A DNA stretch of 64,000 nucleotides. Origin: Actinomyces naeslundii (lineage in GTDB: Bacteria > Actinomycetota > Actinomycetes > Actinomycetales > Actinomycetaceae). Shown here piece by piece: positions 1-64,000 of the stretch (position 1 is the stretch's first letter; each line of letters opens with the position of its first letter). Both the position numbers and the translations under genes were made by a program. The notes under the pieces are model-generated. The model made no database searches. It saw nothing but the letters and a program-made list of their open reading frames with translations, and was not told where the DNA came from. Location: NCBI RefSeq assembly GCF_001956585.1, contig NZ_MSRR01000024.1:1-64000 (forward strand), given 5' to 3'.

Positions 1-1
1 C

Positions 2-1111
2 ATCGGCATTCTCACGGCGGGCGGCGACGCCCCAGGACTCAACGCGGCGATCCGAGGCTTTGGAAAGGCGGCGATTCAGCAGCACGGCTGGGAGCTCATC
101 GGCTTTCGAGACGGCATGCGAGGCCTGGCTGAGAACCGCTTCACCGAGCTCGACCCCGCCGCCCTGTCCGGGATCCTCACCACTGGTGGAACCATGCTGG
201 GAACCAGCCGGGACAAGGTGCATCGCATGATGGTGGACGGCGAGCCGCGCGACATGGTGCCCACCATTGTGGAGAACTGCGAGAAGGACGGGATTGACGC
301 CCTCGTGTGCCTCGGTGGTGGCGGAACCGCGAAGAACGCCAAGCGCCTCATGGACGCGGGCCTCAACGTCATCCACCTGCCCAAGACCATTGACAACGAC
401 ATCGTCCACACCGACTCCTCCTTCGGATTCGCCACGGCCTTGGAGATCGCTACGGAGGCCGTGGACCGGCTGCACTCGACGGCGCACTCCCACCACCGCA
501 TCATCCTCACCGAGATCATGGGGCACCGAGCCGGCTGGCTAGCCCTGGGCGCTGGTATCGCGGGTGGGGCGGACGTCATTCTGCTGCCCGAGATTCCGTA
601 CTCGGTGGACGCGATCGCGGACAAGATCGAACGACGCCGCTCCCACGGGTCGTCCTTCTCAGTGGTGGCCGTGGCCGAGGGGGCACTGTCGGTGACGGAT
701 CACGCCGAGCTGGAGCACGCCCGCGCCCTGGTCAAGGACGCCTCCAGTCCTGAGCGCAAGGCGATGGCCAAGCGGGGCGTCAAACGCCTGGAGGCATCCC
801 ACCGCGCCAACACCTTCACCTTGGCCGAGCAGCTGGAGAGCCTGACCGGACTGGAGGCGCGTGTCTCCATCCTGGGATACGTCCAGCGCGGTGGTTCACC
901 CTGCGGAGCGGATCGTCTCCTGGGCACGCGTCTGGGCGTGGCCGGTGCCGATGCGATCGCTGAGGGCCATTACGGCGTCATGGTGGCCGACCGCGGTCAC
1001 GGCACGGAGCTGGTGCCGCTCAAGGATGTGGCCGGTCACACCAAGTTCGTTCCGGCCGACCACGAGTGGATCCAGGCCGCTCGCGCCGTGGGGACGGCGC
1101 TGGGGGACTGA
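2..1111 (+). CDS. pfkA: 6-phosphofructokinase, 5'-truncated by window edge
   Basis: Phosphorylates fructose-6-P to fructose-1,6-bisphosphate in cytoplasmic glycolysis. The reading frame is open from base 2, so at most a few N-terminal residues are missing. The N-terminal glycine-rich loop ([13 protein letters not shown]), the catalytic PKTIDND motif (bases 380-400) and the sugar-phosphate segment EIMGHRAGW are all visible. In the E. coli numbering the loop read here as GGGGT (bases 314-328) has Gly at 104, which normally goes with ATP use, and Lys in PKTIDND where ATP enzymes have Gly, which normally goes with PPi or mixed-donor enzymes. The acidic residue expected at 103 is also Gly. PPi-dependent PFK activity has been reported biochemically in Actinomyces naeslundii, so the phosphoryl donor is left open. 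It ends 33 bp from the convergent gene at 1145. Confidence 0.93.
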
Positions 1112-1144
1112 GAGCCCAGCCTGAGCGGCGGGCGGCTGTGCGCC

Positions 1145-1876
1145 TCAGCGGGGGAGGAGTGGCCCCGGAGTCCAGGCGACCTCTCCCGGCTCCACGCCGG
1201 CCGGGGCGTCTCCGGAGACGATGACGTCTGCGCGCTGCCAGGGGCGGTCCTTGGCGAAGAAGATGCGCTCGCCGGCCATCCACCAGTGCCAGAAGCGCAC
1301 CGACTCCTCGGCGTTGCCGTTGACGCCCTCTGCGATGTCGCGGCTGATGCCGCGGCGCTCGGCCACATCGTCTCCGGTCTGGACCCAGACGTGCGCGTCA
1401 ATGAGGTTGCTGACCGCGCGCAGACCGGCTCCGGTTCCCTCGACGACGACCAGGGGGGAGCCGGCCGGGACGCGGATGGAGCCCTCTCGGCCGTGCTCCC
1501 GCCATTTGTCCGGGACGAGGTCGAGGCAGCCGGCCTCACGCAACTGGGTCAAGGTGTCGACGAGCAGCTGGTCCCAGTCGTAGAGCGGCTCGTTCCAGAT
1601 GAGGTCGTCAAGGTGGAAGGCCTGCGCGCCGGGGACGGCCGCCGTTAGTGCCGTGGTAAGCGTCGTCTTGCCGGATCCGCCTCGTCCGTCGACGGCGATG
1701 ATCGCCGGCCGTCCCTCTGGGGCTCCGACAAGGCCCAGCAGATGCGCAACGAGCTCATCGGTACCGCTGACCTGCCACTGAGCGACAGCGGGCTCCTCCG
1801 GCTGAAGCTGGATGGACTCAGCCCCACTCACGCGCCGGAAACGATTGTCGTCGGTGGGGTTTTGACAATTACTCAT
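1145..1876 (-). CDS. P-loop NTPase resembling uridine kinase
   Basis: Predicted cytoplasmic P-loop kinase-like protein of about 243 residues. It carries a Walker A motif DGRGGSGKTT near residue 40, then FHLDDLIW, a substrate-loop-like motif of the uridine kinase/phosphoribulokinase superfamily, and a strand LVVVEGTG. The ATG at 1874-1876 is preferred over one 24 bases upstream because GGGAGA (about 1884-1890) sits at Shine-Dalgarno distance from it. It is divergent from the YciI gene with about 45 bp between them. The substrate cannot be read from sequence; a true uridine kinase (Udk) would normally be more conserved, so a nucleoside- or small-molecule kinase of unknown substrate is the safer call. 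Confidence 0.7.
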   Translation of the reverse strand: MSNCQNPTDDNRFRRVSGAESIQLQPEEPAVAQWQVSGTDELVAHLLGLVGAPEGRPAIIAVDGRGGSGKTTLTTALTAAVPGAQAFHLDDLIWNEPLYDWDQLLVDTLTQLREAGCLDLVPDKWREHGREGSIRVPAGSPLVVVEGTGAGLRAVSNLIDAHVWVQTGDDVAERRGISRDIAEGVNGNAEESVRFWHWWMAGERIFFAKDRPWQRADVIVSGDAPAGVEPGEVAWTPGPLLPR

Positions 1877-1908
1877 GAGATATTTCTCCCTGGATACCAA
1901 TCAAGTGC

Positions 1909-1914
1909 TACCAT
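1909..1914 (+). promoter_or_regulatory. Candidate -10 element for a leaderless YciI transcript
   Basis: TACCAT fits the actinobacterial -10 pattern TAnnnT and is followed by exactly six bases and the ATG at 1921. No Shine-Dalgarno is visible, so the mRNA may begin at or next to the start codon. No good -35 is seen. Confidence 0.35.
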
Positions 1915-1920
1915 ACCATC

Positions 1921-2220
1921 ATGGCTCACTTATTTGTTCTCGATATTATATACACGCAGGGTACTGAAGCCGTCGACCCCCACCTGGAGGCCCATCGCCA
2001 GTACCTCACCCGCAACTACAAAAACGGCAGGTTCCTAGCCAGCGGGCGCAAGGATCCCAGAACAGGCGGTATCATCATTGCTGTTGGTGCGCGCAACGAG
2101 ATTTCAGAAGTTGTGACTGAAGACCCGTTCGTAGTGAACGGTGTCGCAGAGTACACCATTACCGAATTTATTCCAACAATGACGTCACCTCATCTCGAGA
2201 ATTATCGCGAAAACCTGTAA
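1921..2220 (+). CDS. YciI-like (YCII domain) protein
   Basis: Small 99-residue protein with the fold-typical N-terminal strand MAHLFVLDIIY, then the His of HLEAHRQYL and a strand GRFLASGRKDPRTGG, matching the YciI/dimeric alpha-beta barrel family. Members are small cytoplasmic proteins of mostly unknown reaction. The gene is noticeably AT-richer than its neighbours (for example its last third and the following spacer), a mild hint of different ancestry. There is no clear ribosome binding site; a TACCAT hexamer ends six bases before the ATG, which would fit a leaderless transcript. Confidence 0.72.
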   Translation: MAHLFVLDIIYTQGTEAVDPHLEAHRQYLTRNYKNGRFLASGRKDPRTGGIIIAVGARNEISEVVTEDPFVVNGVAEYTITEFIPTMTSPHLENYRENL

Positions 2221-2241
2221 ATAGTGAACATAAGTCTCCAA

Positions 2242-2757
2242 TCAATGTAAAGAACGGCTCATGAGGGTCAGATCGAGGAGCTGTCCGAGCTTCTCGCCTG
2301 CCTGCGGGACGGTGCCGACTATGGTGAAACCATAGCGTTCGTGCAGACGTACCGAGGTCACGTTGCCGGCCTCGACGAGAGCGATCATGGTACGGTCCCC
2401 AGCCGCCCGGGAGGCTTCGATCAGGGCAGCCAGAAGCCTGGAACCAAGACCATGACCTTGAGCGGCCGGGGACAGGTAGATCGAGTCCTCGACGGTACGG
2501 GCATAGCCCTCATAGGAGTGCCATGCACCGGCGACCGCGAAGCCGACGATCTTCTGAGGCCTACCGTCCACGTGGGCAACGAGAGCCGTTCCGCGCTGCA
2601 CCATGGGCGCCAGCCAGGCCTCAGCCTGGACAGGGTCCTGCTCAACGCTCGTCCAGATCGCCAGAGACTCCCGCACGGCCGCATTGCGGAGACGCCGGAT
2701 ACCGGGGGAGTCCTTCATGGTCGCTGGACGGATCCGATAGAGCCCTGCCGTCGTCAT
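2242..2757 (-). CDS. GNAT family N-acetyltransferase (phosphinothricin-acetyltransferase-like)
   Basis: A 171-residue acetyl-CoA dependent N-acyltransferase. The acetyl-CoA pyrophosphate loop reads SPAAQGHGLGSRLL (V/I-x-x-x-x-Q/R-G-x-G/A type) around residues 94-107, and the C-terminal motif RLHERYGFTIVG matches the PAT/YncA subgroup that acetylates small amines such as phosphinothricin or methionine sulfoximine. Its ATG overlaps the stop of the UvrA-like gene by four bases (ATGA), so the two are translationally coupled. Linkage to an UvrA-like protein is compatible with a small resistance operon, but the substrate is unknown. Confidence 0.85.
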   Translation of the reverse strand: MTTAGLYRIRPATMKDSPGIRRLRNAAVRESLAIWTSVEQDPVQAEAWLAPMVQRGTALVAHVDGRPQKIVGFAVAGAWHSYEGYARTVEDSIYLSPAAQGHGLGSRLLAALIEASRAAGDRTMIALVEAGNVTSVRLHERYGFTIVGTVPQAGEKLGQLLDLTLMSRSLH

Positions 2758-5210
2758 GAGCCGCCTTTCTCAACGTACCGGGCCAGGTATCGGCCCGTCA
2801 GAGTCCTCCGGTCCGCCACCATCTGCGCCGGCGTTCCGGTGAACACGACGCGACCGCCGTCATGGCCTGCGCCGGGGCCCATGTCGATGACCCAGTCTGC
2901 GTGCGCCATGACCGCCTGATGGTGCTCGATGACGACGACGGTGCGACCGGAGTCCACAATCCTGTCCAGCAGCGCGAGCATGGCCTCAATATCGGCCGGG
3001 TGGAGCCCAACGGTCGGCTCGTCAAGGACGACGACGCGCCCTTCCTGGCCCAGGTGGACGGCAAGCTTGAGCCGCTGGCGCTCGCCTCCGGACAGGGTGG
3101 TCAGCGCCTGACCGAGTCTGAGATAACCGAGGCCAACGTCCGTCAACCTCGCCAGGATTCTGGATGCGGCCAGTAGACGCGTCTCACCCCGGGAGAAGAA
3201 CTCCAGTGCCTCGGTGACGCTCATGTCCAGGACGTCTGCGATACTTCGTCCGCGGAGCCGGTAGGCCAGTACCTCATCGTTGAAACGGCGCCCCTGGCAT
3301 GCCTCACAGCAGGACTCCACGGTCTCCATGAAGCCCAGCTGTGTCTCAATGACACCGGAGCCACCGCACACGGGACAGGCTCCTTCTGAGTTGGCCGAGA
3401 AGTACGCCGGCTTGGCGCCCTTGTCCTTATTGGCTTTGGCGAAGGCCTTGCGAATATGATCGAGCAGGCCGGTATAGGTCGCCGGATTCGAGCGCCGAGA
3501 CCCCTTGATCGGGCTCTGGTCGATCGTCACCACGTCATCCATGGGGGAGAGGTGGCCGTGGATGAGACTCGATTTACCGGAACCGGCAACGCCCGTGACA
3601 ACAGTGAGAACGCCTGTGGGTATATCGACATCGACGTGGCGAAGATTGTTCGTGCTGGCGCCACGAATCTGGATTCTTCCCGCGGGGGAGCGAGGGGTGT
3701 TCTTGATCTGCAGATGGTCGGTCAGGTGGCGCCCGGTGAGAGTATCGGAGTCACGCAGCTGCTCAACGGTTCCTTCGAAGCAGATCCGACCGCCCTGATC
3801 GCCGGCTCCCGGTCCCAGGTCCACCACGTGATCGGCGATCTCGATCGTCTCAGGCTTGTGCTCGATGACGAGCACTGTGTTTCCCTTGTCCCGCAAGGAC
3901 AGCAGGAGCTCATTCAGAAGGTGGAGGTCGTGCGGGTGCAGACCGATACTGGGCTCATCGAAGACGTAAGTGACATCGGTGAGGGCAGAACCCAGGTGAC
4001 GTACGAGCTTGGTGCGCTGGGCCTCACCACCTGAAAGTGTCGCAGCGGGGCGATCCAGTGAGAGGTATCCCAGTCCGATGGATACGAAGGCATCCAGCAT
4101 TTCCTTCACGTTGGCAAGCAGGGGAGCAGCGTCGGCAAGAACACTCTGAAGATGAGTGATCCACTGCGCCAGATCGGAGATCTGCATGGCGCAGGCGTCG
4201 GCAATCGACTTCTCATCGATCAGACAGGTGCGGGCCGGCTCGGACAGGCGGGTCCCGTCGCACTGCGGGCAGGTCCCGAAGACGACAGCCTGTTGCACAA
4301 AGGCGCGAACATGGGGTTGCAGCGTCTCTGGCTCCTTGGAGAGCATTGACCTGCGAATTCTGGAGACGAGTCCCTCGTAGGTGACGTTGATTCCGCCGAC
4401 CTTGATCTTGGTCGGATCCTTGTAAAGCAGGTCGTTTCGCTGCCTAGGCGTGAAGGTGGACACCGGCTTGTCCGCCGGAAAGAGGCCGGACTCGGTGAAA
4501 CTGCGCACCTGCCAACCGCCCACTGCGTAACCGGGGACGGTGATCGCACCGTCTTTCAGGGAGAGCGTCTCATCGAGCACCTGCGTCAGATCGATGTCGG
4601 AGACCTTGCCCATACCTTCACAGGTCGGGCACATCCCGCCCTGAACGCTGAATCTCTTGCGCTCAACGACCTTGCGGCCGCCGCGCTGCGTGGTGACCGC
4701 GCCGCCACCGGTAACGGACGGAACGTTGAAGGCGAAGGCCTGGGATGAGCCGATGTACGGCTCGCCCATGGTGGAGAACAGAACCCTCAGCAAAGCCCCG
4801 ACGTCGCTGACGGTTCCGAGCGTGGAGCGCGGATTGGATCCCATACGCTCCTGGTCCACGACGATCGCCGGTGTCAGCCCTTCCAGGTGGTCGACGTCGG
4901 GACGCGCGCTGGCGTCCATGAATCCCTGGACGAAGGCCGGGTAGGTCTCGTTGATGAGACGGCGCGACTCGGCTGCGATCGTGGCGAAGACCAGCGAGCT
5001 CTTGCCGGAGCCCGACACTCCGGTGAACACAGTGAGCCTGCGCTTGGGGATGACGACGTCGACGCCTCGCAGGTTGTTCTCACGAGCTCCGACGACGCGG
5101 ATGACATCGTGCTTGTCAGCAGCGGTCTGTGCAGCAGCCCTTCCACCAGTCACAGGAGCAATTGTGCCGGATGTCGCCGCATGCCGGCGATACCGCCCAG
5201 TCCCAGTCAA
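2754..5210 (-). CDS. UvrA-like dual-ABC ATPase (UvrA2 class)
   Basis: An 818-residue paralogue of excinuclease subunit A. Both ABC modules are present: Walker A GVSGSGKSSLV near residue 65 and GVAGSGKSSLI near 537, signatures LSGGEAQR and LSGGERQR, and Walker B motifs VFDEPSIGLH and VLDEPTVGLH. Zn-binding pairs CPTCEGMG, CPQCDGT, CPVCGGSG and CCEACQGR are visible. Housekeeping UvrA is about 950 residues; this length fits the shorter class lacking the UvrB-binding region, members of which (such as DrrC) protect DNA from intercalating antibiotics. The start is uncertain: the extreme 5' codon is TTG at 5210 with no good ribosome binding site, and a GTG lies 19 codons in. It is coupled to the GNAT gene and divergent from the FtsX/ABC pair. 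It is therefore probably not the main nucleotide-excision-repair UvrA. Confidence 0.88.
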   Translation of the reverse strand: MTGTGRYRRHAATSGTIAPVTGGRAAAQTAADKHDVIRVVGARENNLRGVDVVIPKRRLTVFTGVSGSGKSSLVFATIAAESRRLINETYPAFVQGFMDASARPDVDHLEGLTPAIVVDQERMGSNPRSTLGTVSDVGALLRVLFSTMGEPYIGSSQAFAFNVPSVTGGGAVTTQRGGRKVVERKRFSVQGGMCPTCEGMGKVSDIDLTQVLDETLSLKDGAITVPGYAVGGWQVRSFTESGLFPADKPVSTFTPRQRNDLLYKDPTKIKVGGINVTYEGLVSRIRRSMLSKEPETLQPHVRAFVQQAVVFGTCPQCDGTRLSEPARTCLIDEKSIADACAMQISDLAQWITHLQSVLADAAPLLANVKEMLDAFVSIGLGYLSLDRPAATLSGGEAQRTKLVRHLGSALTDVTYVFDEPSIGLHPHDLHLLNELLLSLRDKGNTVLVIEHKPETIEIADHVVDLGPGAGDQGGRICFEGTVEQLRDSDTLTGRHLTDHLQIKNTPRSPAGRIQIRGASTNNLRHVDVDIPTGVLTVVTGVAGSGKSSLIHGHLSPMDDVVTIDQSPIKGSRRSNPATYTGLLDHIRKAFAKANKDKGAKPAYFSANSEGACPVCGGSGVIETQLGFMETVESCCEACQGRRFNDEVLAYRLRGRSIADVLDMSVTEALEFFSRGETRLLAASRILARLTDVGLGYLRLGQALTTLSGGERQRLKLAVHLGQEGRVVVLDEPTVGLHPADIEAMLALLDRIVDSGRTVVVIEHHQAVMAHADWVIDMGPGAGHDGGRVVFTGTPAQMVADRRTLTGRYLARYVEKGGS

Positions 5211-5215
5211 TGCCG

Positions 5216-5229
5216 ATAATGTACATTAT
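5216..5229. promoter_or_regulatory. Perfect 14-bp palindrome, candidate operator
   Basis: ATAATGTACATTAT is a perfect palindrome in otherwise GC-rich DNA, placed in the only divergent promoter space of the UvrA-like and FtsX/ABC genes. The ATGTACAT core resembles binding sites of PadR- and TetR-type repressors. It starts five bases upstream of the most distal TTG start of the UvrA-like gene, so a bound protein would block it. No regulator gene of these families is adjacent. Confidence 0.5.
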
Positions 5230-5371
5230 GTCATTCTGCGTGAGCGGGAAGAGGCGCGCCCGACCTCTACCCTCTCTCGCCCACAACCGTCCCCCCTCAC
5301 ACAACCGTCGTGTAGCCTTCGCGGAGCATGCCAGCCGGTCCCGCCTGCAGACCACGTCCTCAGGGAGCCAC

Positions 5372-6484
5372 ATGTTCCTCGCCCTACGCGAGATCCGCCA
5401 CGAACCCGTTCGTTTCGGGCTCATCATCTCCGTCATCACATTGGTGGCTTACCTCACTTTTTTTCTGGCCTCGTTGGCCATTGGGCTTGCCCACCTCTAT
5501 CGCGCCGGCATCGATGGCTGGAACTCAGGCAGCGTGGCCATCACCGATGCCTCCAACGAGAACCTCTCAGCCTCACGGCTGAGTGACGAGCAGCTGAGTG
5601 CGGCCAAGGAGCTGGCACAGGAGCACGGAACCACGGCGTCGACTCTCATGAGCACGGCTGCCGTCGCTCAGGTCCCGGAGGTCAAGGACAAGGACGGCAA
5701 GGCACTGAGAGACGACGTCTTCGCCTTCGGCATCGACCTGGACGGAGAGCTCAGCCCGGTCGTGACCAGTGGCCGATCGATCTCGGACCCCACCAGGGAG
5801 ATACTCGTGGATGACTCCCTTGAGGCCAAGGGGTTCAAGACCGGTGACACGCTCCGGCTCCTGGGATCAGATCACGACTGGACCATCGTCGGTCTCACCC
5901 ACGACACGACCTTCCAGTCGGCTCCCGTGGTGACCCTGGACGGCCAGGCCCTGAGCCAGTACGGTCCCACCAGCCTGTCCCCCGCGGTCTCCGCCATCGT
6001 GTTCAAGGCCGACCTGACCACGGACAGCAAAGCCATGCAGTCCGCTCAGGACGCGGGTCTGACGATTCTCACCAGCGAGGAGCTCGTTCGGACGCTGCCG
6101 GGATACTCGGCCCAGGTTCTTACCTTCAGCCTCATGATCGGCTCGCTGATCCTCATCGCCTCTACGGTGCTGGGCATCTTCATCTATGTGCTGACCCTGC
6201 AGAAGAGACCAGTTCTGGGAATTCTCAAGGCGCGTGGTGTGCCCACGGGGTATCTCGTCCGGTCGGGCTGCGCCCAGACCCTCGTGCTGTCGGTCGTCGG
6301 TATCGGCATCGGACTGCTTCTGACGGTGGCAACCTCCCTGGTCCTGCCCAGTGCCGTCCCCTTCAGGCTCTCCGGTCTTCTGGACCTTCTCATCGCCGCC
6401 GCCTTCGTCCTCGTCTCGGTCATCGGTGGTCTTATCTCCGTGCGGGTCGTCTCCCGCATCGACCCCGTGGAGGCCATCTCATGA
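5372..6484 (+). CDS. FtsX-family ABC transporter permease
   Basis: A 370-residue MacB/FtsX-type permease: one N-terminal membrane segment (about residues 17-40), a large extracytoplasmic domain, then three C-terminal membrane segments in the FtsX domain, ending RVVSRIDPVEAIS, the hallmark C-terminus of the family. The ATG at 5372 is chosen because AGGGAG lies four to nine bases upstream and because the longer frame back to 5129 would run through the divergent promoter. The stop overlaps the ATPase start (ATGA at 6481-6484). Together they form an exporter or mechanotransducing complex; the cargo is unknown. Confidence 0.85.
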   Translation: MFLALREIRHEPVRFGLIISVITLVAYLTFFLASLAIGLAHLYRAGIDGWNSGSVAITDASNENLSASRLSDEQLSAAKELAQEHGTTASTLMSTAAVAQVPEVKDKDGKALRDDVFAFGIDLDGELSPVVTSGRSISDPTREILVDDSLEAKGFKTGDTLRLLGSDHDWTIVGLTHDTTFQSAPVVTLDGQALSQYGPTSLSPAVSAIVFKADLTTDSKAMQSAQDAGLTILTSEELVRTLPGYSAQVLTFSLMIGSLILIASTVLGIFIYVLTLQKRPVLGILKARGVPTGYLVRSGCAQTLVLSVVGIGIGLLLTVATSLVLPSAVPFRLSGLLDLLIAAAFVLVSVIGGLISVRVVSRIDPVEAIS

Positions 6485-7236
6485 CGACGCCGACAGCAGC
6501 AGGCCAAGCAGCGAGCCAAGAAACAACCACAGTCATGTCCCTGGAATCGGTGACCCGGGACTACCGCCAGGGCGACGAGATCGTTCACGCGCTGCGCAGC
6601 ACGGATCTTCACCTTCGCGCCGGTGAGCTCGTCGGGATTCTGGGGCCGTCCGGTTCTGGAAAATCGACGCTGCTGACCATCATGGGCGGGCTGCGCACTC
6701 CCTCCAGCGGCACCGTCACCATCTTGGGCGAGCCTTTCTCCTCCCTGCCGGAGAAGCGCCGGGCCCGGCTCAGGCTCCGGCGCATCGGTTTCGTCCTCCA
6801 GGCCTCGGGCCTGGTTCCCTTTCTGCGGCTCAACAACCAGTTCGACCTGCACGACCGGGTCACGCGCACGAAGGGCGACACCGACAGGCGCGATCACCTT
6901 CTGGACTCACTGGGCATCTCGAAACGTGCACACGCCTATCCCTCCGAGCTCTCCGGGGGCGAGCGCCAGCGCGCCGCCATTGCGGTGGCGCTCTACCACA
7001 ATCCCGACATCATTCTGGCGGACGAGCCGACTGCCGCTCTGGACACCCGACGGGCTCAGGACGTCGCCCATCTGCTCGCAGATCAGACCCATGAGCTGGG
7101 AAAGGCCACAGTCATGGTCACTCATGACGAGCGGCTGCTTCCCGTGTGCGACCGGGTGCTGGTCATGCACGACGGCGTCCTGACAGAGCAGGACGCCGTG
7201 AAGGACGAGGGCCACGCCCACTCAGACACTCACTGA
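6481..7236 (+). CDS. ABC transporter ATP-binding protein (MacB/LolD type)
   Basis: A 251-residue ATPase that pairs with the FtsX permease. Walker [10 protein letters not shown] near residue 57, the signature LSGGERQRAAIA near 157, Walker B IILADEPTAALD and the switch His in VMVTHDERLL are intact. The N-terminal 20 residues (Ala/Thr/Gln-rich) are an extension before the usual start of the domain. Translational coupling by a four-base overlap with the permease supports a single two-gene transporter. Confidence 0.9.
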   Translation: MTTPTAAGQAASQETTTVMSLESVTRDYRQGDEIVHALRSTDLHLRAGELVGILGPSGSGKSTLLTIMGGLRTPSSGTVTILGEPFSSLPEKRRARLRLRRIGFVLQASGLVPFLRLNNQFDLHDRVTRTKGDTDRRDHLLDSLGISKRAHAYPSELSGGERQRAAIAVALYHNPDIILADEPTAALDTRRAQDVAHLLADQTHELGKATVMVTHDERLLPVCDRVLVMHDGVLTEQDAVKDEGHAHSDTH

Positions 7237-7266
7237 ACCGCGCTGGTTCCTCCCAGCATGGAGAAC

Positions 7267-7272
7267 TACAGT
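7267..7272 (+). promoter_or_regulatory. Candidate -10 element before the SGNH hydrolase
   Basis: TACAGT eight bases upstream of the GTG start fits TAnnnT; no matching -35 is evident. Confidence 0.3.
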
Positions 7273-7280
7273 CGTGAATC

Positions 7281-7904
7281 GTGTCCACGATTCCGAACTC
7301 CGACCACTTCCCCACTGCTGTCTTCCTCGGTGACTCCGTCACCACCGGCTGGCGAGCACTGAGCCATCCCCGTAATCGCTGGACCTCCCTCGTGTGCGAG
7401 CACCAGCGGTGGCGGGAGGTGAACCTGGCGGCGGACGGTCTTGGCTTCTTCGCACGTCGCGGAGGCCACCTGCCTGGAGGTCAGCGCTCGCCGTCCTGCC
7501 GTGACACCACCTGGTTGGAGGCGGTTCTGCGCTGTGAGCCCGACGTCGTTACCATCAGCCTGGGCCTGAACGACGCGGCCTTCCTCCCCTCCCAGCGCGA
7601 GCTGGTCGAGCAGGCCATCGACCATGACCTCACCTTCTTCTCCACCCGGTTGCGGGGCACCCCGGTCATTGTCGCGCCCTACTTCCCCTCCCTGGAGATC
7701 GGTCCGCGCTTCCAAGCCATCCACCGTCTCGTCCATGAGGGGGCCACTTCCCTGGGCCTGTCTTCCACCGACGCCCTGACCACTGCGATCAACGGTGACG
7801 AGGACCGGCTCGCCATCGACCAGATCCACCCCGACGACGCCGGGCACGCCCAAATGGCCCGCGCCATGATCTCCCTCTACGCCGAGCTCCTGCCCAGCGC
7901 ATAA
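7281..7904 (+). CDS. SGNH/GDSL-type hydrolase
   Basis: A 207-residue esterase/lipase-like enzyme. Block I FLGDSVTTGW carries the nucleophile Ser19, block III is SLGLNDA, and block V is DQIHPDDAGH with the catalytic Asp and His. No signal peptide is seen, so it is probably cytoplasmic; the substrate is unknown. The start is a GTG with no close Shine-Dalgarno; TACAGT ends eight bases upstream, so a leaderless or nearly leaderless mRNA is possible. It lies 44 bp after the ABC ATPase but may be independently transcribed. Confidence 0.78.
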   Translation: MSTIPNSDHFPTAVFLGDSVTTGWRALSHPRNRWTSLVCEHQRWREVNLAADGLGFFARRGGHLPGGQRSPSCRDTTWLEAVLRCEPDVVTISLGLNDAAFLPSQRELVEQAIDHDLTFFSTRLRGTPVIVAPYFPSLEIGPRFQAIHRLVHEGATSLGLSSTDALTTAINGDEDRLAIDQIHPDDAGHAQMARAMISLYAELLPSA

Positions 7905-8016
7905 CACTTCCGTCGGCGTTTACGCAGGTCAGTTGGGTAATGACCCCTTCGAGGCATATGCTTGACAGCAGATCGCACTGACCATGAACGACTAGAGGGA
8001 GCTCGAGGATCCACTC

Positions 8017-9045
8017 GTGGAGTCACATCGCGAACCCACACTGGCTGATGTTGCCCAGGCTGCAGGCGTCTCGCTGACTACAGTCTCCCGCGTGCTCAAT
8101 AACCGCGGTTACCTCTCCCAGGAGACCAAGGAGCGGGTGGCCGAGGCGATCGCACAGCTGAACTACCGCCCCAATCAGATCGCCCGGGCGCTGCACGGCA
8201 AGTCCACGCAGTCGATCGGGCTGATCGTCCCCACCGTCGCCCTGCCCTTCTTCGGGGAGCTCACTGAGTACGTCGAGGACTTCCTGGCCGAGCACGGCTA
8301 CAGGACATTCGTCTGCAACTCCATGGGAAAGGCGGATCGAGAACGCGACTACCTCGATCTCCTGGTCTCCCACCGGGTCGACGGGATCGTCTCCAGCGCC
8401 CACAACGACGGCCTGGCCGACTACGGCTCGATCCACCTGCCCGTGGTCAGCGTCGACCGAGACCTCTCCCCCACCGTCCCCAACGTCCGCTGCGACAACG
8501 AGGCCGGCGGCCGTCTCGCCGCCGAGCACCTGCTCAAGAGAGGAGCGCGGCGTCCAGCGCTGCTGACCTCCCGTACCGGTATCCACAACCTGCGGGAGAA
8601 GGGCTACCGTCAGGTGCTCCAGCAGGCCGGGATCGAGCCGGTGGTCCTGACCGTTGACTTCAACACGCCCAACGGCGAGCGCCCGGGCCTCATCCGCGAG
8701 CGGCTCGACCTCGTCGCCGACGACATTGACGCAGTCTTCGCCACCGATGATCTCGCTGCCGCACAAGTGATGGAGTGGGCGGCCGAGCGCGACCTGAGGA
8801 TTCCGGACGACTTCAAGGTGATCGGTTTTGACGGCACTATCGCCATGCAGCATGCTCTGCCGGCGCTGACCACGATCCAGCAGCCCATCGCCAACCTGGC
8901 CCGGGCAGCGGTCGACCTGCTCCTGAACCGGATCGAGTCGGCCACCGCCGTCTCCTCGGAGAACAAGCAGCAGGGCGAGCCCTGGAAGGACCTGCAAGCC
9001 CCCTCCCCCATGCCAGTCAGGCTACTGCCCGGCCGCACCGCCTAG
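8017..9045 (+). CDS. LacI-family repressor, probable sucrose operon regulator
   Basis: A 342-residue DNA-binding repressor. The N-terminal helix-turn-helix LADVAQAAGVSLTTVSRVLN and hinge LNYRPNQIARALHG are classic LacI family, followed by a periplasmic-binding-protein-like effector domain starting GLIVPTVALPFFGEL. The GTG start is preceded by purine-rich GAGGGAG. It lies tail-to-tail with the sucrose PTS gene and close to the GH32 gene, so it most likely senses sucrose, sucrose-6-P or fructose and represses those genes (ScrR-like role, inferred from context). A TTGACA at 7962-7967 could be its -35. Confidence 0.85.
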   Translation: MESHREPTLADVAQAAGVSLTTVSRVLNNRGYLSQETKERVAEAIAQLNYRPNQIARALHGKSTQSIGLIVPTVALPFFGELTEYVEDFLAEHGYRTFVCNSMGKADRERDYLDLLVSHRVDGIVSSAHNDGLADYGSIHLPVVSVDRDLSPTVPNVRCDNEAGGRLAAEHLLKRGARRPALLTSRTGIHNLREKGYRQVLQQAGIEPVVLTVDFNTPNGERPGLIRERLDLVADDIDAVFATDDLAAAQVMEWAAERDLRIPDDFKVIGFDGTIAMQHALPALTTIQQPIANLARAAVDLLLNRIESATAVSSENKQQGEPWKDLQAPSPMPVRLLPGRTA

Positions 9046-9057
9046 TGAACCGGAGAA

Positions 9058-9104
9058 GATATTCAGTGGGCCCCAACCATCTAGGTCGGGGCCCACTGAA
9101 TATC
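9058..9104. terminator. Long bidirectional hairpin between repressor and scrA
   Basis: Two arms of 21 bases (9058-9078 and 9084-9104) pair with one mismatch around a five-base loop. It sits between two convergent genes, where one structure can end both transcripts. There is no long T tract, as is common in high-GC bacteria. Confidence 0.75.
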
Positions 9105-9130
9105 TGTGTCACAGACAATCGTTCAACGGA

Positions 9131-11191
9131 TCAGGCATTGGCCTGTGCAGCGTCGGCCTGAGCATCCGCCTTGTCATCATCGGAGTCGTCGGTCTTGCGA
9201 ACGACGTCGAAGAGGGCGTCTCCCCGGTGAATCGTTCCAGCACCGTGCTCCTCGATCCCCTCGTAGCCCTGGGCGTTGGAGACGACGATCGGGGTGACGG
9301 TCTGGTAGCCGGCGGCACCGACGGCAGCCCAGTCGACGTCCACCAGCGGCATGCCACGCAGAACCTTGTCACCGGCCTTGACCTTGGGGCTGAAGTGCTT
9401 GCCCTCGAGCTGGACGGTGTCCATGCCGACGTGGATGAGCAGCTCGACTCCGCTTGCGGCTCGCAGACCGTAGGCGTGCCCGGTCGGGAAGGCCACGAGA
9501 ACCTCGCCGTCGACCGGGGATACGACCGGCCCCTCAGCGGGGGCGATGGCCATGCCCGGGCCGAGCATGCCGGAGGCGAAGGTCTGGTCCTCCACCTCGG
9601 ACAGCGGGATCGCACGCCCCTGGATCGGAGCGGTGACGGTGAAGTCCTCGGCGGCCTCATCGGGCAGCTCGACGGTCTCGGCGTGCTCGGCCATGGCCTC
9701 GGCCTCCAGGGCAGCCTCATCCGCCTCACCGACGTCGTCGCCGGCCAGGGATGCCTTACCACGCGTTGAGGCGTAGGCATAGGCTGCGGCGAAGGCGATG
9801 ATGATCGTGAACACCTCCACGGCGAGGTACTTGGGAATATCCGTTGTTCGCATCGACACGAAGCCCACCATTCCCGCAGCCCCCAGGGAGTGCGTGCGCA
9901 GGTCGAGCAGGGAGACCAGGATGCCTCCGATGCCGGCTGCTCCCATTCCGATGAAGAAGGGCCAGCGGAGGCGGAGATTGACACCGAAGATGGCGGGTTC
10001 GGTGATGCCGAAGAGCGCGGAGACACCACCGGCGCCCGCAAGCCCCTTCATCTTGGCATCACGGGTCTTGAGGAACACGGCCAGAGCCACGGCGCCCTGC
10101 GCGACATTGGCCATGGAGGCGATCGGGAAGATGAAGGATCCACCGGTAGTGGCCTTATCAGCAATGAGAGGCAGCTCCACCGCGGGGAAGGACTGGTGCA
10201 GACCGGTAACCACGATTGGGGAGTAGACGATGCCAAAGAGGAAGCCACCCACAGGACCTGCCGTGTTGTACAGCCAGTCCAAACCGTCCGTGATCCAGAT
10301 CGACAGCTCGCGGGTGAGCGGGCCGACGACGATGAAGGTGAGGAAGCCGGTGACCAGCATGGTGAAGAGCGGCGTCAGCAGGAAGTCGGCGGTTCCGGAC
10401 AAGCGTTTGTGAAGCCACTTCTCAATCATGGACAGGATCCATGCCACGCACAGCACCGGGATGACCATGGCCTGGTAGCCGATCTTGGCCACTTCCAGAC
10501 CGAACAAGGACCAGGTCGAAGACTCCCCTGTGTACTGCCAGAACTTTGCCGCCGCCTCCGGATTGGACATGTCATAGGCGGACAACAACGACGTCGAGAC
10601 CATGGCCGCACCCATAGCGGCACCCAGATAGACGTTGCCACCGAAACGCTTGGTCGCCGAGTAGCCCACGAGTACCGGCAGGAAGGCGAAGGCCGCCGCC
10701 GAGATCATGTTGATGAGAGCCGCATAGTCCTTGAGCCAGCCCCAGCGCTCTGTCAGCGCCTGGTCGCCGAAGAGCCCCTCGGCGGTCAGGACGTTGTTCA
10801 GGGCCATCATGAGACCGCCGGCGATGAGGGCGGGAAGAATCGGAACGAAGATGTCGGCGATCGTCTTGATGAAACGGGAGAGCGGGTTGCCGCCCTTGGC
10901 GGCCTGCTCCTTGGCCTCATCCTTGGAGACCTCCTTGACGCCTCCGGTGTGGATCATCTCGGAGAAGACGAGGTCGACGTCTCCCGGCCCGACGATGATC
11001 TGGAACATGCCGCCCGCGATGAAGGTTCCCTTGAGGTCGGGGTCCTTGTCGAGAGCCTTCTGGTCGACCTTGTCCATGTCATTGAGGACAAGACGCAGGC
11101 GGGTCGCGCAGTGCGCTGCTGCGTTGATGTTGTCGGCGCCACCGACGTACGTCAGGACGTCCTTCGCCACGCGGGCGTGATCCATTGCCAC
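9131..11191 (-). CDS. scrA: Sucrose-type PTS transporter EIIBCA
   Basis: Membrane permease that imports and phosphorylates a sugar, most likely sucrose. Domain order is B-C-A: phosphocysteine Cys28 in AAHCATRLRL, a long EIIC membrane region (about residues 100-450), an acidic linker, and EIIA with the phospho-His of LLIHVGMDTV. The GTG at 11191 is preferred because AAAGGAA lies seven bases upstream; an ATG two codons in and a longer frame to 11260 are alternatives. It is downstream of the GH32 gene on the same strand, with a 223-bp gap that contains TTGACA on the minus strand and may hold its own promoter. EIIBCA of the glucose/sucrose superfamily also takes up trehalose or beta-glucosides; the GH32 neighbour argues for sucrose. 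Confidence 0.88.
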   Translation of the reverse strand: MAMDHARVAKDVLTYVGGADNINAAAHCATRLRLVLNDMDKVDQKALDKDPDLKGTFIAGGMFQIIVGPGDVDLVFSEMIHTGGVKEVSKDEAKEQAAKGGNPLSRFIKTIADIFVPILPALIAGGLMMALNNVLTAEGLFGDQALTERWGWLKDYAALINMISAAAFAFLPVLVGYSATKRFGGNVYLGAAMGAAMVSTSLLSAYDMSNPEAAAKFWQYTGESSTWSLFGLEVAKIGYQAMVIPVLCVAWILSMIEKWLHKRLSGTADFLLTPLFTMLVTGFLTFIVVGPLTRELSIWITDGLDWLYNTAGPVGGFLFGIVYSPIVVTGLHQSFPAVELPLIADKATTGGSFIFPIASMANVAQGAVALAVFLKTRDAKMKGLAGAGGVSALFGITEPAIFGVNLRLRWPFFIGMGAAGIGGILVSLLDLRTHSLGAAGMVGFVSMRTTDIPKYLAVEVFTIIIAFAAAYAYASTRGKASLAGDDVGEADEAALEAEAMAEHAETVELPDEAAEDFTVTAPIQGRAIPLSEVEDQTFASGMLGPGMAIAPAEGPVVSPVDGEVLVAFPTGHAYGLRAASGVELLIHVGMDTVQLEGKHFSPKVKAGDKVLRGMPLVDVDWAAVGAAGYQTVTPIVVSNAQGYEGIEEHGAGTIHRGDALFDVVRKTDDSDDDKADAQADAAQANA

Positions 11192-11414
11192 CCGGGGTTC
11201 CTTTCTCGTGATGGGACCGCGAGAACTGGGAGGGCTGGGAAACCCATTGGTCGGGAACATCGCTGACTCCCGGCGGCCACACCTATGTCAATCGATGGTC
11301 ACAGTACAGTGAGTCACAGCACCCTGCAACCGGAGAGAAGGGTCTGGTCAGTTTCTCGACTCCGGGCTACTGAATCATTACCTGTCCGCGTCTATCCGCG
11401 TCGTGGAGCGGATA

Positions 11415-12959
11415 TCAGCAAGCCTGCGGAGCCTGGACGAAAGTCCTGATGCTGCCGGCTGACAGTGTCAGCACGTCCTCTACCAGGAGCCCTGCCCCCG
11501 AGCTGGCGGGATCGACGAAGCTGCGCAGGGTGAAGGTCAGCATCCCGCCGCCAACGAGGATCTCGGTCAGTGAGCGGTCGTGGATCACCTCCAGCGACGA
11601 CGTACAGCCCTCGGGCAGCGTCACCGTGCGCGTCTCACCGTGCTGGGTGTAACGGGAGGTCGACCGGTCCACCCGAAGCGCCCCACCGTCCAGAACAATG
11701 TCCACGTGCGACTCGTCCGTGCCGATTCGCAGCCCCCACGCGCCTGAGCTGCGTGCTTCATCGACGTCCACACGCAGCTGCCAGCTGCGGTGGCCCTCCA
11801 GCTCGGTAACCTGGTGAAGACCGGGCTCGAGAACCGTGCCCACCAGAGCCGGCTGTCCGACGTCGTAGGGCAGATCAGTCGCAGGGCGCTGAACGAGCCG
11901 ACCATTCCTCACGCTCAGCGCTCTTGGCAGACTCAGGGCGTGAACCCATCGGCCTGTCTCGATCGAGGGCTGGTCGTCCTCGGAGGCATTGCCTGCCCAG
12001 GCGGTCAGCAGCACCGGCCCCGGCTCAGAGGGGCGGCGGGTGAACACCTGGGGAGCGTAGAACTCGAAGCCTCGGTCGACCTCGTAGAAGGCGCCATCGG
12101 TGTCCCGCAGCTCGGCGCCCACGAGATGCCCCACCGTGTAGACGCAGGGGAAGACGTTCTCGAAGCCCTCTCGCTGCGGGGTGATGCCCTGGGGGCACCA
12201 GACGAGGACGTCCCAGTCCTCGCCAGTCACCTCGTCCTTCACCCGCACCAGGCCGGGGCACTCCCACATGTAACCGAAGGAGTCGAAGGCACCGTCCGCG
12301 TCCGGAAAGCTCAGCTCCCCCTCGAGCTCCCAGGAGATCAGGTCCCGGGAGCGGTACAGAACTGCGGCGCCGGTCTCGTTAGTCCGCTGGACGCCGATGA
12401 GCATCCGGTACTCCCCGGGCCGGTCGGGGTCCCTGAAGACCTGCGGGTCACGGTAGTGGGCGGTATATCCCTCAGCATTGGTAGGAATGAGGGGATTGCC
12501 GGGCCACTTGGTGAAGGCGCTCAGATCACTGCTGGTCACCAGGCACTGACTGGCGGTGCGTTCATCAGTCACCGGGTCCTTGAGGTTGCCGGTGTAGAAG
12601 AGCTGGCACGGAGCCCCAGCAGGGGCGGCATCGACCTCGTGCCCCTCCAGCACGATCGCGTTACCGGAGTAGGCGCCGGAGCGGTCGTAAAAGGAGTCCG
12701 GGATGATGGCCGGCTCGTGGTGGCGCCAGTGCAGCAGATCCGTCGAGGAGGAGTGTCCCCAGTAGACCAGCTTGCGGTGGGGATGGAAGGGGCTGAACTG
12801 GTAGAAGGCGTGATAGGTGCCTCGGTCGACCAGAAGCCCGTTGGGATCGTTGAGCCGTCCTATTGGGGGAACGACGTGGAAGTGCGGGTAGTCCGGGTCA
12901 TCGGCCGCAGCGGAAGTAGCAATCGCATCCAGGGCCAAGCCCTTGAGGTCCTCAGTCAC
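11415..12959 (-). CDS. scrB: Sucrose-6-phosphate hydrolase, GH32
   Basis: Hydrolyses sucrose-6-P to glucose-6-P and fructose after PTS import. A 514-residue GH32 enzyme: nucleophile motif RLNDPNG near residue 36, the RDP motif in HYRDPQVF, and the acid/base motif WECPGLV near 240, followed by a beta-sandwich C-terminal domain. No signal peptide, in keeping with a cytoplasmic phospho-sugar hydrolase rather than a secreted levanase or fructanase. The start codon is GTG; TAACAT ends six bases upstream and no Shine-Dalgarno is present, suggesting a leaderless transcript. Confidence 0.9.
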   Translation of the reverse strand: MTEDLKGLALDAIATSAAADDPDYPHFHVVPPIGRLNDPNGLLVDRGTYHAFYQFSPFHPHRKLVYWGHSSSTDLLHWRHHEPAIIPDSFYDRSGAYSGNAIVLEGHEVDAAPAGAPCQLFYTGNLKDPVTDERTASQCLVTSSDLSAFTKWPGNPLIPTNAEGYTAHYRDPQVFRDPDRPGEYRMLIGVQRTNETGAAVLYRSRDLISWELEGELSFPDADGAFDSFGYMWECPGLVRVKDEVTGEDWDVLVWCPQGITPQREGFENVFPCVYTVGHLVGAELRDTDGAFYEVDRGFEFYAPQVFTRRPSEPGPVLLTAWAGNASEDDQPSIETGRWVHALSLPRALSVRNGRLVQRPATDLPYDVGQPALVGTVLEPGLHQVTELEGHRSWQLRVDVDEARSSGAWGLRIGTDESHVDIVLDGGALRVDRSTSRYTQHGETRTVTLPEGCTSSLEVIHDRSLTEILVGGGMLTFTLRSFVDPASSGAGLLVEDVLTLSAGSIRTFVQAPQAC

Positions 12960-12965
12960 GCTCGG

Positions 12966-12971
12966 ATGTTA
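12966..12971 (-). promoter_or_regulatory. Candidate -10 element, leaderless scrB transcript
   Basis: On the minus strand TAACAT is followed by six bases and the GTG start. The geometry is the same as seen before the YciI and pgi genes. Confidence 0.38.
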
Positions 12972-13089
12972 GCAGGACCACTCCCCCGTGCTGGACGTGC
13001 GCCCAGCAGATGTGCGGCGGGATTCGGTGGGAGGCCGTTTAACGACCAGCAGACGACCAGCACAGGACCAGTGGGCAGCTGGCGGACGA

Positions 13090-13335
13090 TCAGTGGAAGT
13101 ACGGGATGATGAGCCAGAGGCCGAACAGCGCGATCACGGCGGCGATCACGATGAAGACTCCGGCCAGGATCTGGGCCCGCAGCACGCCCTCGACCTGACC
13201 GGCCTCGTGCTTGGCGTGCACGGTGGCCATCATACGGGCCGCCAGCGAGCAGATGGTGAGAATGAAGGCGGTGCCCAGTACCGTCACCGCGGTCACCAGC
13301 CCCAGGGAGGCCCAGTCGATCGTCATACCGGTCAT
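13090..13335 (-). CDS. Small membrane protein next to Pit transporter
   Basis: An 81-residue protein with two hydrophobic helices (about residues 10-34 and 55-79) joined by a charged loop HAKHEAGQVEG. Its start overlaps the end of the Pit gene by four bases (ATGA), so the two are coupled. I do not recognise a named family. A role as accessory subunit or stabiliser of the phosphate transporter is inferred only from the coupling. Confidence 0.7.
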   Translation of the reverse strand: MTGMTIDWASLGLVTAVTVLGTAFILTICSLAARMMATVHAKHEAGQVEGVLRAQILAGVFIVIAAVIALFGLWLIIPYFH

Positions 13336-14570
13336 GCCATGGATCCTGTCGTCATCCGCTGCGCACGCTCCTGGTCCGTCGCACCGTTGACGATCTCGGA
13401 GCGCACCTCCTCAAGTGTGCGCGGTTCGCGACCCAGCTCGGGATCGCGCTTGGCGACGACGACCTCGGAGGCGTCATTGACGTTGGAGAAGTCTACCCGG
13501 TTGTGGCCGGCCTGCCTGATGATCGCCAGCGCCCCGAGGATGAGCAGGCAGATGACGACAATTGTGCCGGGCACCCCTCCCTTGACCGCGACGTATGACG
13601 TAGCGGCGCCCACCAGACCTGAGCATGGGAGCGTCACCAGCCAGGCGATCCCCATCTTGCTGGCCGTTCCCCACGACACCTTGGTGCCTCGGCCGATCCC
13701 CGAGCCCAGGATCGACCCGGTGCAGATATGAGTGGTGGACAGGGCGAAGCCCAGGTGGGAGGAGGCCAGGATCGCCACGGTCGAGGCGGTCTCGGCGGCG
13801 AAGCCCTGTGGAGCCTCGACATGCACCAGTCCGCGCCCCATGGTGCGCATGATGCGCCAGCCTCCGGAGTAGGTTCCCAGACCGATGGCGAGTCCTGCCG
13901 CGGCGATGACCCACCAGTGGGGGCCGGTACCGGCCTCCTGGTAGCCACCGGCCACGAGCACGAGAGTGATGACTCCCATGGTCTTCTGCCCGTCGGAGGT
14001 GCCGTGAGACAGGGCCACCAGCGATGCGGTGACCCGCTGGCTGTTGCGGAAGAGTCTCTGGGAGTAGGGGTTGGTCGGGTGCGCGATGCGGTAGGCGAGC
14101 GCTGTGGCCAGCGTGGCAGCCACCCCGGCCACAACCGGGGCGATGACGGCCGGCAGGATGATCTTGGAGATCACCGTTCCCCAGTGGACTCCTTGAGCCC
14201 CGGCCGCCACGACGACCGCCCCGATGAGTCCCCCGAACAGTGCGTGCGAGGACGATGACGGCAGCCCGAACAACCAGGTCGCCAGGTTCCACAGGATGGC
14301 GCCGGCCAGACCCGCGAAGATCATGGCCGGCGCCGCCTCGATCACCGCGTCGTCGAACATCCCGTGAGAGATCGTCTTGGAAACCTCGGTTGACAGGCAG
14401 GCTCCGATCACGTTGAGCACGGCGGCAACCAGAACCGCTCTTCTGGGTGTGAAGGCGCCTGTCGCCACCGACGTCGCCATCGCATTGGACGAGTCGTGGA
14501 AACCGTTCGTGAAGTCGAAGACGAGGGCCGTCACAACGACAACGACCACAAGGAAGAGAATGGTGCTCAT
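13332..14570 (-). CDS. pitA: Low-affinity inorganic phosphate transporter (Pit/PHO4 family)
   Basis: A 412-residue membrane protein with about ten hydrophobic segments. The two family repeats carry the signature DFTNGFHDSSNAMATS near residue 20 and the second copy near LVALSHGTSDGQKTMG around residue 190. It transports metal-phosphate by proton symport. GGGAACGG lies directly before the ATG. It is followed by a coupled small membrane protein and divergent from the Hsp70-like gene across 308 bp. Confidence 0.92.
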   Translation of the reverse strand: MSTILFLVVVVVVTALVFDFTNGFHDSSNAMATSVATGAFTPRRAVLVAAVLNVIGACLSTEVSKTISHGMFDDAVIEAAPAMIFAGLAGAILWNLATWLFGLPSSSSHALFGGLIGAVVVAAGAQGVHWGTVISKIILPAVIAPVVAGVAATLATALAYRIAHPTNPYSQRLFRNSQRVTASLVALSHGTSDGQKTMGVITLVLVAGGYQEAGTGPHWWVIAAAGLAIGLGTYSGGWRIMRTMGRGLVHVEAPQGFAAETASTVAILASSHLGFALSTTHICTGSILGSGIGRGTKVSWGTASKMGIAWLVTLPCSGLVGAATSYVAVKGGVPGTIVVICLLILGALAIIRQAGHNRVDFSNVNDASEVVVAKRDPELGREPRTLEEVRSEIVNGATDQERAQRMTTGSMA

Positions 14571-14878
14571 ACCGTTCCCGATGGGAGATTGAGTGACCCT
14601 CCCTGCCGCCCTGCCGGGCGGGGGCGAAGGCCCGGGCCGCTTGAGCGCAACCCACCAGTATTGTTACCCGCCGATCGCCCCACTGCCTAACTGATCGCGC
14701 ACAGGCTTCGGACCAGCTGCAGTCACCTACCTTCATACGTGAAGCTAATGGGCCAACAACACGGCCTTTCGTCCCAACGAGGGCGCAACTTTCCTGAGCA
14801 AATTGTCACCTTCCACAAACGGCTCTTGATGCAGTGGCATTGCCGGGAAAGGGGCACCCATCACGATAGGGTCACCGC
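14571..14878. other. 308-bp divergent promoter region
   Basis: Non-coding space between pitA and the Hsp70-like gene. I see no tRNA, clear riboswitch or strong palindrome. A GC-rich block (about 14600-14650) lies next to pitA, and the remainder is closer to average composition. Promoters for both genes must lie here, but no convincing -35/-10 pair is visible. Confidence 0.5.
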
Positions 14879-16480
14879 ATGGCAGCGGACACCACGAACA
14901 GCCTGGACACCATCCACAGCGGGACCCTCCCCGGACAGGGGAATGACATCGAGTCAATGACTGACATCGACCTGGGGATCGACCTGGGAACGACTCGTAC
15001 CGTCGTCGCGCGCGCCGACCGGGGCAACTACCCAGTCCTCAGCTTCGGCGACGAGAACGGCGATGAGAACGACTTCATCCCCTCGTTGACGGCCCTGCGC
15101 GATGGCGAGCTCGTCCACGGTTTCGCTGCCAGGCAGGCCGCCCGCCGAGGGACCCCCTTGTTGCGCAGCCTCAAGCGGGCTCTGGCAGCCCCTACCCTGA
15201 CCGCCTCCACCCCGGTGAGGCTGGGCGAGCAGTCCTTCTCCGTCTTGGAGGTACTCACCAGCTACCTGCGTCACGTCAAGGCTGAGCTGGAGAAGCAGAA
15301 TGTGTCTGTCGACCGGGCTCGTGTGGTTGTGGCGGTGCCCGCCCACGCCTACGGGGCTCAGCGGCTGCTGACCCTGGAGGCCTTTCAGCAGGCGGGCTTC
15401 CGCGTGGCCGCCATGCTCAACGAGCCCAGCGCCGCAGGCTTCGAGTACACGCACCGCAAGGCCACCACCGTCTCCTCCAGGCGCACCCGGGTCCTGGTCT
15501 ACGACCTGGGCGGAGGCACCTTCGACACCTCACTGGTCGACGTCGTCGGCACCTCCCACGAGGTGCTGGCCTCGCACGGGCTCGGGGACCTGGGCGGGGA
15601 CGACGTTGACCTGCTCATAGCGACGATGGTGCTGAACAAGGCCGGTATCGCCGAGGAGGACCTCTCCCCTGCTGAGCTCGACGACCTGCTGGACCAGTGT
15701 CGCGACGCCAAGGAGCACCTCACCCCCCAGAGCCGCCGGGTGCTCATTGTCCTGCGGGGACAGGACATCGTCCTTCCTGTGGTCGACCTGTACCAGGCAT
15801 GCAGCCCGCTCATCGAGCGCTCCCTGGCCACGATGGCTCCACTGGTCGGCAGGCTTGACGACGGCAGTCCGGACCTGACCGACATCGCCGGCGTCTACCT
15901 GGTTGGAGGCGCCTCCGGTCTCCCACTGGTGCCCAGGCTCCTGCGTGAGCGCTTCGGCCGTCGGGTCCATCGTTCCCCCTACCCGGGGGCCTCGACGGCG
16001 ATCGGCCTGGCGATTGCGGCCGACCGCACCAGCGACTACGACCTCACCGACAGGCTCTCACGGGGCTTCGGTGTCTTCCGTGAGGCCGACGGCGGTCACC
16101 GCCTCACCTTCGACTCGATCCTCAGTCCCGAGTCCATCCAGGCCTCTCCCGGTGGCCGGGAGGGCACGGTTCTCACCCGTGAGTACAACGCCGCCCACAA
16201 CATCGGCTGGTACCGCTTCGTCGAGTGCGCCGATGTCGATGAGACCGGCGAGCCCCGCGGAGAGATCGCCCCCTACCAGGACATCGTCTTCCCCTTCGAG
16301 GCCGCACTGCGTGATGTGGACGACCAGGAGCTGCGCACCTACTCCGTGGAGCGGCGTGAGCACGGGCCACGGATCCAGGAGCACTACCGCATCGATGAGG
16401 CCGGCCTGGTGCGAGTCACCATCACCGACCTCACCGACGGGTACAGCCGCCACTACGTCCTGGGTCAACGCACCGAGTAG
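14879..16480 (+). CDS. Hsp70-like protein, short form without lid
   Basis: A 533-residue DnaK-related ATPase. The actin-like ATPase domain is complete: phosphate-1 IDLGIDLGTTRTVV near residue 30, phosphate-2 VYDLGGGTFDTSLVD near 207, and adenosine motif YLVGGASGLPLVPRLL near 340. After about residue 385 there is a beta-rich segment of roughly 150 residues, but the alpha-helical lid of DnaK (620-640 residues) and its C-terminal EEVD-like tail are absent. AGGG lies seven bases before the chosen ATG; a second ATG at 14957 would start at MTDIDLGIDLG. No grpE or dnaJ is adjacent. It is probably a specialised Hsp70 with unknown client, not the housekeeping DnaK. Confidence 0.85.
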   Translation: MAADTTNSLDTIHSGTLPGQGNDIESMTDIDLGIDLGTTRTVVARADRGNYPVLSFGDENGDENDFIPSLTALRDGELVHGFAARQAARRGTPLLRSLKRALAAPTLTASTPVRLGEQSFSVLEVLTSYLRHVKAELEKQNVSVDRARVVVAVPAHAYGAQRLLTLEAFQQAGFRVAAMLNEPSAAGFEYTHRKATTVSSRRTRVLVYDLGGGTFDTSLVDVVGTSHEVLASHGLGDLGGDDVDLLIATMVLNKAGIAEEDLSPAELDDLLDQCRDAKEHLTPQSRRVLIVLRGQDIVLPVVDLYQACSPLIERSLATMAPLVGRLDDGSPDLTDIAGVYLVGGASGLPLVPRLLRERFGRRVHRSPYPGASTAIGLAIAADRTSDYDLTDRLSRGFGVFREADGGHRLTFDSILSPESIQASPGGREGTVLTREYNAAHNIGWYRFVECADVDETGEPRGEIAPYQDIVFPFEAALRDVDDQELRTYSVERREHGPRIQEHYRIDEAGLVRVTITDLTDGYSRHYVLGQRTE

Positions 16481-16501
16481 GTGCGAGGAACCACGAGCGC
16501 G

Positions 16502-17461
16502 TCAGAAGCGCGCCGCATCGGAGACCCGGGTGAGAGCCCGGGTCTCATCTTCGCTGAGCTCAAGGCTCAGGGCGTCAACAATTGGCGCCAGCTGCCTCAG
16601 GTTACGTGCGGAGGCCAGTGGAGCGGTGACGCCGGGGCGGTCACGCAGCCAGGACAGCGCGACGGCCGCCGGCTCCACTCCGTGATCCGCTGCCACCTGG
16701 ACGACGGTGTCAACGATGTCGTAGCACTCGGGCCGCTGGTAGTCGGCGACCATCCCGGCACGGTCACCGTCGACCGGCTCGCCCCGTCGATACTTTCCCG
16801 TGAGGAACCCGGCAGCCAGAGCGAAGTAGGGCATGAGCCCCATGCCGAGCTCGGCCGCCACCTGTCCTCGCAGGCCCGGGCCCTCGACGTCGTCGCGATG
16901 GAGAAGGTTGTAGTGGGGCTGCAGGACGATGGGCCTGGCGCTGCCCTGGGAGTCGGCGATGGCGAACCACTGCCGAATGCGCTCAGGCGTGTAGTTGGAC
17001 AGCCCCACATGACGGATCTTGCCGGCACGGCGGGCCTCCTCGAAGGCGGCCACGGTCTCCTCCAGCGGGACGGACTCGTCGTCGAAGTGAGCGTAGTAGA
17101 TGTCGACGACATCGGTACGCAGACGTGACAGCGACTCCTCCAGCGCCAGGCCGATGTTGTCAGCGCTCAGACCGGAGTGGTCGGGCTTGGTCGAGACCTT
17201 CGTGGCCAGGACGATGCGATCGCGGACCGGACGTGAGGCGAGCCAGGACCCGATGACGGTCTCGGACTCCCCACCGGAGTTCCCTGGAGCCCAGTAGGAG
17301 TATCCGTCAGCGGTGTCGACGAGGTTGCCCCCGGCATCCACGTAGGCATCGAGCACGTCGAAGGAGGTTGCCTCGTCCGCAGTCCAGCCGAATACGTTGC
17401 CCCCCAGCCCGATAGGACTGATCCGAAGGTCGGCCAGAGGCCGGGTCGGTGTTCCAGTCAT
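16502..17461 (-). CDS. Aldo/keto reductase
   Basis: A 319-residue NADPH-dependent oxidoreductase with TIM-barrel motifs: NLVDTADGYSYW with catalytic Asp and Tyr near residues 50-56, the catalytic Lys in LATKVSTKPDHS, the His of DIYYAHFDD, and the cofactor end motif APLASARNLRQL. AGGAGAGAAC directly precedes the ATG at 17461, so the longer frame upstream is rejected. The substrate is unknown (class AKR12/YajO-like at best). It ends 21 bp from the convergent Hsp70-like gene. Confidence 0.88.
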   Translation of the reverse strand: MTGTPTRPLADLRISPIGLGGNVFGWTADEATSFDVLDAYVDAGGNLVDTADGYSYWAPGNSGGESETVIGSWLASRPVRDRIVLATKVSTKPDHSGLSADNIGLALEESLSRLRTDVVDIYYAHFDDESVPLEETVAAFEEARRAGKIRHVGLSNYTPERIRQWFAIADSQGSARPIVLQPHYNLLHRDDVEGPGLRGQVAAELGMGLMPYFALAAGFLTGKYRRGEPVDGDRAGMVADYQRPECYDIVDTVVQVAADHGVEPAAVALSWLRDRPGVTAPLASARNLRQLAPIVDALSLELSEDETRALTRVSDAARF

Positions 17462-17541
17462 GTTCTCTCCTGATCTCGTCAGCGCTCCCGGAAGGGGAAC
17501 TTGTCCAGTCATAGGGCATGTCGTCAGACTCGGAATACGTT

Positions 17542-17575
17542 CGAGGCCGGAACCGCCTCCACGGTTCCAGCCTCG
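17542..17575 (-). terminator. Hairpin terminator after merR gene
   Basis: Arms 17542-17555 and 17562-17575 pair over 13 of 14 positions around a six-base loop, 35 bp beyond the stop of the MerR gene at 17611. Confidence 0.6.
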
Positions 17576-17610
17576 CCGAACAGTACTTTCTTTAGTGCGT
17601 CTTGCAGGGC

Positions 17611-18189
17611 TCAGATGGCCTGCTGCCGCTTGGCAGCGCGACGCTTGGCCAGCTCGTCCTCGACCAACGGTGTCCCCAGCGCCTGGGCGTGATCGACAGG
17701 CAGATCGGCAAGCGCCCCCTCGACCTCGTGCCACACGCGTCCCACAGCGATGCCGAAGACGCCCTGACCTCCGGCAACCAGGTCGACGACCTCGTCCGCA
17801 GAGGTGCACTCGTAGACCGACGCGCCGTCGCTCATGAGCGTGATGGAGGCCAGGTCCTCGACTCCACGTGAGTGGAGCGCGCTGACAGCCGTGCGGATCT
17901 GCTGGAGCGAGACGCCGGTATCGAGAAGGCGCTTGACGACCTTGAGGACCAGGATGTCGCGGAAGGAGTAGAGACGCTGGGAGCCCGACCCCTTGGCGCT
18001 GCGGATCGACGGCTCAACCAGTCCGGTGCGAGCCCAGTAGTCGAGCTGACGGTAGGTGATGCCGGCGGCGCGGCAGGCGACCGGACCCCGGTAGCCCGAG
18101 TCGGCGTCGAGCTGAGGAAGCGGGTCGCCGAACAGCATGCCCTGAGTACGCTGAGGCCTTGCTACCGCGCTGGCTTCATTCATGCTCAC
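17611..18189 (-). CDS. MerR-family regulator, Rv1830-like
   Basis: A 192-residue regulator with a winged helix: GITYRQLDYWARTGLVEPS and GSGSQRLYSFRDILVLKVVK around residues 43-83, then an effector/dimer region without the paired cysteines of metal sensors. The order FHA protein, MerR, bifunctional nuclease, MerR on one strand matches the mycobacterial Rv1827-Rv1830 block, where this position is Rv1830. The GTG start has AGGAG six bases upstream. The 267-bp space before it probably contains its own promoter. Confidence 0.85.
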   Translation of the reverse strand: MSMNEASAVARPQRTQGMLFGDPLPQLDADSGYRGPVACRAAGITYRQLDYWARTGLVEPSIRSAKGSGSQRLYSFRDILVLKVVKRLLDTGVSLQQIRTAVSALHSRGVEDLASITLMSDGASVYECTSADEVVDLVAGGQGVFGIAVGRVWHEVEGALADLPVDHAQALGTPLVEDELAKRRAAKRQQAI

Positions 18190-18456
18190 GACCTGCTCCT
18201 GTCACCGAAAGAAGGCGCGTCTGAAACCGACGCGGTGGCTCGCTTCGCGCGGCCACGGCTCCACGATAGGGCCAGTTGGGGCGATGCTCAACGAAGGGCA
18301 CGCCCGATCTCGATGTGCCGTCAGGCATGAATCTCTAGATGAGGTCGAGCACCTTGCGAGATAGTCCCTTGAATCCTTGCAACGGAGCCATTGTGTCGCC
18401 TTCACACTCATCATTGTCGAGTGTCATAGATCACAACTAAAGTCACAGCAGTCACA

Positions 18457-18939
18457 TCAGTCCCGCGTGTCGTCAGTGAGGTCGTCAGTCTCCGACAGCA
18501 TACGCCGCCACTGCGCGAGCCTTTCAGCTCCGTGGTCATCACTGAGGTCAACAGCCCTCAGGCGCGTCAGCGAGCTGCTGGCGTGCACCGGGAACCGGTG
18601 GTAGCCGCTCAGTAGGAGTCCCTCGCCCGGAGTGCAAGGCACCGTAGTGACCCCGTCCGGGTAGGCGGGCGTTTCAACGACGAGCCTGGCAACGATGCGA
18701 GCGTCGTCGTCGACATCGAGCTCCGTGCGCCCGATACGCCCACCTAGGGCTTCAACGACGTCATCGAGGAGTCTGGGCCACGACGGCGAACGGTGCGGGC
18801 CGTGAGCATGCAGGACCAGCCCCTCGTGAGGTGTTACCGGAATCGCCAACATCGCCGGTCCTCCGTCCTCCACGAGGACAGCGACCAGGCCGTCATCAGG
18901 ATTGGTGGACCTGACGCCCACCAACTGCATCAATGGCAC
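18457..18939 (-). CDS. Bifunctional nuclease domain protein (DUF151/BFN), Rv1829-like
   Basis: A 160-residue protein beginning MPLMQLVGVRST, with the BFN strand pattern VAVLVEDGGPAMLAIPVTPHEG and the segment DDVVEALGGRIGRTELDV typical of DUF151. In plants and Thermotoga such proteins have nuclease activity or a related fold; in actinobacteria the role is unclear. Cluster position between two MerR genes is conserved in relatives. Confidence 0.82.
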   Translation of the reverse strand: MPLMQLVGVRSTNPDDGLVAVLVEDGGPAMLAIPVTPHEGLVLHAHGPHRSPSWPRLLDDVVEALGGRIGRTELDVDDDARIVARLVVETPAYPDGVTTVPCTPGEGLLLSGYHRFPVHASSSLTRLRAVDLSDDHGAERLAQWRRMLSETDDLTDDTRD

Positions 18940-19070
18940 ACCCCAACCCTAAGGGGCGGCGATGACCCCTGTCCCCGGAACGCGTACACGACGAGGGCTG
19001 ATTTTCGTCGACACCGGCTGTCACACGACCCGACTCCGGGCCGGTTCCAGACCCCTTCACGGATGCGCCG

Positions 19071-19835
19071 TCAGCCCAGCGCGTCGATGGCGCGGCGCAG
19101 CAGGATCGTGTGCAGGTCTGCGACGAGCTCGGCCAGCTCGCGGGCGGTCTCCTCCCCCGCACTGCGAGAGCGGGAGCGGCGTGGAGCCACGGCCTGCTCG
19201 ATCGTGTCCGCCTCCCGCTCGGCGGACGCGCGTACCGCGCGCAGATTGCGCAGGGGCACCCCCTTGCGAGTGATCTCCATGGCCAGGCGCACGGTCCTCA
19301 GGTTCTGCTGGCTGTAGCGCCCCCGGACATCGGGGCTGATGAGTCCGACCGCGACGAGCTCCTCGATCTGCGCCTCACTGGCACCGGAGTGGGCCAGGAG
19401 CGCCTCCAGATCCATAGGACCGTCGTCGACGATCTGGCCGTCACGGGCAACGACCCGGGCGACGGGCTGAGGCGCAGGAGCCTCGGCGTCGGCATCCAGG
19501 CTTGCCAGACGTTCACGAATGACGTGCAACGGGAGGTACTCGTCGCGCTGCACCGCCAGGGCGTAGCGCAGACGCTCCAGGTCCGCCTGCGAGTAGCGAC
19601 GGTAGCCGTTTCCGACCCGGTGGGGACTGATAAGCCCCTCCCCCTCGAGATAGCGGACCTTGGAGATCGACAGGGCCGGGAACTCAACCTTGAGGAGGTC
19701 CACCACCTGCCCGATCTTCATCACCGGCTCTCGGGAGATGCCGCGGGGCCAGCTTCCACCGGCCGGGCGCTCAGAAGCCTCAAGCAAGGAGGAGGGGGTG
19801 TCCCTCTTCTTGCTTCGTACGGTTGCGGCGCTCAC
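19071..19835 (-). CDS. ftsR: MerR-family regulator, FtsR/Rv1828-like
   Basis: A 254-residue regulator. A first helix-turn-helix region (MKIGQVVDLLKVEFP and SKVRYLEGEGLISP, about residues 39-77, then YRRYSQADLERL) and a C-terminal second domain ending RRAIDALG match Rv1828. The Corynebacterium orthologue FtsR activates ftsZ, so a cell-division role is likely but inferred. Its GTG start overlaps the stop of the FHA gene by four bases. About 38 residues precede the conserved start; an internal ATG at MKIGQV would give the usual length. Confidence 0.85.
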   Translation of the reverse strand: MSAATVRSKKRDTPSSLLEASERPAGGSWPRGISREPVMKIGQVVDLLKVEFPALSISKVRYLEGEGLISPHRVGNGYRRYSQADLERLRYALAVQRDEYLPLHVIRERLASLDADAEAPAPQPVARVVARDGQIVDDGPMDLEALLAHSGASEAQIEELVAVGLISPDVRGRYSQQNLRTVRLAMEITRKGVPLRNLRAVRASAEREADTIEQAVAPRRSRSRSAGEETARELAELVADLHTILLRRAIDALG

Positions 19836-20284
19836 CGAGACGCGGCTCCGCCCTGGGGGCCGGGGTGGTAGGTCATCCGGTACTTACCGATCTGGACCTC
19901 ATCACCGGAGCGAAGAGCCATCTGCTCCACACGCGTGCGGTTGACGTAGGTGCCGTTGAGCGAGCCGGAGTCGCGAACTCCGTAGCCGCCGTCAGGCAAG
20001 GAGGAGAAGACCGCGTGCTTCCTGGAGACGGTGACATCGTCGAGGAAGATGTCGGCACGCGGGTGACGCCCCACAGTCGTTTCCTCGGCATCCAGGAGGA
20101 ATCGCGCACCGGTGGTCGGCCCGTGGTGGACCAGAAGGAGCGCGGTTCCTGATGGCAGGGCAGCGATCGCGGCAGCGTCCTGCTGGCTCAGCCCCACCAC
20201 CGGGGAGTCGACCGAGTTGACGACATCGGCAACCCCGAAGGTCTGGGTGGAGGAGGGATCCTGCTCGATCGGACTGCTCGACAT
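19832..20284 (-). CDS. garA: FHA-domain protein, GarA/OdhI-like
   Basis: A 150-residue phosphopeptide-binding protein. The FHA domain (about residues 62-142) has the key GRHPRADIFLDD, SRKHAVF and GSLNGTYVN motifs that bind phosphothreonine. GarA/OdhI inhibits 2-oxoglutarate dehydrogenase and controls glutamate metabolism, and is switched off when Ser/Thr kinases phosphorylate an N-terminal ETTS motif. Here the tail reads SSTQTFGVADVV, which keeps the F-x-A-D part but not the ETTS sequence, so Thr13 or Thr15 is the probable phospho-site. It is the first gene of a coupled unit with the FtsR-like gene. Confidence 0.87.
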   Translation of the reverse strand: MSSSPIEQDPSSTQTFGVADVVNSVDSPVVGLSQQDAAAIAALPSGTALLLVHHGPTTGARFLLDAEETTVGRHPRADIFLDDVTVSRKHAVFSSLPDGGYGVRDSGSLNGTYVNRTRVEQMALRSGDEVQIGKYRMTYHPGPQGGAASR

Positions 20285-20539
20285 TATTCCTGCCCCTCGG
20301 TTCGTTGCGGCGCCCGGTGCGCCGCCTCACGCACCACCATACCGTTCGTTGCACCGGCGTCGAGTCAACACCACGACGTGGCTTGCTGTGAATGGCGGGA
20401 AGCATACCCGCTGTCCGCCCCTAGCCAACTCCTCAAGGTGATCAGGAGCACCGGACGATGGTCTCGAACAGGTAACCGCCTCCACTGATCATGCTCAGGA
20501 TAGGCCCAAGGTCCCGCAGTGCGGCTGGAGCGGGCTCCC

Positions 20540-23263
20540 TCAGTCAGAGGCTGAGGCGACCCGGCGAGCGGCGAGAGCGCGTCGCAGGTCGTCAAGGCCT
20601 TTGAGGACCAGCCGCCGTAGAGCCGGCGGCGCCTCGGGGTGCCCCTCGAGCCAGTCCTCCACTGCCTGAGCATCAGCCTCGTCCCCGCAGACCGGGAACA
20701 GTCCCGTCACTAGCCGGGTGGCGATCTCCTGGCCGCGCCCGGACCACATCCCTTGAAGCTCGTGGATGTAGCGCGCGGTGAACGGCGCGGTGAGCTCACG
20801 GTGAGCGTCGACGGCGAAGCCCGCGATGAGGGCGTCGATGTGGTCGTTGCTCAGGGAGCTCTCGTTCAGGAGCCTTTCGAAGATCTCCGTCTTGAGCTCC
20901 TCGCGGGGAGCCGAGCTGGACGCTCTCAGATAGTGGGTGATGCCTTTGGCCGTCGGGTCCGCCTTTCGCTGTGCAGCGAGCTCGCCAGGACCGACGGCGT
21001 CCAGTCGTGCCAAGGCCGTCAGTGCCCGCCATCGCAGGTCGGCGTCCGGCTCAAGACCGGGCAGGCCGCCGTTGAGAAGCAGGCGGATGCGGTCAGTCAC
21101 CTGGACGCGCGACTGCTGGCTGAGCCGCCCCGCCTGTCCGGCAGCCTCCAACCAGGCGCGTGCGCGCACGAGCTGGGAGTCCGAGCCCGGCGCAGCGGCA
21201 CACAGCCTGCCCCAGCCACCGCGCCCGGGGAGGAGCGCAGAGTCTTCCGGGTCCCTCGTCGGGTCGTCTGCAAGGAGCCTGTCCAGTAGCGCCCGACGTG
21301 TCCTGGGGCCGCTGTACCGGCTGGCTGCTCGCAGTGCCTGGCTCAGTAGCGTGGCCAGGGTGCCCGGCTCGGTGTCGTCGTCGGCGTGCGCCAGGACGGC
21401 CTCCACGAACAGCGGTGAGCCGATGAAGGCGTCCCGCAGAAGGTTGTGCAGCATCGACCATGCCAGGGCCCGGGCCATGGGGTCGCGGACGGACCCGAGC
21501 GAGGTTGCCAGACAGGACAGGGAGTCATCGTCCGGCCGCACGACGGCGTAGGTGAGGTCCTCGTCATTGACCAGGACGACGTCGGGTGCGGGCATCCCCA
21601 CCGCCTCCGGGACCTCGACCTGCTCGGCCTCCATGGTCACTGGCAGACGGTGGGTGCGCACCAGCGCGCCGTCCTCGTCCAAGGAGTACAGGCCGACGAC
21701 GAGCGTGTGCGGACGCAGCACCGACTCCCCGGTGGTCGGGTCGGTGCCCTCCTGGCGAAGAGTCAGCGAGACGATCCGTCCACCGTCCACAACCACCTCG
21801 TTGGTGAGGATGGAGGGACCCGCGGTGTGCAGCCAGGCCCGGGCCCAGTCCTGCATGTCCCGGCCTGATACCTGCGAGAGCACGTCAAGGAAGTCGTCCA
21901 AAGCAGCGTTGCCGTAGGCGCTGCGCTCGAAGAGACGCCCGGCTGCCTCCAGGAAGGCGTCCTGGCCCACGTAGGCGACCAGCTGCTTGAGGACGGAGGC
22001 GCCCTTGGCGTAGGTGATGCCGTCGAAGGCCTGACGAGCGGCCTCGACGTCGTCGACCTGCGCGACGATGGGGTGGGTGGTGGCCGGCCGGGAGTCCTCC
22101 AGGTACGCCCAGGCCTTACGGGTGGAGGCGAAGCTCACCCATGCCTCGGTGAAGCCGGCGGCCTCGCTCGCGGCCCAGGTCCCCTGGTGGTCGGCGAAGG
22201 ACTCCTTGAGCCAGGTGTCCTCCCACCAGGCGGGGGTGACGAGGTCACCGAACCACATGTGGCACATCTCGTGGAGGATCGTGTTGGCGCGCCCAGACCT
22301 CTGGGCTCGGGTGACCGGCCCGCGGAAGAGGTAGAGGTCCTCGTTGAAGGTGACGCAGCCGGGGTTCTCCATGGCACCGAGGTTGTACTCGGGGACCAGC
22401 ACGCTGTCGTAGGAGTCCCAGGGGAAGCCGTAGCTGTAGAACTGGTCGTAGAGGTCCAGGCCTGCGCGGGTGAGGTCGAGGAGCTCGGAGGCGTCCAGAT
22501 GGTCGGCCAGGCTGGCGCGGCAGGACCAGGACAGGGGAATCGTCAGGCCCTGGCGGCTCGGGGAGCTCCACTGGCCGGTCACCCGGTGCCAGGGGCCGGC
22601 CGCCAGCGCGGTGAGGTAGCTGGGCAGAGGCTTGGATGAGGCGAAGGACGTCACCTCGACGTCGCCACCGACCTCACCGCTGTCGGTGTCGGCCGAGTCA
22701 GCCGGCACATGGGCGCCCGAGCCGCCCGCCACCGGGCGCGTGTTGGACATGACCGTCCAGCCGCGCGGATGCGTGACCTCCAGGGAGAACCGGGTCTTGA
22801 GGTCCGGCTGCTCCATGACCGGCCAGGCCCGGCGCGCGTCTGAGGGCTCGAAGTGGGTGTAGAGATAGGTGGCGCCGTCAACCGGGTCATGGAAGCGGTG
22901 CAGTCCCTGACCCGAGTTGGAGTACAGGCCGCGCGCCCCGATCTCCACCGTGTGCTCGCCCGGATCCAGCACGGGCAGGATGATACGGGCGCCGTCCCAG
23001 CTCACTGCGACCGGTTGCCCGTCGATGCTGAGCGAGTCGACTCCCTGACCTACGAAGTCCACCCACAGTCCTTCGGCCGGCCACCTGATGCGCAGACGCA
23101 TCCAGCAGTGGACCGTGAAGGCGACCTCACTGGGGTCGATGGCAGTGGAGACGTCGATTGCCACGTGGCTGGAGGCCACCTGGCACACCGAGGCCCGCCA
23201 AGCCGCTTCCTCGTGACGCAGGTTCGTGAGGCTGTCCGAGCGAGCCGGAGCGGTCGTCGTCAT
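20540..23263 (-). CDS. pepN: Aminopeptidase N, M1 family
   Basis: A 907-residue zinc metallopeptidase that removes N-terminal residues from peptides. The substrate motif YNLGAMENPG and zinc site HEMCHMWFGDL with the distal Glu of WLKESFAD are intact; the C-terminal third is the helical ERAP1-like domain. No signal peptide is present, so it is cytoplasmic. The ATG at 23263 has no clear Shine-Dalgarno. It follows gnd on the same strand after 48 bp. Confidence 0.95.
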   Translation of the reverse strand: MTTTAPARSDSLTNLRHEEAAWRASVCQVASSHVAIDVSTAIDPSEVAFTVHCWMRLRIRWPAEGLWVDFVGQGVDSLSIDGQPVAVSWDGARIILPVLDPGEHTVEIGARGLYSNSGQGLHRFHDPVDGATYLYTHFEPSDARRAWPVMEQPDLKTRFSLEVTHPRGWTVMSNTRPVAGGSGAHVPADSADTDSGEVGGDVEVTSFASSKPLPSYLTALAAGPWHRVTGQWSSPSRQGLTIPLSWSCRASLADHLDASELLDLTRAGLDLYDQFYSYGFPWDSYDSVLVPEYNLGAMENPGCVTFNEDLYLFRGPVTRAQRSGRANTILHEMCHMWFGDLVTPAWWEDTWLKESFADHQGTWAASEAAGFTEAWVSFASTRKAWAYLEDSRPATTHPIVAQVDDVEAARQAFDGITYAKGASVLKQLVAYVGQDAFLEAAGRLFERSAYGNAALDDFLDVLSQVSGRDMQDWARAWLHTAGPSILTNEVVVDGGRIVSLTLRQEGTDPTTGESVLRPHTLVVGLYSLDEDGALVRTHRLPVTMEAEQVEVPEAVGMPAPDVVLVNDEDLTYAVVRPDDDSLSCLATSLGSVRDPMARALAWSMLHNLLRDAFIGSPLFVEAVLAHADDDTEPGTLATLLSQALRAASRYSGPRTRRALLDRLLADDPTRDPEDSALLPGRGGWGRLCAAAPGSDSQLVRARAWLEAAGQAGRLSQQSRVQVTDRIRLLLNGGLPGLEPDADLRWRALTALARLDAVGPGELAAQRKADPTAKGITHYLRASSSAPREELKTEIFERLLNESSLSNDHIDALIAGFAVDAHRELTAPFTARYIHELQGMWSGRGQEIATRLVTGLFPVCGDEADAQAVEDWLEGHPEAPPALRRLVLKGLDDLRRALAARRVASASD

Positions 23264-23311
23264 GTGCGGGAGTCTCGCGGAAGGTGGGGAGGATGGAGGC
23301 TGAGGCGGGGC

Positions 23312-24787
23312 TCAGCTCCACTTCTCCTCGGTGCGCTCGGACGTGGCCCACAGCGTGTGGTAGACCCCCTCGACGTCGTCCGTGCGGTGGTAGGTGTGCG
23401 AGCCGAAGAAGTCGCGCTGTCCCTGAATAAGGGCGGCCGGCAGTCGCGGTGAGCGCAGCTGGTCGACGTAGGCCAGGGAGGAGGCGAAGGCCGGGGCCGG
23501 GACACCGGCGGTTGCGGACGTGGCCACGACCTGGCGCCAGGCGGGCAGCACCGTGGCCAGGGAGGAGGCGAAGACCGGCGCCGTCAGCAGGCTGGCGAGG
23601 CTGGGGTTCTCGTCGTAGGCGCGGGTGATGTCGTCCAGGAAGCGGGCCCGGATGATGCAGCCTCCCCGCCAGATACGCGCCATGGCCCCCAGGTCGATAT
23701 TCCAGTCGAGTTGGGCCGAGGCGGTGGCGATCTCATCGAAGCCCTGGGCGTAGGCGGCGATCTTGGAGCCGTAGAGAGCCTGCCTGACGGCGTCCACGAA
23801 GGCGCGCCGCTCCTCGGGGTTGGCCAGGGTCGGAGTCGAGGTTCCCGGGGCGATATCTGCTGCCTGGACGGCGGCTCGCGCCGCGCCGGCGGAGGAGACG
23901 GCGCGGGCGAAGGTGGCCTCGGCGATGGCGGGCACGGCGACCCCCAGCTCAAGAGCCGTCTGGGTGGTCCACACCCCGGTGCCCTTCTGGCCGGCGGCAT
24001 CCACGACGACGTCGACGAACGGTTCCCCAGTGGTGGCATCGGTGTGGGAGAGGACCTCGGTGGTGATGTCGATGAGGTATGAGTCGAGCTCGGAGTCCTT
24101 CCAGGAGCGGAAGACCTCAGCAATCTCGGGGACGGTGAAGCCACCGACGTGGCGCAGCAGGTCGTAGGCCTCGGCGATGAGCTGCATATCGGCGTACTCG
24201 ATACCGTTATGGACCATCTTGACGAAGTGGCCGGCGCCGTCAGGGCCCACGTGGGTGCAGCAGGGCACGCCGTCGACGTGCGCCGAGATGGACTCCAGCA
24301 TCGGCCCCAGGCGCTTGTAGGACTCAGCGGTACCGCCGGGCATGATCGAAGGGCCGTTGAGTGCGCCCTCCTCCCCGCCGGAGACGCCCATGCCCACGAA
24401 GTGCAGGCCGCGCTCGCGCAGGGAGACCTCACGACGCCGGGTGTCGGTGTACAGAGTGTTGCCGGCGTCGACGATGATGTCACCGGGCTCCATGAGCGCG
24501 GCGAGCTCCTCAATGACCTCCTCGGTAGCTGCTCCGGCCTGGACCATGATGATGGCCACGCGGGGGGTGCGCAGAGAGGCCACGAAATCCTTCAGGTCGG
24601 CCGCGGGCACGAAGTCGCCCTCGGAGCCGTGCCGTTCGATGAGCCTCTCGGTGCGGGCCAGCGTGCGGTTGAAGACGGCGACCGCGTGACCGTGGCGAGC
24701 CAGGTTGCGTGCCAGGTTCGCTCCCATCACCCCCAGCCCGAAGACACCGAGGTCGGCTGTGGCTGGTGCCGGGGTGAAGCTGCTCAT
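23312..24787 (-). CDS. gnd: 6-phosphogluconate dehydrogenase, decarboxylating
   Basis: Oxidises 6-phosphogluconate to ribulose-5-P and CO2, the last oxidative step of the pentose-phosphate pathway. A 491-residue protein with Rossmann motif GLGVMGANLARNLARHG near residue 15, substrate motif SGGEEGALNGPSIMPGG near 130, and the catalytic region KMVHNGIEYADMQL near 185. The ATG at 24787 is chosen because GGAAAGGA lies five bases upstream; the frame runs on to 24922 but lacks family similarity. It is divergent from zwf, so the oxidative branch is split over a shared 428-bp control region. Confidence 0.95.
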   Translation of the reverse strand: MSSFTPAPATADLGVFGLGVMGANLARNLARHGHAVAVFNRTLARTERLIERHGSEGDFVPAADLKDFVASLRTPRVAIIMVQAGAATEEVIEELAALMEPGDIIVDAGNTLYTDTRRREVSLRERGLHFVGMGVSGGEEGALNGPSIMPGGTAESYKRLGPMLESISAHVDGVPCCTHVGPDGAGHFVKMVHNGIEYADMQLIAEAYDLLRHVGGFTVPEIAEVFRSWKDSELDSYLIDITTEVLSHTDATTGEPFVDVVVDAAGQKGTGVWTTQTALELGVAVPAIAEATFARAVSSAGAARAAVQAADIAPGTSTPTLANPEERRAFVDAVRQALYGSKIAAYAQGFDEIATASAQLDWNIDLGAMARIWRGGCIIRARFLDDITRAYDENPSLASLLTAPVFASSLATVLPAWRQVVATSATAGVPAPAFASSLAYVDQLRSPRLPAALIQGQRDFFGSHTYHRTDDVEGVYHTLWATSERTEEKWS

Positions 24788-25215
24788 GGAGGTCCTTTCC
24801 TGCGTGACAGGCCTGTGACAGCCCTGCGGTTCCAAGACGTGGTACCGGACGATGCTCGTTGCGATCCGCGAGGCGAGGACGACGCGTCGGCAATCCTGGT
24901 CCAGACGCCGACGGACACCCACCGGTACCGGTCAACGCCGTTGACCCTACCGCCTCCGGCCCTCGCGCACGAGGATCGTCCGTGGTTCAGTCATGCCCCG
25001 GAAGGAGTGTGACGGCTCACGGTGAGCCCGCCCTTGCCAGGTGAGACCCCCACGGGCGCGTTACAGTGGCATTCGGCTCGCACGGCCCTTCGATCTCCTG
25101 CTGCAGCCCTGACCGAAGCTTCCGGACCACAGTGCCTAGGCAGTCTGCCGACAGCTCGCCGCCGGTCTGTTGCCGTTGCCTGCCCCATGCTTCGTCGATT
25201 CTCAGAAAGGCTGAC
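24788..25215. other. 428-bp divergent control region of gnd and zwf
   Basis: No gene is evident. It holds a perfect 7-1-7 inverted repeat at 25014-25028 and presumably promoters for both directions. TACAGT at 25062-25067 could be a zwf -10 but lacks a -35 at proper distance. Confidence 0.55.
25014..25028. promoter_or_regulatory. Inverted repeat, candidate operator of gnd/zwf
   Basis: GGCTCAC-G-GTGAGCC is a perfect inverted repeat between the divergent oxidative pentose-phosphate genes. It may bind a dimeric regulator or form a small hairpin in a zwf leader. Confidence 0.4.
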
Positions 25216-26799
25216 GTGTCCAGCTCCGACTCTGCGACTCCGCTACCGCTGTCGCGGCCCGCGCGAGCAGCCAACCCGCTTCTCGACGCCCGCGACCTTC
25301 GCTTACCGCGTATCGCCGACCCCTGTGTGCTGGTGATGTTCGGCATCACCGGTGATCTCGCGCGCCACAAGCTCCTGCCCGCCATCTACGACCTGGCGAA
25401 CCGCGGCCTGCTCTCCCCCAGCTTCTCGCTGGTGGGCGTCGGCCGGCGTTCCTGGTCCGACGACGACCTGCGCGAGTACGTGGAGAAGGCCGTTCGTGCA
25501 GGGGCTCGCACCCCGTGGCGCCCCGCGATCTGGGAGCAGCTGGCCGCCGGAATGCGCTTCGTGGAGTTCAGCTCCTTCGAGGACGACGACGCCTACGTCC
25601 AGCTCACCCGCGTCGTGGACGACCTGGACGCCACCCGAGGCACCCGCGGGAACCGCGCCTTCTACCTGTCGATTCCCCCGGGATGGTTCCCGGCCGTGAC
25701 TGAGCGTATCGCCCGCTCCGGACTGGTGGAGGAGTCGGCCGACGCCTGGCGTCGCGTGGTCATTGAGAAGCCCTTCGGGCACAACCGCGCCAGCGCCCGT
25801 GAGCTCGACGCCCTCGTGGGACGGATCGTGCGTCCCGACGACGTCTTCCGGGTGGACCACTACCTGGGCAAGGAAACGGTGCAGAACATCCTGGCGCTGC
25901 GCTTCGCCAACACGATGTTCGAGCCTCTGTGGAACCAGCGCTACGTCGACCACGTCCAGATCACGATGGCCGAGGACATCGGCATCGGCACCAGGGCCGG
26001 TTACTACGACACCATCGGCTCAGCACGTGACGTCATCCAGAACCACCTGCTCCAGCTCCTGGCACTGACGGCCATGGAGGAGCCCACCAACATGGACGCG
26101 GCCGCCGTGCGTCTGGAGAAGGAGAAGGTTCTCAACTGCGTGCGCCTGGAGCGCGACGGAGTTCTGGACCTGGATCTCACCACGGCCCGAGGACGCTACG
26201 AGGCCGGCTTCCAGGGTGGGCTGCCCGTGAGGGGCTACCTGGAGGAGGACGGTGTCGCCGCCGACTCCCGGACCGAGACCTTCGCTGCCGTGCGCCTGGA
26301 GATCGCCAACCGCCGCTGGGCGGGGGTGCCGTTCTACCTGCGCGCCGGCAAGCGTCTCACCCGCCGGGTGACAGAGGTGGCAGTCGTCTTCAAGCAGCCC
26401 CCGTTCCTGCCCTTCGAGGCGGCAGCCACCACAGCCGTGGGGGCCAACACGATCGTGCTGCGGATCCAGCCCGATGAGGGCATCACGCTGCGACTGGCCT
26501 CCAAGGTTCCGGGCACCCAGATGGAGCTGCGCGACGTCTCCATGGAGTTCGGCTACGGAGCCACCTTCAACGAGGAGTCACCGGAGGCCTACGAGCGCCT
26601 CATCCTCGATGCGCTCCTGGGCGACGCCCCGCTCTTCCCCCACCAGCGCGAGGTCGACCTGTCCTGGCGCATCCTGGATCCTGTCATCGAGCACTGGGCC
26701 GCACAGGGAGCCCCCGATGGCTATCGCCCCGGTTCCTGGGGCCCGGCCAGTGCCCACGAACTCCTTGCCCGCGACGGCCGCACCTGGAGGCGCTCATGA
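25216..26799 (+). CDS. zwf: Glucose-6-phosphate dehydrogenase
   Basis: Oxidises glucose-6-P to 6-phosphogluconolactone with NADP+. A 527-residue protein with nucleotide motif VMFGITGDLARHKLLPAI near residue 40 and the catalytic motif RVDHYLGKETVQN near 215. The GTG at 25216 is chosen because AAAGG lies five bases upstream and because the 50 residues ahead of it are not conserved. Its stop overlaps opcA by four bases. Confidence 0.95.
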   Translation: MSSSDSATPLPLSRPARAANPLLDARDLRLPRIADPCVLVMFGITGDLARHKLLPAIYDLANRGLLSPSFSLVGVGRRSWSDDDLREYVEKAVRAGARTPWRPAIWEQLAAGMRFVEFSSFEDDDAYVQLTRVVDDLDATRGTRGNRAFYLSIPPGWFPAVTERIARSGLVEESADAWRRVVIEKPFGHNRASARELDALVGRIVRPDDVFRVDHYLGKETVQNILALRFANTMFEPLWNQRYVDHVQITMAEDIGIGTRAGYYDTIGSARDVIQNHLLQLLALTAMEEPTNMDAAAVRLEKEKVLNCVRLERDGVLDLDLTTARGRYEAGFQGGLPVRGYLEEDGVAADSRTETFAAVRLEIANRRWAGVPFYLRAGKRLTRRVTEVAVVFKQPPFLPFEAAATTAVGANTIVLRIQPDEGITLRLASKVPGTQMELRDVSMEFGYGATFNEESPEAYERLILDALLGDAPLFPHQREVDLSWRILDPVIEHWAAQGAPDGYRPGSWGPASAHELLARDGRTWRRS

Positions 26800-27764
26800 T
26801 CACCACGCTGACCGCAACGACCACCTCCCGGATCGTCTCCCGACTTGTGGAGCACGAGGGCACTTCTGGGTCCTCCCGAGTGCTGACGCTCGTCATCTCC
26901 ACCGACGAGGCGGGACTGGAGGAGGCGCTGTGCGCTGCGCACGGAGCCAGCCGGGACCACCCGTGCCGGGTCATCGCCGTTGTCAAGCCGCCTGAGGAGG
27001 ACGCCGATCGGGTGAGGCCGCGCAGCCGCGACGGGCACGTCTCCGCTCAGGCCGGCGGGCACCTGGATGCCGAGATCCGTGTGGGCCATGACGCCGGAGC
27101 CGGCGAGACACTGGTCCTGCGCCCCTGGGACGAGGCGGCTCTGCACACCGACACGCTGGTGGTGCCCTTCCTCCTGCCTGACGCCCCGGTGGTCGTGTGG
27201 TGGCCGACGACCGTTCCCGAGGTCCCCTCTCAGGATCCGTTGGGTCGCCTGGGCTCCACGCGGATCACCAACACTCCCGCACAGGACTTCCCCGCCAGGG
27301 CGCTGCGTCAGCTGGCCCCGGTGAGCGTGCGCGGCGACATCGATCTGGCCTGGACCAGGATCACCCTGTGGCGTGCCATGGTGGCCTCCACGCTGGACCC
27401 GATTCTTCGCTCGGGCAGGCTGCACGAGGTGGTCGTTGCCGGTGAGCCCAGAAACTCCTCGCTCTCCCTCATGATCGCCTGGCTGCGGCTCCGCCTGGAC
27501 GTCCCTGTGAGACGTGTCGATGAGGAGGGATTCAAGGGCATCTCGTCCATCACGGCCAGGACCGACGACGGCGACGTCGTCATCGCCCGCCACGATCTGG
27601 AGCGGGTGACAATCACCCGTCCTGGCTCACCCGAGCCGCAGGTGGTGACGATGGCCCGCCGAGAGCCGGTGAGCACCCTCAACGAGGAGCTGCGTCGGCT
27701 CACCCCTGATCTCGTTTACCAGGAGGTCCTGGCCACCTTGCTCGAGGAGCCCGCTCATGACTGA
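26796..27764 (+). CDS. opcA: Glucose-6-phosphate dehydrogenase assembly protein OpcA
   Basis: A 322-residue partner needed for full G6PDH activity in actinobacteria and cyanobacteria. Recognised from the central segment PDAPVVVWWPTTVP, the DIDLAWTRITLWRAM motif and position directly behind zwf with an ATGA overlap. Coupling implies one-to-one synthesis with Zwf. Confidence 0.92.
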   Translation: MITTLTATTTSRIVSRLVEHEGTSGSSRVLTLVISTDEAGLEEALCAAHGASRDHPCRVIAVVKPPEEDADRVRPRSRDGHVSAQAGGHLDAEIRVGHDAGAGETLVLRPWDEAALHTDTLVVPFLLPDAPVVVWWPTTVPEVPSQDPLGRLGSTRITNTPAQDFPARALRQLAPVSVRGDIDLAWTRITLWRAMVASTLDPILRSGRLHEVVVAGEPRNSSLSLMIAWLRLRLDVPVRRVDEEGFKGISSITARTDDGDVVIARHDLERVTITRPGSPEPQVVTMARREPVSTLNEELRRLTPDLVYQEVLATLLEEPAHD

Positions 27765-28557
27765 CAACGCTGCTGACGGCCGGACGATCACTGAGATCCA
27801 GATGGGGGCGGCTGCGGCCCCTGAACCAACCGTCGTCGTCGCAGCGACACTGGCCGACGCCGCCGGGCTGGCCTGCCAGGACACGACACAGGCCCTGGCC
27901 GAGGCGGTTGCGGACCGGGGAGTCGCACACGTGGCGCTGACGGGAGGGTCCGGCGGGGTCGCGCTGGCCGAGGCCCTAGCACCGCTCATCGCCGCCCAGC
28001 CCGAGCCCGTACGCTGCGGCATCCACCTGTGGTTCGGCGACGAGCGCTTCGTTCCCATGGGGGACCCGGAACGCAACGACATGCTGGCCACGCCACTCAT
28101 TGCCGCCGGAGTACGGGAGTCCCAGGTGCACCGTCTGGCCGCTCCGCAGGATGTCAGTGGGCTCGATGAGGCGACGGCACGTATGGTCCACGAGCTGGAG
28201 TCGGCGGGACTGGCCAGTGGCGGCTTCGACGTCGTCCATGTGGGCCTGGGGCCCGATGCCCATGTCTGCTCCCTCTTTCCCGGGCACCCGGCCGCGCTCG
28301 CGGTGGGGGTACCAGCCGTGGCTGTACGCAGGTCGCCCAAGCCCCCTTCCCAGCGCTGCTCCCTGACCTTCGAGGTTCTACAGCGCGCTGGCCGGGTCAT
28401 GGTGGTGGCCGGCGGCGCGGGCAAGGCCGAGGCAGTGCGCCTGGGGCTGGGTACGCCTGACGTCCTCTCAGCACCCGCCTCCTGCTGCCGGGGCCGGCAG
28501 ACCACCTGGTACCTGGATGAGCCGGCTGCCGCGAGCTGCGGCGTCGAGGGCCGATAA
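27757..28557 (+). CDS. pgl: 6-phosphogluconolactonase (DevB type)
   Basis: Hydrolyses 6-phosphogluconolactone. A 266-residue protein of the NagB-like fold with ALTGGSGGVALAEALAP near residue 65, FGDERFVPMGDPERND near 90 and HVGLGPDAHVCSLFPG near 165. The start lies inside the last codons of opcA (eight-base overlap), completing a coupled zwf-opcA-pgl operon. Confidence 0.93.
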   Translation: MTDNAADGRTITEIQMGAAAAPEPTVVVAATLADAAGLACQDTTQALAEAVADRGVAHVALTGGSGGVALAEALAPLIAAQPEPVRCGIHLWFGDERFVPMGDPERNDMLATPLIAAGVRESQVHRLAAPQDVSGLDEATARMVHELESAGLASGGFDVVHVGLGPDAHVCSLFPGHPAALAVGVPAVAVRRSPKPPSQRCSLTFEVLQRAGRVMVVAGGAGKAEAVRLGLGTPDVLSAPASCCRGRQTTWYLDEPAAASCGVEGR

Positions 28558-28591
28558 GGATCGTGTCGGCGGGTGGTACTACCGTTGGCGC

Positions 28592-29653
28592 ATGAGCTTC
28601 CCCGGCCGGTTCCTGACACGCCTCGGTGTCCTTGGTGCGCTCGGTGTCTGGGGCCTGATGACGGTGTCGCCGGTCCAGGCCGACGATGCCTCTTCAGGGC
28701 CCGCCCAGGACTCGGCCTCTTCTGAGCTCGCTGCCCTTCACGAGGCGCCGTGGGACCAGCGCGGCGATTTCATCCTGTCCCCTAAGGCCTCACTCGAAGC
28801 ACTGTCGGAGCTGCCCGCGGACGCCCCCGCCGCGCAGTCCTGGAGCGAAGGAGGCTCCCGCACCGGCTGGTTCGGCGAGGCATGGACGGACGTCGACGGC
28901 GACGGCTGCGACACCCGCAACGAGATCCTGGCCCGGGACCTTGCCGATGCTGACTACTCGCGCGCCGACGGAGTTCAGTCCCGTGAGCAGGGGCGTGGCC
29001 AGGGCGCGGGGGTGTGTCCGGATGCCACTGTCTGGGCGGGAACGCTCCAGGACCCGTACACCGGCAGAAGGATCGCCTTCAGCCGCGGCCAGGACACCTC
29101 GGCCGCCGTTCAGATCGATCACGTGGTACCGCTGAACTACCTCTACGCCCACGGTGCCTGGCAGTGGGATGAACGCACGCGGCTGCTAGTAGCCAATGAC
29201 CCGCTGAACCTCATCGCCGTCGACGGTGAGGCCAACCAGGCCAAGGGCGCCTGCGGGCCGGCGAGTTGCCCGGTCGGTTCCACGGACACCGGCAGCTGGC
29301 GGCCCACCGGCCCCGGAGGCTGGTGGCCCTCCAGCTCCTCCTATCGCTGTACCTACGCGCGTCGTTTCGTCTCAGTGGCCGGCGCGTACCGGCTTGGCCT
29401 GCCCCAGGCGGACAAGCAGGCCCTGCACTCCACCCTGACCGACTGCCTCGCTGGCGGCGACGGAGCCGAGTCCCTTCCGGAGCAGGCCACTCGCACGGCT
29501 CAGGAGATGGGCTCTGCCATATGGCGAACTCCCGGTTACTCGGCTCTGGCCGCTCTTGGCGCCCTCGTGCTGGGATGGGGACTCATCGCTCGAGGACGTG
29601 CTCGGGGACGTGGAACACGGCGTCGTCGAGCGAGATCCGCACACCGTCGTTGA
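28592..29653 (+). CDS. Secreted HNH-type (DUF1524-like) nuclease with C-terminal membrane anchor
   Basis: A 353-residue exported protein. The N-terminus has a signal peptide (basic start then GVLGALGVWGLMTVS and a VQA-D cleavage site near residue 31). The nuclease core has the DHVVPL motif (near residue 178) followed by an N/H block NDPLNLIAVDGEANQ, as in DUF1524/GmrSD-C and other HNH enzymes. The C-terminus has one hydrophobic helix and a strongly basic tail RGRGTRRRRARSAHRR, so it may stay membrane-bound facing out. LPEQA occurs before the helix but is not a proper LPxTG signal. It starts 34 bp after pgl. Likely roles are nutrient scavenging or DNA processing at the surface; neither is shown. 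Confidence 0.78.
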   Translation: MSFPGRFLTRLGVLGALGVWGLMTVSPVQADDASSGPAQDSASSELAALHEAPWDQRGDFILSPKASLEALSELPADAPAAQSWSEGGSRTGWFGEAWTDVDGDGCDTRNEILARDLADADYSRADGVQSREQGRGQGAGVCPDATVWAGTLQDPYTGRRIAFSRGQDTSAAVQIDHVVPLNYLYAHGAWQWDERTRLLVANDPLNLIAVDGEANQAKGACGPASCPVGSTDTGSWRPTGPGGWWPSSSSYRCTYARRFVSVAGAYRLGLPQADKQALHSTLTDCLAGGDGAESLPEQATRTAQEMGSAIWRTPGYSALAALGALVLGWGLIARGRARGRGTRRRRARSAHRR

Positions 29654-29678
29654 GAACGGTCTGCCTAGGATGGCTCCC

Positions 29679-30116
29679 ATGACAGCTCGTTCTCAGGCCG
29701 GGTCCTCCGGCGCCGGTGACCCGAACGGGCCGACGTCGGCACGTATCGACGTCTGGCTGTGGAGCGTGCGGCAGATCAAGTCCCGCTCGGCCGCGACGAG
29801 CGCCTGCAAGGCAGGACACGTGCGCATCAATGGCGAGACCGCCAAGCCGGCCCAGCACGTCTCGGTGGGAGACGAGGTCCGCTACCGCGTCGACGGTTTC
29901 GACCGGCTTCTTACGGTGACCCGGATTCTCACCAAGAGGGTGGGCGCGCCGATCGCCCGTACTGCGTACATCGACACCTCTCCCCCGCGTCCGTCTCCCT
30001 TGGATGCCCCGGCCGCAGTCATTCGGGATCGTGGTGCCGGCCGCCCCACGAAGAAGGAGAGACGCCAGCTCGACGCCCTCATGGGAGGAGGCCGCCATCG
30101 GGGAGACCACAACTGA
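29679..30116 (+). CDS. S4-domain RNA-binding protein (Hsp15-like)
   Basis: A 145-residue protein with an S4 domain at about residues 25-75 (RIDVWLWSVRQIKSRSAATS and HVRINGETAKPAQHVSVGDEV). E. coli Hsp15 of this family binds stalled 50S subunits carrying peptidyl-tRNA. The C-terminal half has the RGAGRPTKKERRQLD motif seen in actinobacterial members. AGGA lies eight bases before the ATG at 29679. Confidence 0.87.
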   Translation: MTARSQAGSSGAGDPNGPTSARIDVWLWSVRQIKSRSAATSACKAGHVRINGETAKPAQHVSVGDEVRYRVDGFDRLLTVTRILTKRVGAPIARTAYIDTSPPRPSPLDAPAAVIRDRGAGRPTKKERRQLDALMGGGRHRGDHN

Positions 30117-30213
30117 ACTGAGGTGAGCGGCCTCACCGTCGACGGATTTCTGAAGGAGCCGCCCCATGGGTTAGGGTTCTACTCGTTGCGAGCGGCTGAT
30201 TGCCGTAAGACAA

Positions 30214-30290
<77 letters not shown>

Positions 30291-30299
30291 AATACAAGC

Positions 30300-30330
30300 A
30301 TCCGCACCGAAGACGGTGCGGATTTTTATT
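30300..30330 (+). terminator. Rho-independent terminator after tRNA-Pro
   Basis: A perfect ten-base-pair stem (30300-30309 with 30314-30323), four-base loop, then TTTTATTT. One of the few terminators in the window with a proper T tract. Confidence 0.92.
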
Positions 30331-30571
30331 TGCCAATACACTTTTGCAGCAAGGCTGCTTCGTTTCTCCAGCCATATCCGCATCAATATCCGTCACATCT
30401 GTAACTCCCATAACAACCATGGAGTATATTTATTCTTATTTCTCCTTTTGGAACCTTCTTCCAAGTTGGTTACGCTCGAGTAAACGTTGCAACGACGGCA
30501 CTTACCCCACCCTCAACCTTACGTACCTACTTTTTGCTGACATAACCCCACGAAAGCGGAACAGCAACTCA

Positions 30572-30748
30572 CATGTCCCCGATTCAGCCGGGCGCCAAAT
30601 TCGGTCAGGAAAGTCACAACCCAATAACATGCATGGTCCGAACGACTGTGGTTGAGTGTTTGTCGACATCAAGGGTGTCTTCACAGCATCCTGCACACCG
30701 GTTCATAGCCGGTTGTTGCGAATCCGACTGTGTTCTCATGTCCCCGAT
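30572..30748 (+). repeat. 12-bp direct repeat in CAP gene leader
   Basis: CATGTCCCCGAT occurs at 30572-30583 and again at 30737-30748, 165 bp apart. In the second copy it forms the loop of a small inverted repeat. Confidence 0.6.
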
Positions 30749-30763
30749 CAGAGAGAACGACAC

Positions 30764-31717
30764 ATGAACATCAAGCGCGTCATCGCCGCAGCTGCGCTCA
30801 CCGTCGTGCCGCTGACCGTTTCCTCAACCGCACTGGCCGCTCCGGCCGCTCCTCAGGGTGCACCCGCCGCTGCCGCGGCTGTTCCCGCTCAGGTGTCCGC
30901 GGATGGGGCCCAGTACGCCAACACCGTCCTGAACAAGGTCAACGAGCTGCGCAGCAGCCTGGGCCTTCAGCCCGTGACCCGGTACCAGGAGCTCGACACC
31001 GTCGCACAGGACTGGTCCGAGCAGCAGGCTGCCGCCAACAGCATGAGCCACCGCCCCGACTTCACGTCGGCCTACCCGGCGGGCTGGACCACCGGTTCAG
31101 AGAACGTGGCCTGGCGTACCGCGGGTGGCGACACCGGTGCGCTGATCTTCGACCAGTGGCTCAACTCCCCCGGCCACTACAAGAACATGACGGACCCGAA
31201 CGTCAACTCCATCGGCATCGGATTCGCCCAGACCTCGGACGGCAGGTGGTACGCCACTCAGAACTTCGCCGCCTACAACGTCAGCAACACGACGCTGACC
31301 CAGACAACCAGCACGACCAGCAACACCACGACGACGACCACCAACACCACGACGACGACGAACGACGCCCCGCCGTCGGACACCCCCGCCCCGCAGCCGA
31401 CCCCGGAGACCACGTCGTCGACGCCGACCACTGAGACGACTCCTGCGGCTCCGGTCGCTCCTCCGGCGACAGAGACCACCTCCCCCGCGGCCACCCCGAC
31501 GCCGTCCGCTCCGGCCACCACGGCCACCACTAAGACCGTCACGGCCACTGCCACCCCGGCCAAGCCGTCCTCGACTCCTGCGGTCGCGGCTCCCAAGAGC
31601 ACTCCGACGAAGTCCGCGCTGGCCACCACCGGTCCGAGCATCGCCATCGCCGTTGTCGCCGCCGGTCTGCTCGGTACCGGCTCCTTCCTCGTCATGCGCC
31701 GTCGCCAGGCCGGCTGA
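30764..31717 (+). CDS. Secreted CAP/SCP-domain protein with LAxTG cell-wall anchor
   Basis: A 317-residue surface protein. It has a signal peptide (NIKRVIAAAALTVVPLTVS, cleavage after ALA near residue 27), a CAP domain at about residues 48-160 (LNKVNELRSSLGLQPV, HRPDFTS, SENVAW, WLNSPGHYKNM), then a Thr/Asn-rich stretch and a Pro/Thr-rich stalk, and a sorting signal LATTG followed by a hydrophobic helix and RRRQAG. LAxTG is the pattern used by class E-type or housekeeping sortases of high-GC Gram-positives. The stalk could be glycosylated. A weak GAGAGA lies upstream of the ATG. The function of bacterial CAP domains is mostly unknown. Confidence 0.9.
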   Translation: MNIKRVIAAAALTVVPLTVSSTALAAPAAPQGAPAAAAAVPAQVSADGAQYANTVLNKVNELRSSLGLQPVTRYQELDTVAQDWSEQQAAANSMSHRPDFTSAYPAGWTTGSENVAWRTAGGDTGALIFDQWLNSPGHYKNMTDPNVNSIGIGFAQTSDGRWYATQNFAAYNVSNTTLTQTTSTTSNTTTTTTNTTTTTNDAPPSDTPAPQPTPETTSSTPTTETTPAAPVAPPATETTSPAATPTPSAPATTATTKTVTATATPAKPSSTPAVAAPKSTPTKSALATTGPSIAIAVVAAGLLGTGSFLVMRRRQAG

Positions 31718-31754
31718 CTGAGCTGAGGCTCCGACAAGACGAGCCGTTTCTCTG

Positions 31755-31800
31755 ACGGGCGCCTGTTGTCCACGCATGTTGGTGGACAACAGGCGCCCGT
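31755..31800 (+). terminator. Terminator after CAP gene
   Basis: A perfect 19-base-pair stem (31755-31773 with 31782-31800) and eight-base loop, 37 bp after the stop. No T tract. Confidence 0.85.
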
Positions 31801-31856
31801 CGTTGTCGTCTCCGTCATTGTCCACCTCGAGGGACGAACCCTGAGAGGATGGGCAC

Positions 31857-32726
31857 GTGAAGCGTTTACCCCTTGAATCAGAGTATCTTGCGCCGCTACC
31901 CGCCGAGATCGACCTGCGCCTCATCGTCACAGACATGGACGGGACCCTCATTGATGGTGACGGCCGCGTTCCTGTCAGGCTGGACGAGGTCGTTGCCCGG
32001 ATGCGTGAGGCCGGCATCATCTTCGCTCCCGCCTCGGGCAGACAGCTGGCCAACCTCCGTGCGGTTCTGGGACATGTCGTTGATGACTCACCGCTCATCG
32101 CGGAAAGCGGGGCCCTCGCCGTCCACGGGAATGAGGAGATCCACTCTGACACCATCAGCGCAGAGGAGGCCGGTGCCGCCATTGCCACAGCTCGGGAGCT
32201 GGCGAGTTCCGGCTACGACGTCGGGACTGTGGTGGCGTGCAAACGCTGCGCCTACATCGAGCGATCCGATCCCGCCTTCCTGGCTCAGGCCCGGCTTTAC
32301 TACGCGGCGCTGGAGATCGTTGACGACCTCATGACCATCCCCCTGGATGAGGTGCTCAAGGTCGCGGTCTTCGACTTCGATGACGTCGAGAACGGCAGCT
32401 CGCAGGCGCTGGCCGCGGCGGTCCCAAGCGTCCAGACCGCCGTGTCCGGTCTGCACTGGATGGACATGACGTCCCCGCATGCCTCGAAGGGACGCGCGCT
32501 GGCGGCGCTTCAGGCCAGGTTCGGGATCCTTCCGGAGCAGACGGCTGTCTTCGGTGACTACCTCAACGATCTTGACCTCTACGAGCACGCGGACCTGGGT
32601 TTCGCTATGAGCAACGCTCACCCCGGTATCCGTGCGGCAGCCGCCTTCACGGCGCCGGCCAACACTGAGGACGGGGTGCTGCGCATGGTCGAGGAGCTGC
32701 TTCGGCGCTCACGGAGGAGAGACTGA
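31857..32726 (+). CDS. HAD-superfamily phosphatase (Cof type)
   Basis: A 289-residue sugar-phosphate or flavin-phosphate phosphatase. Motif I IVTDMDGTLIDGDG near residue 24 holds the nucleophile Asp, motif II is FAPASGRQ, motif III Lys is in SKGRALAAL, and motif IV is VFGDYLNDLDLYEHA. The long cap between motifs II and III is Cof type IIB. The GTG start is preceded by GAGAGGA. It is flanked by strong hairpins on both sides, so it is probably a single-gene unit. Confidence 0.88.
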   Translation: MKRLPLESEYLAPLPAEIDLRLIVTDMDGTLIDGDGRVPVRLDEVVARMREAGIIFAPASGRQLANLRAVLGHVVDDSPLIAESGALAVHGNEEIHSDTISAEEAGAAIATARELASSGYDVGTVVACKRCAYIERSDPAFLAQARLYYAALEIVDDLMTIPLDEVLKVAVFDFDDVENGSSQALAAAVPSVQTAVSGLHWMDMTSPHASKGRALAALQARFGILPEQTAVFGDYLNDLDLYEHADLGFAMSNAHPGIRAAAAFTAPANTEDGVLRMVEELLRRSRRRD

Positions 32727-32731
32727 GACGG

Positions 32732-32775
32732 AGAGGGACGGTGTCGGATCGATCGGGATCCGACACCGTCCCTCT
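32732..32775 (+). terminator. Terminator after HAD gene
   Basis: A perfect 19-base-pair stem (32732-32750 with 32757-32775) and six-base loop directly behind the stop codon at 32726. It also lies beyond the end of the convergent rhodanese gene and could serve both. Confidence 0.88.
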
Positions 32776-32819
32776 GCGCAGCACGAGCGGAGTCTTTCAG
32801 AGCACTGACCTCCGCATCA

Positions 32820-33119
32820 CTATCGCTCCAGCCAAGCCTTCATTCCGCCGCGTACGTTGACCAGCTCACCGGTGTATCCGGCCGCGGTCAAGGCCTCGAT
32901 CGCCTTGACGGAGCGCACGCCTCCGGCGCAGATGACCGCAGTGGGCCTGGCGGGGTCGAGCTCGCTCATCCGGTCGACGACCTGTCCCAGTGGGATGTTG
33001 ACCGATCCAGAAATGGCTGCTTGCGCCACCTCGTCCGGCTCTCGCACGTCAAGGACCACCAGGTCCTCCTCCGTCCCGAGCCGGCCACGCAGCTCATCGG
33101 CGCTGACCTCTTTCATCAT
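32820..33119 (-). CDS. Single-domain rhodanese-like protein
   Basis: A 99-residue protein with LVVLDVREPDEVAQA and the active-site loop CAGGVRS (Cys64), then the C-terminal NVRGGMKAWL typical of small sulfurtransferases. Two ATG codons are adjacent; AGGAGG is five bases from the second one (33114-33116), which is the likelier start. The gene overlaps the GNAT stop and is the last of the pgi-GNAT-rhodanese unit. Confidence 0.88.
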   Translation of the reverse strand: MMKEVSADELRGRLGTEEDLVVLDVREPDEVAQAAISGSVNIPLGQVVDRMSELDPARPTAVICAGGVRSVKAIEALTAAGYTGELVNVRGGMKAWLER

Positions 33120-33658
33120 GTCCTCCTCAAGGGTGGTGGGTCGCTGACATAACAGAGCATTCGGCTGGTCTCGCCGGGCTCGGTGTTCCGGAAGCCGTGG
33201 CGCTCATAGAAGCGTCGGGCATCGGTGTCGGCCTCATCAACGCCGATACGCATCTCGAGCGCGGAGCGTTGTCGCACCTGCTCCAGTGCCTGTTCGAGCA
33301 ATCGGGAGCCGACGCCGCGGTTGCGCCGTTCCGGCTGCACATAGAGCTCCTCCAGCTCAGCAACCGGCCCCTCGCTGTATGGCGTGGGACGCAGGGTCAG
33401 GTACGCGAAGCCCACTGCTCGTGAGTGATCAGCACTGCTGTCCTCAACCAGGAGAACCATGACGTCCTGACGTCTCAGCATCGTCAGGAACCTGGTGGTC
33501 AGCTCCTTGGCCGAGGGCGTCGGAGTATCGAACTCGGTGTTGAAGTCGAACAGCAGGCGGGCAATGCATGACGCATCCGCCGTGTCTGCCGCGCGCACGT
33601 GGATGTGCTGAGCTCCTTCGTACGGATCGATCGCCGCTGAGTCGCCGTCGGGACACAT
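33116..33658 (-). CDS. GNAT family N-acetyltransferase
   Basis: A 180-residue acetyltransferase with VAELEELYVQPERRNRGVGSRLLEQAL as core, where the acetyl-CoA loop is RRNRGVGSRL near residue 116, and the end motif ARRFYERHGF. It begins four bases after pgi and overlaps the rhodanese gene. Substrate unknown. Confidence 0.87.
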   Translation of the reverse strand: MCPDGDSAAIDPYEGAQHIHVRAADTADASCIARLLFDFNTEFDTPTPSAKELTTRFLTMLRRQDVMVLLVEDSSADHSRAVGFAYLTLRPTPYSEGPVAELEELYVQPERRNRGVGSRLLEQALEQVRQRSALEMRIGVDEADTDARRFYERHGFRNTEPGETSRMLCYVSDPPPLRRT

Positions 33659-33662
33659 GGGG

Positions 33663-35318
<1,656 letters not shown>

Positions 35319-35324
35319 GGCTAC

Positions 35325-35330
35325 AGTCTA
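35325..35330 (-). promoter_or_regulatory. Candidate -10 element, leaderless pgi transcript
   Basis: TAGACT (minus strand) followed by six bases and the pgi ATG. No matching -35. Confidence 0.38.
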
Positions 35331-35434
35331 TGGGTGTCACAGCCGCGCGCCACTCTCTGGTGCCAACCGTTCTCACACTCGCGGAGTCCTGTTGACTTCT
35401 GACCTCGCGCGGCGCCGCCCAAGGTTTGAACCCG

Positions 35435-36250
35435 TTACCGGTCACTGAGAGCCTGACGATCGCTGATGGTCTGCTGTCTGTACCGGCTCGGTGAGAGACC
35501 CAGGACTCGTCGGAAGTCGGCAGTCAGGTGGGCGTGGTCCGCGTAGTCGAGCTCGGCGGCCACTTGCGCGACGGTGACGGAAGGATCCTCCCGCAGCCGT
35601 TGTGCCGCTTCCTGGAGCCGATAGCGTCTGATCACGGCAAGTGGGGGCAGACCGATGTATCTCTCGGAGAGTCGTTGCAGACTTCGGATGGAGAGATCGA
35701 GGCGCCGCGCCAGCTGATCGACGCGCAGAATGCTTCTGTCGGAGGCGACGACGTCCTCCATCCTGTTGGCCGTGAGCGCCATCGCTTGTGGCGGCCCGGT
35801 GTACTGCGCCACCCAGGCTGCCAGCGCGCTGGCGGCACATTGTCCACCCGTCGTCGTGTTCGTATCCGCCATAGCGTCGGCGACGGCGACCTTCAGGTCA
35901 GGGTCCTCGAGCGGCCGATGGGAGTCCCGAATCAGGGACGGGGAGCACAGCGCGCCTGCACCCGCCGGTCGCAGAAGGGCTCCGACTGCCCATCCCCGGC
36001 CTTCCAGCTCGCGATAGGAGATGCTCGTCGTCGGGCCGTACAGGGAGACACCATCCGGCTCGACCACGAGGTTACAGGCCGGGAACGGGAGAACCTCCTG
36101 CCGCTCCCGTTGTCCTGCGGGCAGGTCCCAGCGCGGAATCCAGATCCAGCGGACACGGTCGGCCAGTGCCTCGGAGACAGGCTCACGGTGAAAGGTTGGA
36201 AGCCTGGAGGGGTAGAGGATCCCCCGCTGATCAGCGGTCGTCTCGGGCAC
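35435..36250 (-). CDS. AraC-family transcriptional regulator
   Basis: A 271-residue regulator. The C-terminal 100 residues form the two AraC helix-turn-helices (VDQLARRLDLSIRSLQRL and VAQVAAELDYADHAHLTADF, ending FRRVLGLSPSRYR). The N-terminal half (strand-rich, YPSRLPTFHREPVSEALADR) resembles the DUF6597/cupin-like sensor of AraC proteins paired with VOC enzymes. It is divergent from the VOC gene by 72 bp, so it probably controls it. Confidence 0.87.
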   Translation of the reverse strand: MPETTADQRGILYPSRLPTFHREPVSEALADRVRWIWIPRWDLPAGQRERQEVLPFPACNLVVEPDGVSLYGPTTSISYRELEGRGWAVGALLRPAGAGALCSPSLIRDSHRPLEDPDLKVAVADAMADTNTTTGGQCAASALAAWVAQYTGPPQAMALTANRMEDVVASDRSILRVDQLARRLDLSIRSLQRLSERYIGLPPLAVIRRYRLQEAAQRLREDPSVTVAQVAAELDYADHAHLTADFRRVLGLSPSRYRQQTISDRQALSDR

Positions 36251-36309
36251 GGTTCCTCACCTTTCCGGAACTGTCGCAGATCTTCAAGCGGAGGCACCTT
36301 TGTCGTTCC

Positions 36310-36315
36310 TACAGT
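36310..36315 (+). promoter_or_regulatory. Candidate -10 element before VOC gene
   Basis: TACAGT seven bases before the ATG at 36323; no Shine-Dalgarno is present. Confidence 0.33.
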
Positions 36316-36322
36316 CGTTGAC

Positions 36323-36835
36323 ATGAGTACACGTAACGTATCCGGGGCCACTGGTCAGTACACGACTGACGGGACTCCGCACGGATTCACCAGCATCACA
36401 CCGTTTCTGGCCATTGACGGCGCCGACCGGGCACTTCGGTTCTATCGCGACGTCTTCGGGGCGCGCATCGCGGACAGCGTCGAGATCGAGGGAGCGGTCG
36501 TCCACGCGGAGCTCGACTTCGGTCACGGAAGGCTCCAGATCGGTGAGCCGTCCGCCTTGTCCGGTCTGGTCGCGACCCCGTCGGACGAGCCGGTCTGCTA
36601 CTCGATCGGTCTGTACTGCCCGAACGTCGACGCCGTCACTGAGCGGGCCACTGCCGCCGGCGCAACCTTGCTGGAACCGCCTACCACTTTCGTGTCCGGG
36701 GACAGGTTCGCCTCCATCCGCGACCCTTTCGGCGTGCGGTGGGCGGTCATGACCCGGGTCGAGGACCTGTCCAAGGAGGAGAGCGCGGCTCGTGTTGCCG
36801 TATGGGCCAAGGAGCAGGCGGGCGGTGAGAAGTAG
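36323..36835 (+). CDS. VOC-family (glyoxalase/PhnB-like) protein
   Basis: A 170-residue metal-dependent fold of paired beta-alpha-beta-beta-beta modules: SITPFLAIDGADRALRFYRDVFGA at residues 24-47 and RFASIRDPFGVRWAVMTRVEDL at the end. Glu/His metal ligands are plausible at HAELDFG and the RDPFG segment. Members are isomerases, dioxygenases or antibiotic-binding proteins; the activity cannot be read here. ATG at 36323 chosen as family-length start. Confidence 0.82.
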   Translation: MSTRNVSGATGQYTTDGTPHGFTSITPFLAIDGADRALRFYRDVFGARIADSVEIEGAVVHAELDFGHGRLQIGEPSALSGLVATPSDEPVCYSIGLYCPNVDAVTERATAAGATLLEPPTTFVSGDRFASIRDPFGVRWAVMTRVEDLSKEESAARVAVWAKEQAGGEK

Positions 36836-36847
36836 GGCGGCCAACGC

Positions 36848-38026
36848 TCAGGTCCGGGCGGCCCGGTCGGCGAGCTCATCGAGATCGGGAACGCCCGCGC
36901 CGGCCGGAGCCAGTGTCTCCCAGAGACACTCGGCCACCGTAATGAGAGCGAGGAGACTGACCAGGAGCACTCCGCTCATGTGAGGGCCTGCGGGGATGAG
37001 AGCAAGGCACAGGGCGCAGGCCACGACACGGGATCGGTAGATCTTGCGTGCGTTGCGTAACCTGATGACGGCGAACATGGCGAGGAAAACGATGACGCCG
37101 CTGCTCAGGAGGGCCGACGTCTCCATCGGGACGCGGTCGTGTGGCTCCTCCATCACGTGATGGAGGCCGGCGGCCAAGGCGATCAGTCCGGCCGCCAGAG
37201 CGAGGTGACCGTAGGCGAGGAGGCTGCGCACGGCACGGAAGGGAACGCGCGCCCGGTTGATGTAGTGCTCCATGAGACCGAGGCTGTGGTGGAAGTAGGC
37301 CCACCACAGCCCGCCCACAAGGACGAAGGCGGCAGCGAGACCGCCCAGGTCGCCCCAGGTCAGATGCTCGATCCCAGTCTGAGGAGTCGCGATCGACACG
37401 ATCGTCTCACCGAGAGCCACAATGATGAGGAGGCTGAAGCGCTCCACGACGTTGCCGACGTCGTAGTGCTGGGCGCTCATGGTTCGGCTGTGCCGCAGGG
37501 GGCCGGTGATCTCCCACAGCGCCGCGAGGGTCCACAGTGCCAGTTGGCCGTTGCCGCCCATGATGGCCCCGCCGAGCATGAGGGGTCCCTGGATGAGGCT
37601 GGAGACCAGGTCCATGCGGAAGGCGTTGGAGTTCTCGTGCCGCGCCAGACGGAAGGTGATGACCATGCGCGAGAGCCAGCACGACGTCGCGAATATCAGT
37701 GCCCGTTCCCCGAAGGCGCGAGGCACGGCGACCGCGCTGACCATGACGATCACCATGAGGGTCATGATGGTGAGGCGGTGACGATTCGTCGACGCGTCAC
37801 GCAGGCTGGACTGGATCGTCACCAGTAGCCACTGCCAGTAGATGAAAACCAGCAGGACTCCGGCATGTGCAAGCCCTCTCCAACCGGTTTCCTCCCGAAT
37901 GACGCCGTTGAGCTCAGTGATGAGGAAGACGTAAACCAGGTCGAAGAAGAGCATCACCGGGTCCACAGCCCGGTGCGGCAGCAGCGAGACATCCCCGCGA
38001 CGCTCGGAGGACCTCTGTGCAGTCAC
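36848..38026 (-). CDS. ltrA: LtrA (low temperature requirement A) family membrane protein
   Basis: An integral membrane protein of about 392 residues with some ten helices. The family signature VDPVMLFFDLVYVFLITEL lies near the N-terminus. LtrA was first described in Listeria cold growth; the molecular role is unknown. The GTG at 38026 has AGGAG four bases upstream; another GTG at 38038 is possible. It is tail-to-tail with the VOC gene. Confidence 0.85.
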   Translation of the reverse strand: MTAQRSSERRGDVSLLPHRAVDPVMLFFDLVYVFLITELNGVIREETGWRGLAHAGVLLVFIYWQWLLVTIQSSLRDASTNRHRLTIMTLMVIVMVSAVAVPRAFGERALIFATSCWLSRMVITFRLARHENSNAFRMDLVSSLIQGPLMLGGAIMGGNGQLALWTLAALWEITGPLRHSRTMSAQHYDVGNVVERFSLLIIVALGETIVSIATPQTGIEHLTWGDLGGLAAAFVLVGGLWWAYFHHSLGLMEHYINRARVPFRAVRSLLAYGHLALAAGLIALAAGLHHVMEEPHDRVPMETSALLSSGVIVFLAMFAVIRLRNARKIYRSRVVACALCLALIPAGPHMSGVLLVSLLALITVAECLWETLAPAGAGVPDLDELADRAART

Positions 38027-38091
38027 GCTTCTCCTCACGTAATCAGTACGTGGTCAGGCATGGTTGCTCCGTTTTCTCCCGAAAGCTCGTC

Positions 38092-40251
38092 TCAGCGCCG
38101 CTGGCGCTTCTCGCGCACGCGCACCCCGATCTGGATGGGGGTGCCAGTGAAGCCGAACTCCTCGCGCAGGCGGCGCTCGATGAAGCGCCGGTAGCCGGCG
38201 TCGAGGAAACCAGTGGTGAAGATGACGATCCGGGGCGGGGCCACCTGAACCTGGGTGGCGAAGAGGATGCGAGGCTGCTTGCCGCCGCGCACCGGGTGTG
38301 GGGTGGCGGACTGCAGCTGCCCCAGAAAGCCGTTGAGCCGGCCCGTAGGTACTCGGGTGGTCCAGCCGTCCAGGGCGGCGTCGAGGGCGCGCACGAGCCG
38401 GTTGGTGTGCCAGCCGGTCCGGGCGGCCAGGTTGATGTGAGGGGCCCAGGAGACGTGGGCCAGGTCGTGCTCGACCTCCCACAGCAGCATCTTCTGACGC
38501 TCCTCGTCCACCAGGTCCCACTTGTTGTTGACCAGGACCAGGGCGCGACCTGCGTCGACGACCTGCTGGACGACGCGCACGTCCTGCTCGCTGATCGGCT
38601 CGGAGGCGTCGAGGAGGACGACGGCGACCTCGGCCTTGTCGATGGCGCCCTGCGTGCGCAGGACCGCGTAGTAGTCGGCGCCCCGTGACTGCTTGACGCG
38701 CCGGCGGATCCCGGCGGTGTCGACGAAGACCCACTTGCGGGAGTCGAGCTCGATGATCTCGTCGACCGGGTCGCGGGTGGTGCCGGCGGTCTCATTGACG
38801 ACGACGCGCTCCCGGCCCGCGATGGAGTTCAGCAGCGAGGACTTGCCGACGTTGGGCCGCCCCACGAGGGCAACCCGGTGCAGGTCTCCCTCGGGCGCGG
38901 CGGCGGCCACAGCGGAGACCTCTGGGAGGATCTCCATGACGGCGTCGAGGACCTCACCGCTGCCCCGGCCGTGCAGGGCCGAGACCGGGAAGGGCTCACC
39001 CAGTCCCAGGTTCCACAGGGCGGCGGCGTCTCCCTCCTGCGCTGGGGAGTCGACCTTGTTGGCGGCCAGGACCACCGGCTTGCCGCTGCGGCGCAGCATC
39101 CGCACCACGCGCGCGTCGGTCTCGGTGATACCGACCTGGGCATCGACGACCAGAAGGACGGCGTCGGCCATCTCGACGGCGACCTCGGCCTGGGTGGCCA
39201 CGGCGGCATCGAGGCCGGCTACGTCCACCTCCCAGCCGCCGGTGTCAACGATGGTGAAGCGGCGCCCGGCCCACTCCGCCGGGTAGGAGACTCGGTCACG
39301 GGTGACACCGGGGGTGTCCTGGACGACGGCCTCGCGGCGGCCCAGAACCCGGTTGACCAGTGTCGACTTACCCACGTTGGGCCGGCCGACGACAGCCAGC
39401 ACCGGCAGCCCGGCCTCGGCCCGGTCGCCGATTGGGAGCTGCCCGTCCGCCTCCAGAAGAGCGAGATCCTCCTCATCGAGCTCATAGTCACCCAAGCCCT
39501 CGCGCATGGCCTGGGCTCGCAGGTCCTCCTCGGCGTCGCGCCGGGCGGCGGAGTCGGCGGCCTCCTCCACCAGGTCCAGGACCCGCTCGACGGACTGCTC
39601 CAGGCTCAGCTCCGAGGTGTCCACCAGGGTGACGCCCTCGGGCGCGGTGAGGAACTGGGAGACCGTGGAGTCGTCGCGGTCGCGGCGTACCACCTGGTCG
39701 CGCAGGGCGACGGCGTCGACCTGCTTGCCGGCGGCCTCCAGGTCCCCGGCGCGGCGCGTCAGGCGGGCCTCCTCCGAGGCGGTCACGAGCAGGCGGGCGT
39801 CGGCGTCGGGGGCGATGACGGTGGTGATGTCACGTCCTTCGGCCACGATGCCGGCTCCCCCGGAGAAGGAGCCGGTGCGCCCGGTCGCCTCGAAGCGGAT
39901 GATCTCGCGCTGACGGCGGGCCAGCTCGGCACGCACCTCGAGGTTGGTGGCGACCTTGGAGACGATCGTGGCGATGTGCGGGTCACGGATCGCGGCCGAC
40001 ACATCAGTTCCGTCCACGGTGAAGGTGGGGTGCTCGGGATCCAGACCCATGTGCAGCGGCATCGCAGCGACGGCATCGGCGACGGCGGCCCCGTCGTCCA
40101 GGTCAACCCCCTCGTGCTCGCACCACCAGGCCGCGGCCCGGTACATGGCACCGGTGTCGAGGTAGGCCAGTCCGAGCGTGGTGGCCACGCGCCGCGAGAC
40201 GGTGGACTTGCCCGACCCGCTCGGCCCGTCGATAGCGACGACGATTCCCAT
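38092..40251 (-). CDS. cmk-der: Fused cytidylate kinase - ribosome GTPase Der
   Basis: A 719-residue bifunctional protein. Residues 1-225 are (d)CMP kinase (Walker [13 protein letters not shown], then [13 protein letters not shown] and [19 protein letters not shown]). After a short acidic linker come the two G domains of Der: [14 protein letters not shown] near residue 283 and [14 protein letters not shown] near 457, with [19 protein letters not shown] and NKWD, then the KH-like end. Der helps 50S ribosome assembly; Cmk makes CDP. This fusion is standard in actinobacteria. Confidence 0.95.
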
Positions 40252-40380
40252 GGTGTCCTCCAGCAGAGTCCGATTCCGGTCAAGAACTGGGCCAAGCGTC
40301 CCACACTCCGGCGCGATACTGCGGATCAGGACCCCATGAGCACTGACACAGGCGGCCGGCAGGCGCGCAGTGAACCGGTG

Positions 40381-41541
40381 TCAGCCCGCGACGACGCGCC
40401 AGCCCTTGGCGTCCAGGGCCTCCTCCAGCCCCTGGGCGGCCGCCGGCAGGACGGAGATGAGCGCAATCCCGGCGCTCTGACCGGCCGAGTGCTCCAGGGA
40501 GAAGTCCTCGATGTTGACACCGGCGGCACCGACGTCGGAGAAGAGCCGACCGAGCTCGCCGGCGGCGTCGGGCACGAGGACCTGGACCTCGGCATAACGG
40601 CGCGGCGCCCCGCCGTGCTTTCCGGGGATACGGGCCCGTCCTGCGTTTCCGCGAGTCATGACATCGGTGACGGCACCGACGGCCCCAGGTGCGATCGTGC
40701 TCACCGCGCCGGTGGCCGTGTACTCGGGACCACCAGGATCGCAAGCAGCCGCCTCGACCCCCGCGATCAACGCGCTAAGGTCGTCACTGATCCGGCGCAG
40801 CAGGTCGGCCACGGGACCGGCATTGCCCACGATGATGGCCGACCACAGCCGGGGGTCCGAGGCCGCGATCCGGGTGACGTCGCGAAGTCCCTGACCCGAC
40901 AGGGCCAGGGCGCTCTCCCCCAGCTCCTCCAGGCGGGCGGCCACGAGGGAGGCGATGAGCTGGGGCATGTGGGAGACGGCGGCGACGGCGGCGTCGTGCT
41001 CCGACGCTCCCATGCGCACCGGGGTAGCACCCACATCGACCGCCAGGTTCCTGATGGCCAGCTCCGCCTCGGGATCCGAGTCCTGACCGACAACCACCCA
41101 GGGACGTCCGGCGAAGAGATCGGAATCGGCGGAGCCGGCACCCGAGCGCTCGCGGCCCGCCATCGGGTGGGAGCCGACGTACCTGCGCGCCTCCGCTCCC
41201 GCCCGGGCCCGAACCTCCGCGACGACCCGTTCCTTGACGGAGGCCACGTCAGTGACCACGGCATTCGGGTGGGCGCTCAGCTGCGCGACGACGACGTCGG
41301 CGGTCACGTCGGGCGGGGTGGCCACGACGACGATCTGCGGCTCGGGGCTGTGTTTGTCGTGGGGCGTTCCCGCCCCCATGTCACGGGCCAGGGCCAAGGA
41401 CGTGGGCGAGGTGTCGGAGAGCTGGACCTCGACGTCCGCTGTCCGCAGCGCCAGGGCCAGAGACGTTCCCAGGAGGCCGGTGCCGATGATGAGGACCGGT
41501 CCACGTGTGGACACCGATGCCCGGGACTTGGCCGCGCTCAC
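40381..41541 (-). CDS. tyrA: Prephenate dehydrogenase with C-terminal ACT domain
   Basis: Makes 4-hydroxyphenylpyruvate for tyrosine synthesis with NAD(P)+. A 386-residue protein with Rossmann motif LIIGTGLLGTSLALAL near residue 18, the substrate region YVGSHPMAGRERSG near 140, and an ACT domain from about residue 315 (RYAEVQVLVPDAAGELGRLF) that may give tyrosine feedback. The GTG start overlaps the stop of rluB by four bases. Confidence 0.93.
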   Translation of the reverse strand: MSAAKSRASVSTRGPVLIIGTGLLGTSLALALRTADVEVQLSDTSPTSLALARDMGAGTPHDKHSPEPQIVVVATPPDVTADVVVAQLSAHPNAVVTDVASVKERVVAEVRARAGAEARRYVGSHPMAGRERSGAGSADSDLFAGRPWVVVGQDSDPEAELAIRNLAVDVGATPVRMGASEHDAAVAAVSHMPQLIASLVAARLEELGESALALSGQGLRDVTRIAASDPRLWSAIIVGNAGPVADLLRRISDDLSALIAGVEAAACDPGGPEYTATGAVSTIAPGAVGAVTDVMTRGNAGRARIPGKHGGAPRRYAEVQVLVPDAAGELGRLFSDVGAAGVNIEDFSLEHSAGQSAGIALISVLPAAAQGLEEALDAKGWRVVAG

Positions 41542-42524
41542 AGCCCGACCTCCTGCTGGAGTGCCGCGATCTCCTCGCCGCTGAGGGGGCGGGTCTCACC
41601 GGGGCGCAGGCTGCCCAGCCGCAGCGGTCCCAGTCTCGTACGCGCCAGGCGCGTCACCGGGTGGCCGACGGCGTCCAGCATGCGCCGCACGATGCGGTTC
41701 TTGCCCGAGTGTAGGGTGATCTCGACGATGGATCCCCGAGGCCCGGAGTCCTTGACGGTGACCCGGTCCGCCCGTGCCTCGCCGTCCTCGAGCTCCATGC
41801 CGCGCCGCAGCTTGCGCGGCACCCACGGCTCGACCTGCCCCTCAACGATGGCGACGTAGGTCTTGGCGATCTCGAAGCTGGGGTGCATGAGCCGGTGGGA
41901 GAGCTCACCGTCGTTGGACAGCAGAAGCAGCCCCTCGGTCTCGGTGTCGAGACGACCGACGTGCACCAGGCGCAGCGAGTCGGGCAGCTCGGGGTGCTCG
42001 GCCAGGTAGTCGCGTCCGTACTGGGCCACCGTCGGGCGGCCCTCAGGGTCCTCCATGGTGGTCACGACCCCGGCCGGCTTGTGGAGCATGAGGGTGATGA
42101 GCTCGGGGTTGGTGAGGATCCGGCTGCCGTCGACGCGGATCTCCTGGGTCCGCGAATCCACCCTGACACCCGGCTCGGTGACGGTGATGCCGTCGACGCT
42201 GACGCGGCCGTCGGCGATGAGCTGCTCGCAGGCCCGGCGTGAGGCGACTCCGGCGTGGGCGAGGACCTTCTGCAGCCTCTGTCCAGAAGCGACGTGCGGG
42301 TCGTCCTGACCACCCTTGGAGGCGCGCTCACGCATTGCCAGCAGACGGGACTCCTCGTCCTCATCGATGGCTTCGGCATCGAAGGCGGCCAAATCAGCAG
42401 CGTCACTGTGCTCGTCCAGCTCCTCGAGGTCGTCCTCGTCGTAGAACTCCTGGCCACCGAAGTCGCTGTCGGGTACTGAGATGGTCTTTGAGTCGGTCCT
42501 GCTGCGGTGCTTCCTCGGGGTCAT
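41538..42524 (-). CDS. rluB: 23S rRNA pseudouridine synthase (RluB/RsuA family)
   Basis: Converts a uridine of 23S rRNA to pseudouridine. A 328-residue protein: an acidic N-terminal extension (residues 20-58, rich in Asp/Glu), an S4 domain RLQKVLAHAGVASRRACEQL near residue 83, and the catalytic motif HVGRLDTETEGLLLLSNDG with the Asp nucleophile near 194. Start preceded by AGGAGG; it overlaps scpB by four bases. Confidence 0.92.
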   Translation of the reverse strand: MTPRKHRSRTDSKTISVPDSDFGGQEFYDEDDLEELDEHSDAADLAAFDAEAIDEDEESRLLAMRERASKGGQDDPHVASGQRLQKVLAHAGVASRRACEQLIADGRVSVDGITVTEPGVRVDSRTQEIRVDGSRILTNPELITLMLHKPAGVVTTMEDPEGRPTVAQYGRDYLAEHPELPDSLRLVHVGRLDTETEGLLLLSNDGELSHRLMHPSFEIAKTYVAIVEGQVEPWVPRKLRRGMELEDGEARADRVTVKDSGPRGSIVEITLHSGKNRIVRRMLDAVGHPVTRLARTRLGPLRLGSLRPGETRPLSGEEIAALQQEVGL

Positions 42525-43120
42525 GAGGTCCTCCTACCGGCCATCTCATCGGCCTGTTCGACGATCTCCCCCAGTGCCTCGACACGAGGCAGGTAGGGAG
42601 CCAGGGGTGGTAGCTCGTCCAGGGAGTCGATTCCCAGGTACTCCAGGAACTCTCCCGTGGTCCGGTACAGGATGGCACCGGAGGTCTCGGCCCCGGCCTC
42701 CTCGATGAGGCCGCGGGCGTGCAGGGTGCGCATGACGCCGTCGACGTTGACACCCCGAATCGCCGCGACGCGACCGCGGGTGACCGGCTGGCGGTAGGCC
42801 ACGACGGCGAGGGTCTCCAGGGCGGCTTGGCTCAGGCGCGCGGTGGCGCCGCCGATGATGAACTGCTCGACGAGCTCGGCGTGCTCGGGCACGGAGGCGA
42901 AGCGCCACCCTCCGGCTGCCCGTCGCAGGAGGAAGCCGTGGGTGCGGCTGTCAGGTGCCTCTCCCCGGTACTCGGCGGCGAGGTGCTCCAGCAACGTCTC
43001 GGCCGATCGCTCCTCAATGCCGAGGGCATCTGCGATCGAGGCGGTGGTCACCGGTTCGTCGGCGACGATGAGAATCGCCTCGGCGGCGCTGCGCAGCTGG
43101 GGCTCGGCGGCCTCGCTCAT
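42521..43120 (-). CDS. scpB: Chromosome condensation subunit ScpB
   Basis: A 199-residue tandem winged-helix protein, kleisin-associated subunit of the SMC complex. Recognised from AAEAILIVADEPVTTASIAD at the start, LSQAALETLAVVAYRQPVTRGRV (residues 96-118) and its place next to scpA. AGGAGGAAT lies directly before the ATG at 43120, which overlaps the scpA stop. Confidence 0.94.
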   Translation of the reverse strand: MSEAAEPQLRSAAEAILIVADEPVTTASIADALGIEERSAETLLEHLAAEYRGEAPDSRTHGFLLRRAAGGWRFASVPEHAELVEQFIIGGATARLSQAALETLAVVAYRQPVTRGRVAAIRGVNVDGVMRTLHARGLIEEAGAETSGAILYRTTGEFLEYLGIDSLDELPPLAPYLPRVEALGEIVEQADEMAGRRTS

Positions 43121-43947
43121 GCGAATTCCTCCTCGAGCTCGATCAGGTCGTCGGAGGCCATCATGCCGGTCGGATCGTCCTGACCGGCACACCAGGTCAC
43201 GGTGATCTCGCCCATGGCCTCGACCTGGTCCAGCTCGGCGCTGCCCTGCCGGTGAAGGATGAGCAGCGCCAGGAACCGGGCCACGACGACGGCCGTGCGC
43301 TCGGCGTCCTCAATGATCTGGGCGAAGGTCAGGGTTCCGTGACGACGCAGTCTCAGGACAATGAGGCTCAGCTGTTCTCCGACCGGGACCCGCTCGTGAA
43401 GGTGGACGGTCTGCACTCCCGGATCCGTGGGCCGGGTGAAGGCGCCGACCGCCAGCCGCGTGAGCTCCTCGGGAGTGATGGTGGCTACCAGCCGGGGCAG
43501 GAGCGCGGCCAGGTGCGGTTCCAGCGCGACGATCCGGGGATGGCTGCGAGCGGAGGTCTCCGCCCGGTGGCGGAAGGCGGCTGCGGCCTCCTTGAAGGCC
43601 CGGTACTGCAGGAGCCGGGCGAAAAGCAGGTCGCGGGCCTCGAGCAGCTCGAGGTCGGGTTCCTCGTCATCCTCATCACGAGGCAGGAGGCGGTGCGCCT
43701 TGAGGGCCAGAAGGGTGGAGGCCACCACGATGAACTCCGAAGCACGTCCCAGGTCCCAGTCCGAACGCATGTGGGCGATGAAGTCGTCGGTCACCTCAGC
43801 CAGCGCCAGCTCAGTGACGTCGAGCCGTTTGCGGGCGATGAGGCTCAGGAGCAGATCGAAGGGCCCCTCGAACTGGGGCAGGGCGACGCTGAACCCGGGC
43901 AGCCTGGGTGGGCCCTGAGACTCCTGGTCCTCCGACTCAGGCGACAT
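43117..43947 (-). CDS. scpA: Kleisin ScpA
   Basis: A 276-residue kleisin bridging SMC heads. The N-terminal SMC-neck binding helix is FEGPFDLLLSLIARKRLDV near residue 24, followed by DDFIAHM and a C-terminal winged helix (LTFAQIIEDAERTAVVVARFLALLIL). The ATG lies inside the end of parA (overlap of 11 bases); the longer frame to 44214 only mirrors parA and is rejected. Confidence 0.94.
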   Translation of the reverse strand: MSPESEDQESQGPPRLPGFSVALPQFEGPFDLLLSLIARKRLDVTELALAEVTDDFIAHMRSDWDLGRASEFIVVASTLLALKAHRLLPRDEDDEEPDLELLEARDLLFARLLQYRAFKEAAAAFRHRAETSARSHPRIVALEPHLAALLPRLVATITPEELTRLAVGAFTRPTDPGVQTVHLHERVPVGEQLSLIVLRLRRHGTLTFAQIIEDAERTAVVVARFLALLILHRQGSAELDQVEAMGEITVTWCAGQDDPTGMMASDDLIELEEEFA

Positions 43948-44839
43948 CGCCGCGGGCGATGACCTCACGGGCCAGCCGGCGGTAGGCATCCGCACCGGGG
44001 TGGGAGGGCGCGTAGCTGGTGATCGGCTCGTTGGCCACGGAGGCGTCCGGGAACTTGATCGTGCGCCGGATGCGCGTGTCGAAGAGCTGCTCGCCGAAGG
44101 CCTGCTCAAGACGCTCAAGCACCTCACGCGAGTGCAGGGTCCGGGAGTCCACCATGGTGGCCAGGATGCCGTCGATCTCCAAGGTGGCGTTGAGACGGTC
44201 CTTGACCCGTTCAACGGTCTCCACCAGAAGCGCCACCCCTCGCAAGGCGAAGAACTCGGTCTCCAGCGGGATGATGACGCCGTGGGAGGCGGTCAGGGCG
44301 TTGATGGTCAGAAGCCCGAGCGAGGGCTGGCAGTCCACGAGGATGACGTCGTACTCGTCAAGGACAGGACGTAGCACCCGCTTGAGGGCCTGTTCACGGG
44401 CGACCTCATTGACGAGCTGGACCTCGGCGGCGGACAGGTCGATGTTGGCCGGGACGATATCCAGTCCCTCCACGGTGGTCTCATGGATGACGGTGCGGAT
44501 GTCCGGACGGCTGGCGACGAGCAGGTCATAGATCGTGGAGTCGAGCTCGTGGGCGTTGATGCCCAGCCCGGCGGAAGCCGCCCCCTGAGGGTCGAAGTCG
44601 ACGATGAGGACCTTGCGCCCCAGCTCGGCCAGCGCCGCGCCGAGGTTGATTGTCGTCGTGGTCTTGCCAACGCCGCCCTTCTGGTTGCACATGGAGATGA
44701 CCCGAGCGGGTCCGTGCGACTCCAGCGGCGCGGGAACGGGGAAGTCCTTCTCCTCGCTCTCTTCGGTGCCGGGGTTGTCGATCAGGCCTGGCTGGATGGA
44801 GTCATTCACATCCGTCAGCCTAGTCGAAGTCGGCTCCAC
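43937..44839 (-). CDS. parA: ParA/Soj-like chromosome-partition ATPase
   Basis: A 300-residue ATPase with deviant Walker A KGGVGKTTTTINL near residue 54, Walker A' VDFDPQGAASAGLG, and Walker B VDCQPSLGLLTINA. This copy sits in the scpA-scpB block rather than beside parB, the usual place for the second actinobacterial ParA paralogue; a role in chromosome or protein positioning with SMC is inferred. About 45 N-terminal residues precede the conserved core. GTG start with purine-rich sequence upstream. Confidence 0.92.
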   Translation of the reverse strand: MEPTSTRLTDVNDSIQPGLIDNPGTEESEEKDFPVPAPLESHGPARVISMCNQKGGVGKTTTTINLGAALAELGRKVLIVDFDPQGAASAGLGINAHELDSTIYDLLVASRPDIRTVIHETTVEGLDIVPANIDLSAAEVQLVNEVAREQALKRVLRPVLDEYDVILVDCQPSLGLLTINALTASHGVIIPLETEFFALRGVALLVETVERVKDRLNATLEIDGILATMVDSRTLHSREVLERLEQAFGEQLFDTRIRRTIKFPDASVANEPITSYAPSHPGADAYRRLAREVIARGDVA

Positions 44840-44972
44840 CTCGCCCAGTTCAGACGGGACACGCCAGAGAACGGGCTAAACAGGATCCGGCTTTCAGGAA
44901 GGCGTCGGCCGGCGCCCAGGCTCCCCTCACCAAGAGCCGGATCCCCTGACGTTTCAGGAGCGCACTCGGCGC

Positions 44973-45980
44973 TCAGGCCAGCGCGCGCGGATGGCTTGTG
45001 GCGTAGACCTCCCGCAGATGGTCGACGGTGACCTTCGTGTAGATCTGGGTGGTGGTGACCGATGCGTGCCCGAGCATCTCCTGGACGACACGCACGTCCG
45101 CCCCTCCGGCCAGCAGGTGGGTGGCGAAGGAGTGCCGCAGGGTATGGGGCGAGATACGACGCTCGTCGGGGACACCGGCTCCGGCGAGACCGGCCCTTTC
45201 GGCAGCCTGCTGCAGAACGGCCCAGGCACTCTGCCGGCTCAGCGGCCTGCCCAGGGTGTTGAGGAAGACCTGCGGCACTCCCCTGCCCCGCTCCGCCAGA
45301 ACCGGCCGACCTCGAACCAGGTAGGCATCCAGTGCCTCCCAGGCGTAGGTGCCCATGGGGACCACGCGTTCCTTGCGTCCCTTGCCGAACAGTCGCAGCA
45401 CCCGGGAGTCGGCATCGAGGTCGTCGACGACGAGCCCCACTGCCTCGGAGATGCGGGCACCGGTGGCGTAGAGGACCTCCAGCAGCGCGCGGTCCCGCAG
45501 ACTCACCGGGGAGTCGTCGATGCCTGCGGCTTCCAGCAGGCGGCGGACCTCCTCGATGCTCAGGGCCTTGGGCAGCCGCCTGCCGGGCTGGGGCGGGCGC
45601 ACTGTGGCCGAGGGGTCCTGCGAGGTGGTGCCCTCCGCCAGGAGGAACTTGTGCCAGCCGCGTACGGCGGTGACGGTTCGGGAGGCCGACGACGAGGCCA
45701 GCGGGCGGGCACCGTCGGCTCCGGTGCGCAGCGCCTCGAGGAAGCCGGCCACGTCATCGCGGCTCACCTCCTGCAGGACCGTGATGCCGCCGGTTCTCAG
45801 GTAGCGCAGGTAGCGACCCAGGTCGCGTTCGTAGGCGCTCAGGGTGTGGGGGCTCAGCCCTCGCTCGACGCGCAGATGCGCGAGGTAGCCGCGCAGTGCC
45901 CGGTCCAGGGCGTCGCCACGCGGATCGTGGGTGGTACCGGCGGCCGCGGCCGTCGTCTTCGCCGTGCTCGTCGCAGCCAG
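44973..45980 (-). CDS. xerD: Tyrosine recombinase XerD (start codon non-canonical or frame broken)
   Basis: Site-specific recombinase that resolves chromosome dimers at dif with XerC and FtsK. The catalytic set is complete: Arg in [10 protein letters not shown], Lys in [21 protein letters not shown], and [15 protein letters not shown] with the Tyr nucleophile. The first ordinary start codon in frame is a GTG at 45767, but conserved XerD sequence continues in frame upstream ([19 protein letters not shown], bases about 45826-45882), so the real protein is longer. No ATG, GTG or TTG is in frame before the upstream stop. CTG codons at 45980 and 45908 are candidate starts; the latter gives the usual length near 310 residues. 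The end given here is the most distal candidate. Confidence 0.85.
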
Positions 45981-45987
45981 CCGATGC

Positions 45988-46230
45988 TCAGCCGAGCTTG
46001 GCGACCAGGCCGAGCCCGACGATCGTGATCGTCCAGGTGATGGCCACGGCCACGGTGATGCGGTCGAGGTTGCGCTCGGCCACGCCGGAGGACCCGGCTG
46101 AGGAGGAGATGCCGCCGCCGAACATGTCCGACAGGCCGCCTCCCTTGCCCTTGTGCAGGAGGATCGACATGATGAGGAAGAAGCTCGAGAGGACGAGCAG
46201 CACCTGAAGGACGATACGCACCACGTTCAC
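45988..46230 (-). CDS. secG: Protein translocase subunit SecG
   Basis: An 80-residue membrane protein of the SecYEG channel: two helices (about residues 3-24 and 55-77) and the conserved loop [20 protein letters not shown] start with GAAGGGAA six bases upstream. Its place after tpiA is conserved in relatives. Confidence 0.92.
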
Positions 46231-46358
46231 GCCGCGTTCCCTTCGTCGTTGGTTTCGTCTTGCTGTGGAGGCCTCGCGCCGGTTGGAGACCGGCGCGATT
46301 CTCGAAGGAGACGTGCACCCCCACCTGTCCGCTCGGCAGTCTACCCGCAAGACGCCGA

Positions 46359-46393
46359 GTCCCGGACACCACATGGTGTGAGGTGTCCGGGAC
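46359..46393 (-). terminator. Terminator between tpiA and secG
   Basis: Twelve-base-pair perfect stem (46359-46370 with 46382-46393), 11-base loop, 68 bp after the tpiA stop. Confidence 0.75.
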
Positions 46394-46460
46394 CCTGACT
46401 ACGAGGGCTGAGGCTCTGCGGGGAACCGGTGGCCGGGTCCCTCGTCGAGGCTCAGGCCGC

Positions 46461-47240
46461 TCAGGCGTAGAAGCCGGCCATGGCGGCGAAGGAGTCCGCC
46501 TTGAGGGAGGCTCCCCCGACCAGCGCGCCGTCGACGTCGGGCTGGGCCATGAGCTCCTTGATGTTGGCGGGCTTGGCGGAACCGCCGTAGAGGATACGGG
46601 TGGCGTCGGCCGTGGCGTCGCCGTAGTCGGCACGCAGGGCCTCACGGATCGCCCCGCACACCTCCTGGGCGTCCTCGGCGGTGGCGGTCTCGCCGGTGCC
46701 GATGGCCCAGATGGGCTCGTAGGCGATGACGATCTTGGCGACGTCCTCACCGCTCCATCCCTCCAGGGCGGCGCGGATCTGCCTTAGGACGAACTCGACG
46801 TGGTTGCCCGCCTTGCGGACATCCAGGGCCTCACCGCAGCACAGGATGGGGGTCATACCGGCGTCGAGCACTTTGCGGGCCTTGGCGCCAACGAGGGCGT
46901 CGGACTCGCCGTGGTACTCGCGGCGCTCGGAGTGGCCCATGACCACGTAGCTGCAGCCGAGCTTGGTGAGCATCTCGGTGGAGATCTCGCCGGTGTAGGC
47001 GCCGTTGTCGTGGGTGGAGACGTCCTGGGCGCCGTACTTGACGCTCAGGGAGTCGGCCTCGACGACGGTCTGCACGGTGCGGATGTCCGTGAAGGGCGGG
47101 ATCACGAGGACCTCGCACTTGGCGTAGTCGTGGTCGTGGTCCTTGAGCTCCATGGCCAGGCCCTGGACAAGGTGGTTGGCCTCGAGGTGGTCGAGGTTCA
47201 TCTTCCAGTTGCCCGCCATGAGCGGGGTGCGGTTGCTCAT
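46461..47240 (-). CDS. tpiA: Triose-phosphate isomerase
   Basis: A 259-residue TIM barrel. NWKMN near residue 11 (Lys), [11 protein letters not shown] near 98 (His), and [20 protein letters not shown] near 168 (Glu) make up the active site, with the phosphate-binding [16 protein letters not shown] lies eight bases upstream of the ATG. Follows pgk by 15 bp in the same transcript. Confidence 0.97.
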
Positions 47241-47255
47241 CTAGGTTGCCTTCCT

Positions 47256-48449
47256 TCAGTCTTCGAGCACTGCGATACCGGGCAGCGTCTTGCCCTCGAG
47301 GAGCTCGAGGGAGGCGCCACCGCCGGTGGAGATGTGGGAGAACGTGGCCTCGTCGAAGCCGAGTGTGCGCACGGCCGCGGCGGAGTCGCCACCGCCGATG
47401 ACGGAGAAGGCGTCGGACTCGGAGATCGCCTTGGCCACGGCCTTGGTGCCCTCGGCGAAGGCCGGGAACTCGAAGACGCCCATGGGGCCGTTCCACACCA
47501 CGGTCTTGGAGGTGGCGATCGCGTCGGCGAAGAGCTTTCGCGTCTCAGGGCCGATGTCCAGACCCATCTGGTCGGAGGGAAGCTCGCTGGAGAGCACGAC
47601 GGTGGCCGGGGCGTCCGCGGCGAAGGTCGGGGCCACGACTGTGTCGACGGGCAGCAGAAGCTCGACGCCGTTGGCCTTGGCGGTCTCCAGGTAGCCCTTG
47701 ACGGTGTCGATCTGGTCCTTCTCCAGCAGGGAGGTGCCCACCTCGTAGCCCTGGGCGGCCAGGAAGGTGTAGGCCATGCCGCCACCGATGAGAAGACGGT
47801 CGGCCTTGCCCAGCAGGTTGGAGATGACGCCGAGCTTGTCGGAGACCTTGGAGCCACCGAGCACCACGGTGTAGGGGCGCTCGGGGTCGTTGACAGCGCG
47901 CCCCAGTGACTCGATCTCCTTGACGACGAGCAAGCCGGCGGCCGAGGGCAGCAGCTTGGCGACGTCGTAGACGGAGGCCTGCTTGCGGTGAACGACGCCG
48001 AAGCCGTCAGAGACGAAGACATCGGCCAGGGCGGCGAGCTCAGCGGCGAAGGCCTCGCGCTCGGCGTCGTCCTTAGAGGTCTCGGCGGCGTTGAAGCGGA
48101 CGTTCTCCAGCAGGACGATCTCGCCGTCACCGGCTGCGGCGACAGCGGCCTTGGCGGACTCACCGACGGTGTCCTCGGCAAGCGTCACCTTGGTGCCGGT
48201 CACCTCGGCAAGGCGCTTGGCCACGGGCGCCAGGGAGTAGTCGGGGTTGGCCTGGCCCTTGGGACGCCCGAGGTGGGCGGTGATGATGACCTTGGCACCG
48301 GCGTCGAGCAGGGTGCGCAGGGTGGGCAGAGCGGCCTGGATACGGCCGTCGTCGGTGATGTTCTTGTCGGCGTCCAGCGGCACGTTGAAGTCGGAGCGGA
48401 CCAGGACTCGCTTGCCCTTGAGGTCGCCCAGGGACTCGATGGTCTTCAT
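47256..48449 (-). CDS. pgk: Phosphoglycerate kinase
   Basis: A 397-residue glycolytic kinase making ATP from 1,3-bisphosphoglycerate. [14 protein letters not shown] at the start, [10 protein letters not shown], and the nucleotide end motif [15 protein letters not shown] are typical. The ATG at 48449 has AGAGG four bases upstream; a second ATG four codons earlier is less likely. Its neighbours gap and tpiA complete the lower-glycolysis block. Confidence 0.97.
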
Positions 48450-48491
48450 AAAGCCTCTCATCGGTTGTGGGTGATGGTGTGGGGTCTGACG

Positions 48492-48531
48492 GACGGCGCC
48501 CGCGCACGCATAGCGTGGCGCGGGCGCCGTC
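48492..48531 (-). terminator. Hairpin between gap and pgk
   Basis: A perfect 14-base-pair GC-rich stem (48492-48505 with 48518-48531) and 12-base loop. Without a T tract it may attenuate or process the gap-pgk transcript rather than end it. Confidence 0.7.
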
Positions 48532-48560
48532 TTCTAGAGAGTCATGCTCTCGGTCTGGTC

Positions 48561-49652
<1,092 letters not shown>

Positions 49653-49816
49653 TCACATCTCCGATTCAGCTCCGGCACGGCCGAGTCTAGCCACACTGGG
49701 CAGCCGCTGGGAGCCACTGGCCACGCCACGGGCGAACACTGTGACGCAGAATCCAGCCTTCACGGGACTGATGACCATCGATTGTCCTCACGCCAGGACC
49801 GAGGTCCCACCTGGAC

Positions 49817-50797
49817 TCAGGGTTCGAGCATCTCCTGAGTGAGGACAGACTCCGTGTCGGGGATGCCCAGCTCGTGCGCCTGCTTGTCCGCCATGGCCAG
49901 GAGCCGGCGGATACGTCCGGCGACGGCGTCCTTGGTCAGCTGGGGGTCGGAGAGCTGGCCGAGCTCCTCCAAGGAAGCCTGCTTGTGGGCGATCCGCAGC
50001 TGACCGGCCTGGAGCAGGTGGCCGGGGACGTCATCCCCCAGGATCTCGAAGGCGCGCTCGACCCGAGCCCCCGAGGCCACGGCGGCGCGGGCGGAGCGAC
50101 GCAGGTTCGCGTCGTCGAAGTTGGCCAGACGGTTGGCCGTCCCCCTCGACTCGCGCCGGGAACGGCGCTCGGCCCACACCTTGAAGGCCTCTGGAGCACC
50201 CATTCGCTCCAGGAGGACACCGATGGCCTCACCGTCACGGACGACCACGCGGTCGGCTCCGCGCACCTCGCGGGCCTTGGCCGAGATGTCGAAGCGCCGC
50301 GCGGCCCCCACAAGAGCCAGCGCAGCCTCGGAGCCGGGACAGGTGACCTCCAGTGAGGATGACCTACCGGGCTCGGTCAGCGAGCCTCGGGCGAGGAAGG
50401 CTCCGCGCCATGCGGCTGCGGCGGCATTGCGCCCCCCTTGGACGACGGCGACCGGCATGCCGCGCACCGGCCGTCCGCGATCGTCGACCAGGCCGGAGAG
50501 CCGGGCCAGGTCCTTGCCCCGTTGAGTCACGCGCAGCACGTAGCGGGATCCCCGGTGCAGGGATCCGCCCTGCACCACCATGACCTCGGGCTCCATCCCG
50601 TAGAGCTCCTTGAGGTGCTGGTGCAGGCGGCGTACGGCCCCGCCGTGGTCGAGCTCGGCCTCGACGACGATGCGCCCGGAGACGATGTGCAGTCCCCCGG
50701 CGAAGCGCAGCATCGCGGAGACCTCAGCCCGTCGTTGGGCGGCGTTCTCGGTGACAACGAGCGCGAGCTCATCCTTGACGGTGACCGTCAGCGACAT
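49817..50797 (-). CDS. whiA: DNA-binding regulator WhiA
   Basis: A 326-residue protein with N-terminal LAGLIDADG-like homing-endonuclease fold (without catalytic residues, reading [16 protein letters not shown]) and C-terminal helix-turn-helix ([20 protein letters not shown]). In Streptomyces it works with WhiB in sporulation; in non-sporulating relatives it affects division. AGGAG is eight bases upstream. Confidence 0.94.
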
Positions 50798-51136
50798 TGG
50801 GTGGGCTCCTCGTGCTCGGGGTCGTAGCCGGTGCCGATGGCAACGGACGGACTATGGATATGGGTACTGCCGGCGTGACTCAGGTGCAGCCGGTGCTCCG
50901 CTCGAGAGAACCATGGGGCGGACAGCGACCGGGGCGGATGAGACGACATGGTGATGTGGTGCGGCGCCCGAAGGCGCGTCTAGGAAAATTCCTAGCAGTG
51001 CCACCCTGCTGCGGGCTGGGCGGGGACCCAAGGAATTATGAACGATGGCGAGCAGCAGGATTCTTCAATGAGTCCATTGTCACGATCCACGGGGTCCACC
51101 TAGATCTGCCGGGACCCGGCCACGCTGCCGGCCGCG
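50798..51136. other. 339-bp gap between yvcK and whiA
   Basis: No conserved reading frame seen, although these genes are often adjacent in actinobacteria. It holds the inverted repeat at 50980-50995 and thus probably a whiA promoter. Confidence 0.55.
50980..50995. promoter_or_regulatory. Inverted repeat upstream of whiA
   Basis: CTAGGAA-AA-TTCCTAG, perfect seven-base arms, stands out as AT-rich DNA about 180 bp upstream of the whiA start. Candidate operator; the binding protein is unknown. Confidence 0.45.
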
Positions 51137-52138
51137 TCAGGTCTGCCTCTCGTCGGTGACGTCGCCCAGCGCCCCCTCGAAGGCGTCCCGGAAGGCTGCT
51201 GCCAGGCGCAGCGGGTCGTGGTGACGCAGTGCCTCGCCGGTGCGCACCTGCCGTAGGACGACGGTGGCGCCCATGGCTGAGGCCACCGACTCCAGATCGG
51301 TGACGTCCTCAACGGTGGAGGGATCGGCCAGAACCACGTCCAGGCGCAGGTCGGGTGCGTACTGACGCAGGACCCGCAGGTGATCGGCGCTGGTCATCCC
51401 ATCAGTCTCGCCCTGCTGCGCGGAGAGGTTGAGGACCACGACCTTGCGGGCCGAGGTGCCCACCAGGGCCTGGCGCATGGAGGGAAGAATGAGATGCGGG
51501 AGCACCGACGTGTACCAGGACCCCGGCCCCAGAACCACCCAGTCCGCCTCATCAATGGCCCGCAGCGCCTCAGGGTGGGCATCGGCATCCTGCGGAACGA
51601 TCCCCACGTTCTCCAGGCGTCCTCGGGCTGAGGCCACCGCCACCTGTCCACTGACCCTGCTGCTGGTACCGCCTGAGACGATATCCGCCTCGATGACCAG
51701 GGGTGAGGATGACATGGGCACGACCCGGCCGTGGATCGTCAGCAGTCGTCCCACCCAGTCGAGTCCGGCGACGTCGTCTCCCAGCAGCTGCCACAGCGCC
51801 AGGATGAGCAGGTTTCCCAAGGCGTGGTTATCGAGCTCCCCGTGCCCCTCAAACCGGTGCTGGAGCACGTCCCGCCAGGTCAGCCCCCACTCGGAGTCCT
51901 CGCACAGGGAGGCCAGCGCCATCCGCAGGTCCCCCGGCGGCAGGCAGTCGAACTCCCGACGCAGACGCCCCGAGGACCCGCCGTCATCGGCGACGGTGAC
52001 GACGGCGGTGAGCCGGTGGGTGACGTGCCGCAGCGCCCGGAGCGTGGCGGACAGGCCGTGCCCGCCCCCCAGGGCCACGACGGCGGGCCCCTCCTCGCCT
52101 CGGCGGGGCCACCCGGCTACATCGATCGTCGTTCCCAC
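51137..52138 (-). CDS. yvcK: YvcK/CofD-like UDP-sugar-binding factor
   Basis: A 333-residue protein with VVALGGGHGLSATLRALR near residue 20 and VTVADDGGSSGRLRREFDC near 47, the hallmarks of the YvcK (gluconeogenesis factor) family, which binds UDP-GlcNAc and affects peptidoglycan precursor supply. GTG start three bases after rapZ, so coupled. Confidence 0.92.
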   Translation of the reverse strand: MGTTIDVAGWPRRGEEGPAVVALGGGHGLSATLRALRHVTHRLTAVVTVADDGGSSGRLRREFDCLPPGDLRMALASLCEDSEWGLTWRDVLQHRFEGHGELDNHALGNLLILALWQLLGDDVAGLDWVGRLLTIHGRVVPMSSSPLVIEADIVSGGTSSRVSGQVAVASARGRLENVGIVPQDADAHPEALRAIDEADWVVLGPGSWYTSVLPHLILPSMRQALVGTSARKVVVLNLSAQQGETDGMTSADHLRVLRQYAPDLRLDVVLADPSTVEDVTDLESVASAMGATVVLRQVRTGEALRHHDPLRLAAAFRDAFEGALGDVTDERQT

Positions 52139-52141
52139 TGG

Positions 52142-53116
52142 CTACTCCCGTCCCAGGTCACGGTGCTGGACAACAACCTCGAAGCCCGCTCTACGCAGCC
52201 TGGCTCCGAGCCGCTCCGCTGAGGCCACGGAGCGGTGCTTGCCACCGGTGCATCCCACAGCCAGGGTAACGTGGGGCTTGAGTTCATCAATGTACTGCGG
52301 GAGTGCGGGAATGAGCAGGTCCGCGTACCCGTCGACGAAGGCGCCCGCCCCCTTCTGGGCGAAGACGTAGTCGGCCACCGGGGCGTCACGGCCGGTGAGG
52401 TGGCGCAGCTCGGAGACCCAGTAGGGGTTGGGGATGAAGCGCACGTCCAGGACGTGGTCGGCATCCAGGGGAATGCCGTACTTGAACCCGAAGGACATGA
52501 CATTGATGCGCAGGGCCAGGTCGGACTCGTGGGCCACGAGCTCACGCACTCGGCGGGCAAGGTCGTGAACGGAGTAGTCGGAGGTGTCGATGACGATATC
52601 GGCCACGCCCCGCAGTCCCCCGAGGAGAGTGCGTTCGTGCTCGATCCCGTCCAGGACGGAGCCGTTGCCCTGCAGGGGGTGGGGCCTGCGGGAGGACTCG
52701 AAGCGCCTGACCAGGACGGCGTCGGAGGCGTCCAGGAAGATGAGCCGTACGTCGGTGCCGTTGTCGCGGACCTTGCGCAGGTAGTCCATGAAGTGGGAGA
52801 AGAACTCGCGGCTGCGCACGTCGACGACGGCGGCCAGCCGGTGCACACCGGCTCCGACCGTGGTCATCATGCCGGACAGGGCCGGCAGCAGCTGGGGCGG
52901 CAGGTTATCCACCACGTACCAGTCGAGGTCCTCCAGAGCGTTGGCCGCGCGCGAGCGCCCGGCCCCGGACATGCCCGTGACAATGATCAGCTCGGGCCGT
53001 TCGGCGGGCGGAACCGGAGGGGTGGCCTCATCGAGGGCCGGGATCTCGATGGGAACCGTGTCCTGAAGCCGCTTGCGCTTGCCGGAGGAGGGCTGAGGGC
53101 GGCGCTCGTCATGCAT
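52142..53116 (-). CDS. rapZ: RapZ-like nucleotide-binding adapter
   Basis: A 324-residue protein with Walker A-like [19 protein letters not shown] near residue 46, [13 protein letters not shown], and C-terminal DVRFIPNPY and [17 protein letters not shown]. In E. coli RapZ controls GlmS through small RNAs; in Gram-positives (YvcJ) the role is less clear. First gene of rapZ-yvcK-(gap)-whiA. Confidence 0.93.
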
Positions 53117-53237
53117 ACCCCAAGCATCGCACGTCCAGGCGCCTCCGCCCGCCGACGAGGCCGGATTACCGGTAGCGTTTCACCGTTGCCCGTACTCACT
53201 GCCGCCGGTTCTCGGCAGCCAGACGTCAGGAGGCCCC

Positions 53238-54527
53238 ATGAGCCCCTCCCCTTCTTCCGACCAGAGCGCTCACCCGTCCCCCTCCGCGTCCCAGGGGAGT
53301 GCGGCGCCTCAGCCCGGCGCCCCGGTCCTGGGCACGCCCTGGACCCGCAGCGCGACGAAGGTGGCGTTGCTGGGCGCCGGCGAGATCGGCAAGGAGGTGA
53401 CGATCGCGCTCAGCCGCCTGGGTGTGGAGGTCACGGCCATTGACCGCTATGACGGGGCGCCGGCCCAGCAGGTCGCCCATAACGCCCTGACGGTGGACAT
53501 GAGCGACCCCACGGCGCTCACAGCCGCGATCCGCTCCAGCGGCGCCACGATCGTCGTCCCGGAGATCGAGGCACTGGCCACCGACGCCCTCGTGGCCCTG
53601 GAGCAGTCCGGTGAGGTACGGGTGGTGCCCACGGCCCTCGCGACGCAGCTGACGATGAACCGTGAGGGGATCCGCCGTCTGGCGGCCGAGGAGCTGGGCC
53701 TGCCGACCAGCCCCTATGCCTTCGCCTCCAGCCCGGAGGAGCTGGCAGCGGGCGCCCAGCAGGTGGGCTTCCCCTGCCTGGTCAAGCCGGTCATGTCGTC
53801 GTCGGGCCACGGCCAGTCAGTGGTGCGCGGCCCGGAGGATCTGGACGCGGCATGGCACTACGCGGCCACCGACGGGCGCGTGGACCGGGGCCGGGTCATC
53901 GTGGAGGGCTTCGTCCGCTTCGACACCGAGATCACCCTGCTCACGGTGCGCTGGCGCGACCCGGGTACCGGAGAGACGGTGACGAGCTTCTGCGAGCCGA
54001 TCGGGCACCGACAGGTCGACGGGGACTACGTGGAGTCCTGGCAACCGCAGAACCTGAGTCCGGTGGCCCTGGAGCGGGCCCACCAGGTGGCCCGGGCCGT
54101 CACCACGGCGCTGGGCGGGTGGGGGCTGTTCGGCGTCGAGCTGTTCATCTGCGGGGAGGAGGTTCTCTTCTCCGAGGTCTCACCGCGCCCGCACGACACC
54201 GGCCTGGTGACACTGGCGAGTCAGCGCCTGAGCGAGTTCGAGCTGCACGCCCGTGCCCTGCTGGGCCTGCCTGTGGACACCTCGCTGCGCTCCCCCGGCG
54301 CCTCGGCGACCATCAAGGCGACGGGCGAGTCCGCCCCTGGCGAGGGCGTGAGCTTCGCCGGCCTGGATGAGGCGCTCGTGCAGGACGGGGTGGACCTGCG
54401 ACTGTTCGGCAAGCCCGAGGCCCACCCGGGTCGACGCCTGGGCGTCGTGGTGGCCTGCGCCGACGACGTACAGGTCGCCGTCGACCGGGCCCGGGCCGCG
54501 GCCCGGGCAATCCGTCCCAGCGTCTGA
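53238..54527 (+). CDS. purT: Formate-dependent phosphoribosylglycinamide formyltransferase
   Basis: Makes formyl-GAR from GAR, formate and ATP in purine synthesis. A 429-residue ATP-grasp enzyme with [20 protein letters not shown] near residue 36, [29 protein letters not shown] near 180 and [15 protein letters not shown] near 315. Length and these motifs separate it from PurK. AGGAGG lies four bases upstream of the ATG. Confidence 0.93.
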
Positions 54528-54557
54528 GTCGGCCGCCCGGGTCCGGAATCGCAGCGC

Positions 54558-56045
<1,488 letters not shown>

Positions 56046-56075
56046 TCAGTTTCGGTTCATCGGTTAGGTATCGGT

Positions 56076-57926
56076 TCAGTGGTCGATCTCGACCACGGTG
56101 GTACTGGTGGTGACCTCACCATCAACGATCGGGACGACGGCGCCCAACGAGGCGGTGTTGGTGACGACGAGGATCGTGGTGGGGTCGTAACCAGCGTCGC
56201 GAATCGCCTTGAGATCAGCGTCTACCAGAGGCTCACCGCGCCCGACTCGTTCACCGGCGCTCACTTTGGGGGTGAACCCCTCTCCCTTGAGATTGACGGT
56301 GTCCAGGCCGACGTGGATGAGGACCTCCACACCGTCGTCGGTCTTGATGCCGTAGGCATGGCCGGAGTCCATGGCGGTGACGACGGTCCCAGATGCCGGT
56401 GCGACGACGTGGCCGTCGGAGGGGACGATGCCGACTCCGTTGCCGAGGGCCCCGGAGGAGAAGACCGGGTCGGCGACGTTCTCCAGCGGCATGGCAGATC
56501 CGTTCATCGGTGAGGTGAGCGCGGTGGTGGGCTCGGCATCACTCTCCTCGGAAAGGACCGGGGAGGGCTCATCCGGGGACGGGTCCTTGAATCCGAGGAT
56601 GAGGGTGAGAGCCAGGGAGATGACGACGGCGACGACCATACCGATGAAGACCAGGACGAGGTTTCCGTGGTTAATCAGCGCAGGAATACCGATGAGGGAG
56701 GGGAAGACGAAGGAGGTAGTTGCCCCGTTTCCTGCTGCGACAATAACGCCACCCGCAGCACCGCCGATGCAGCCGTAGAGGAAGGGACGTTTGAGAGGCA
56801 GGTTGACACCGTAGATCCCGGGCTCGGTAATGCCGGCCAGGAAACCGGACAGCGAGGCCGGTCCGGCCAGCTCCCGCATCTTCATGCTTCGTGTGCGGAT
56901 CATGACACCGAGGGTCGCGGCCGCCTGGGCCAGCACGGCGGGGAAGATCGGCCCCGCCATGAGGGAGAAGCCCGGGTCGTTGTACTGGGCGATCATGACC
57001 GGTACCAGGCCCCAGTGCACACCGAACATGACGAAGACCTGCCAGAAGGCTCCCATGACGGCGCCCGCCACCCAGGGCACGTGCTCGAAAAGCGCGTTCA
57101 TCAACGAGGCGATGCCGTTCGACGCCGCGGTCGTCACCGGGCCGACAGTGATGAGGGTCAGGGGGACCATGATGAGCAGCACGAGCAACGGCACTGAGAA
57201 GTTGCGGATGGCTGAGGGCAGAATCCTGGTCAGCCAACGCTGTAGATGGGACTGGAACCACACGGCCACAATGATCGGGACAAGAGAGGACGTGTAGGAG
57301 GCCATGACCACCGGAATACCGAAGAAGGTGACCTGGCCGCCGGCGTCGTTGAGCGCGACGATCTCGGGATACACCAGGGCTCCGGCCAGGGCCACGGCTG
57401 TCATCTCATTGGCTTTGAAGTAGCGCGCCGAGGTGATGGCCAGCAGGATCGGTAGGAAGTACAGGGCTGAGTCACCCGCGGCATTGAGGATCGTGTGGGT
57501 GGTGGAGTCCTCCTTCAGCCATCCCAGCGTCGTTGTCAGCGTCAGAAATGCCTTGATGAGGCCGGTTCCCGCAAGCGTCCACACCACGGGGTTGATGAGG
57601 GCCGAGACCATCTTGATGAACCGGTCGAACAGGTTGCCGTCGTTGCCGGTCGATTCATCGTCGTCGCCGGTCAGGTTGGTGAGCCTGACCAGTTCTTCGT
57701 GGAGCAGCGGCACGTCGTTGCCGATGACCACTTGGTACTGGCCGCCGGCCTGTACCACAGTGACGACGCCGTCGAGTGCTTTAACAGCCTCGGTGGAGGC
57801 CTTGGACTCATCCTTGAGAACGAATCGCATACGGGTTGCGCAGTGGGTCATGGAGGCGATGTTCTCCTCGCCTCCGATATTGTCCAGCAGCCGCGGCGCC
57901 AGCGCCGCATAGTCGACCTTCGCCAT
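56076..57926 (-). CDS. bglP: Beta-glucoside PTS transporter EIIBCA
   Basis: A 616-residue membrane transporter and kinase for aryl- or di-beta-glucosides. EIIB phosphocysteine Cys29 in MTHCATRMRFVL, EIIC helices from about residue 100 to 460, and EIIA phospho-His in VEVLIHVGLDTVNL. The ATG at 57926 has AGGAGG seven bases upstream. Substrate type is inferred from the following GH1 gene and the preceding antiterminator. Confidence 0.92.
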   Translation of the reverse strand: MAKVDYAALAPRLLDNIGGEENIASMTHCATRMRFVLKDESKASTEAVKALDGVVTVVQAGGQYQVVIGNDVPLLHEELVRLTNLTGDDDESTGNDGNLFDRFIKMVSALINPVVWTLAGTGLIKAFLTLTTTLGWLKEDSTTHTILNAAGDSALYFLPILLAITSARYFKANEMTAVALAGALVYPEIVALNDAGGQVTFFGIPVVMASYTSSLVPIIVAVWFQSHLQRWLTRILPSAIRNFSVPLLVLLIMVPLTLITVGPVTTAASNGIASLMNALFEHVPWVAGAVMGAFWQVFVMFGVHWGLVPVMIAQYNDPGFSLMAGPIFPAVLAQAAATLGVMIRTRSMKMRELAGPASLSGFLAGITEPGIYGVNLPLKRPFLYGCIGGAAGGVIVAAGNGATTSFVFPSLIGIPALINHGNLVLVFIGMVVAVVISLALTLILGFKDPSPDEPSPVLSEESDAEPTTALTSPMNGSAMPLENVADPVFSSGALGNGVGIVPSDGHVVAPASGTVVTAMDSGHAYGIKTDDGVEVLIHVGLDTVNLKGEGFTPKVSAGERVGRGEPLVDADLKAIRDAGYDPTTILVVTNTASLGAVVPIVDGEVTTSTTVVEIDH

Positions 57927-57963
57927 TGATGTCCTCCTGAGTGAGCAACCGCTTCCAGGAAAC

Positions 57964-58016
57964 AAAAAAGACCCGAGACAGTGACAGCGCGTGAACGCTG
58001 GAGTGTCTCAGGTCTT
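57964..58016 (-). terminator. Regulated terminator in bglP leader
   Basis: On the minus strand an AAGACC-x-GAGACA type stem (58004-58016 with 57968-57980, 12 of 13 paired) is followed by a run of six T (bases 57964-57969 as A on the plus strand). It overlaps the RAT site at 58010-58037, so only one of the two structures can form. Confidence 0.88.
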
Positions 58017-58037
58017 GCCCCGGTCGGGTCACAATCC
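58010..58037 (-). promoter_or_regulatory. RAT (ribonucleic antiterminator) site for BglG/LicT protein
   Basis: The minus strand reads GGATTGTGAC then a short variable part and GGGCAAGACCT, close to the BglG/SacY/LicT RAT consensus. It ends inside the left arm of the terminator. The LicT homologue encoded just upstream would bind here and allow read-through when beta-glucosides are present. Confidence 0.88.
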
Positions 58038-58068
58038 TACGAATTCCTTGCCGGAATTCACTAGAAAC

Positions 58069-58095
58069 AATATAAACAATCGAACCATCGAACAA
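58069..58095 (-). promoter_or_regulatory. Possible bglP promoter
   Basis: Minus strand TTGTTC (58090-58095) and TATATT (58069-58074) are separated by 15 bases, somewhat short. It would give a transcript beginning just before the RAT site, independent of licT. Confidence 0.4.
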
Positions 58096-58109
58096 GACAG
58101 AATTTTGTG

Positions 58110-58967
58110 TTACGCGTCACTCTGCGTGGCCTGCTGCAGGGAGGAGGTCAACCGGGCAACGTGCAGGGCGAGGTAGGCGGTCTCATCATCGGTGACGGCG
58201 GTATTCAGGCGAATCTCCAGCAGATCCCTGATACGCCGGGCCACTCTGTAGGCATCGGGATCGGAGATGCGCAGGGCCTCAGCGACCAGGGAGGACGTAC
58301 CGTCCTCGATCTGCACCGCGGTGCGTGCGCGTACCAGGAAGTAACGCAGGTGGACCGCGAAGCGCGCAGCGTTGACGGAGTCCGCATCGAAGGCTTCGCC
58401 AAAGGACTTCTCCAGCAGCCGCATGACCTGACCAATGAGTCTCGACTGCTCGCTGGCGGCCTGGGCCGAGGGAGCGCCGATCGCAGCGGTGAAGAGGTGG
58501 AGGGCCAGTGCGACAGCCTCACCGCCAGGCAGCTGGACCTCTTGCGCGGCGTTGATCTCCTCGACCATGGCCTCAGCCAGCCGCAGCTCCTCGGGATGCA
58601 GGTGGGCGACCTCGGCACGCAGCGGATAGTCCATGGTCAGCCCTTGGCAGACGCGCGCCATGGCCTGGTTGATGTGGTCGACAACGGCGATCAGGGTCGA
58701 GGAGGGAACATCCGTGTTCAGGCCCCGGGCCGCCTTGCGGAAGACCCGCTCAATGAGTGCCAAGCGCTCCAGCGGGATCCCGGCGATGACCTCCGCCACC
58801 GATTGGGCATTATCGGCCGGGATGTAGCGACGGGAGATGAGAGAGGCGTCGACGTCCTGGCCGCGCTTGCGCTGAAAGCCGAGGCCTCGGCCAGTCAGGA
58901 TCGCCTCACGCCCAATCTCGTCGCGCGCGAGCACGACGTTGTTATTGAGCACTCGCAGTATCTCCAC
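58110..58967 (-). CDS. licT: BglG/LicT-family transcriptional antiterminator
   Basis: A 285-residue RNA-binding regulator. The N-terminal co-antiterminator domain reads VEILRVLNNNVVLARDEIGR, followed by two PRD domains with regulatory His residues (LTMDYPLRAEVAHLHPEEL in PRD1, and LRYFLVRARTAVQ and LALHVARLTSSLQ in PRD2). PTS components phosphorylate these to couple sugar uptake to expression. The GTG at 58967 gives the usual length; 21 extra codons to 59030 are not conserved. Confidence 0.92.
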   Translation of the reverse strand: MEILRVLNNNVVLARDEIGREAILTGRGLGFQRKRGQDVDASLISRRYIPADNAQSVAEVIAGIPLERLALIERVFRKAARGLNTDVPSSTLIAVVDHINQAMARVCQGLTMDYPLRAEVAHLHPEELRLAEAMVEEINAAQEVQLPGGEAVALALHLFTAAIGAPSAQAASEQSRLIGQVMRLLEKSFGEAFDADSVNAARFAVHLRYFLVRARTAVQIEDGTSSLVAEALRISDPDAYRVARRIRDLLEIRLNTAVTDDETAYLALHVARLTSSLQQATQSDA

Positions 58968-58987
58968 GAGCCGATTGTGCCATGAGC

Positions 58988-59017
58988 CGCTCGCCCCCGA
59001 ATGACGAAGGGCGAGCG
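58988..59017 (-). terminator. Hairpin between mop gene and licT
   Basis: A perfect nine-base-pair stem (58988-58996 with 59009-59017), 12-base loop, 66 bp after the stop of the Mop gene and 20 bp ahead of licT. Probably ends the uvrC-mop transcript. Confidence 0.6.
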
Positions 59018-59083
59018 ACCACTGGCACAAGATGGGAGACGCCCGAGGCAGCCCCGATGCCGGTGAGACCGACTCAGTCCTGC

Positions 59084-59296
59084 TCAGTCCTGAAGGCCCA
59101 CCATGACGGAGGACGCCTTGACGACGGCGACCGCCTTCTTACCCTCTGCCAGCTCGAGCTCCTCGATGGCCGCGTTGGTGATGGAGGAGGTGATGATGAC
59201 ACCGGGAGCGACCTCGATCTTGACAACGCCGTTGACGGCGCCCTTCTCAATGGAGACGACGGTGCCGGGCAGCTGGTTGCGGGCGGAGATCCTCAT
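59084..59296 (-). CDS. mop: Molybdopterin/molybdate-binding (Mop, TOBE) protein
   Basis: A 70-residue single TOBE domain: RISARNQLPGTVVSIEKG, then VNGVVKIEVAPGVIITSSIT and AVAVVKASSVMVG. Such molbindins store or sense molybdate. The ATG at 59296 is chosen since AAAGGAA lies five to seven bases upstream. No molybdate transporter or cofactor genes are nearby; it may be cotranscribed with uvrC 54 bp upstream. Confidence 0.88.
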   Translation of the reverse strand: MRISARNQLPGTVVSIEKGAVNGVVKIEVAPGVIITSSITNAAIEELELAEGKKAVAVVKASSVMVGLQD

Positions 59297-59350
59297 GAGG
59301 GTTTCCTTTCGAGTTGATGTCTGCTCAGCCCAGCGCACTGTGAAATCGCA

Positions 59351-61507
59351 CTACTGTTTGTTTTCTGGACTGTTGAGGTGAGCCACAATAGTACCTGCCA
59401 GAGCCGGCCCGATACCCTTGACGCGGGTGATGTCGTCCACCTCGGCCTGCCGAATGCGTTTGACGGATCCGAACTCGCGCAGGAGAGCCGCCTGTCGGGC
59501 GGGCCCGAGACCGGGAACGCCGTCCAGTACCGAGCGGGTCATCCCGGCCGAGCGCTTCTTGCGGTGGTGGGTGATGGCGAATCGGTGGGACTCGTCGCGC
59601 AGGTGCTGGAGCAGGTAGAGGGCAGGCGAGGTACGCGGCAGGATGACGGGGAACTCCTCCCCCGGCATCCAGACCTCCTCCAGGCGCTTGGCCAGACCGA
59701 TGAGTGGAACATCGATGCCGAGCTCGTCGAGGACCGAACGGGCGGCGTTGACCTGCGGCAGACCGCCGTCGACGACGACGAGCCCGGGCGCGTAGGAGAA
59801 GCGCCGGGCCTTGCCGGTCTCGGGGTCGATAGGACCGGAGGCGACGGCGATACCCTCGGCGTCCTCGATCTCCTCGGCCGCACGGGCGGCCGCCTCGCCC
59901 TGTCCCTGCTCAGCGATGAGCCGCTTGAACCTCCGGGTGAGGACCTCGTGCATGGCTGCAGTGTCATCGGTCGCCCCGTTGCCGTCCTGGCCGCGCACGG
60001 TGAAGCGGCGATAGTCGGACTTGCGCGGCGCACCGTCCTCGAAGACCACCATGGAGCCGACCTGGTAGGTGCCCTGGGTGTGGGAGATGTCGTAGCACTC
60101 GACGCGCAGGGGTGCCTCGGGCAGGTCGAGGGCCTCGGCGAGCTCATCAAGAGCGAGAGTGCGCTGGGTGAGGTCACCGGCACGACGGGTCTTGTGCAGG
60201 CGCAGGGCTTCCTCAGCGTTCCTACGCACCGTGTCCATGAGAGCAGCCTTGTCCCCGCGCTGCGGAACACGCAGATCGACCTTCCCTCCGCGAAGCCCCT
60301 CCAACCACGCACGCACGGTGGCGGCGTTGCTGGGCATCTCGGGGACCAGGATCTCCCGAGGCACCGCGGTGGTGGCTGTGTGGGCGACATCGTCGACACT
60401 GGTGGCCGCCGACTCGCCGTTGCGTCGGGAGGCGGCACCGCTGGAACCGTTGGGACCGCTGCGGGGCTGGGGGCTGGAGGGGGCGCGGTCGCCCACCCCG
60501 ACCGAGGTGGTGGTGCCCGAGGAGGCGGGGGCTCCGCCCTGGTGGACGGCGCCGTCGTCGGCAGGATCGAGAAGGGAGGCGTAGACCTGCTCGAGGAGAC
60601 GTTCGATGAGCTCGGAGTCTTCGGCGTCGTCAATGAGATCGACGACCCAGCCGCGCTGTCCGCGCACCCGGCCACCACGCACGTGAAAGACCTGGACCGC
60701 AGCCTCGAGCTCGTCGCGGACCAGGGCGAAAACGTCAGCATCAGTAGCATCGGGCAGGACGACGGCGTTGCCCTCGATGACCTTGCGCAGCGCGGCGGCG
60801 TCGTCGCGCAGGCGGGCGGCCTTCTCGAAGTCGAGGGCTGCTGCGGCAGCCTTCATCTCCGACTCCACCTGGCGCAGATAGGGACCGGTTCGGCCGGCCA
60901 TGAAGGCGCAGAAGTCCTCGGCGAGCGCCCGGTGGTTTTCCGGATTGATGCGACCCACGCACGGCGCCGAGCACTTGTCGATATAGCCCAGCAGGCAGGG
61001 GCGGCCTGATGCCTGGGCACGGCGAAAGACGCCGGCTGAGCAGGAACGGACGGGGAAGACGCGCAGCAGCTGGTCGACGGTCTCGCGGATGGACCAGGCC
61101 TGGACGAAGGGCCCGAAGTAGCGGGTCCCGGGCTTGCGGGCCCCGCGGACCACCTGAACCCGGGGGTAGGTCTCCCCCATCGTCACCGCCAGGTAGGGAT
61201 AGGACTTGTCATCCTTGTACATGACGTTGAAACGGGGGTTGAACTCCTTGATCCAGGAGTACTCCAGGGCCAGGGACTCCACCTCGGTGGATACGACGGT
61301 CCACTCCACGGCGCAGGCGGTGGTCACCATCTTCTGGGTGCGCGGGTGCAGGGCAGCGAGGTCCTGGAAGTAGCTGGACAGGCGCTGGCGCAGGTTCTTG
61401 GCCTTGCCGACGTAGACGACACGTGCCTGATCGTCCAGGAACCGGTAGACGCCCGGGGACGTGGGGATCTCGCCCGGGGCGGGACGGTACGTCGAGGGGT
61501 CGGCCAT
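59351..61507 (-). CDS. uvrC: Excinuclease ABC subunit C
   Basis: Makes both incisions in nucleotide excision repair with UvrA and UvrB. A 718-residue protein: GIY-YIG domain [20 protein letters not shown] near residue 19, Cys-rich [14 protein letters not shown]-like part near 170, UVR motif near 225, RNase H-like C-terminal nuclease ([15 protein letters not shown]) and a tandem helix-hairpin-helix end ([30 protein letters not shown]). Between UVR and RNase H parts, about residues 315-380 are a Ser/Gly/Ala/Pro-rich low-complexity insert. Confidence 0.95.
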
Positions 61508-61577
61508 GCCCGCTAGGGTAGACGCCGACCGACCTTGCCCACGACATGCTGCCCCGCAGCCAGTCGCCCGAAGAGCA

Positions 61578-61606
61578 AAGGCCCGAGCCAGCAGGGCTCA
61601 GGCCTT
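61578..61606 (-). terminator. Terminator behind the minus-strand tRNA cluster
   Basis: Stem of 11 pairs with one mismatch (61578-61589 with 61595-61606) and a five-base loop, directly after tRNA-Val on the minus strand and followed by T-rich sequence. Confidence 0.75.
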
Positions 61607-61612
61607 CGTATG

Positions 61613-61687
61613 TGGTGGGCGATACTGGGATCGAACCAGTGACCTCTTCCGTGTCAGGGAAGCGCGCTCCCGCTGCGCCAATCGCCC
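61613..61687 (-). tRNA. tRNA-Val (anticodon GAC)
   Basis: Acceptor GGGCGAT pairs with ATCGCCC; anticodon loop CTGACAC between CTTCC and GGAAG; T arm with TTCGATC. CCA is encoded (61613-61615). Confidence 0.97.
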
Positions 61688-61688
61688 G

Positions 61689-61759
61689 AGGTGGGTACCG
61701 GATTCGAACCGGTGTAAACGGCTTTGCAGGCCGGTGCCTAGCCTCTCGGCCAACCCACC
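61689..61759 (-). tRNA. tRNA-Cys (anticodon GCA)
   Basis: Acceptor GGTGGGT pairs with ACCCACC; anticodon loop CTGCAAA; discriminator base U as expected for Cys. CCA is not encoded. Confidence 0.96.
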
Positions 61760-61796
61760 ATGAGAATGCTGGGGCTCGGCGCTCCCGGCTCCTCGG

Positions 61797-61869
61797 AGCG
61801 GATGACGGGACTCGAACCCGCGACCCTCACCTTGGCAAGGTGATGCTCTACCAACTGAGCCACATCCGC
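61797..61869 (-). tRNA. tRNA-Gly (anticodon GCC)
   Basis: Acceptor GCGGATG pairs with CATCCGC; anticodon loop TTGCCAA in a TCACC/GGTGA stem; discriminator U. CCA is not encoded. Confidence 0.97.
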
Positions 61870-62019
61870 GCGATCCCTCACGGTTCGACCGAACCGCTCG
61901 GTGCTGGAAAACCATAGCATCACGATCACACCGACAAGCAAACAGCATCGCGGTGATTCACCTCACCGGGCAGCCGTTTGCTCCGGGGGTGCCGGCCTGA
62001 CTATGGTTAGCGCCGCACA

Positions 62020-62095
62020 GGGCGATTGGCTCAGGGGTTAGAGCGCCTCGTTCACACCGAGGAGGTCACTGGTTCGATTCCAGTATCGCCCACCA
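62020..62095 (+). tRNA. tRNA-Val (anticodon CAC)
   Basis: Acceptor GGGCGAT pairs with ATCGCCC; anticodon loop TTCACAC between CCTCG and CGAGG; CCA encoded at 62093-62095. It faces away from the minus-strand tRNA-Val(GAC). Confidence 0.97.
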
Positions 62096-62119
62096 CAGCA
62101 TCCTGACACCAAGTTGACA

Positions 62120-62146
62120 GTACCCGCCCCAAGGGCGGGTACTTTT
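62120..62146 (+). terminator. Rho-independent terminator after tRNA-Val(CAC)
   Basis: Perfect ten-base-pair stem (62120-62129 with 62133-62142), three-base loop, then TTTT. Confidence 0.9.
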
Positions 62147-62213
62147 ACATCACCTACATCACCCCGCTCTGCAAGCAGATGAGCAAAGGCGAACTCAGAA
62201 TCGGCCTCCCACT

Positions 62214-63371
62214 ATGGATGCCGTCACAGTCTCCGCTCGACTGTCACAATTCGATGCGCCGATGTGTCTGATGGGTATGAGTCCAACGCATCGCACCACC
62301 ATCGTCATCATCGGGGCCGGGTACGCCGGGATCATGGCAGCCAACCGGATTGCTTCTCACCCAATGGCCACCGCCCTCACACGTGTTCGCCTCATCAGTG
62401 CCTCGACACACCTTGTCGAGCGTATTCGTCTGCATGAGGCTCTTCGTGCTGAAGAAGACCCGGTACGGCCCTTGTCCGAGCTGCTCAACCCAGCCATCGA
62501 CGTTGTCATCGGCCGCGCGACGAGCATCGATCGCAAACGGGGTGTCGTCCATCTTTCCGATGGCGACCCCATTCCCTTCGACCAGGTCGTCTTGGCGACC
62601 GGCAGCACCAGCCGGGCACCTGCTGGAGCCCTGCCGATCTCCGGGATCGCCGATCTGCAGCCGCTTCGAGATGAACTTGTCGGCTCTTCACACACGCGCA
62701 TTCGCGTCGTCGGCGGCGGCCTCACCGGGATCGAGACCGCCGCGGAACTTGCTGAGCAAGGATTCGATGTTGAGATCGTCGACTCCGGCACCGTCGGCTC
62801 CCACCTCGGCGTACGAGCCCGCAAGCAGGCCTCTCGCCAACTGCGTCGACTGGGCTGCACGGTGACCGACAACCAGTTGTGCCAGCCCGAGCCCGGCATA
62901 CTCACCATATGGACCGCAGGTTTTGCACCGGTCACTGTTCCGTGCGATCCACCAGTGTCGACCTCTTCCGACGGGCGCATCGTGGTCAACAGGTTCCTAC
63001 GCTCCCCCGACGATCCCAGGATTACCGCGATCGGCGATTGCGCTGCGCCTCCGGCCTCGCACCTGCGCCCCAGCTGTGCCTCAGCCCTGTCTCTGGGAGC
63101 CGTAGCCGCTGATATCCTCATCTCCGGCGTGCTGAAGACCCCAGCGCCGTCCAACACGGGGGTCGGTTATGTCATGCGCTGCGTCTCGCTGGGACGCAAC
63201 CGCGGCCTCGTCGAGCACGTAAGTCCGGACGACGTTCCCAACGGTCCTGTCCTGACGGGGAGAACGGCCCGGCGAGTCAAGGACTGGGTCATGGACCGCA
63301 CTACTCAGTGGTTGATCGAAGAGGCTCAGCGCTCCGGCTCGTACCGTATCGTGAGAGGCCCAGCTCAATGA
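62214..63371 (+). CDS. FAD-dependent NAD(P)H oxidoreductase (NDH-2-like)
   Basis: A protein of up to 385 residues with two Rossmann motifs: TTIVIIGAGYAGIMAANRI near residue 29 (FAD) and RIRVVGGGLTGIETAAELA near 160 (NAD(P)H), plus ITAIGDCAAPP near 268. It resembles type II NADH dehydrogenases and related disulfide-less oxidoreductases, but has no C-terminal membrane helix. The exact start is unsure: ATGs at 62214, 62271 and 62277 all lie before the conserved core and none has a good Shine-Dalgarno. The stop overlaps the sigma-factor start (ATGA), so both are coupled. Confidence 0.87.
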   Translation: MDAVTVSARLSQFDAPMCLMGMSPTHRTTIVIIGAGYAGIMAANRIASHPMATALTRVRLISASTHLVERIRLHEALRAEEDPVRPLSELLNPAIDVVIGRATSIDRKRGVVHLSDGDPIPFDQVVLATGSTSRAPAGALPISGIADLQPLRDELVGSSHTRIRVVGGGLTGIETAAELAEQGFDVEIVDSGTVGSHLGVRARKQASRQLRRLGCTVTDNQLCQPEPGILTIWTAGFAPVTVPCDPPVSTSSDGRIVVNRFLRSPDDPRITAIGDCAAPPASHLRPSCASALSLGAVAADILISGVLKTPAPSNTGVGYVMRCVSLGRNRGLVEHVSPDDVPNGPVLTGRTARRVKDWVMDRTTQWLIEEAQRSGSYRIVRGPAQ

Positions 63372-64000
63372 CTGCTTCCGACCAACCCGCAGATATGGAC
63401 AACAGGTCCGGTCAGGATTTCGAGGAACATCGCGCCGTTCTGTTTACCCTCGCCTACAGCATGCTTGGTAGCGCGGCGGAGGCCGAGGACATCGTGCAGG
63501 AGACATGGCTGCGTCGCCAACGCGTCAGGGAACCGGTGCGGCAGGAGCGCGCGCTGCTGTGCCGTATCGCCACACGCCTGGCACTCAACGCGATGCGCTC
63601 CGAGGCCAACCGGAAGGAGTCCTACCTGGGGCCGTGGCTTCCCGAGCCGGTCGCCACTGAGGCAGATCTGGCCGACGACCTGATCCTGGCGGAGACGGTC
63701 TCTGAGGCGACGCTGATGGTACTGGAGACCCTCTCCCCCGCCGAACGCGCAGCATTCCTCCTGGTAGAGGTCTTCTCCCTGTCATCGGCGGAGACCGGTC
63801 GCATCATCGATGCATCCGATACCGCCGTGCGCCAGCTGGTGCACCGTGCACGCACCCGGCTGCAAGAAGGACGAACACACCGACGCGCCAGCCCCTCTCC
63901 CGAGCTGTGGACCGAGCTGACCAGTGCCATTCGCTCGGGAGACTTGGCGGCCACCGTACGTCTGCTGGCTCCTGAGGCGGTACTCGTGTCCGACGGTGGA
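63368..64000 (+). CDS. ECF41-type RNA polymerase sigma factor, 3'-truncated
   Basis: Extracytoplasmic-function sigma factor open to the window end (211 residues seen). Sigma-2 region: EEHRAVLFTLAYSMLGSAAEAEDIVQETWLR; the linker has the subgroup marker YLGPWLPEPV; sigma-4 region: LSPAERAAFLLVEVFSLSSAETGRII and VRQLVHRARTRL. After that a SnoaL-like C-terminal extension begins (residues about 185 onward), the hallmark of ECF41. ECF41 factors lack classic anti-sigma partners and are usually next to a carboxymuconolactone decarboxylase, oxidoreductase or epimerase gene, which they control; here the coupled oxidoreductase fits. Confidence 0.9.
   Translation, partial: MTASDQPADMDNRSGQDFEEHRAVLFTLAYSMLGSAAEAEDIVQETWLRRQRVREPVRQERALLCRIATRLALNAMRSEANRKESYLGPWLPEPVATEADLADDLILAETVSEATLMVLETLSPAERAAFLLVEVFSLSSAETGRIIDASDTAVRQLVHRARTRLQEGRTHRRASPSPELWTELTSAIRSGDLAATVRLLAPEAVLVSDGG

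Follow-up and report, generated by a model that had tools for sequence, protein, structure and literature searches.

The analysed window comprises positions 1–64000 of a 91617-base contig of Actinomyces naeslundii (NZ_MSRR01000024.1, labelled G000:C24). Near its right end lie two overlapping genes of the + strand. The gene at 62277–63371 (alternative start 62271; frame as first called 62214–63371) encodes an FAD/NAD(P) oxidoreductase of 364 aa with a Pyr_redox_2 domain and a predicted NDH-2/FSP1-like fold; the gene at 63368–64264, of which the window contains the part up to 64000, encodes an ECF41 sigma factor of 298 aa with a full SnoaL-like extension. The stop codon of the oxidoreductase gene and the ATG of the sigma gene at 63368 share the sequence ATGA (63368–63371, +); this overlap, reported in the original prediction, was read directly and is seen in all four carrier species read (G000, the genome of the window, and G001, G011 and G057). 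A possible Shine–Dalgarno sequence of the sigma gene, GAGAGG (63353–63358, +), is present in the same four carriers and may function in its translation.

The gene for tRNA-Val (CAC) (62020–62095, +) lies upstream and forms the left border of the variable locus, while the downstream neighbour of the operon is a convergent gene for UTP-glucose-1-phosphate uridylyltransferase, UGPase (UDPGP E 1.1e-119). With these two as next neighbours, no anti-sigma gene was found beside the operon. Three open frames of 100–123 aa (61461–61763, +; 61546–61917, +; 61598–61948, −) lie over tRNA genes; annotating these three (61461–61948) as proteins would be an error.

Sigma factor and oxidoreductase

The sigma factor contains the core domains Sigma70_r2 (E 2.9e-10) and Sigma70_r4_2 (E 2.9e-11), both over the cut-off, and no other core domains. 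The WLPEP motif of the sigma2–sigma4 linker, named by Wecke et al. 2012 (PMC3426412), is represented as YLGPWLPEPV; the sequence DGGGR, the first two residues of which are invariant in an alignment of eight sequences, was also found. The C-terminal SnoaL-like extension, of ~100 aa in the description of the group, comprises about 130 aa after sigma4. The sequence includes RNPDKL and thereby the motif NPDKL, which is described as closing the extension and contacting the linker (PMC7730460). Its SnoaL_2 match, 19.8 bits, is below the Pfam cut-off of 27. No stop codon removing the SnoaL domain occurs soon after 64000: the frame is open to the gene end at 64264, and the fused extension proposed in the original prediction is complete, including NPDKL.

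SigJ of M. tuberculosis (5xe7), an ECF41 sigma factor with a SnoaL_2 domain, is homologous to the protein over residues 15–261 (E 1.5e-42), and the NCBIfam SigJ model aligns over residues 13–290. The curated cut-offs are not reached, either for SigX4 (TIGR02957, 279.7 versus 323.25) or for SigJ (PRK09636, 266.8 versus 271); by these scores the protein is a somewhat divergent member of ECF41, filed under neither model. The 80 named ECF41-like loci among the matches listed by a collection scan with one peptide pattern, in which records very near the genome of the window may be missing, are 36–48% identical to it. Since 2012, the classification of ECF sigma factors has undergone revision (PMC8999054, PMC7730460). 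Membership in ECF56 was rejected: SigG1 of that group is described with a SnoaL_2 extension lacking NPDKL and with an adjacent anti-sigma gene (PMC7730460), whereas here NPDKL is present and no gene occupies the anti-sigma place. The COE partner of the sigma factor is the Pyr_redox_2 protein, with tRNA and UGPase genes as neighbours. All testable features of ECF41 are represented, with the exceptions of one base of the -10 element and the SnoaL_2 score under the Pfam cut-off; the assignment to ECF41 is upheld by sigma2/sigma4, the linker motif, NPDKL and the SigJ alignment.

The two-dinucleotide (FAD/NAD) fold of the oxidoreductase is represented by a Pyr_redox_2 match with E 3e-31. A structure model built from 18 sequences has a mean pLDDT of 88.1, and nearly all of the first 18 Foldseek matches are NDH-2 or FSP1 (TM-score by query length 0.75–0.82); when only sequence is compared, a rubredoxin reductase and FSP1-type proteins are the solved chains nearest to it. 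The Pyr_redox_2 match and the Foldseek result make ‘NDH-2-like’, as used in the original prediction, a fair name for the predicted fold. Sequence identity to type II NADH dehydrogenases and FSP1 (5kmp, 5na1, 8yo8) is about 20%, the likeness being one of predicted fold. Of the 80 named loci listed, 17 encode a homologue of the oxidoreductase on the strand of the sigma gene and upstream of it; the motif TGTCACR-N15-17-YGTY is present within 400 bp in 12 of these 17, and a 4-nt overlap is possible in four of them (L036, L042, L075 and L083).

Promoter, start codon and predicted leaderless mRNA

Upstream of the oxidoreductase, where the original prediction proposed to search for an ECF41 promoter, the sequence TGTCACA-N16-TGTC was found at 62242–62268 (+), inside the gene call from 62214; it represents the TGTCACA-N16-CGTC type expected before the partner gene. 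The -35 element, TGTCACA (62242–62248, +), is TGTCACG in G001 and G057 and CGTCACG in G011, and the -10 element, TGTC (62265–62268, +), follows after a 16-bp spacer, with spacing and -10 element the same in G000, G001, G011 and G057. TGTC is a single base away from the consensus CGTC and is common among the named ECF41 loci listed; the -10 element of the ydfG promoter is TGTT (Wecke et al. 2012, PMC3426412).

In 17 kb, the pattern TGTCACA-N14-18-YGTC has one match versus 0.11 expected, and at least one match occurred in 21 of 200 shuffles. The genome-wide search, also suggested originally, recovered the operon site with TGTCACA-N15-17-YGTC as one of eight matches, versus four in the reversed control, which shows that the motif is not rare. 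A strict scan with TGTCACA-N14-18-CGTC (four matches versus three in the reversed control) was discarded, since it misses the site owing to its TGTC. Taken alone, the site lacks genome-wide significance; the weight falls on its position and on its occurrence in relatives.

In-frame ATG codons are present 2 nt (62271) and 8 nt (62277) after the end of the -10 element in all four carriers. Pairwise comparison of G000, G001 and G011 gave 3–4 non-synonymous versus 1–2 synonymous changes in the 19 codons of 62214–62270, and 14–17 versus 16–36 in the 366 codons from 62271 on, small numbers in both cases. Because the promoter falls inside the call from 62214, the oxidoreductase most likely starts with ATG 62277 (or 62271) and not at 62214, where the original prediction had probably placed the start wrongly.

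A mapped case is the SMb20029–rpoE9 operon of the alphaproteobacterium S. meliloti, under TGTCACA-N16-CGTC, whose transcription starts 9 nt downstream of the motif (PMC3616915). This distance points to A62277 (+), with which the ATG begins, as the predicted transcription start, giving a leaderless mRNA. The spacing was compared in 89 ECF41-like loci, namely, the window (L012), eight loci of the same order and the 80 named ones, the near-identical L013 and L014 being left out. TGTCACR-N16-YGTC has 60 matches on both strands in 53 of these loci. ATG frames of at least 90 codons follow these 60 promoters at offset 8 in eight cases and at offset 9 in six (14/60), compared with 11 in all for the remaining 26 offsets in the range 4–31; offsets 0–3 also have 11 (1, 0, 4 and 6). 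A Shine–Dalgarno-like sequence is absent from 13 of the 14 cases at offsets 8 and 9 and present in 31 of the 35 promoters with an ATG frame 28–60 nt away, as called by a loose pattern and in sets that may share promoters. The 14 cases, including that of the window, are not independent, lying in 12 loci, some of them related (L067 and L073 belong to one genus). By eye, from the first 30 residues, their products include oxidoreductases, short-chain dehydrogenase-like proteins and also sigma factors. L067 and L073 (Acrocarpospora) each contain two leaderless-type ECF41 motifs, of which one precedes a sigma gene and the other a frame resembling an FAD enzyme.

A phylum-wide scan of 149 genomes at any locus showed no clean peak in the leaderless spacing: its 45 matches at offsets 3–18, including four from a tandem repeat of G172 and with offsets derived by hand from coordinates, frames unchecked, comprise five at offset 8 (one of them the window), none at 9, seven at 3 and six at 13. 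The mapped ECF41 targets of B. licheniformis and R. sphaeroides, unlike the mRNA predicted here, are transcribed with a leader of 22/23 nt (Wecke et al. 2012, PMC3426412). It appears moderately probable that ECF41 promoters have two types of output, Shine–Dalgarno-led and leaderless, the latter in about a quarter of cases (14/60), the operon belonging to the latter type in the four carrier species; if true, the group often drives messages translated without a leader. At the operon itself, the 5' end of the mRNA probably coincides with the start codon, which may be the one new point: a literature search joining the words ‘leaderless’ and ‘ECF41’ gave nothing beyond the S. meliloti paper (PMC3616915).

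The same operon and regulation are compatible with a start at ATG 62271, or at 62214 from another promoter further upstream, in which case the enzyme mRNA would not be leaderless; this reading differs from the preferred one in the start only. ATG 62271 is kept along with 62277 in the four carriers, and no stop codon interrupts the 62214 frame in any of the three carriers that were compared. Nevertheless, ATG 62271 would precede the expected transcription start, the changes in 62214–62270 are mostly non-synonymous, and related ECF41 loci cluster at offsets 8–9, which makes such a start rather unlikely. The leaderless start at A62277 is less certain than the control of the operon by ECF41.

Regulation of the operon

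The gene pairing is a new instance of the known COE>ECF41 arrangement. In the survey of Wecke et al. 2012 (PMC3426412), 107 of 373 ECF41 genes have the order COE>ECF, with a promoter before the COE gene in 97 of the 107, and the diverse partner families include Pyr_redox_2, counted as oxidoreductase. The pairing of the two genes is thus a hallmark of the group and unexceptional here, not a clue peculiar to this operon; what the present analysis adds is the promoter, a correction of the start, the accessory distribution in the genus and the prediction of a leaderless mRNA. The closest known systems, Ecf41Bli/ydfG and Ecf41Rsp/RSP_0606 (PMC3426412), share with the operon the WLPEP linker, the fused C-terminal extension, the adjacent COE partner, a TGTCACA-N16-type promoter before the partner and the lack of an anti-sigma gene, but their partner is a carboxymuconolactone decarboxylase instead of a Pyr_redox_2 flavoprotein. 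The same paper describes control of activity by the fused extension for Ecf41Bli and Ecf41Rsp, single-target regulation in two organisms and the identification of the partners as targets.

The locus very probably represents an autoregulated COE>ECF41 operon under ECF41 control. In the resting state, the SnoaL-like domain would restrain the sigma2–sigma4 linker (YLGPWLPEP) via NPDKL; some ligand or state would lift this restraint, and the sigma factor would then direct RNA polymerase to TGTCACA-N16-TGTC. Transcription from about A62277 would give a putatively leaderless bicistronic mRNA, from which the NDH-2-like flavoenzyme would be translated first, followed by more sigma factor through the ATGA overlap, with presumed translational coupling and positive feedback. 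The flavoenzyme would be the target, its probable role being the reduction or detoxification of a small molecule. The present analysis itself shows the two genes with their domains, motifs and overlap, the promoter-like site, its occurrence in four species and the counts of offsets in related loci; control by the extension, target specificity and the 9-nt distance from motif to start in S. meliloti are taken from the literature.

Two other readings concern the role of the partner. The original prediction left room for a redox-linked input or a redox-linked target, and the oxidoreductase could share in sensing, perhaps by partnering the sigma factor in a redox-dependent way: a redox-enzyme fold is predicted for it, and its overlap with the sigma gene is kept in four species. 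The promoter before the oxidoreductase makes the enzyme a target, as the partners are according to Wecke et al. (PMC3426412), and the partner families of ECF41 are diverse. Moreover, co-expression of YdfG with Ecf41Bli in B. subtilis is reported there, as ‘data not shown’, to make no significant difference to sigma activity. The target part of the prediction is supported by the promoter and by Wecke et al., nothing found here favours a redox input, and a part in sensing is improbable.

Still less probable is an incidental adjacency, with the sigma factor acting mainly on other genes, a reading to which the seven further matches of TGTCACA-N15-17-YGTC in the genome would lend themselves. One of these, an exact TGTCACA-N16-CGTC look-alike (G000:C19:53118–53144, locus L011), is followed after 40 nt by a diaminopimelate-dehydrogenase-like gene (DAPDH_C E 2e-68). 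Of ten genomes searched for it, seven had a readable motif (G010, G023 and G061 fell outside), and the motif is also kept in G006, G007 and G049, which lack the operon at this site. Its presence is therefore independent of the sigma factor; it was rejected as a second target and is probably not an ECF41 promoter. The degenerate motif YGTCACR-N16-YGTC has 23, 19 and 18 matches in three carriers, versus 6, 6 and 3 in the control, and some sites besides the operon are shared among the three. Against an incidental adjacency, the oxidoreductase and sigma genes occur together in four carriers. The locus follows the ECF41 blueprint closely enough for its promoter, start site and target to be predicted, which makes the group easy to put to the test here.

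Distribution of the operon in the genus

In a protein search of 25 genomes of the genus, the sigma factor was present in three, that of the window included. The UGPase gene was found in all 49 genomes of the genus, and its flanks were read in 30; the operon lies beside it in four of these (G000, G001, G011 and G057), tRNA-Val is present within 1.5 kb without the operon in 24, and in the remaining two (G044 and G047) neither tRNA-Val nor the operon was found in the stretch around UGPase. The operon is accordingly accessory in the genus. GC3 is 0.71 and 0.75 in the operon genes versus 0.85 in UGPase and 0.84 in uvrC. Because of this low GC3 and the empty site in most relatives read, the distribution suggests horizontal gain in one subclade, with loss elsewhere as the alternative. 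The accessory status, together with the compact layout of one motif, one transcript and probably no leader, lends the operon to comparison of carriers and non-carriers.

In the region corresponding to 62020–64286, the gap from the tRNA-Val end to the UGPase match is variable, ranging from ~40 to 620 bp in the 24 operon-free genomes. In G018 (C1:1626847–1628222), the UGPase match is split into two pieces by a frameshift or a sequencing error.
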